From positions 1 through 24,641 of the IMG/VR virus record IMGVR_UViG_3300032242_000846: a DNA stretch of 24,641 bases. One strand, given 5' to 3'. Shown piece after piece: positions 1 to 24,641 of this stretch; within the stretch, counting starts at the first letter, position 1; each line of letters starts with the position of its first letter. The notes below the pieces were generated by a model. It was not told where the DNA came from. It saw only the letters and a program-made list of their open reading frames with translations, and made no database searches. This DNA comes from a virus. The position numbers and the translations under genes were made by a program.

Positions 1-96
1 CCAACTAAGTTTGGACTTCCTTTATTACAATTTTTCGGTAAATTAGTAGAGGAGCAAAAACCAGCAGCGACTGAGGTAGAAGCAGAACCTGCATAA
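1..96 (+). CDS. C-terminal end of an unidentified protein (partial)
   Basis: The open frame enters from the window edge and ends at TAA 94-96, giving 31 visible residues that finish with an acidic Ala/Glu-rich tail (EVEAEPA). The next gene starts 10 nt downstream on the same strand and also has an acidic, Pro/Glu/Thr-rich tail. Too little is visible to name it. A late or structural gene upstream of the lysis cassette is plausible but not shown. Confidence 0.6.
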   Translation, partial: PTKFGLPLLQFFGKLVEEQKPAATEVEAEPA

Positions 97-106
97 AAAA
101 AATAAA

Positions 107-367
107 ATGTATACATTAACAGAAGAGAATTTAAAAACAATTAAGGCTGCATTTGGTAGCGACCAACCATCAATTAATGGGGTTAGCATTACTGATTTAA
201 TTATTGAATTATCTGAAATCAATAATGGTCAAACAGCAGTTAACCCCCAAGTTGAAGTAGAAGCTTCAGTAGTTGAGGCCCCAACAGAGGTGGTAGAGAC
301 TGCCCCTATTGAGGCTCCAATTGAAACTCCAACAGAAACTCCAATAGTTGATATAATAGCTGAATAA
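107..367 (+). CDS. Small acidic protein with Pro/Thr/Glu/Val repeat tail
   Basis: This 86-residue protein is not recognised. Residues 1-45 look like a short globular or helical segment. Residues 46-86 are low complexity, with repeated EAP/ETP units rich in Val, Glu, Pro and Thr and no aromatic residues, so the tail is probably disordered. There is no signal peptide or membrane segment. The stop shares its last base with the ATG of the next gene (TAATG), so the two are probably translationally coupled. It sits between a partial late gene and the lysis cassette; a virion-associated or accessory role is only a guess. Confidence 0.6.
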   Translation: MYTLTEENLKTIKAAFGSDQPSINGVSITDLIIELSEINNGQTAVNPQVEVEASVVEAPTEVVETAPIEAPIETPTETPIVDIIAE

Positions 368-672
368 TGGACATCCAAACAGAGATAACCTTGATGGAAA
401 ATCGTTTAACAACTATGGAGAATAAGCTAAATGATGTTGAGTCTAAGTTAGACGCTTTGGATGGTAAAATGTCTCAAGTAATAGATGCCATAATTGGTAA
501 CAAGCTTACAAAGAGTAATGGATTAGCTGATGATATCCGTGAGATTGGGGCGTTAGCTGATAAGCACGAGGAGATTATTAAAAGAGCTAAATGGCTTTGG
601 ATAGGGGTTGTTTCTGTTTCTACTGTTATAGGTTTCTTACTTAAAATAGTACTTGAATTCTTCGCAAAATAA
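367..672 (+). CDS. Coiled-coil protein with C-terminal membrane anchor (XhlA/holin-accessory-like)
   Basis: This 101-residue protein has heptad-like Met/Leu spacing at about residues 5-45 (LMENRLTTMENKLNDVESKL), predicting a coiled coil. A single hydrophobic segment follows at about 75-97 (WLWIGVVSVSTVIGFLLKIV) with a short FFAK end. This architecture is that of haemolysin XhlA-type and other holin-accessory proteins: a cytoplasmic coiled coil held by a C-terminal anchor. It overlaps both neighbours by one base (TAATG). Its place at the head of a run of membrane proteins before the endolysin supports a lysis-related role, but the family assignment is by architecture only. Confidence 0.6.
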   Translation: MDIQTEITLMENRLTTMENKLNDVESKLDALDGKMSQVIDAIIGNKLTKSNGLADDIREIGALADKHEEIIKRAKWLWIGVVSVSTVIGFLLKIVLEFFAK

Positions 673-1220
673 TGTATAGATATTTAATTATATTTATTCT
701 AGCAGTTGTAGTTATACTGCTATTGAACTCTCGTTCAGGAAATGTTATAACAAGCGTTATAACACATAGAGATACCCTTTACCACGACACTACCATAGTA
801 AGGTATAAAAAAGGTTCTGATATTGTATACAAAATAATTGATTCTGTACCAAATTCTGTACCTATTTATGTACACGATACAATAAAAATGATATCCGATT
901 ATCTATCAATTAAGGTGTATACGGATACCTTCCGGATAGATACAAATAATAGTGTATCTATTATAGACACCATCAGCCAAAATAGAATACTAGGCAGGTC
1001 TTACAAGGCCGATTTAAGGGAGAAAACCATAGTGGTTACCAATGACATATACCACGCAGAGAAAAATGCCATCTATTTGGGCCCAGTGACCGATATAAGA
1101 CGTTTTGATAACAAGGTGGGTATAGGTCTAGGCATACTCTACAAGCCTTCTAAAAGTCAGATAATTGGCGTAAATTTGACTACCAACCAAATATCGGCTG
1201 GCTATTATTTAAAGTTCTAA
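672..1220 (+). CDS. Membrane-anchored periplasmic protein with DT-rich repeats (DUF6808-like)
   Basis: The 182-residue product begins with an uncleaved-looking N-terminal hydrophobic segment (about residues 4-20, YLIIFILAVVVILLLNS). A long extracytoplasmic part follows, full of short Asp-Thr motifs (HRDTLYHDTTIV, VHDTIKM, YTDTFRIDT) that suggest beta structure. The last 35 residues alternate Gly and hydrophobic positions (GIGLGILYKP) and end in an aromatic residue, like an outer-membrane hairpin. Small phage proteins with this anchor and DT-rich body occur in Bacteroidetes phages, labelled DUF6808 as I recall. Within this cassette an envelope-spanning lysis role is an inference. Confidence 0.55.
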   Translation: MYRYLIIFILAVVVILLLNSRSGNVITSVITHRDTLYHDTTIVRYKKGSDIVYKIIDSVPNSVPIYVHDTIKMISDYLSIKVYTDTFRIDTNNSVSIIDTISQNRILGRSYKADLREKTIVVTNDIYHAEKNAIYLGPVTDIRRFDNKVGIGLGILYKPSKSQIIGVNLTTNQISAGYYLKF

Positions 1221-1221
1221 T

Positions 1222-1488
1222 ATGACATTGCCTTCGTTTAAAGAGTTTTCAAAGAACCCTATAGTTGGTACTTTGTTTGTGGTTCTTGTTGCCATAGGTT
1301 ATTTATATGTAGATGTTCGTTCTACATTCCAATCACAAGCCAAATCTCAAGACTTTAGAATTGAGAAGATAGAAAATAGACTAGACTTAGTACAAGAGGC
1401 TTTAAGAAGAAGTGATTCAGCTAAGGCAGTATCTACCACTCAATTAAAAACCTTACAAGACCTAGGAGCTATTAAATCCCTAAAGTAA
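1222..1488 (+). CDS. Small N-terminally anchored coiled-coil membrane protein
   Basis: This 88-residue protein has a hydrophobic segment at about residues 15-31 (IVGTLFVVLVAIGYLYV) and then a charged helical region with coiled-coil spacing (DFRIEKIENRLDLVQEALRR). The layout, a short cytoplasmic N-terminus, one membrane segment and a periplasmic helix, matches that of an inner-membrane spanin or holin-accessory protein, but no sequence family is recognised. It starts 1 nt after the preceding stop, and its TAA overlaps the next ATG (TAATG). Confidence 0.55.
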   Translation: MTLPSFKEFSKNPIVGTLFVVLVAIGYLYVDVRSTFQSQAKSQDFRIEKIENRLDLVQEALRRSDSAKAVSTTQLKTLQDLGAIKSLK

Positions 1489-1826
1489 TGAGGTATCTAT
1501 TATTTATATTATTGATAAGTCTAATAGGATGTCAAAGCATTACTGCTCAAAAGGAGAGTGAATTAGCTAAAGAAGATAGAGAATTCAAGGCCCTTATTTC
1601 TAAGGTAGAAGAAAATACGCAAGCTAGTGCTAAGGTTCAAGAGGAGGCAAGCAAAAGACAACAGGATATTGTAAAAGAAACAATAACAAAAATAGTAACA
1701 TTAAAAGAAGAGAATAAAGATTTAAAAATAGAATTAAATGAAATTAAAGTCAAGCTTGATAGTGCTAATGCTGATACTATTATGCCATTCCAGCTACTCC
1801 CAATACCCCGTAAAAAGGTTATTTAG
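1488..1826 (+). CDS. Small lipoprotein with coiled coil, candidate outer-membrane spanin
   Basis: The 112-residue product starts with a type II signal peptide: a hydrophobic core and the lipobox LIGC, with the lipidated Cys at residue 15. The mature part is highly charged and helical (residues 20-95), with many Lys/Glu/Val/Ile heptads, and ends in a short Pro/Lys/Arg-rich tail. Outer-membrane spanins are small lipoproteins, so this is a plausible Rz1-like partner in lysis. Its last 89 bases overlap the next gene in another frame, and that overlap encodes the whole signal peptide of the next protein. The spanin role is inferred from architecture and from the endolysin downstream. Confidence 0.6.
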   Translation: MRYLLFILLISLIGCQSITAQKESELAKEDREFKALISKVEENTQASAKVQEEASKRQQDIVKETITKIVTLKEENKDLKIELNEIKVKLDSANADTIMPFQLLPIPRKKVI

Positions 1827-2160
1827 AGGAGACTCTGTGGTTATAATGAAGGTATCTCAAGCTGATACAATAAACTTATTATATAATTCATATAATGATA
1901 CAATAAGCAATTTAAAAAATTCAATCAACTTAAAAAGACTTCAATATGATAGCATTAATAAAGAAATTTATCTTAAACAAGATAGCTTTTATAATTGGAA
2001 GTGGAAATACGAAGCAAATAGAAAAACTTACGAAGACCGCCAAAAAGACTACTGGAAGACCGAAAAAATACACGAAACCTCAAAATTAATTTTAGTAGGA
2101 ATAATTATTTTACAATTAACAACAATAGGGCAATTACAAGAAAAAATAAATCATAAATAA
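1738..2160 (+). CDS. Secreted/anchored coiled-coil protein, spanin-like, overlapping the lipoprotein gene
   Basis: This 140-residue protein has a clear N-terminal signal peptide (residues 1-21, charged start, Leu/Ile-rich core, SYSQ end). A motif RGDSVVIMKVSQADTINLLY follows, of a type often seen in small Bacteroidetes phage proteins. Next comes a long charged helix and a C-terminal hydrophobic segment at about residues 116-133 (LILVGIIILQLTTIGQL). The start lies inside the preceding gene in a different frame; the good signal peptide argues strongly for this start over a later Met. It is probably an envelope-spanning lysis protein paired with the lipoprotein. No Shine-Dalgarno is seen, as for the rest of the window. 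Confidence 0.65.
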   Translation: MKLKSSLIVLMLILLCHSSYSQYPVKRLFRGDSVVIMKVSQADTINLLYNSYNDTISNLKNSINLKRLQYDSINKEIYLKQDSFYNWKWKYEANRKTYEDRQKDYWKTEKIHETSKLILVGIIILQLTTIGQLQEKINHK

Positions 2161-2161
2161 A

Positions 2162-2407
2162 ATGAAAAAATTATTAGGATGGGTATCAGGCTTTTTATCA
2201 GATAATAATGAGCCGTCATCAAAAAGATTAGTAGGAATAGTATGTGCAGGCTTCCTTTGTTGGACTATGTACAGCAACTCTCATAGCGATAAAGCTGTTG
2301 CTCCTGCTGATTCTTTGGTTTACGCGGTATCAGCCTTGGCCTTTTCTGCTCTAGGTTTAACAACTGCTGAAAAGATATTTCAAAAAAAAGATGACAAAAA
2401 TGACTAA
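2162..2407 (+). CDS. Two-helix membrane protein, probable holin
   Basis: The 81-residue protein has two hydrophobic segments, at about residues 22-39 (KRLVGIVCAGFLCWTMYS) and 52-70 (SLVYAVSALAFSALGLTTA). A short charged start with a SSKRL motif precedes them and a very charged tail (FQKKDDKND) follows. Size, two membrane spans, charged C-terminus and position just before the endolysin are typical of class II holins, and similar proteins occur in Bacteroidetes phages. The start follows the previous stop by one base. The assignment rests on architecture and context, not on a diagnostic motif. Confidence 0.65.
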   Translation: MKKLLGWVSGFLSDNNEPSSKRLVGIVCAGFLCWTMYSNSHSDKAVAPADSLVYAVSALAFSALGLTTAEKIFQKKDDKND

Positions 2408-2495
2408 TTACGAAAAAAAAGTGTTTACTTTTGTAACAGCACTTTGGATTTTATTATTTAGTTATTTTATCATATGCTTACAAATGACCAATTAA
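2391..2495 (+). CDS. Tiny single-span membrane protein bridging holin and endolysin genes
   Basis: A short frame of 34 residues (31 if the ATG at 2400 is used) encodes one hydrophobic segment, FVTALWILLFSYFIICL. It overlaps the end of the holin-like gene by 17 nt (8 nt from the second ATG) and the start of the endolysin gene by 22 nt, filling the gap between them. The tight overlaps and clean membrane segment suggest a real gene, perhaps an antiholin or release peptide. No homologue is recognised and it could be chance in AT-rich DNA. Confidence 0.45.
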   Translation: MTKMTNYEKKVFTFVTALWILLFSYFIICLQMTN

Positions 2496-3109
2496 AAAAG
2501 ATATGCCCTACGCTTAAGTCTGATAGGGCTTCTTCTATTGCTGAACTTATAAATTCAGTATGTCCTAAATATGGTATCAATACCTCAGTTAGGCTGCACG
2601 CTTTCTTAGCTCAGATAGCTCACGAGAGCGGCGAATTCTCAATTAAGACAGAAAGTATGAATTATTCTACCCCAGAAAGAATAGTGGCTATATGGCCATC
2701 AAGATTTAATTTGACAGGAGAGGGTAAGCTAAATGCTCACGATTATATCAAAAATGCAGCTAAATTAGGTAATGAGGTATATGCAAATAGAATGGGCAAT
2801 GGTGCTCCTGAAACAGGAGATGGTTATAGATATAGAGGTGGAGGATTTTTGCAATTAACAGGCAAGGAATCATATCAGCATTATGCTGACTACATAAAGA
2901 AAGAGGTAGGAGAAACTGCTGACCTAGTAAGAGGTACTGATGAGTATGCCTTAGATTCAGCTTGTTGGGAATATGTGATTGACAAGAAGTTACTTGATGA
3001 ATCAGATGCAAGAGATTTTGTTACTATCACCAAAAAAATTAATGGTGGCACAATAGGTCTTACAGAAAGATTGAAATATTACAAACTAGCCCAACAAATA
3101 ATAATCTAA
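2474..3109 (+). CDS. Endolysin, glycoside hydrolase family 19 (chitinase-like muramidase)
   Basis: The 211-residue protein matches phage GH19 endolysins, which cut the glycan chain of peptidoglycan to release progeny. The catalytic region is seen at residues 49-60 (AHESGEFSIKTE), where E51 and E60 fit the two acid residues of the family. It is followed by SMNYSTPERI and the substrate-cleft motif YRGGGFLQLTGKESY near residue 120. There is no signal peptide or separate binding domain, so export should depend on the holin-like protein encoded just upstream. The ATG at 2474 gives a normal length for the family, and the stop shares one base with the next ATG. Confidence 0.9.
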   Translation: MLTNDQLKKICPTLKSDRASSIAELINSVCPKYGINTSVRLHAFLAQIAHESGEFSIKTESMNYSTPERIVAIWPSRFNLTGEGKLNAHDYIKNAAKLGNEVYANRMGNGAPETGDGYRYRGGGFLQLTGKESYQHYADYIKKEVGETADLVRGTDEYALDSACWEYVIDKKLLDESDARDFVTITKKINGGTIGLTERLKYYKLAQQIII

Positions 3110-3411
3110 TGGACACACTATCCTACATCAAAGAATCCCCCTACATTAAGGAGGTTCAATACTCAGTTTACACTATTTCTAAAATAGAAAGCAACGATAA
3201 CATTGATGCTATTGAGGCAGATGTAATTGAGAAAGGTTTATTCATTGGTGGTATAGCTAATCCCATAAGAGTACAAAAGGTTGATTCAATTAATGATTTA
3301 GCCTATGCTTATTATAGGGAATCTTTAGTTGGCAATACCTTTGACCTTCCTACCAAGGACTTTGTAAATATGTTCAAGATTGTTTACGAGCAGGCTGTAA
3401 AAAAAATCTAA
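3109..3411 (+). CDS. Hypothetical 100-residue protein following endolysin
   Basis: The gene starts on the last base of the endolysin stop (TAATG), so it is probably co-translated. The product is soluble, with no signal peptide or membrane segment. It has a mixed alpha/beta composition with aromatic residues (YIKESPYIKEVQYSVY) and a helical C-terminus. I do not recognise it. It is the last intact gene before the disrupted exonuclease start. Confidence 0.6.
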   Translation: MDTLSYIKESPYIKEVQYSVYTISKIESNDNIDAIEADVIEKGLFIGGIANPIRVQKVDSINDLAYAYYRESLVGNTFDLPTKDFVNMFKIVYEQAVKKI

Positions 3412-3425
3412 CCAATACCACACAA

Positions 3426-3515
3426 ATGAAAAAAGAACTAGGCGTTACTAAACGTAGAAGACTCTTTTTTGACATTTTTTTTGACAATTTTCAAAAAGTT
3501 AACTATCTTTGGTAA
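3426..3515 (+). pseudogene. Orphaned 5' fragment of the exonuclease gene, cut off by a homing-endonuclease insertion
   Basis: A 29-codon frame begins MKKELGVTKRRRLFFDI and then runs into unrelated residues and a stop. The intact exonuclease at 3978 begins MQKSNLVTKRKRLFFDCE, so 11 of the first 17 positions are identical. The likeness ends exactly at the catalytic Asp codon (3471-3473 against 4023-4025). DNA identity is lower because many codons are synonymous (GTTACTAAACGT against GTAACCAAGCGT), so the copies have diverged. Immediately after the break lies a promoter for the HNH gene. I read this as the original start of the exonuclease gene, separated from its body by insertion of the HNH cassette. 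Confidence 0.75.
3480..3511 (+). promoter_or_regulatory. Bacteroidetes-type promoter of the HNH gene
   Basis: TTTG (3480-3483) is followed after 20 nt by TATCTTTG (3504-3511), matching the -33 TTTG and -7 TAnnTTTG consensus of Bacteroidetes sigma factors. The HNH ATG at 3527 lies 15 nt beyond the -7 box. The promoter begins right where homology of the broken exonuclease fragment ends, so it belongs to the inserted cassette. Confidence 0.75.
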
Positions 3516-3526
3516 AATCAAAAAAT

Positions 3527-4009
3527 ATGAAAAAAATATTCTTTTTACCCAAGTATTACACTATTGAAATTGAAATTAAAACAGGAATAGTTGAAATTTT
3601 TTCTAGTTCTAAGCACGCAAAAGGTAGAAAATTAAATCAAAAAATAAATCATAAAGGATATTTAGTAGTTTACATGAATGGTAAAACGCATTTAATTCAT
3701 TCTTTGGTAGCTAATTTTATTTTGGGAAAAAGACCTCATGGCTTATGTGTTAACCATATTGATGGGAATAAATTAAATAACTCTCCATCTAACTTAGAGT
3801 ATGTAACATTATCTGAAAATACAAAGCACTCTATAAGAACTGGATTACATGTATGTAATAGACCTGATAAAATGGGTATGTATATTGATGGTAGATGTAG
3901 CGACATTGTTAAGTATAAAAAAGATTGGTATTTGAAGAATAGGGAAAGAATATTAATAAAAGAAAAAGAAAAATACAATGCAAAAAAGCAATTTGGTAAC
4001 CAAGCGTAA
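3527..4009 (+). CDS. HNH homing endonuclease inserted at the exonuclease gene
   Basis: This 160-residue protein carries an HNH_3-type core (about residues 60-105): HSLVANFILGKRP, then VNHIDGNKLNNSPSNLEYVT and ENTKHS. The His-Asn-His metal-finger residues are visible in HIDGNKLNNSPSNLE. An N-terminal NUMOD4-like stretch and a basic C-terminus precede its stop. Such free-standing endonucleases cut conserved phage genes and spread by repair. I prefer the ATG at 3527 over the in-frame TTG at 3509, because the TTG lies inside the -7 promoter box. The last 32 bases overlap the exonuclease start, so the cassette supplies the new start of the gene it interrupts. Confidence 0.85.
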   Translation: MKKIFFLPKYYTIEIEIKTGIVEIFSSSKHAKGRKLNQKINHKGYLVVYMNGKTHLIHSLVANFILGKRPHGLCVNHIDGNKLNNSPSNLEYVTLSENTKHSIRTGLHVCNRPDKMGMYIDGRCSDIVKYKKDWYLKNRERILIKEKEKYNAKKQFGNQA

Positions 4010-4724
4010 GAGATTGTTTTTTGACTGCGAAGTCAGTGCCAACATAGGATTCTTTTGGCAATCTGGATATAAGCTTTCTATCGGACCGCAAAACATTATA
4101 AAAGAAAGGGCAATCATTTGCATCTGTTATAAGTGGGAGGATGAGAAACAGGTTCACGAATTACATTGGGATGCAAAACAAAATGATAAGAAATTGCTTG
4201 AGGCTTTTATTAAGATAGCAAATTCAGCTGATGAAATGGTAGGGCATAATGGGGACAGATTTGATTTGTCTTGGATTAGAACAAGATGTTTATTTCACGG
4301 AATAGAAATGTTTCCTACCTACACTACCATAGATACCCTAAAGATAGCTCGTTCTAAATTCAAATTTAATTCCAACAAACTTAATTACATAGCTCAGTTC
4401 TTAGGCATAGGCCAAAAGATTAAAACCGAATATGACCTATGGAAGGATATCACTCTATACAAGAGTAAGCCAGCTATGGATAAGATGATTAAGTATTGTA
4501 TTATGGATGTTATTCTTTTGGAGAAGGTTTACAAGGCATTAAGTCCTCATATAGCACCTAAGACTCATTATGGGGTAGTATTTGGTGGCGATAGAGGAAC
4601 CTGCCCTGAATGTGGTTCTGAAGATTTAGTAAGATATTGTGTAAGAGTATCAGCCTCTGGAATTAAGAAGGTTCAATTAAAGTGTAAGACCTGTAATAAA
4701 ATGCATACAAAAACAGACAAATAA
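3978..4724 (+). CDS. DEDDy-type 3'-5' exonuclease (RNase H-like fold) with C-terminal zinc ribbon
   Basis: This 248-residue protein shows the exonuclease motifs: FFDCE (D16, E18), GHNGDRFD (N91, D96) and the YxxxD motif YCIMD (Y173, D177). Those make it a DEDDy proofreading-type nuclease that removes nucleotides from DNA 3' ends. Residues 205-242 hold a likely zinc ribbon with two Cys pairs (CPECG at 209/212, CKTC at 236/239). No polymerase domain is attached, so it acts alone, in repair or replication. Its first codons overlap the HNH gene; an older copy of its start remains at 3426. The family in Bacteroidetes phages usually begins with K-R-L-F-F-D, which supports this start. Confidence 0.85.
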   Translation: MQKSNLVTKRKRLFFDCEVSANIGFFWQSGYKLSIGPQNIIKERAIICICYKWEDEKQVHELHWDAKQNDKKLLEAFIKIANSADEMVGHNGDRFDLSWIRTRCLFHGIEMFPTYTTIDTLKIARSKFKFNSNKLNYIAQFLGIGQKIKTEYDLWKDITLYKSKPAMDKMIKYCIMDVILLEKVYKALSPHIAPKTHYGVVFGGDRGTCPECGSEDLVRYCVRVSASGIKKVQLKCKTCNKMHTKTDK

Positions 4725-4727
4725 CCT

Positions 4728-4928
4728 ATGAAAGAAGAAGAAAAATCAATAGATTTAGTTCCTACGAATAGCATTTATTTTAAATTAGCTAATGAAGTTA
4801 ATCCAATAATGAAAATAAGTAATGGTAAATTCTATTGGAAAGATGAAGAAATAGATGACATACACAATGTTTATGAAAGATTTAATGAATGGCTAACCAA
4901 ACCTATAACCAAAACAAATAACCTATGA
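4728..4928 (+). CDS. Small hypothetical protein
   Basis: The 66-residue product is acidic and soluble, with a Glu/Lys-rich start and a helical region ending in WLTKPITKTNNL. No family is recognised. The TGA overlaps the next ATG (ATGA), and the last codons lie in the repeated leader shared with its neighbours. It sits in a run of four tiny genes with the same leader. Confidence 0.55.
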   Translation: MKEEEKSIDLVPTNSIYFKLANEVNPIMKISNGKFYWKDEEIDDIHNVYERFNEWLTKPITKTNNL

Positions 4929-5158
4929 AACTTGAAGAAGCAGAACAAAAAGCACTTACTATTAAATGGCAGATAAACACTTGCCATCAAGGAGAAAGTT
5001 GTTGGTGTAGAACTATTAAACCTATTGAACCTATACTTTTTGATGATGGGAATAGTCAAGATGAATATTGGATAGTTGGTAGTGGAGAATTGCATAAGGA
5101 AATTGCTGAATATTTTGTTCAGCTTCACAATCAAAAAATAGATAACCAAAACAAATAA
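4925..5158 (+). CDS. Small hypothetical protein with Cys/His/Trp cluster
   Basis: The 77-residue product contains TCHQGESCWCRTIKP near residues 18-32, with three Cys and one His in 9 residues, which could bind a metal. A short acidic loop and a helical end follow (EYFVQLHNQKIDNQNK). No family is recognised. It starts by ATGA overlap with the preceding gene, and its final codons are encoded in the repeated leader of the next gene. Confidence 0.55.
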   Translation: MKLEEAEQKALTIKWQINTCHQGESCWCRTIKPIEPILFDDGNSQDEYWIVGSGELHKEIAEYFVQLHNQKIDNQNK

Positions 5159-5161
5159 CCT

Positions 5162-5368
5162 ATGAACAAAAAAGTACAATTAAATAAAATACAAATAGGA
5201 GTTTTTACAAATAATGTTTATGATATAGTTGGAATAGTTTTGTTTAAAAGATTATATGGAATTATAATAAATACAAATTATCCATTTGTTTATAAAAAAT
5301 ATCAAAAAGTAGATTTACCATTATATCATTTACCAACTGATATAAATCCACAATTTTATAAAAAATAA
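5162..5368 (+). CDS. Small hypothetical protein, Lys/Tyr/Ile-rich
   Basis: The 68-residue basic product looks beta-rich (VYDIVGIVLFKRLYGIIINTNYPF) with no signal peptide or clear membrane segment. Codon use is very AT-rich, more so than the exonuclease upstream. It is preceded by the shared leader and is not recognised. Confidence 0.5.
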   Translation: MNKKVQLNKIQIGVFTNNVYDIVGIVLFKRLYGIIINTNYPFVYKKYQKVDLPLYHLPTDINPQFYKK

Positions 5369-5384
5369 CTAAAACAAATAACCT

Positions 5385-5585
5385 ATGAGTAAGGTATTAG
5401 ATAAGGTTATATCCGACCTAGAGGATAGAGAAATATTAGGAATTAATAAATATGGAACTACCTGTGATAGAGAGGATTATGCTTTAGTTAATTGGCTACA
5501 AGAGGCATACGAAGAAACGCTGGATAAGGCTATGTATTTGCAGGCTGCAATCAAAAAGCTACAAGAAAACAATCAAGTTTATTAG
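5385..5585 (+). CDS. Small conserved phage protein with KYGT...EE...D motif (MazG-like helical type)
   Basis: The 66-residue product reads as two helices around GINKYGTTCDREDYALVNWLQEAYEETLDKAMYLQAAI (shown in parts: KYGTTCDRED, then WLQEAYEETLDKAMYL). Small phage proteins with this KYGTT...EExxD pattern are widespread and recall the EExxD helix of MazG/dUTPase-type pyrophosphohydrolases. A nucleotide-hydrolase activity is not shown and the protein is shorter than true MazG. It carries the fourth copy of the shared leader. Confidence 0.6.
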   Translation: MSKVLDKVISDLEDREILGINKYGTTCDREDYALVNWLQEAYEETLDKAMYLQAAIKKLQENNQVY

Positions 5586-5609
5586 TATATTTACAGCTCA
5601 ATAAAATCT

Positions 5610-5804
5610 ATGAAACTTAGTAAAAAATTTAATAAAATGTCGTTGCAAGAACAAGAGGCGTACCTAGTAAGAGAACTACAAGAAATGTATATAGCTGAAG
5701 ATGCTATTAAAAAAATGCTAGGTAAGGTTAGAGGAGGACAAAAAGTAAACATACAAACAGAGCCAGATAGACCAGATGAAATCCTACTAAAAAATGCCGA
5801 ATAA
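5610..5804 (+). CDS. Small helical hypothetical protein
   Basis: The 64-residue product is a charged helical protein (LQEQEAYLVRELQEMYIAEDAIKKML in pieces) with a short flexible tail. There is no membrane segment or known motif. It overlaps the next gene by 11 nt in another frame, which points to co-expression with the HExxH protein. Function is unknown. Confidence 0.55.
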   Translation: MKLSKKFNKMSLQEQEAYLVRELQEMYIAEDAIKKMLGKVRGGQKVNIQTEPDRPDEILLKNAE

Positions 5805-6105
5805 AATTACCATACCTAGTGAGTTCAAATTAAATGGTAAAAAGGTTATCGTGCAATATGATGACGAGTATTGTGATGAAAATGGATTGCTAGGTGAGGC
5901 TGATTTTACAGATAAGATTATAACCTTGACATCTAAAGACGGAAGTAAAAGATTGCCAAAGTCTGAAATACAAAAAACATACTTTCACGAATTAATGCAT
6001 CTTGTTCTAGATGCTGCGAGTAGACATCAGCTAAAATACAATGAGGAATTTGTGGATGCAGTTGGTATGCTTCTTTATGAATACGAACGTACTAAAAAGT
6101 ACTAA
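5794..6105 (+). CDS. Small HExxH zinc metallopeptidase-like protein
   Basis: The 103-residue product has a zincin signature, HELMH (H65, E66, H69), in a helix, and acidic residues downstream in the C-terminal helix (EEFVDAVGMLLYEYE) that could supply the third ligand. The N-terminal part is beta-rich with DEEYCDENGLLGEADFTDKIITL, the layout of small phage ImmA/IrrE-like or M78-like minimal peptidases. The substrate is unknown. It is the last plus-strand gene here, and its end overlaps the end of the terminase gene on the other strand by 14 nt. Confidence 0.65.
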   Translation: MPNKITIPSEFKLNGKKVIVQYDDEYCDENGLLGEADFTDKIITLTSKDGSKRLPKSEIQKTYFHELMHLVLDAASRHQLKYNEEFVDAVGMLLYEYERTKKY

Positions 6106-8047
6106 ACTGATTTGGGCTGAAGGTCTCTATCAAAGGACTTTTCTTTTTTAATATAGCCTGAGACTTAGTTTGTCCCGTCAAGGTCAATAACATAATCATA
6201 AATGATACGGTTCTATCAAACTTAGTTCTATTGCTGTGGTCATATTTTTTAAGTTCATCTAATAAATCAGGGTAGTTAATCAAATGACAATAATGCTCTA
6301 CATAGTTAATACAATATTCTAATTGCTTAGATAAGGCGAATGCATCAGCTGAACTAACTCCTCTTTGCATTACATTAACCTTAGTCTTTCTTTGTGGGTC
6401 CACCACGGCATCTGGCTTCTTGCCAAGCATAGGTAAACAATTCTTATTAAAGTCATTATCTGATTTAAAATACTCGTAGTAATCATCTCCCGCATCGGAC
6501 TCTATTGTTGCAGGCACCCCATAATACATTGAGGCCATTAACATTTCTTTCCAAAATAATTTCTTCATTTTAGGTCTCCCAAAGAAATGGGCCACAGGAG
6601 ACCCGCTATCTTCCTTCGTAGTGTCTACCTTCTCTCCTATCCAAGCTGAGCCTTGAGAGCCCTCTCCCGAGGTCATAGAGTGTCTGAATGGGTCAATACC
6701 AAATCCATACTCCCCTGTGTTTCTTGGGTACATTACATTACCCCTAAATTCAAAATTATTAGCCTTGTGGGGAAACTTATATATCAACCAATACCCCGCA
6801 GAGTCATCAGCAAATTGTACCTTGTCTTCCCCATCTATGTAGAATCTTCCTCTTCTTAATGTAACAGGCTTTTCTTTTAGATTCATTTCTTGTAAAAGAA
6901 TATTGTCTAAATTAAAATGACAATCAGCTTGATTAAATTTAAAAGCCTCCTCCTCGTTTAGTGGATAGTCTCTTGTGTCCTGGTCATTGTTTCTATAATT
7001 AGCAAGGATGAACTCCTTGGCCTCCTCTTTCTTAGACATTCCATACTCATCTATAAACCCAGCTAGCCCCTCAGATGCGGGTGCAAAATATCTTACTAAT
7101 TTACTTGGGGTAACTCTTCCGTGTCTAAACTGATTAGACTCATCCCATAAGTTTTTAAACTCCTGTCCACCATTGTTAGGAGGATTCACGGTAGATACCA
7201 TCAAGGCGAATCCTACCTTGTTAGCTCCCTCTGTCAAGGTCTTTTTAACAATGTTCCAATATTCTGTAATGGGGACCTCCGTTGGAAATTTAGAGGCCTC
7301 GTCTATCAGCAACCTACTCCATCTTCCTGAATCAAAGGAGTTCAAGGCGGTGTTACGCCATTCTATAAATGAATTAAGTCCCTCTCTCTTGTTGAAAAGA
7401 CCTTTGTTTGTTTTCTTTCTTTTAGATTGCTTAACTAATATCAATCTTTTCTTAGGGTCTTCTGTTCCATCTGTTCTTGGCTGAAGGAACATAGGCATAG
7501 CCCTAAATCCATACACCACCATATTACCAAATAAGTCAGAGGCATCACCTCCTGTCTTTGATATAATACCACATCTAGTGTTCTCTGTGTTACTTGCCTC
7601 CTTTGTAAGGATACAAGAAGCCTGTGAGGTTGCCCCCTCTCTACGCTTTTTAACCCTAATAACGCCTAGTATATTTTTGTCCTTGGAAATCTCCTCGTAG
7701 AATAAGAACCACTTTCTATCAGCATCTCTGTAATCAGGAAATATACCTGACTCTAATGTCCAATAGTTAAGGTAAAAATAGTGGTCTCCTGTAATAAAGG
7801 TAGGGAAGCCATTGTTCATAAACCAATACCCTTCTCTACATCTTGCAAATTCTCTTTTAATAAATTCTATTTGCTCTTCGTTATAACTTGGCACATCATC
7901 TTCATCTACCTCCACCTCATAAAATGAATCTGGTATCTCTATCCTAGTAAACTTTTGTTTTTTAGTAGGTAGATTGCTCCCATCTATATCGTTCAATTTA
8001 GGGGCGTTAGGAACATGACATTCAATACCATAGATAATATCTATCAT
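6092..8047 (-). CDS. Terminase large subunit (TerL)
   Basis: The 651-residue protein has the two-domain plan of phage packaging motors. The ATPase has a variant Walker A around residues 131-143 (RVKKRREGATSQA) and a Walker B LLIDEAS (D249, E250). The RNase H-like nuclease has GFGIDPFRHS (D452) and further acidic residues near 516-521 (ESDAGDD). It powers DNA translocation into the capsid and cuts the concatemer. It is the last gene of the leftward minus-strand block, and no recognisable small subunit lies beside it. A -7 box lies 4 nt before its ATG. The end is tail to tail with the HExxH gene. Confidence 0.88.
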   Translation of the reverse strand: MIDIIYGIECHVPNAPKLNDIDGSNLPTKKQKFTRIEIPDSFYEVEVDEDDVPSYNEEQIEFIKREFARCREGYWFMNNGFPTFITGDHYFYLNYWTLESGIFPDYRDADRKWFLFYEEISKDKNILGVIRVKKRREGATSQASCILTKEASNTENTRCGIISKTGGDASDLFGNMVVYGFRAMPMFLQPRTDGTEDPKKRLILVKQSKRKKTNKGLFNKREGLNSFIEWRNTALNSFDSGRWSRLLIDEASKFPTEVPITEYWNIVKKTLTEGANKVGFALMVSTVNPPNNGGQEFKNLWDESNQFRHGRVTPSKLVRYFAPASEGLAGFIDEYGMSKKEEAKEFILANYRNNDQDTRDYPLNEEEAFKFNQADCHFNLDNILLQEMNLKEKPVTLRRGRFYIDGEDKVQFADDSAGYWLIYKFPHKANNFEFRGNVMYPRNTGEYGFGIDPFRHSMTSGEGSQGSAWIGEKVDTTKEDSGSPVAHFFGRPKMKKLFWKEMLMASMYYGVPATIESDAGDDYYEYFKSDNDFNKNCLPMLGKKPDAVVDPQRKTKVNVMQRGVSSADAFALSKQLEYCINYVEHYCHLINYPDLLDELKKYDHSNRTKFDRTVSFMIMLLTLTGQTKSQAILKKKSPLIETFSPNQFSTF

Positions 8048-8051
8048 ATAG

Positions 8052-8084
8052 CAAAGGTACTTAATTATAATTCTTTTATGTCAA
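8052..8084 (-). promoter_or_regulatory. Possible promoter of the terminase gene
   Basis: Read on the minus strand, TACCTTTG (8059-8052) matches the -7 TAnnTTTG box and a TTG lies 22 nt upstream (8084-8082), slightly longer than the usual 19-20. Only 4 nt separate the box from the ATG, which would give an almost or fully leaderless mRNA. Confidence 0.4.
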
Positions 8085-8406
8085 CTATTTTAACCTCTTC
8101 TCCAGATACCATAGCATCTATAGTGGATTCTATCAGCTCTCTTTGTTCTGGATTTAGTAAGGAAATCTTTTCAAGTATTGCGGGTATTGTAAATACATCG
8201 CACTCTATTTCATTCTTTATAGAGTCTCTTGTATCTTGGTCAAAGTAAGGGTATGTATGCACATCATTCATTACCCATTTCAATTTTGAAATATATGTTT
8301 TAAATAATCTCTCTCCTTTTGATTGTGGGTTTTGTCTTATAAAATCTTCAAAATGTTCTTGTGAGATTCTTATGTGATGTATTGCTGATATTAGGTTTGC
8401 TGACAT
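8065..8406 (-). CDS. Hypothetical helical protein upstream of TerL
   Basis: This 113-residue, mostly helical, acidic protein (LLNPEQRELIESTIDAMVSG) has no membrane segment and no recognised domain. It begins 1 nt after the stop of the nuclease-like gene and ends 17 nt before the terminase start. Position just upstream of TerL is where a small terminase subunit often lies, and the size would fit. No helix-turn-helix is evident, so I do not assign that role. Confidence 0.6.
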   Translation of the reverse strand: MSANLISAIHHIRISQEHFEDFIRQNPQSKGERLFKTYISKLKWVMNDVHTYPYFDQDTRDSIKNEIECDVFTIPAILEKISLLNPEQRELIESTIDAMVSGEEVKIVDIKEL

Positions 8407-8407
8407 A

Positions 8408-8755
8408 TTATTTGAATAATTCTTTTATTGGTATTAATACTCCTCTTGAGCTATCATGGTCTCCACCCTTAACTAGACGACCATTATACTTTTCTTTAAC
8501 TATATTCTTTAGTTTTTCAGTGGTTATTATAAGGGTAATATCTTTTAAACAAAACACCCATACGGATGCTGTTGTTGTGCTGATTCCAGATGGCTTATTT
8601 CTTGAGTAAACCTCTATGTATAAATTTCCTGTAGCATCAGCTAATCTATCTCTTTTTACTTCTACTTTTACATTTCCTCCAAATAATTCCTTTACCCAAT
8701 CTTCTGACTCTTCCCCAAAAGATAAATCATGAGTAAACGAGCCTGAATGTTTCAT
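8408..8755 (-). CDS. PD-(D/E)XK nuclease-like small phage protein
   Basis: The 115-residue product reads FGEESEDWVKELFGG, KVEVKRDRLADATGNLYIEV and SRNKPSGISTTTASVW. The layout, an acidic helix followed by a VEVK strand, TGN(L/F)YIE and SGIxxTxA, recalls a common family of small phage proteins with a PD-(D/E)XK/Holliday-junction-resolvase-like core; I have not verified each catalytic residue. It could act on recombination intermediates before packaging. I chose the ATG at 8755: a longer frame from 8800 would run into the tRNA-like gene. The next gene starts 1 nt after its stop. Confidence 0.6.
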   Translation of the reverse strand: MKHSGSFTHDLSFGEESEDWVKELFGGNVKVEVKRDRLADATGNLYIEVYSRNKPSGISTTTASVWVFCLKDITLIITTEKLKNIVKEKYNGRLVKGGDHDSSRGVLIPIKELFK

Positions 8756-8768
8756 AATATTATTTTTG

Positions 8769-8857
8769 CTTCGGTGGTAGGAATCGAACCTACATCTCAT
8801 TTAAGCGCATTCCTCCCACAAGGGTCACTTCCATTGCGACCATTATGCTACACCGAA
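8769..8857 (-). tRNA. tRNA-like gene with abnormal central region, anticodon not assignable
   Basis: On the minus strand a perfect 7-bp acceptor stem (TTCGGTG with CACCGAA) and a perfect T arm (GTAGG, loop TTCGATT, CCTAC) are seen. The discriminator is G and CCA is not encoded. The body is 88 nt, the size of a class II tRNA. A partial D stem (CAT with ATG) can be drawn, but no good 5-bp anticodon stem with a 7-base loop and U33 fits; the best has loop GTGACCC (anticodon GAC) with a mismatch and two wobbles. It may be a degenerate tRNA, an intron-bearing one, or a tRNA-like element. An HNH gene lies just upstream. Confidence 0.65.
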
Positions 8858-8879
8858 TCCGAGTTAGTAATCTACGGCC

Positions 8880-9500
8880 TTAATCTTGTTTAAATATAGC
8901 TGATTGTATATCAATTCCTTTTAGTAATCTTCTCCTTATCTTAGATTGACTTACTCCTGAAATCTTAGACCATTCAGCTATTGTCTTTTTATCTCCATTA
9001 AATGTTACATAAAAGCTATTTGTTTTATTATTATGTTGCTCTGAAATTTTTATGTATCTGCAGTTTGATGGTTCATAATTTCTATTTACATCTATTCTAT
9101 CTATAGTTAATGATTGCTTATATCCATTATTAACAGACCAATCGTAGAAGTTTTTGAAATTATTTTTCCATTCATCACACACTGATATACCTCTGCCCCC
9201 ATAATTTTTATATTCCTTGTTGCTTTTTATATAGCATCTATTTTTAATAGAAAGCCATTTAATATATAAAGGGTGCTTTGATAAGCCATGTACTTTATTC
9301 TTTTCAGCAAGCAATCTACTTTGCTCGCATCCGCAAGAAGTTGTTATACCTGAAGATACCGAACTAAATCTTATCTCTTTTATATTGCCACAATCGCATT
9401 TGAATAGTCCTTTACGGCATCTTCCGCTTTTGTATTCTATAAAAAGCTCGTCATTAATGACGGTTAGTTTATTGTATTTTCTACCTATCAAAGCACCCAT
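8880..9500 (-). CDS. HNH/AP2-type homing endonuclease with N-terminal Cys cluster
   Basis: The 206-residue protein has an N-terminal zinc-binding-like segment (FKCDCGN ... TSCGCE, residues 33-58), then the phage HNH/AP2-family body: HGLSKHPLYIKWLSIKNRCY, KNYGGRGISVCDEW, FYDWSVNNGY, and IDRIDVNRNYEPSNCRYI with the N-x-x-P-x-N-C core. The C-terminus has a helix-turn-helix-like part (TIAEWSKISGVSQSKIRRRL) for DNA binding. It is free-standing, sits between the SSB-like gene and the tRNA-like gene, and has its own promoter with the same -7 box and spacing as the other HNH gene. Confidence 0.82.
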   Translation of the reverse strand: MGALIGRKYNKLTVINDELFIEYKSGRCRKGLFKCDCGNIKEIRFSSVSSGITTSCGCEQSRLLAEKNKVHGLSKHPLYIKWLSIKNRCYIKSNKEYKNYGGRGISVCDEWKNNFKNFYDWSVNNGYKQSLTIDRIDVNRNYEPSNCRYIKISEQHNNKTNSFYVTFNGDKKTIAEWSKISGVSQSKIRRRLLKGIDIQSAIFKQD

Positions 9501-9515
9501 ATTATATATTTCTTA

Positions 9516-9545
9516 CAAAGATACATTAAAATGGCAAACTATCAA
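9516..9545 (-). promoter_or_regulatory. Bacteroidetes-type promoter of the second HNH gene
   Basis: On the minus strand TTG (9545-9543) and, after 19 nt, TATCTTTG (9523-9516) match the -33/-7 consensus. The ATG at 9500 follows after 15 nt, identical to the first HNH promoter. The -33 part lies within the 3' end of the SSB-like gene. Confidence 0.7.
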
Positions 9546-9801
9546 GGTTTTCACTTGTTCCATTGTTGTTTTGGTTTTGGCTTGTAGCTATAGGTGTACT
9601 TGGCTTCCAAGTATCTATTGTTACTTGACAATCTTTACCAAACTTATCAGCCTTGCCGATATTGATGTTCAATTTAACATACTTCTTACCATTGTAGTCT
9701 TGTATGTGTTGGTTAATTACTTCTGGGTTAACAGTTACTGCTAACCAAGTGTCATTCTTTTTTACGCCTTTACCAGCGTAAATCTTTGGTGCTTTTTCCA
9801 T
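9526..9801 (-). CDS. Small ssDNA-binding-like protein with DSLPF tail
   Basis: The 91-residue product has a beta-rich N-terminal part (KIYAGKGVKKNDTWLAVTV, KKYVKLNINIGKADKFGKDCQVTIDTW), a disordered Asn/Gln/Ser linker (about 70-84) and ends in ENLDSLPF. Single-stranded DNA-binding proteins end in an acidic tip with a terminal Pro-Phe (DDIPF in E. coli) that docks repair proteins. The tail and setting beside replication genes support an SSB-like role, though the OB fold is not verified. It lies 11 nt downstream of the 133-residue helical protein gene. Confidence 0.6.
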   Translation of the reverse strand: MEKAPKIYAGKGVKKNDTWLAVTVNPEVINQHIQDYNGKKYVKLNINIGKADKFGKDCQVTIDTWKPSTPIATSQNQNNNGTSENLDSLPF

Positions 9802-9812
9802 AGATGTTTTTT

Positions 9813-10214
9813 TTATTTTAAATTAAGAGTCTCCGATTTTAAATAGGATAATGCAGTCCTCAATATCTCAATTCTATAATGCATTTCCTTTATTACTAAT
9901 TCACACCAAGTATCATAAAAAGATACTCCTGCAACCTCAGCGTTTAATATGGCTTTCTTTTCAGCAGCTGACCCATTATAGTTATCTGTTATAGCTAACT
10001 TACTTATCGTATGTTTTTCTAACAGAAATTGGAATCTTGCTTTACATTCTGCTGCTGTTCCTTGTATGTCTGTAATTAAATTTAGTTTTTCTAATACTGA
10101 CATTGGATTGGTAAGGTCTACTTTAGATGACACAGCTAATCTAACTTGCTCAAATAATACTTTTGTATCATCAAACTTTTTCTGTAACTCAACTTCTTTG
10201 AATAACTTCTCCAT
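9813..10214 (-). CDS. Hypothetical helical protein beside SSB-like gene
   Basis: The 133-residue protein is nearly all helical, with alternating charged and aliphatic residues, no Cys cluster and no membrane segment (EVELQKKFDDTKVLFEQVRL, MHYRIEILRTALSYLKSE). No family is recognised. It overlaps the HTH gene upstream by 26 nt and precedes the SSB-like gene, so it is likely part of the replication operon. Confidence 0.6.
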   Translation of the reverse strand: MEKLFKEVELQKKFDDTKVLFEQVRLAVSSKVDLTNPMSVLEKLNLITDIQGTAAECKARFQFLLEKHTISKLAITDNYNGSAAEKKAILNAEVAGVSFYDTWCELVIKEMHYRIEILRTALSYLKSETLNLK

Positions 10215-10371
10215 ATTTTTTTTCTCTTTTAATGTTTAAATTTTTCATCCAATTATATAATGTTCTTTGTTCAAGACCTAATAATTTAGATGCCTCTCTC
10301 ATGTTTTTTGTTTTATTGATAGCTTTTTTTATTAATATCTTGTGATGATATTCTAAATTTAATATCTCCAT
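10189..10371 (-). CDS. Small Fis-type helix-turn-helix protein
   Basis: The 60-residue product carries an HTH of the Fis/NtrC C-terminal type at about residues 18-48: KTKNMREASKLLGLEQRTLY then NWMKNLNI. That is essentially a stand-alone DNA-binding domain. It may regulate phage transcription or help shape the origin. Its start shares a base with the upstream gene's stop, and its end overlaps the next gene by 26 nt. Confidence 0.65.
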   Translation of the reverse strand: MEILNLEYHHKILIKKAINKTKNMREASKLLGLEQRTLYNWMKNLNIKREKKYGEVIQRS

Positions 10372-10589
10372 TATTCTGATTTTATGTGTCTGATGGCAAA
10401 TTCTTTTTTATAATTTTCAATATAAATTTTTTCTCTATTTGCAATTACCCTTCTCAGCACATTATCACTTATACCTAGTTTAGCACAGGCTTTTTTTGCG
10501 GTATCAAATTCAATTCTCTTCTCTCTTCTTTCTTTTAGGTCGGTTATACTTGTGTCATATAATGCGACTCCAAACTTTATAACGTTCAT
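10371..10589 (-). CDS. Small HTH-like DNA-binding protein
   Basis: The 72-residue basic product has a helix-turn-helix-like segment at about residues 28-52 (FDTAKKACAKLGISDNVLRR) followed by a basic tail. It resembles the short DNA-recognition modules seen beside phage HNH proteins and in small regulators. A -7 box lies 4 nt before its ATG, suggesting an internal promoter for this gene and the Fis-type gene after it. Function is inferred only. Confidence 0.55.
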   Translation of the reverse strand: MNVIKFGVALYDTSITDLKERREKRIEFDTAKKACAKLGISDNVLRRVIANREKIYIENYKKEFAIRHIKSE

Positions 10590-10593
10590 GTCG

Positions 10594-10601
10594 CAAAGTT
10601 A
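10594..10601 (-). promoter_or_regulatory. Possible -7 promoter box before the HTH gene
   Basis: On the minus strand TAACTTTG is followed by CGAC and then the ATG at 10589. No clean -33 TTTG is present at the usual distance, only a T run, so the promoter is uncertain. If used, the transcript would be leaderless or nearly so. Confidence 0.4.
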
Positions 10602-10614
10602 TTATTTTAGTTTA

Positions 10615-12459
10615 TTAAAAAGGAATAAAATTGATGTTATTTTTTATTTCCTCCTCAGTTTGTGGTACATATTTTATTTTAGGTTCCTCTCTACCAGCTC
10701 TTTTTATTGGCAGCCAACCATACTCATCTGTAAATTCAACGGCATCCTTCATAACAAGTTTAATCATCTGACCTCTAGGCGTTGTATTACCTCCAGTGTC
10801 CTTATTACGCATTTTGTTTACATAGATTTCTGTTATCATCCAAGTATCTGGGTCTTGTATATTTCTATTCATAGTCAAGAATATATCAGCCTTGTTATAA
10901 AGTACTGCTCCCCCATCAGCATCAGCTGGCCAAGGAATCAATTGGTTACCATCCTTATCTCTTTCTCTTTGAGATTGACTTCTAGTATGCAAGGCTACGA
11001 ATATTGATATGTTTGTTCTTTTGGTAAACAAAAGCATATCAGTATACATCTCCATATCATTGTCATATTTAGAGTTACCCTTAACCTTTAGGGCATTTAT
11101 TGGGTCAATAAACATACCTTTAACTGAATGAAATTTAGAAACCTTTTCAGCATATTTAAGTAGGTCATCGTAAGAGTGCATAGTATCGTTGTTAATAAAA
11201 TACATTCTCTCGTTAACCCACTTCAAGGCCTCTTGAAATTGGAACTCTGAACAATCTCTAATCTTCTTACCTACATAGTGCTCTATCATTCTCATCTTAA
11301 CTGAGGATGTTCTATTTTCTCCTGTGTATACCACCCACCCCCAATCGTATTTATAGGATGATAAGAATATCAGCCAAAAGGTTAAGGCAGTTTTACCAGT
11401 ATGTGCATGAGAAAGTAAGGCATAGAACTCTCCCTCTTTTAGTAAAAGATACTTGTCCATGTCAGTATAACCAAAAGGTAACCCCATAGGTATTAATCCG
11501 GCCCTGTATCTTCTGATATATTCCTCATCATTCTGATTGCTAACTAAAAATGATAACTCCTCATCTATCATTCCCATTTCCTCTATTGCGGTTCTTTCGT
11601 AGGTAGCAAGCTCATTGATAGGCATATATTGCCCTGCTTTTACCCCATCTTCCACTGCTTGGTACTCTGCATCAGCTTCTTGGGGCCCAAATTTCTTCAG
11701 AACCTCGTAATTTAAAACCTTCCTTGCTATATCCTCCTCAACAAGGCCTCCAGAAACCCATCCTCCGACCAAATAAGCAGCTTTAATTACCGAGTGATGT
11801 CTTTTACCTATCTCAGCTTTTTGTATCATTTTTGAGGCTATATTGAGCTTTGCGTAGTCAGTACTAACGCCAGTCATTAGTATTCCTTCGTTTCTTATGT
11901 TCTCTATGACCTCAAAGAATGTTTTACTATCATAATTTATGTAGATGTCTGGGTCATATGACATAAACAAAATCCTTGATGGGTTCCTTGCCGTTGGGTC
12001 AAACACCGGATATCTTTTAAGCAATGCATTGTAATGTTCTTCGTGCTTATTACCATCAGCAATTTTGATAATGCCGTGTACCCCCGTTCCAGATGGAGAA
12101 GTCCATAAGGCATATATGTATGGGTCTTTGTGTGCCTCTGCCTTATACTTTATAGGGTCTACATCATCAACATCAATAGGAATAAGCTTGGAGTGAATAG
12201 ATAAAGATTTATCATTACGATAAGATTCGTAAACAGTTCCATCAGTTCTTGTTTTCTTAATTGGAATGTTGAATATCCCTGCATATAATACAGCAGGAAG
12301 TTCCATTTTAAGTTTACCTATAACCTCTTGGTCTTGCTCGCTTCTTATCTGCTCAATCTTATCTTTTACCTTACCTTCTTTTATTGCCTTGAATACTGCC
12401 TCTACACTTGTTGTATATGGTTTGCCTATGCTAGAGAATTTCTCAAATATTGTTATCAT
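10615..12459 (-). CDS. Primase-helicase: BT4734/VirE-N-like primase domain fused to RecA-like helicase
   Basis: The 614-residue protein starts with a BT4734-like (VirE N-terminal) domain, with IPIDVDDVD near 93-101, SPSGTGVHGIIKI near 121-133 and PSRILFMSYDP near 160-170. A helical PriCT-like linker follows at about 205-280. The C-terminal half is a RecA/DnaB-like ATPase: a variant Walker A SHAHTGKTA (349-358, lacking the usual first Gly) and Walker B GMFIDPINAL (D452). The expected roles are priming and unwinding at the phage fork. It overlaps the DnaA-like gene by 17 nt. Confidence 0.8.
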   Translation of the reverse strand: MITIFEKFSSIGKPYTTSVEAVFKAIKEGKVKDKIEQIRSEQDQEVIGKLKMELPAVLYAGIFNIPIKKTRTDGTVYESYRNDKSLSIHSKLIPIDVDDVDPIKYKAEAHKDPYIYALWTSPSGTGVHGIIKIADGNKHEEHYNALLKRYPVFDPTARNPSRILFMSYDPDIYINYDSKTFFEVIENIRNEGILMTGVSTDYAKLNIASKMIQKAEIGKRHHSVIKAAYLVGGWVSGGLVEEDIARKVLNYEVLKKFGPQEADAEYQAVEDGVKAGQYMPINELATYERTAIEEMGMIDEELSFLVSNQNDEEYIRRYRAGLIPMGLPFGYTDMDKYLLLKEGEFYALLSHAHTGKTALTFWLIFLSSYKYDWGWVVYTGENRTSSVKMRMIEHYVGKKIRDCSEFQFQEALKWVNERMYFINNDTMHSYDDLLKYAEKVSKFHSVKGMFIDPINALKVKGNSKYDNDMEMYTDMLLFTKRTNISIFVALHTRSQSQRERDKDGNQLIPWPADADGGAVLYNKADIFLTMNRNIQDPDTWMITEIYVNKMRNKDTGGNTTPRGQMIKLVMKDAVEFTDEYGWLPIKRAGREEPKIKYVPQTEEEIKNNINFIPF

Positions 12460-12883
12460 GTAATTCGTTGTGGTATTCCCAAAGTTGGTTTTCTAATTTC
12501 TTAATAGTCAAATTATATTGCCTATTTGTCTCCATCCAATTCTTAGCTGATTTGATTGCGTGCAATACTGTGCTATGGTCTCTAACGTTTATATATTCAG
12601 CTATTTCAATTAGTGTGAGCTTTGTAAATCTTTTAAGTAAATAAGCACAGGCATATCTTGCACTTACTATTTCTGGCTTTCTTTTTCTAAGCGTAAAATC
12701 AATTTTAAATTCATCTTTTACTAATTTTATTATTTTAAAAGCTGGTATTGGATAAGATATTATTGCTTGGTTTTGTTCAATGTTTTTAATTATTAAGGTG
12801 GACTCTTGTATAAAACCTTTGCACTTATCAATAATATCTGTTAACTCTCCTATAGGTATTTTAGTATTGTCTTCTTTGTTCAT
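12443..12883 (-). CDS. DnaA domain IV-like origin-binding protein
   Basis: The C-terminal half of this 146-residue protein (about 68-115) matches DnaA domain IV: SARYACAYLLKRFTKLTLIE, then IAEYINVRDHSTVLHAIKSA. The DHSTVLHA motif is the DnaA box-recognising signature (DHTTVLHA in bacteria). The AAA+ ATPase domain of DnaA is missing; the N-terminal 65 residues are helical and unassigned. It could bind DnaA-box-like sites and load the primase-helicase encoded next, or compete with host DnaA. Its end overlaps the primase-helicase gene and its start overlaps the preceding stop by 4 nt. Confidence 0.82.
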   Translation of the reverse strand: MNKEDNTKIPIGELTDIIDKCKGFIQESTLIIKNIEQNQAIISYPIPAFKIIKLVKDEFKIDFTLRKRKPEIVSARYACAYLLKRFTKLTLIEIAEYINVRDHSTVLHAIKSAKNWMETNRQYNLTIKKLENQLWEYHNELHDNNI

Positions 12884-13536
12884 TTTAAAAAATGGTTTAA
12901 TTGTTCTTTGTATTGTTTGTGTATGCTATTTAATAAATTAATATCTACTCCCTTACTAAAGTATTTAGACTTATAATTTGTCATTATATGTGCTTGTATT
13001 TCATCTGCAATAACATTATCATTATATCCAAGCTCAACTAAATTTAAATTAAAAGACCAGTAAGCGTCAACATCTAATTGATAAGTAAGCTCATCAGCCA
13101 ACTCCTTGTAAATTAAATTTGTAAAGTATAAGGCATGGCATAACTCATGCTTGAATGTGCTTCCTCTATCAGATTTAGTTCCAATAATATAGCTGCTTGT
13201 ATTATAATTGTAATCCCTTAATATTTTATCAATAATTTCCTCCATAAAAATATCATAGGGTGTTTTATTTTTGATGCCAATCATACAATTAACCGCTTTT
13301 ATAAAAGGAATATTAAATCCACACCAATCTTTAGCATAGGTAAAGGAGTTTTTATTCTTCATAGAATACCACCTTACATACTCCCACATATCAAAATCGG
13401 TTTCAACAAATTGTTTGCTATCTGATTCATAGAATTCTTGTACCCTACAAAATAGCATAGCCCTATCGTAATCATTAGGGACAATGACAGCAAAGATATT
13501 AGGCCTTACTTCTTTAAGGGTATATTCTATTTTCAT
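12880..13536 (-). CDS. HExxH-motif metallopeptidase-like protein
   Basis: The 218-residue protein has a zincin motif, FKHELCHALYF (H130, E131, H134), and a downstream acidic motif VIADEIQAHI (E179) that could provide the third zinc ligand in gluzincin fashion. The N-terminal 120 residues are mixed, with no signal peptide, so it would act in the cytoplasm. The substrate is unknown and I do not recognise a named family. It lies between the exonuclease and DnaA-like genes and is co-transcribed with them, overlapping by 1-4 nt. Confidence 0.6.
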   Translation of the reverse strand: MKIEYTLKEVRPNIFAVIVPNDYDRAMLFCRVQEFYESDSKQFVETDFDMWEYVRWYSMKNKNSFTYAKDWCGFNIPFIKAVNCMIGIKNKTPYDIFMEEIIDKILRDYNYNTSSYIIGTKSDRGSTFKHELCHALYFTNLIYKELADELTYQLDVDAYWSFNLNLVELGYNDNVIADEIQAHIMTNYKSKYFSKGVDINLLNSIHKQYKEQLNHFLK

Positions 13537-14306
13537 TAGTCTTTATTTTTAACCCAATAAGGTAGTGATATAATAGGTTTAGTACCTTCCATCATATACC
13601 AAAAGTCATAAGACATATTAAAACATTCTGGATGTTCTAGGCAATAATTAAACCCTACGCATAATCTTTCTAATTCTCTTCTACCATACTTTATGAAGTC
13701 ATCAGCAACACGAACTAGTCCATGATAATATGGCTCACTCTTCTCTATAACATAGAAAGAAAATGCTTGCCCCTCTTGGGTATAAATAGCTGCTTGTATA
13801 TGATATTGATAGTTAAAGAAATCTTTGTTAAGAGTATCTATCTGACCGCTTTGTACTGACTTTATATCTATTACATTATCAGCCTTTACAATATCTTTAA
13901 TAGTTACAAATGGAAGTCCGTATATTTCTGTTCTTTCTTCCACCTCTTTTTGGGCCCCATTCATAAGTATTTCAAACTCTGGGCTTGTACTTATGTACTG
14001 AGTGAGATTGAATAACTCGTTATGTAGCTTGTCATCAATAACGGTTTTGCCCTCAGATTCAGCCACAAATTTAGCCTGACCTTCCTTGCCTATTGTTGTA
14101 CGCAAATCAAACTTAGGGGATACTGCAAACTGCTTGTCAAACTCCTGTGGCTCAAGCAACATACAATGTAATGCTTGGCCATAAATTAAAGCTGGTGTAG
14201 TTTCCTTTGGCTTGTTCCTGTAGTTCATAAAGTGCCTTGGGCTTTTGGCAAATTCTTTTATAGACGAGTAGCTTAATGGCCTCTCGTTTAAATCTTGTAA
14301 TGTCAT
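13536..14306 (-). CDS. PD-(D/E)XK exonuclease (PDDEXK_3/RecE-like, recombination)
   Basis: The 256-residue protein fits the PDDEXK_3 family, exonuclease VIII-like. YSSIKEFAKSPRHFMNYR and ALIYGQALHCMLLEP near residues 13-55 hold the conserved His, KADNVIDIKSVQ (about 140-152) gives the D-x-K catalytic strand, and YQYHIQAAIY near 170 gives the conserved Gln-Tyr helix. It would degrade one strand of DNA ends to make single-stranded tails for the ERF annealing protein encoded 1 nt upstream, together a Red/RecET-type recombination pair. Confidence 0.85.
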   Translation of the reverse strand: MTLQDLNERPLSYSSIKEFAKSPRHFMNYRNKPKETTPALIYGQALHCMLLEPQEFDKQFAVSPKFDLRTTIGKEGQAKFVAESEGKTVIDDKLHNELFNLTQYISTSPEFEILMNGAQKEVEERTEIYGLPFVTIKDIVKADNVIDIKSVQSGQIDTLNKDFFNYQYHIQAAIYTQEGQAFSFYVIEKSEPYYHGLVRVADDFIKYGRRELERLCVGFNYCLEHPECFNMSYDFWYMMEGTKPIISLPYWVKNKD

Positions 14307-14307
14307 T

Positions 14308-14871
14308 TTAATTTGTTTTGGTTAATAATTCGCTTACCTTCTTTGATACCTTAAACTTCTTTCTTACATCAGCTAAGGTTGCCTTGCCTTCTTCTAAAGC
14401 CTTCTTAACCTTATCAAATGATTCAGACTTCTCGTTTAACCATGGTAGATTGTTATCTACTGGAGCTGCCTCTACTACTGTCTTGGTTGTAGGTTGAGAT
14501 GAGGCATTACCATCATCATCCTCATCAGCAATAATCAAATTTAATAACCCACTTAAAGAATATCTTTTGGCATAGCTTACTGCTGAACCATATTCCTGTG
14601 GTGTGTTCTTCTGAACAATGATTGGGAATACTGAGGATATAGACTCATTGCTACCAGCCTCATACACCTCTGTCATTACATACAAACTATTATCGTTTGT
14701 AATGTTTTTTTGAATTACTACCAAGCCATACTTAGTTAGGTAAGGTTGGATGTGATGTTGAATCGCATCTAAGGTTGCATACTTAGATTTAAAAAATGGG
14801 TTGTCCGCAGACTTTTTTACAGCAGGGCATTCGCTTTGGAATCCTACTAGAGCTTTTAATAGAGCTTTCAT
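14308..14871 (-). CDS. ERF-family single-strand annealing recombinase
   Basis: The 187-residue protein matches the ERF superfamily: FQSECPAVKKSADNPFFKSK, YATLDAIQHHIQPYLTKYGL and YGSAVSYAKRYSLSGLLNLI are its hallmark segments, followed by ADEDDDG and an acidic/Lys-rich linker. ERF proteins form rings that anneal complementary single strands, here with the exonuclease encoded next. I chose the ATG at 14871, which follows an A/C-rich leader (ACACACAT). A longer in-frame start at 14937 adds 22 hydrophobic residues and would read through a terminator hairpin, so it is less likely. Confidence 0.85.
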   Translation of the reverse strand: MKALLKALVGFQSECPAVKKSADNPFFKSKYATLDAIQHHIQPYLTKYGLVVIQKNITNDNSLYVMTEVYEAGSNESISSVFPIIVQKNTPQEYGSAVSYAKRYSLSGLLNLIIADEDDDGNASSQPTTKTVVEAAPVDNNLPWLNEKSESFDKVKKALEEGKATLADVRKKFKVSKKVSELLTKTN

Positions 14872-14890
14872 ATGTGTGTGTTTAAATTTT

Positions 14891-14922
14891 AAAAAAAAGG
14901 GGGCAAGTAGAAACAAGCCCCC
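14891..14922 (-). terminator. Rho-independent terminator/attenuator just before the ERF gene
   Basis: On the minus strand a GGGGGC/GCCCCC stem of 6 bp with a 12-nt loop is followed by eight U residues, a textbook terminator. It ends only 20 nt before the ERF start, with no promoter visible between. A competing stem GCCC-ACGG-GGGC that uses the terminator's 5' arm can also be drawn, so it may be an attenuator rather than a simple stop. Confidence 0.75.
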
Positions 14923-14930
14923 GTGGGCCA

Positions 14931-14957
14931 TTATCATTCTTAAACAAAGAATAATAA
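14931..14957 (-). other. 11-bp hairpin directly after the stop of the 67-residue gene
   Basis: On the minus strand TTATTATTCTT and AAGAATGATAA pair over 11 bp (one G-U) around a TGTTT loop. It begins just after the stop codon at 14959 and lies 8 nt upstream of the GC-rich terminator stem. The two hairpins in tandem form a structured element between the small gene and ERF. Confidence 0.6.
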
Positions 14958-14958
14958 G

Positions 14959-15162
14959 TTAAATGTTTTGTCCTTTATCAGTCTTAATTGTACCGGCTAT
15001 TCCGTGCTTCCAAAAAGCATTAAGAATAGTAATCTCAATAGTCTCTAGGGCTATGTCAATCATCTCTTGCTTATGTTCTGGAAAGGCAATCGTGGTGTCA
15101 AGCATCTTTCTAACACTATCTTTAGTGTCATCAATAATTGTTTGTTGTAAATCTCGTATCAT
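14959..15162 (-). CDS. Small helical hypothetical protein, first gene of the ERF transcript
   Basis: The 67-residue product is an acidic helical protein (LQQTIIDDTKDSVRKMLDTT, MIDIALETIEITILNAFWKH) without a membrane segment or known domain. It has its own promoter 19 nt upstream and is followed at once by two hairpins, the second a terminator. It therefore could be made alone, or with the recombination genes when the terminator is read through. Its function is unknown. Confidence 0.6.
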   Translation of the reverse strand: MIRDLQQTIIDDTKDSVRKMLDTTIAFPEHKQEMIDIALETIEITILNAFWKHGIAGTIKTDKGQNI

Positions 15163-15181
15163 AATGTGTGGTTTAGGAATT

Positions 15182-15212
15182 CAAAGTTATATACAATTGT
15201 GTATTAAACAAA
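15182..15212 (-). promoter_or_regulatory. Bacteroidetes-type promoter upstream of the recombination/replication block
   Basis: On the minus strand TTTG (15212-15209) and, after 19 nt, TAACTTTG (15189-15182) fit the -33/-7 consensus exactly. The gene start at 15162 lies 19 nt downstream. It separates the accessory gene cluster on its upstream side from the replication block. Confidence 0.75.
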
Positions 15213-15234
15213 TTATTTAGCAACTTTTTTTAAA

Positions 15235-15429
15235 TTATTTTTCAAACTCTTGTAAGGTTTCTTTTTTAATCTCAGAGTCTAACTCCTTGAGTAATTCAAA
15301 TTTTTCAAGAACTTCTGGTCCACTTTGGGTGCAGTAAACTGATTCCCAATAGGTGCCAGTCCATTTCTCAATGTTATACCAAATTGTTTGCTTAATAACA
15401 TTAGTTTCTTTTTGTAGTCTAATTTTCAT
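15235..15429 (-). CDS. Small hypothetical protein
   Basis: The 64-residue product has a basic, beta-like start (IKQTIWYNIEKWTGTYWESV) and an acidic helical end (ELLKELDSEIKKETLQEFEK). No domain is recognised. Its ATG lies 11 nt inside the end of the preceding small gene. It is the last gene of the accessory cluster before the promoter at 15182-15212. Confidence 0.55.
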   Translation of the reverse strand: MKIRLQKETNVIKQTIWYNIEKWTGTYWESVYCTQSGPEVLEKFELLKELDSEIKKETLQEFEK

Positions 15430-15592
15430 GTATTGGTTCTTGAGGGAATAAAATAATTGGTTTACTTGGGGTGCTTTTCTTTACTACATCCATTATTTGT
15501 TTAAAGGCATCTTTATCATATAGTAATGAATGATTAATTTCTGTAATAATTACTCTTTTTTCTACCTCGTTTAATTGCTGATATTTAGTCAT
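15419..15592 (-). CDS. Small hypothetical protein (57 residues)
   Basis: A 58-codon frame starts at 15592 by ATGA overlap with the gene upstream and overlaps the gene downstream by 11 nt. The product starts MTKYQQLNEVEKRVIITEIN, is helical, and ends with a Pro-rich part (TPSKPIILFPQEPIHEN). The tight coupling on both sides supports it as a real gene. Function is unknown. Confidence 0.55.
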   Translation of the reverse strand: MTKYQQLNEVEKRVIITEINHSLLYDKDAFKQIMDVVKKSTPSKPIILFPQEPIHEN

Positions 15593-15753
15593 TTGTTTTC
15601 GTTTGAATTAATAAATTTTACCATTGGTTTTCTATTGTGGGCCCTTTTGATATGCATATGCAATCCACAACCCTCACATACCTGATGCTCGTGAGCATAA
15701 TGTTTGTCTGCTGAAATGTAATTACTTAACGTCTTCCACTGGTGTTGATGCAT
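15589..15753 (-). CDS. Small Cys/His-rich putative zinc-binding protein
   Basis: From the ATG at 15753 the product has 54 residues: MHQHQWKTLSNYISADKHYA then HEHQVCEGCGLHMHIKRAH. Two Cys (CEGC) and many His suggest a metal-binding knuckle. Upstream in-frame ATGs at 15777 and 15819 would increase the overlap with the preceding gene (ending 15722) to 56-98 nt; I prefer the shorter form with a 32-nt overlap, but the start is uncertain. Function is unknown. Confidence 0.5.
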   Translation of the reverse strand: MHQHQWKTLSNYISADKHYAHEHQVCEGCGLHMHIKRAHNRKPMVKFINSNENK

Positions 15754-15946
15754 CAGTAGTTTCAATAGGTTTTTCATTTGCTTCTTGTTGGTTAGATAAT
15801 AGGGTGTCAAAGGTGCCAATCATGAATATTGTAATCGGCATTTCAGACTTTTGTTTGGCAGTAAAGTTTGTGTTGTAGTCATTCTTTAACTGCTCGTAAT
15901 TACTGGCTACAAAGGTAGCTAAGGCGTGTAGGATTTGATTTTTCAT
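15722..15946 (-). CDS. Small hypothetical protein with acidic tail
   Basis: The 74-residue product has a helical N-terminus (MKNQILHALATFVASNYEQL), a middle resembling a short amphipathic segment (MPITIFMIGTFDTLLS) and a disordered Thr/Glu/Pro-rich tail. It overlaps the upstream gene's stop by 4 nt. There is no recognised domain. Confidence 0.5.
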   Translation of the reverse strand: MKNQILHALATFVASNYEQLKNDYNTNFTAKQKSEMPITIFMIGTFDTLLSNQQEANEKPIETTDASTPVEDVK

Positions 15947-16152
15947 AGGTTTGTGTATTGTTTAATTTGTTGATATTTGTCCATAATGTCTATGGTTTCT
16001 CCAGCCACATAAAGCTCAAGTTTAATCAGCTCTCTGTCGCCTTCGTCAATGTAATGTAGGCCGTGTCCTTCGGCCTCAGCATAATTTTCTACCACCTGAT
16101 AGGTTGCCTTGACCTCAATCATAGGCCATTCAATTTCTAGTCGTGTTCTCAT
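15943..16152 (-). CDS. Small hypothetical acidic protein
   Basis: The 69-residue product is soluble and beta-like in its first half (IEWPMIEVKATYQVVENYAE), with acidic residues throughout. Its start is preceded by the A/C-rich leader AAAAACACAAACA, which recurs before many minus-strand genes here. No family is recognised. Confidence 0.5.
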   Translation of the reverse strand: MRTRLEIEWPMIEVKATYQVVENYAEAEGHGLHYIDEGDRELIKLELYVAGETIDIMDKYQQIKQYTNL

Positions 16153-16163
16153 TGTTTGTGTTT

Positions 16164-16430
16164 TTAAATTATAATTGTTTCTTTCCAGTTGCCAATAGGC
16201 TCACCGCTTATCAATCTTAGAAAGCAGTTCTCAGCATCCATAAGTTCTTGAAAATGGATAGGCTCTTTTTTATCCTTGATAGGACTCCAATCAGCCCAAT
16301 CTTTGTTAATAAATAGCAGTCGCTTTAAAACGCTGATGATAGTAATTTGCCTTTTCTCTATGGTATAATAATACATAGAGTCGTTGATGTAGGCTCCCAT
16401 CCATTGGTGTTTAACTATTCGGTGTTTCAT
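16164..16430 (-). CDS. Small hypothetical basic protein
   Basis: The 88-residue product is rich in aromatic and basic residues (YINDSMYYYTIEKRQITIIS) and has an acidic helical segment near 55-70 (IHFQELMDAENCFLRL). There is no signal peptide. Its start lies 20 nt inside the small membrane gene upstream. It is not recognised. Confidence 0.5.
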   Translation of the reverse strand: MKHRIVKHQWMGAYINDSMYYYTIEKRQITIISVLKRLLFINKDWADWSPIKDKKEPIHFQELMDAENCFLRLISGEPIGNWKETIII

Positions 16431-16518
16431 CTTCTTTATTTTTAATTAGTGGTGCATTAATAAATTCATAGATTATCCAAATCCACGAGATAATAAGTAA
16501 TGAGATTGCAATTTTCAT
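16411..16518 (-). CDS. Tiny single-span membrane protein
   Basis: A 35-residue frame starting at 16518 encodes a membrane segment, KIAISLLIISWIWIIYEF, and a charged end (LIKNKEDETPNS). It sits 3 nt after the gene upstream and overlaps the gene downstream by 20 nt, filling what would otherwise be a gap. Very small membrane proteins are common in phage early regions as host-takeover or superinfection factors; no specific role is shown. Confidence 0.45.
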   Translation of the reverse strand: MKIAISLLIISWIWIIYEFINAPLIKNKEDETPNS

Positions 16519-16521
16519 AAA

Positions 16522-16833
16522 TTATTTGTTTTGGTTATTTAAATCTCCTCCCATTATTTTTTCAAATACATCAGAATTCCTTACACTTTCCATAAATCTT
16601 TCACAATGTCTTTCAATAGCTATTTGTTCAAATGTTTTTTGGTTATAGGTTTGGTTGTAGTATTCAATTGAAGCATCTTCTGAATTCCATTGTTCACCTC
16701 CTTGAACAAAAGCATCTTTTATCTGCTCTTTTTCTTTTTCTAAAAAATAAGTCCCATCAATACTTATAGGATAAGTTTTTTCGTCAAATGATTTTTGTAA
16801 TTTTTCTAATAATTCTTGCATTGCTGTTTTCAT
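16522..16833 (-). CDS. Hypothetical helical protein
   Basis: The 103-residue product begins MKTAMQELLEKLQKSF and is mostly helical and acidic (KEKEQIKDAFVQGGEQWNSE), with a GGEQW turn and a disordered NNQNK end. Small phage proteins with a similar pattern are common but without known function. It starts by ATGA overlap with the 54-residue gene upstream. Confidence 0.55.
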   Translation of the reverse strand: MKTAMQELLEKLQKSFDEKTYPISIDGTYFLEKEKEQIKDAFVQGGEQWNSEDASIEYYNQTYNQKTFEQIAIERHCERFMESVRNSDVFEKIMGGDLNNQNK

Positions 16834-16994
16834 AATACTTCTATTTTAGACTTCATAAATTTCTTGGCCTCATCTCCGTGTTTTTTTTCAATCTCATTAA
16901 GTAAGGCGTGTTTAAATTTCTTTTTCATCTGTCCAAAAGCCTTGGCTTCTTTTTTAGCCTCAGCTACTTCTTGTTTTGTTAGTTTTTCTTTCAT
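16830..16994 (-). CDS. Small Lys/Glu-rich helical protein (54 residues)
   Basis: A frame of 54 codons starts at 16994 and ends by ATGA overlap with the next gene. The product (MKEKLTKQEVAEAKKEAKAF ... HGDEAKKFMKSKIEVL) is a highly charged single or double helix. It starts 6 nt after the gene upstream. The coupling at both ends supports expression; its function is unknown. Confidence 0.5.
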   Translation of the reverse strand: MKEKLTKQEVAEAKKEAKAFGQMKKKFKHALLNEIEKKHGDEAKKFMKSKIEVL

Positions 16995-17000
16995 GGTATA

Positions 17001-17129
17001 TTATTTGGTTAAAAAATCGGTGTGAGCCTTGGCACTGGTTAGAGTCTTATGGGCTGAGTCATCTATTGAGGTAACCCATTCATCTCCAATAAGATATATC
17101 CAATAGCCTAGGTAGTATACTTTATTCAT
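17001..17129 (-). CDS. Tiny aromatic-rich hypothetical protein (42 residues)
   Basis: A frame of 42 codons starts at 17129, 10 nt after the stop of the gene upstream, and stops 6 nt before the next gene. The product begins MNKVYYLGYWIYLIGDEWVT and ends in a helical TSAKAHTDFLTK. Its neat fit between two genes and its non-random composition suggest it is real. No function can be assigned. Confidence 0.45.
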   Translation of the reverse strand: MNKVYYLGYWIYLIGDEWVTSIDDSAHKTLTSAKAHTDFLTK

Positions 17130-17139
17130 TGCTTGTCGT

Positions 17140-17382
17140 TTATTCTGCCCTTTCATAAAGGTCGTTATCAAATTGGGTTAACTCGTGTAGCTCTACCTCA
17201 ATGAATCGGATATAAAAGTCCGACATAACGATGTTGTCGTTATTAATTAGGTCTTGAAGTTTAGTTAAGGTCATTACGTCTCCGTATTGTTCAGCACAAT
17301 CAATAAATTGGTCATCGCTGAATTCCTTGATGTCAATTACATTTTCAATTCCTAATAAATAGGCTCGTGTTTCTTTTTGCAT
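17140..17382 (-). CDS. Small acidic hypothetical protein
   Basis: The 80-residue product is acidic, helical and soluble (IKEFSDDQFIDCAEQYGDVM, FIEVELHELTQFDNDLYERA). No domain is recognised; small acidic proteins of this type are frequent in phage early regions and sometimes mimic DNA or inhibit host enzymes. It is preceded by the leader AAAACACAAAACC and an 89-nt gap that may hold a promoter. Confidence 0.55.
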   Translation of the reverse strand: MQKETRAYLLGIENVIDIKEFSDDQFIDCAEQYGDVMTLTKLQDLINNDNIVMSDFYIRFIEVELHELTQFDNDLYERAE

Positions 17383-17471
17383 GGTTTTGTGTTTTAGAAT
17401 GTAAAAGTATTGTTTAACTTATTACATTGTTGTTAATGGATTGTTAAAATTTGCTAAAGTGTCCGTATTGT

Positions 17472-17690
17472 TTAGCTTTTAGCTGATTGAATTAGGTCAT
17501 AGTACTTGTCATATAGGTCGTCAAAAATATCTTGAGCCTCGGGCGTGTAGCTTGTTTCCTCTTCATCTTCTTCATAAATTTGAATAGAATCGTGCCAATT
17601 ATTTTGTAGTTCTAGGTCAGCTAATTCACTAGCCAATTCAACAATGTTGATTGTAACATTTGTTTGCGTGTCGTTTGTAAAGGTGTTCAT
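17472..17690 (-). CDS. Small very acidic hypothetical protein
   Basis: The 72-residue product has a Thr-rich start and then many Asp/Glu residues (YEEDEEETSY, EAQDIFDDLYDKYYDLIQ). The composition could suit DNA mimicry, but that is speculative. The leader AAAACAAAACAAT precedes its ATG. A 6-bp inverted repeat (GCTAAA/TTTAGC) spans its stop codon, without a U run. Confidence 0.5.
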   Translation of the reverse strand: MNTFTNDTQTNVTINIVELASELADLELQNNWHDSIQIYEEDEEETSYTPEAQDIFDDLYDKYYDLIQSAKS

Positions 17691-17707
17691 ATTGTTTTGT
17701 TTTAGGT

Positions 17708-18382
17708 TTAAAAAAGTTCTCCAGTGCTGGCTCCAGTTACAGGAGCTTCACCCCATTGTTTAGCCATAGCATCAGCTATGCCTTGAAAGGTTTTGCTTCT
17801 TAATGTTCTTCGTTCTTGTGGTGTCTTAGCCTCTAATAAAGCTTTATAATACCACATGGCTTGTCGTTTGGGCTTACCCGTTCGTTTGTCAATCCATTCC
17901 ATAAACTCGCCCTTATCAACCATTTTGGTTGGCTTTAATTTAGGCAATCCCTTTAGCCATAAACAAGTTGACTTACTAGCTGAATCTCCAAACATATAAG
18001 GTTGGACAATTTGGTCGGGTTTTTTTATCTTGCTTGATATGACTGATATAGGATTCTCAATGGCTATCATCGGTATGTTTGCCTCCATAAGCCTACGGAC
18101 AAAGTCTAAAGCCTCAGCTTGGTTTTTATACCTTTCTAGGTTTGGCGTCTTGTCTTTATTGTATAAATGCCTTGCACCGCTTACCGACAAATAAGTACAA
18201 GGGGGATGGGCAATCATTAAGTCCCAACCTTGCTCAATAAATCCAAATACATCACCTTGCAAATGCCATTCGGGATGACCACCGCTACAAGGTAATATGT
18301 CGCACGAGTAGGCCTCGTGTCCTAGCTTTCTAAATGCCTTGGTTACTGCTTGAGATTCTTCACAAGCTATTAGTACTTTCAT
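17708..18382 (-). CDS. Cytosine-C5 DNA methyltransferase-like protein (orphan)
   Basis: The 224-residue product has a SAM-binding-like start (KVLIACEESQAVTKAFRKLG, then HEAYSCDILPCSGG). Its motif IV is AHPPCTYLSVSG, with catalytic-type C62, and its motif VI is IENP (E109-P111). These are the hallmarks of m5C methyltransferases, though the protein is shorter than full enzymes and the target-recognition region is small. No restriction partner lies nearby, so it may protect phage DNA or modify host sites. It is in the accessory cluster, co-oriented with tiny genes. Confidence 0.7.
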   Translation of the reverse strand: MKVLIACEESQAVTKAFRKLGHEAYSCDILPCSGGHPEWHLQGDVFGFIEQGWDLMIAHPPCTYLSVSGARHLYNKDKTPNLERYKNQAEALDFVRRLMEANIPMIAIENPISVISSKIKKPDQIVQPYMFGDSASKSTCLWLKGLPKLKPTKMVDKGEFMEWIDKRTGKPKRQAMWYYKALLEAKTPQERRTLRSKTFQGIADAMAKQWGEAPVTGASTGELF

Positions 18383-18400
18383 AGTTATTGTTTGTATTGT

Positions 18401-18637
18401 TTATAGATAATCCGAAGGGTCTGATACCAAGCAAATTGAGGTCAGCGTATTGTTTGTTTCGGCATCAAATAAATCTTCCATAACAAACTTGCATAGATTA
18501 ACATCGGAGTCCGAATCATATCTATAATTTATTAAAATATTAGAGAGGTCATCTCCTCTATCTTCAAGGTCTAATAAATAGCCTAACAATTCCTTGGCGT
18601 TTAACATTTTGTAATGTACTTCATTTGTTTTTTTCAT
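18401..18637 (-). CDS. Small acidic hypothetical protein
   Basis: The 78-residue product has a helical Leu/Asp/Glu-rich segment (NAKELLGYLLDLEDRGDDLS) followed by alternating residues (NILINYRYDSDSDVNLCKFV), which suggests a small alpha/beta fold. It is not recognised. The leader AAAACACAAACATA precedes the ATG; its TAA opens the leader of the methyltransferase gene. Confidence 0.5.
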   Translation of the reverse strand: MKKTNEVHYKMLNAKELLGYLLDLEDRGDDLSNILINYRYDSDSDVNLCKFVMEDLFDAETNNTLTSICLVSDPSDYL

Positions 18638-18657
18638 TATGTTTGTGTTTTTATTGT

Positions 18658-18864
18658 TTAAAATATCTCCATAGTGTTTCTTTCATCATCATATTGGTAT
18701 ATATATACCCCTATGGTATCCCAACATATTCCTATTGAGCAGTCGTGATGCCTTAATAAGTCATCTAATATTTCATCGGCTTCGTATTCGGTTAGTTCTA
18801 TGCCTAATTCGTTTGCTCTCATAAGCACATCATCGGTTGACCAAATTATTGATATTGTTTTCAT
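18658..18864 (-). CDS. Small conserved phage/mobile-element protein (IWSxxDV family)
   Basis: The 68-residue product reads IIWSTDDVLMRANELGIELT, then EADEILDDLLRHHDCSIGIC and WDTIGVYI. The pattern (W-S-x-x-D-V, an acidic helix, R-x-H-D-x-x-I-G-x-x-W-D) is one I know as a widespread small protein in Bacteroidetes phages and mobile elements, of unknown function. It starts by ATGA overlap with the gene upstream. Confidence 0.6.
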   Translation of the reverse strand: MKTISIIWSTDDVLMRANELGIELTEYEADEILDDLLRHHDCSIGICWDTIGVYIYQYDDERNTMEIF

Positions 18865-19130
18865 TGCTTGTCGTTTAAGTTTTGTTTAATAGTTTTTATA
18901 AAGTCGTTAACCTTGTCCGTATTGTTTATACAGCTTAGTTCAATTTCTTTGATGTATTTCATTCCCTCGTTGGTATCTTGACATAAACATAAATAGTTGT
19001 CGCCTACTTGTATACTTAAATTGTTGTCAAGTATTATGGAGTCATCGCATTCCTCCCAATATTCGGGCAAAATTGTTTGCAATACCTTAATGTTATTTTT
19101 TTCTAATAGTTTGTTTAGTTTGTTTGTCAT
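18861..19130 (-). CDS. Small acidic hypothetical protein
   Basis: The 89-residue product has a helical basic start (NKLNKLLEKNNIKVLQTILP) and an acidic, probably beta-rich middle with three Cys residues (C28, C49 and one near 68). No domain is recognised. It is coupled to the downstream gene by a 4-nt overlap and preceded by an A-rich leader. Confidence 0.5.
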   Translation of the reverse strand: MTNKLNKLLEKNNIKVLQTILPEYWEECDDSIILDNNLSIQVGDNYLCLCQDTNEGMKYIKEIELSCINNTDKVNDFIKTIKQNLNDKQ

Positions 19131-19159
19131 AGTTTTATTTTTTGTGTTCGTATTGTTTA

Positions 19160-19519
19160 TTAATTAGTTGCCTCAAACCAAGTCCAATTGAATGACCCTA
19201 CTGAATAGTATTTTTTCTTATTAATTATAATCGGTTTAGATGTCGCAATACATTCAATTTTTCCACTATAAAAAGATTTTTCTATTATTACATCGTATAA
19301 AGAATCGTATTCGTAATAACTAAAATCGTAATCGTTTTTATTATCCTCGCTTGTATCCTTGTGAAAGTCTTTTAATACCTTTAAGGTAGTTTTTAAATCA
19401 AATAAAGGACATTCCCAACCATTCCAATAAATGCCAAATGTTAATCCATTGTATTTTTCCGAGCCGTTGGCGGTTTCAATCTCAAAGGTTCTTTTTTCAA
19501 TTTTTCTTGTCGTGTTCAT
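19160..19519 (-). CDS. Hypothetical protein with C-terminal GSFNWTWFE motif
   Basis: The 119-residue product has a beta-rich N-terminus (RTFEIETANGSEKYNGLTFG), a charged middle with many Asp and Tyr residues, and a C-terminal strand VGSFNWTWFEA. Small phage proteins ending in this type of motif are known without function. It is preceded by the leader TAAAACAAAACAATATG and lies 11 nt after the 46-residue gene. Confidence 0.5.
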   Translation of the reverse strand: MNTTRKIEKRTFEIETANGSEKYNGLTFGIYWNGWECPLFDLKTTLKVLKDFHKDTSEDNKNDYDFSYYEYDSLYDVIIEKSFYSGKIECIATSKPIIINKKKYYSVGSFNWTWFEATN

Positions 19520-19530
19520 ATTGTTTTGTT

Positions 19531-19671
19531 TTATAAATTAAAGTACTTTATTATTTCATTTTCTTGCTTATCATTTAAAGATAATTGACCGCTTAAATAC
19601 AAAGAAAGTATTTCATTATTGGTCGGCAAATAGCCGTAAATTTTTACATAATTTTTTTTAATTGTTTGCAT
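19531..19671 (-). CDS. Tiny hypothetical protein (46 residues)
   Basis: A frame of 46 codons starts at 19671 just downstream of a terminator and ends 11 nt before the next gene. The product (MQTIKKNYVKIYGYLPTNNE, ILSLYLSGQLSLNDKQENEI) has two short helices that resemble a degenerate HTH. It may be the first gene of the next transcript. It is supported only by position and composition. Confidence 0.45.
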   Translation of the reverse strand: MQTIKKNYVKIYGYLPTNNEILSLYLSGQLSLNDKQENEIIKYFNL

Positions 19672-19700
19672 ATCGTTTATATTTTACTATTTAATTATTT

Positions 19701-19731
19701 AAAAAATTGCGGTTATACGATACCGCAAAAC
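19701..19731 (-). terminator. Rho-independent terminator after the Gp88-like gene
   Basis: On the minus strand a 7-bp stem TTGCGGT/ACCGCAA with an 8-nt loop is followed by TTTTTT. It lies 15 nt past the stop of the Gp88-like gene, whose transcript it should end. Confidence 0.7.
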
Positions 19732-19745
19732 GTTACCAAAAAAAA

Positions 19746-20486
19746 CTATTTTATAACGAAGCCGCTTATATCTTTTTTCGCGTCACCTTTTGCCGTTAAC
19801 CCTACAATAACGTTTTTAGGGTCAAAATAACGTAGGTCGGAGGCGTCACCATTTATTACGGGGTATCCTTTGTAAAATTGTGGTACCTCGTTAAATACTA
19901 CAGCAACATTCCCGCCGTCTTTTAATATTTCAAGTACTTTGTTATCGTTTGTTTCAGAGCGGCTAAATGTCAAGGAATAATTAGTATTTAAATACTTTTT
20001 AATGTGATTCGGGTTTTTTGTATAATCATAAAAAAGTAAGTTATTATAAAAGCTATCTAAAAAATCAATTCCCGCATATCTTTTTAATAGTTCTAAATGG
20101 TCAATATCTGACGTACCATTCAAACGAATAGCTATTTTAATATCTTTTTTTACGGCCTTATCGTGAATGTTTAAAAGCTCATTAGCCAATTGAATATAAA
20201 AGCCGTCACGATTATAAGCCCAAAATTTTGTTTTATTAATTCTTGACTCTTGAACGTTTGAGAATTTGCCGCGACCCGCTGAATAAAGACAAACTTTTTT
20301 GCAGCCATCGGAGGCAAAGGGGCATAAATTAAACCCATCTAATGTATTTGCGGGAGCTAAATACAAAATAAAGGTATCAAGGTCATTTTTTGCCGTCTTT
20401 GTGTTTGTCATTCCGCCGCTCAATAAATTTGCAACGGGTTTGTAAAAGTTTAACGGCTTGCTTTGTGTTTGTGTTTGTGTGTTCAT
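19746..20486 (-). CDS. Gp88-like cysteine protein of phages (function unknown)
   Basis: The 246-residue protein has the Cys cluster FNLCPFASDGCKKVCLYSAG (C55, C62, C66), an arginine/aromatic helix ESRINKTKFWAYNRDGFYIQ, and the motif IAIRLNGTSDID. That arrangement matches the large family typified by mycobacteriophage L5 Gp88, found in many phages. The Cys cluster plus a beta/alpha body recalls radical-SAM-like or metal-binding proteins, but no activity is established. It is a single-gene transcript, with terminators before and after it. The start is preceded by a long A/C-rich leader and follows a Gln/Thr repeat-coding N-terminus (NTQTQTQS). Confidence 0.65.
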   Translation of the reverse strand: MNTQTQTQSKPLNFYKPVANLLSGGMTNTKTAKNDLDTFILYLAPANTLDGFNLCPFASDGCKKVCLYSAGRGKFSNVQESRINKTKFWAYNRDGFYIQLANELLNIHDKAVKKDIKIAIRLNGTSDIDHLELLKRYAGIDFLDSFYNNLLFYDYTKNPNHIKKYLNTNYSLTFSRSETNDNKVLEILKDGGNVAVVFNEVPQFYKGYPVINGDASDLRYFDPKNVIVGLTAKGDAKKDISGFVIK

Positions 20487-20640
20487 TGTGTTTTTTTTGG
20501 TTTTGTCTTATTGACTTAGTAAAAGTATATTTATTTTATGCTTACACGTGTTAGTTAAATGTTAAAATTTTCTTAAAAAGTGTTAAATAATATATATAAT
20601 TTTTTTTAATATGTTTGTACTGGGCGACATACTGGAAAAT

Positions 20641-20665
20641 AAAAAACCCCCAATTAAGGGGGTTT
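20641..20665 (-). terminator. Rho-independent terminator after the rightmost minus-strand gene
   Basis: The 8-bp stem AAACCCCC/GGGGGTTT with loop TTAATT is followed on the minus strand by TTTTTTATTTT. It begins 4 nt after the stop of the 77-residue gene. The other strand has only a weak T run, so it mainly serves the minus strand. Confidence 0.8.
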
Positions 20666-20668
20666 AAT

Positions 20669-20902
20669 TTAGTTCAAGCCGTGTTCTTTTATTAATTGCT
20701 TTGTGTATTCGGTTAAGGGGTTAATATATCCCTTTTTTAAGCAAATAGCCTCGGCTATTATTTCAATTTCATACATACGGCAAAAATTAACCTTGTCTAA
20801 TAAGTACAAACCTTTTAATAGTTCGTAATGCTCGGTTAAATCTTTTAAATTCCATTTTTTTGCCAATTCATCGGCTTTTAATCTCTTTTGTAAACTTGTC
20901 AT
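20669..20902 (-). CDS. Small hypothetical helical protein, first minus-strand gene of the divergent region
   Basis: The 77-residue product is helical and charged (LQKRLKADELAKKWNLKDLT, CRMYEIEIIAEAICLKKGYI). It has a terminator right after it and no recognised domain. It is the gene closest to the divergent regulatory/origin region on this side, so it is probably expressed early. A clear -33/-7 promoter was not found upstream. Confidence 0.55.
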   Translation of the reverse strand: MTSLQKRLKADELAKKWNLKDLTEHYELLKGLYLLDKVNFCRMYEIEIIAEAICLKKGYINPLTEYTKQLIKEHGLN

Positions 20903-21767
20903 TTTTTTAGGTTTTTAATAAGCTGCTTTATTGCTGCTTACATTCATATATGACAAAAGAGTAAAAAGGTAATCACTTTTTTAGGGTATTTTTTTAAATT
21001 ATTTTTGAAAAAACATCTAACTAATTGATTTATAAGCAAAAGAAAAATAAAATATTTTTAAAGTTTCTTTGTCTATATATTCAGCCATAAACAAAATACC
21101 ACATAATAAAACATAAATAAAGCTATCTATTACATTTTCAAGGGCATTAGACAGCACAAAATAAAGTAAGGATATGAATACCTCAACATAAAACAAAGCA
21201 AGTTTATACCCTTTACAATCAATTTAAAAGCCTATTTCGTTTTGTAATTGGTTTTAATTGGTTCTTTTATTTATAGTTTGGATTTATAGTTCGGAGGGGG
21301 GAACCCCACGCCCACGCAAACCAAATACTATTTTTAAAATTAGTTTATAACATTAGTTCGCTTTCCTTTTGTTAATAGCTAGTGAATTGATACGCCAACC
21401 TTACAAAAATTTTATCCCTAGGCTACACAGGTTAGTATTAGTCATTTCCACCCCTACCCCCTTTTTGTATGGGATATATGAGTCTCCCTACCACAACCAT
21501 ATCTAGGGTACACGGCTAAATACAGACACATTCTTTCCCTACCCATACAATATCACCATTATATGCCAAAGCTCCTATTTGAGGCTAAAAAGTGCCTTTA
21601 TATTGATTTGTACCTATTCAGCTAAAAAAAGTTAATTGTGCGTTTTAGTATACTATTTATTATTAGAAAAGAGTGTATATAAAAGAAGAGAAGGACAATA
21701 TTTTATTAATATTGAGTTAAGTAGCTGATATATATAGCGTTAGGTCGGTACTATGCATAACCTAATG
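20903..21767. other. Gene-free divergent region with inverted repeats and GC-rich patch
   Basis: No convincing gene was found in this stretch. It holds long A/T runs. A GC-rich patch lies at about 21290-21320, with GGGG-AA-CCCC. A 9-bp inverted repeat TTGTATGGG (21465-21473)/CCCATACAA (21542-21550) is present, as is a near-direct repeat CTAGGCTACACAGG (21418-21431)/CTAGGGTACACGG (21503-21515). It separates divergent gene blocks and could hold an origin, promoters or a small RNA; the parts were not resolved further. Confidence 0.55.
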
Positions 21768-21828
21768 CTTTATCCCCAATAAAGGATTCGTTTACTCCCA
21801 GTAAAGTGTTCCTTTATCCCCAGTAAAG
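21768..21828 (+). repeat. Three 22-bp iterons with DnaA-box-like palindromic cores
   Basis: Copies at 21768-21784 (CTTTATCCCCAATAAAG), 21791-21805 (TTTACTCCCAGTAAA) and 21812-21828 (CTTTATCCCCAGTAAAG) recur every 22 bp exactly, by their TTTA at 21769, 21791 and 21813. Each has an inverted TTTA/TAAA. Two contain TTATCCCCA, one mismatch from the DnaA box TTATCCACA. They lie just upstream of the RepL-like gene, where plasmid iterons or operators usually lie. Confidence 0.7.
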
Positions 21829-21843
21829 TGTTTCGTAAAAACA

Positions 21844-21875
21844 TTTGGTATTTACTTTATTATTCTATAAATTTG
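21844..21875 (+). promoter_or_regulatory. Promoter of the RepL-like gene
   Basis: TTTG (21844-21847) and, 20 nt later, TAAATTTG (21868-21875) match the -33/-7 consensus. Only 4 nt (TTAC) lie between the -7 box and the ATG at 21880, so the mRNA may have no leader. The iterons lie just upstream, allowing autoregulation. Confidence 0.7.
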
Positions 21876-21879
21876 TTAC

Positions 21880-22380
21880 ATGGCAAGCAAGTACTACGAA
21901 AACATAAGAAGACAAGATATTGTTAATGCAGACACAGGTGAGGTGATTCAATCAATTATGAATACCACAGATGTATTTAGAAGGGCTGATGGTGAGGGTA
22001 ACTTTGTTAAACTATACATTACAGACCTTGGTAAACTAAACAGACTTCAGCATAAGACCATGATGGTTCTTTTAGAGTTGGTAAAAACAATGGATTATAA
22101 AAATGAAATATCTATATCAATAGGCAAGAAAAAAGAAATATGCCAAGACCTAGATATTTATAATTTAATAAACGAACAGAAAATACTTGCCACAAATGTA
22201 ATAGACCAGCACATAACCAAGTTAGTTAAATCAGGTTTATTAAAAAGAAAAGACAAGGGTATGTATATAGCAAACCCTAATTTGTTTGGGAAGGGTAAAT
22301 GGCAGGATGTAAAAGCAATAAGAATGAAATTTGAATACAATAATAATGGTAGCTTTATAAAAACAGAAATAGATAAATAA
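21880..22380 (+). CDS. RepL-like replication initiator (winged-helix)
   Basis: The 166-residue protein fits the RepL family of plasmid initiators: DTGEVIQS near residues 18-25, GNFVKLYITDLGKLNRL near 40-56, a winged-helix body with ATNVIDQHITKLVKSGLLKR near 105-125, and GMYIANPNLFGKGKWQDVKA near 127-146. RepL proteins bind iterons or their own coding region to start plasmid or lytic replication. The iterons and promoter directly upstream support this. It is the first gene of the rightward block. It hints at a plasmid-like replicon inside the phage, although no partition gene is seen. Confidence 0.75.
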   Translation: MASKYYENIRRQDIVNADTGEVIQSIMNTTDVFRRADGEGNFVKLYITDLGKLNRLQHKTMMVLLELVKTMDYKNEISISIGKKKEICQDLDIYNLINEQKILATNVIDQHITKLVKSGLLKRKDKGMYIANPNLFGKGKWQDVKAIRMKFEYNNNGSFIKTEIDK

Positions 22381-22381
22381 T

Positions 22382-22561
22382 ATGAAACTAAATAGAGAAA
22401 AGATAGCTGACCTTTACGAAGACTTCTTGGAGGATAATGATACCGAGGGATACTTGCCCAATATCAGCAAGGCAGTAATAGATACCATTTGTTTTCTTAT
22501 AGAAAAGAATCCAGAGACCATAGACATACATCCTAATTACACCTCAAATAGTACCCTATGA
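22382..22561 (+). CDS. Small acidic hypothetical protein (59 residues)
   Basis: A 59-codon frame starts 1 nt after the RepL-like stop and ends by ATGA overlap with the next gene. The product (MKLNREKIADLYEDFLEDND, ISKAVIDTICFLIEKNPETI) is acidic and helical. The coupling on both sides supports it; its function is unknown. Confidence 0.55.
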   Translation: MKLNREKIADLYEDFLEDNDTEGYLPNISKAVIDTICFLIEKNPETIDIHPNYTSNSTL

Positions 22562-22695
22562 AAGCCTTAAAAATAGCCGCAGTTATCTTTGTTTATTTCT
22601 TTTTCTTTTTCTATATTATAGTTGTACTATTAGGTAATTTTGTAAGAGACCTAGTATTGGAATCTATCAGCTATTTTAAAAACACAAGTATATGA
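22558..22695 (+). CDS. Tiny membrane protein (45 residues)
   Basis: A 45-codon frame with ATGA overlaps at both ends encodes a long hydrophobic segment, IAAVIFVYFFFFFYIIVVLL, and a short charged end (GNFVRDLVLESISYFKNTSI). It should be a single-span inner-membrane protein. Its role is unknown. Confidence 0.5.
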   Translation: MKALKIAAVIFVYFFFFFYIIVVLLGNFVRDLVLESISYFKNTSI

Positions 22696-22937
22696 TGATA
22701 TGCTACATTTGTAACAAGCAGGTATCTAAATGTCTAAAGGTAGATGAGATAACCTTTGGCTATTGCGAGAAACACGAATCGGTAGTTCAAATAGGAGTGG
22801 TTAAGTTTATGCTTACCCATAGCCTTACCTATCTGCATGACGCAAAATACAACGATGTACTCCATAAAAAGAGTTCAGCTGAAATTGAATTTGAAAAACA
22901 AGTCTTACCAGAAGACCTAAACAATTTAGAGGATTGA
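22692..22937 (+). CDS. Small zinc-finger-like protein
   Basis: The 81-residue product starts with a CxxC...CxxH pattern (CYICNKQVSKCLKVDEITFG, YCEKH), which fits a zinc-binding knuckle of about 25 residues. It is followed by a helical part with acidic end. An ATG three bases downstream (22695) is an alternative start. It is in the operon after the RepL-like gene and may bind DNA or RNA; this is only inferred. Confidence 0.55.
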   Translation: MMICYICNKQVSKCLKVDEITFGYCEKHESVVQIGVVKFMLTHSLTYLHDAKYNDVLHKKSSAEIEFEKQVLPEDLNNLED

Positions 22938-23158
22938 TACACGAGTTTAAGACCTATATACCTGTTCATACCCCACATGGTGAGGGGGAGGCTATGTTAT
23001 TTATAGACTACAATTTGACCACAAACAGTGTATGGGTTGTAAGACTTAAAGGAGGTTCTGTTAGACATTACTTTAGTAACGATATAGTGGTTTATGGGAA
23101 TCCAATGAACGGAAACGGATGGGATATTGAAATACCAAAAGAATGGAAAAATGATTAG
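22934..23158 (+). CDS. Small beta-rich hypothetical protein, TTG start
   Basis: The 74-residue product reads YIPVHTPHGEGEAMLFIDYN, WVVRLKGGSVRHYFSNDI and VYGNPMNGNGWDIEIP, a small beta-sheet protein of a type common in Bacteroidetes phages (TPhGxGEAMFFIDY). The apparent start is TTG at 22934, overlapping the preceding stop by 4 nt; an ATG at residue 21 would remove the conserved first strand. It is of unknown function and overlaps the NinG-like gene by 8 nt. Confidence 0.55.
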   Translation: MIHEFKTYIPVHTPHGEGEAMLFIDYNLTTNSVWVVRLKGGSVRHYFSNDIVVYGNPMNGNGWDIEIPKEWKND

Positions 23159-23588
23159 AAGAAAGGTTCCAAAGAGTAAGATAAAAAGTAAAGCTAAGCC
23201 TTTACAAAAATCAAAAAAAGTAAAGGAAAGTAAACTTAAACCTTTACCAAAGCTAATAAAGGATGTCCAACAGGTATTTAACAAATACATAAGAACTCGT
23301 GATGCAGGTATGGTATGTATCAGCTGTGGTTCAGATAAGGCTAACCAAGCAGGTCATTGGATAAGTGTTAAACAATCTAGTGCCCTAAGATTTCACGAAT
23401 GGAATGTTAACCTACAATGTGCTGGTTGTAATCTATACCTACACGGAAACCAAGTAATGTATAGGGTAGGTCTTGTTAAGAAAATAGGGGAGAAGGCAGT
23501 AGCTGAACTAGAGTCTATGTATGTAAACAATAGGATTAAGAAATGGGATAGACAAGAATTAGAGGATTTAATTAATAAATATAAATAG
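23151..23588 (+). CDS. NinG-like (Rap) recombination endonuclease
   Basis: The 145-residue protein has a very basic start (residues 1-32) and the NinG/Rap zinc-HNH-like core: MVCISCGSDKANQAGHW (C56, C59), LRFHEWNVNLQCAGCNLYLH (C90, C93) and GNQVMY, ending in LEDLINKYK. Lambda NinG (Rap) helps recombination by acting on branched DNA such as D-loops. It probably assists the ERF/exonuclease pathway encoded on the other strand. The ATG at 23151, overlapping the preceding stop by 8 nt, is preferred over 23127. Confidence 0.8.
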   Translation: MIRRKVPKSKIKSKAKPLQKSKKVKESKLKPLPKLIKDVQQVFNKYIRTRDAGMVCISCGSDKANQAGHWISVKQSSALRFHEWNVNLQCAGCNLYLHGNQVMYRVGLVKKIGEKAVAELESMYVNNRIKKWDRQELEDLINKYK

Positions 23589-23596
23589 TATATTTG
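23589..23596 (+). promoter_or_regulatory. Possible -7 promoter box before the small basic gene run
   Basis: TATATTTG matches TAnnTTTG and lies 3 nt before the ATG at 23600. Upstream there is only TTTA at about 18 nt, so the -33 element is weak. It may start a near-leaderless transcript for the basic-protein genes. Confidence 0.35.
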
Positions 23597-23599
23597 TGT

Positions 23600-23749
23600 A
23601 TGGCAAAGATTAAAATGATAAAAAGAGCTGATGGTTCTTATTCTAAAAGAGGACTTTGGGATAACATTCGTGCTGCTGCGGGTAGTGGTAAAAAACCAAC
23701 AGCAGAAATGTTGAAACAAGAAAAGAAAATAAAAGCTAAATCTAAGTAG
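23600..23749 (+). CDS. Small basic phage protein (RADGSYS...GLWDN family)
   Basis: The 49-residue product reads MAKIKMIKRADGSYSKRGLW, DNIRAAAGSGKKPTAEMLKQ and a Lys-rich end. Short proteins with this G-L-W-D-N-I-R-A...G-S-G-K-K-P-T pattern recur in phages of marine and freshwater bacteria, often next to the gene that follows here. They are thought to be virion or DNA-associated but have no shown function. It follows a -7-like box and is separated from the next gene by 1 nt. Confidence 0.6.
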   Translation: MAKIKMIKRADGSYSKRGLWDNIRAAAGSGKKPTAEMLKQEKKIKAKSK

Positions 23750-23750
23750 T

Positions 23751-24035
23751 ATGTCAGAAGCTTGGCAAAGAAAAGAAGGCAAGAATCCAAAAGGTGGCTT
23801 AAATGCCAAAGGAAGAGCCTCCTATAATAAGGCTCATGGTGGTCATTTGAAAGCACCTGTTAAATCAGGTGTTAATCCTCGTAGGGTTTCTTTTGCTGCT
23901 AGATTTGCAGCCATGGCAGGACCAATGAAAAAACCAAATGGTGAACCAACAAGAAAAGCCTTGGCATTAAAGGCATGGGGATTTAGTTCTCCAGCAGCTG
24001 CAAGGTCATTCGCAAATAAACATAAAAAAAAATAA
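23751..24035 (+). CDS. Basic conserved phage protein (DUF6321-like)
   Basis: The 94-residue product reads AWQRKEGKNPKGGLNAKGRA, then KAPVKSGVNPRRVSFAARFA and MAGPMKKPNGEPTRKALALK, with a Lys/Ala-rich end. This matches a conserved small protein family common in pelagiphages, cyanophages and other environmental phages, labelled DUF6321 as I recall. The strongly basic composition suggests nucleic-acid or virion contact. It follows the previous gene by 1 nt and ends 1 nt before the next. Confidence 0.7.
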   Translation: MSEAWQRKEGKNPKGGLNAKGRASYNKAHGGHLKAPVKSGVNPRRVSFAARFAAMAGPMKKPNGEPTRKALALKAWGFSSPAAARSFANKHKKK

Positions 24036-24036
24036 A

Positions 24037-24279
24037 ATGGCAAAGGTAAAAGTAAAACAATCGGCTGGTAACAAAGCATTACCAAAAAAACCAACAGAAA
24101 ATGGTAAGAGTTATGCTGGTAATAAATCAGTTGAGGCTAAAAAATTTGTAGAGCCTAAGAAAGGAACTGATGTTGGTTATGGCTACAAGGTAGGTCAAGG
24201 AGAAATGGGTAAAAAAGAAACACCTATTAAAGAGCAAGTTAAAATGGCATCTGTTAGTTCTACCTACAAAAAGAAGTAA
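24037..24279 (+). CDS. Small Lys-rich hypothetical protein
   Basis: The 80-residue product is basic and low in hydrophobic residues (VKVKQSAGNKALPKKPTENG, VEAKKFVEPKKGTDVGYGYK), so it is probably disordered. It is in the run of small basic proteins and shares one base with the next ATG (TAATG). No family is recognised. Confidence 0.55.
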   Translation: MAKVKVKQSAGNKALPKKPTENGKSYAGNKSVEAKKFVEPKKGTDVGYGYKVGQGEMGKKETPIKEQVKMASVSSTYKKK

Positions 24280-24545
24280 TGAAAGGCAAGTCTAAATCAG
24301 CCGTTTATTTCCAAAAGAATCCAGAGGCTCGTAAAAAAAAGAATGCCTACAATACTGCCTATCATGCTACCCCTGAAAGAAAAAAATACAGGGTTAGATT
24401 AAACAAGGCAAATAGAAAGGCTGGTACCTATGGAAACGGAGATGGCAAGGATATGTCTCACACAAAGTCAGGAAAGCTGGTAAAAGAAAGCCAATCAGCT
24501 AACCGAGCAAGGAATGGAAAGGATGGTAGCTCATCTAAAAAATAA
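24279..24545 (+). CDS. Small basic conserved phage protein
   Basis: The 88-residue product reads SAVYFQKNPEARKKKNAYNT, AYHATPERKKYRVRLNKANR and KDMSHTKSGKLVKESQSANR, ending ARNGKDGSSSKK. This combination (NPEARKKK, HATPERRKYR, HTKSG..ESQS.NRARNG) is one I know from small basic proteins of cyanophages and pelagiphages, where it lies close to virion genes. DNA contact or a structural role is inferred. It is followed 11 nt later by another gene. Confidence 0.65.
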   Translation: MKGKSKSAVYFQKNPEARKKKNAYNTAYHATPERKKYRVRLNKANRKAGTYGNGDGKDMSHTKSGKLVKESQSANRARNGKDGSSSKK

Positions 24546-24556
24546 AAACACAACAC

Positions 24557-24641
24557 ATGAAAGCACGCAGAAAAATGCTCGTGGTCAAAAGCTATAAGGA
24601 GCAAAAAGAAACGCACGAGGTTAAGTTAGAAAACGGAGAAA
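24557..24641 (+). CDS. Start of an unidentified basic protein (partial)
   Basis: An ATG at 24557 opens a frame that runs off the window. The first 28 residues (MKARRKMLVVKSYKEQKETH, EVKLENGE) are basic then acidic. It continues the small-protein run toward the next region. It cannot be identified from this part. Confidence 0.5.
   Translation, partial: MKARRKMLVVKSYKEQKETHEVKLENGE

Follow-up and report, generated by a model that had tools for sequence, protein, structure and literature searches.

The window is a 24.6-kb fragment of an IMG/VR virus, and the phages with which it was compared are uncultivated and metagenomic. On its plus strand it carries a live exonuclease gene of 248 aa (3978..4724), identified as a DEDD-type DNA polymerase exonuclease subunit by its match to PHROG 403 (E=1e-55). 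The protein also matched the Pfam families RNase_H_2 and DNA_pol_B_exo2, and its profile matched the exonuclease domains of family B DNA polymerases weakly; a phmmer search against the PDB gave no match. In an alignment of 14 relatives, D16 and E18 (the D-x-E motif), D96 and Y173-D177 were invariant. The live copy has its own in-frame ATG and a full set of exonuclease motifs, and its D-x-E codons are GAC TGC GAA (4023..4031), with Cys as the middle residue where the closest relative, L001, has Ile. Among phage reference genomes, relatives of the exonuclease were found only in Flavobacterium phages (53% identity), and HNH matches were weak where followed up. The sole match in bacterial genomes, a Planctomycetales contig (L270) carrying neither exonuclease nor HNH gene, was rejected as a chance match.

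Immediately upstream lies an HNH endonuclease gene of 160 aa (3527..4009, plus strand) related to I-HmuI (Pfam HNH_3, E=5e-11; PDB 1u3e_M, E=1.5e-6). Its motif NHxDGxK..N..NLE, with the conserved His and Asn, is kept in six relatives, and the dN/dS of 0.10-0.25 in the eight relative pairs with a defined value indicates purifying selection. An AlphaFold model of the HNH protein reached a pLDDT of 62, too uncertain for a structure search. Conservation and a consensus scan predicted a cassette promoter of the Bacteroidetes type (3480..3511, plus strand), in which TTTG (3480-3483) and TATCTTTG (3504-3511) are separated by a 20-nt spacer. The element TAnnTTTG, which we take to be the Bacteroidetes -7 box, was present upstream of the HNH ATG in 20/24 HNH loci, at equal distance in most of them, versus 2/96 HNH-less exonuclease starts. 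An earlier note had described a promoter and an HNH gene between two exonuclease N-termini, and this conservation backs the predicted promoter.

The 3′ end of the HNH gene, including its stop codon, doubles as the exonuclease start in the +1 frame; the overlap is exactly 32 nt (3978..4009, plus strand), as had been noted before. Overlaps of 26-53 nt in the same relative frame occur in 23/25 loci carrying the HNH gene (HNH+ loci), and those of the two most distant loci measure 4 and 8 nt. Because the frames overlap, deletion of the HNH 3′ end would also take away the exonuclease start. The most diverged HNH relatives (L089 and L165/L088, 42-54% identity) also sit at exonuclease starts, with overlaps of 8 and 4 nt, respectively, and possibly represent an earlier stage before the overlap grew.

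The displaced 5′ end at position 3426

Besides the live start at 3978, the window contains a second, dead exonuclease N-terminus (3426..3476, plus strand), consisting of the native first 17 codons (MKKELGVTKRRRLFFDI) and cut inside the catalytic D-x-E motif. It runs from the ATG at 3426 to the Ile codon at 3474-3476, after which the frame continues to a TAA at 3513-3515. Positions 3403-3476 align to 4978-5051 of L001 with 96% identity (E=1e-28), and all 51 bases of the dead copy equal the L001 exonuclease start, so that the existence of two N-termini, already proposed from the window alone, stands far beyond chance. With the live copy of the window itself, the dead copy shares only 31/51 bases.

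L001 lacks the HNH gene, is the sister of the window on the tree, and is 89% identical to it over the exonuclease body and 90% over the terminase region. Its exonuclease is single and uninterrupted and continues GAAGTTTCA where the dead copy breaks off, the sequence after the break point being GAAGTTTCAGCA. A single intact start resembling the 3426 copy is what the earlier note had predicted for a relative without the HNH gene. Upstream of the dead copy, a gene of unknown function (100 aa; 3109..3411, plus strand) has its counterpart directly 5′ of the exonuclease in the HNH-less L065, and window positions 3112-3475 align without a break to L065 1752-2111, covering both this gene and the exonuclease start. 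Together with the L001 match, this unbroken alignment indicates that 3426-3476, as judged from these comparisons, is the native 5′ end of the exonuclease gene and has not moved. Homology extends through Ile17 (GAC ATT), and the break therefore lies inside D-x-E. Thus, the earlier placement of the homology end at D-x-E was right, but the end does not precede the motif; it falls one codon past the catalytic Asp.

In the region upstream of the exonuclease, including 3109-3411, the genes of the window and L001 are mostly unrelated, and the downstream DNA is about 90% identical. The border between the two parts of this mosaic falls at the exonuclease 5′ end.

Dead fragments, clean replacements and the supplied 5′ end

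We compiled 184 distinct exonuclease loci, 25 with the HNH gene at the start and 159 without it; this sample is non-random, as part of it was retrieved by way of the HNH gene. Upstream exonuclease fragments were found in 3/25 HNH+ loci and in 0/159 HNH-less loci, and the fragments match exonuclease starts; a second upstream N-terminus in phages without the HNH gene would have spoken against the interpretation put forward earlier. The three loci are the window, L026 (the same contig as L169) and L171. The L026 fragment reads MMQTKRRRLFFD followed by TAA and ends after GAT, the L171 fragment reads MLITKRKRLYFDIE and ends after GACATTGAG, and that of the window ends after GACATT, placing the three breaks, all at the D-x-E codons, within about six bases of one another. 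The three belong to different exonuclease lineages with bodies about 70% identical, and the sequences after the break are unrelated in frame. The peptides of the live and dead starts are almost identical in each case but differ in codon use, with matching codons at 7/11, 5/10 and 3/11 of the shared residues. The alignment of L171 with its intact, HNH-less relative L191 falls into two blocks, one spanning the upstream gene and the dead start and the other beginning at the live start, and 38 L191 bases are therefore matched twice.

The other 22/25 HNH+ loci have no recognisable dead fragment, and clean replacement is thus the commoner state. In the HNH+ clade with the most members, homology to HNH-less relatives covers the upstream gene as far as its last codons, where the cassette begins, and then resumes at the exonuclease start with no fragment in between (L070/L038, L173/L038 and L175/L025). 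We read clean replacement as the outcome when recombination on the left side uses the upstream gene. The left end of the cassette in L171, L082/L162 and L186 contains, about 60 bases 5′ of the HNH gene, a shared remnant like GACATTGAGGTAAAATCC that can be translated as exonuclease FDIEV. The L171 remnant follows closely 3′ of the dead copy, and the cassette may therefore carry a fossil of an earlier target site.

The replacement 5′ end supplied by the cassette extends over 3978..4060 (plus strand), its right limit being approximate, with 71% identity to L001 compared with 80-96% over the following gene. By segments, the first 25 codons compared show 71% identity, the next 100 show 87-96% and those further on 80-89%. 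To compare loci, we used 48 bases around the catalytic Asp and an HNH-less partner with at least 80% body identity. By this measure the live 5′ end of the window is 0.69 identical to L001 and the body 0.89; the replacement end is thus more diverged from L001 than the native end, which is preserved in the dead copy at 51/51 bases. In 15 HNH+ loci, the 5′ end was 0.18 (about 18 points) below body identity with the nearest HNH-less relative, and in 32 HNH-less control pairs of matched body identity the drop was 0.00 (p about 1e-6, a guide only, as the rows are related). The lower identity of the 5′ end indicates that insertion brought in a foreign 5′ end, and the earlier suggestion that the cassette carries its own version of this end is borne out by these 15 loci.

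Beyond the insertions themselves, tight linkage between the HNH gene and the exonuclease 5′ end was unsupported. Among HNH+ loci the 5′ end tracked the HNH gene no more closely than it tracked the exonuclease body (partial r 0.15, p=0.07), and L173 and L058 have identical HNH genes and exonuclease 5′ ends of 0.867 identity. This weak linkage indicates that the 5′ end has been reshuffled after insertion and is no permanently linked cargo; later recombination erodes the association. Divergence of the supplied end probably prevents recombination with the dead copy, and it may also protect from cutting. The middle residue of D-x-E was other than Ile in 7/14 HNH+ clusters versus 5/41 HNH-less clusters (p=0.007, post hoc), an excess that would be expected if the supplied 5′ end were also cut-resistant.

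Site dedication and a model of replacement

HNH loci were gathered by a location-blind pattern scan together with profile and exonuclease searches; a variant scan of the HNH pattern with AGY codons gave no match. All 45/45 fetched loci with HNH relatives of at least 55% identity over 100+ aa, some of them repeat fetches of one contig, had the gene at an exonuclease start, versus 0/70 of the shorter or weaker matches and 2/7 of the intermediate ones. On the tree of exonuclease bodies, the presence of the HNH gene required 15 changes, 11 of which were forced by well-supported branches. In L170/L180 and L173/L058, the HNH gene and promoter are 98-100% identical, and the flanks mostly 82-95%. HNH distances and exonuclease-body distances were strongly correlated (r=0.91), indicating that much of the history was vertical or local.

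We propose, with a probability of roughly 85%, that the locus carries a free-standing HNH homing element which is dedicated to the exonuclease D-x-E codons and which would replace the 5′ end that it destroys. The compared sequences show the insertion and its site, the dead fragments and the replacement 5′ end, as well as the conserved promoter motif and the reading-frame overlap; we infer that it is the HNH enzyme that makes the break. During co-infection, the enzyme would cut an HNH-less exonuclease gene near D-x-E and the carrier phage would serve as the repair template. On the right side, repair would proceed through exonuclease homology, so that the carrier's diverged 5′ end would be copied along with the HNH gene. 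On the left side, resolution in the upstream gene would give a clean replacement, and resolution through short or no homology would leave the native 5′ end stranded and dead, the state seen in the window. One-sided repair that forms junctions at microhomology has been described for T4 intron homing (PMC2988022); repair of this type would account for the stranded fragments. The junction in the window, TTTTTTGACATT|TTTTTTGACAATTTTC, has this form, being a tandem near-repeat.

A stronger version of this proposal is that the cassette acts as a natural phage home-and-rescue drive, which would target an indispensable catalytic motif of a replication gene, carry a cut-resistant 5′ end and guard itself against deletion by the overlap. 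The altered middle residue of D-x-E gives this version post-hoc support, and we put it forward tentatively, at somewhat short of even odds.

Several other histories of the locus were weighed. If the HNH gene belonged to a self-splicing intron or another spliced element, splicing would connect ..GACATT with GAAGTC.., making the second N-terminus an incidental feature. The break does lie exactly between D-x-E codons, joining 3476 to 4029 would give an intact frame, and I-HmuI itself resides in a group I intron. However, no Rfam group I or II match was found in window 3100-4300 at a permissive setting or in L171, L026 and L082, and the 50 nt between the dead copy and the HNH ORF, which itself runs into the exonuclease, leave no room for a core. 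We rejected this reading on these two grounds; the in-frame live copy with its own ATG and full set of motifs, and the many HNH loci with no 5′ fragment to splice, also make it highly improbable. It is just as hard to credit that the 3426 fragment is no relic but a functional upstream ORF of 29 codons or a regulatory element for the HNH gene or exonuclease. Its intact stretch from the ATG to Ile17 is identical to the native start and its frame ends just 5′ of the HNH ATG, but such a fragment is missing in 22/25 HNH+ loci, the three fragments continue past the break in unrelated frames, and the remaining protein is absent.

Ordinary recombination with a phage bearing the HNH gene upstream of its exonuclease, with a passive nuclease and a dead copy left as a by-product of illegitimate recombination, would accord with the mosaic nature of phage genomes and the differing upstream genes of the window and L001, and plain homologous exchange could yield the clean replacements. 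We nevertheless consider it unlikely. The single break site in three lineages, the strict site dedication, the patchy distribution and HNH genes that are nearly identical where their flanks have diverged further all favour site-directed transfer, and the HNH gene is kept under purifying selection. The order of events could also be reversed, L001 having lost the cassette through recombination between the two N-termini. Excision between repeated 5′ ends is possible in principle, but such a crossover would place the live TGCGAAGTCAGTGCC after the dead start, where L001 instead has ATTGAAGTTTCAGCA, and to either side of D-x-E L001 is distinct from the live copy. This misfit led us to reject an excision origin of L001 as very improbable, and the 159 HNH-less loci with a single start argue that the single start is the older state. 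Replacement by a dedicated homing element thus remains our preferred reading.

Relation to known elements and other features of the window

I-HmuI targets a DNA-polymerase function. This enzyme (PDB 1u3e), from the DNA polymerase intron of phage SPO1, has a related HNH domain, but it is intron-encoded, whereas the HNH gene of the window is free-standing. In Allomyces and Glomus mitochondria, mobile endonuclease ORFs replace the C-terminus of atp6, atp9, cox2 or nad3 (PMC3630166). As in these elements, an endonuclease ORF sits in a conserved gene, the displaced end has a foreign duplicate and can itself persist as a relic, synonymous divergence is high and the hybrid gene would stay functional; in the window, L026 and L171 the endonuclease ORF lies between the displaced native end and the foreign in-frame replacement. 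The mitochondrial ORFs concern 3′ ends and are mostly of the LAGLIDADG or GIY-YIG type, whereas the phage cassette supplies a 5′ end with a start codon and has an HNH gene, its own promoter and overlapping frames. Fungal mitochondrial introns with N-terminal duplications (PMC7315562) likewise carry a diverged duplicate of part of the host gene, with subsequent exchange of gene fragments, but they are predicted introns, some spliced and some not, and no intron was detectable at the phage locus.

T4-like phages contain free-standing HNH and GIY-YIG homing endonucleases, Mob and Seg, which also adjoin or lie inside replication genes (PMC2988022). There, segG and others contain promoters of the next essential gene, which favours their retention, and mobE and mobA split genes; unlike the exonuclease, T4 split genes must work as two polypeptides. 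No case of a gene end being displaced and a replacement supplied is described in this review, from which the word stem 'duplicat' is absent. In the open-access literature, the scope of our search (subscription papers lay outside it), we found no report of a phage homing gene providing a substitute 5′ end. The synthetic home-and-rescue gene drives termed HomeR (PMC7968924) would share with the cassette the combination of a nuclease and a recoded piece of the essential target that restores function; HomeR is engineered with Cas9 in Drosophila, and the likeness is one of design only.

If the proposed replacement holds, a free-standing homing gene can have as its target the catalytic and best-conserved portion of a replication gene without destroying its carrier. 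The series of intact, inserted with fossil and cleaned states would allow the invasion and erosion of such elements to be studied, and a selfish nuclease overlapping the gene that it interrupts would be a ready natural example of genetic entanglement. For annotators, the first codons of these exonucleases may differ in ancestry from the rest of the gene.

Some further features of the window were observed. ACAAATAACCTATGA occurs at four successive gene starts (4717, 4914, 5151 and 5374), and its repeats bound three small ORFs (4728-5368) that are missing in the near relative L001, which looks like gain or loss of a repeat-bounded module. A second ORF resembling a homing endonuclease (8880-9500, minus strand; 206 aa, no Pfam match) adjoins an SSB-like gene. 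Upstream of the endolysin, overlapping lipoprotein-like and membrane-protein ORFs (1488-1826 and 1738-2160) are possibly a spanin pair.
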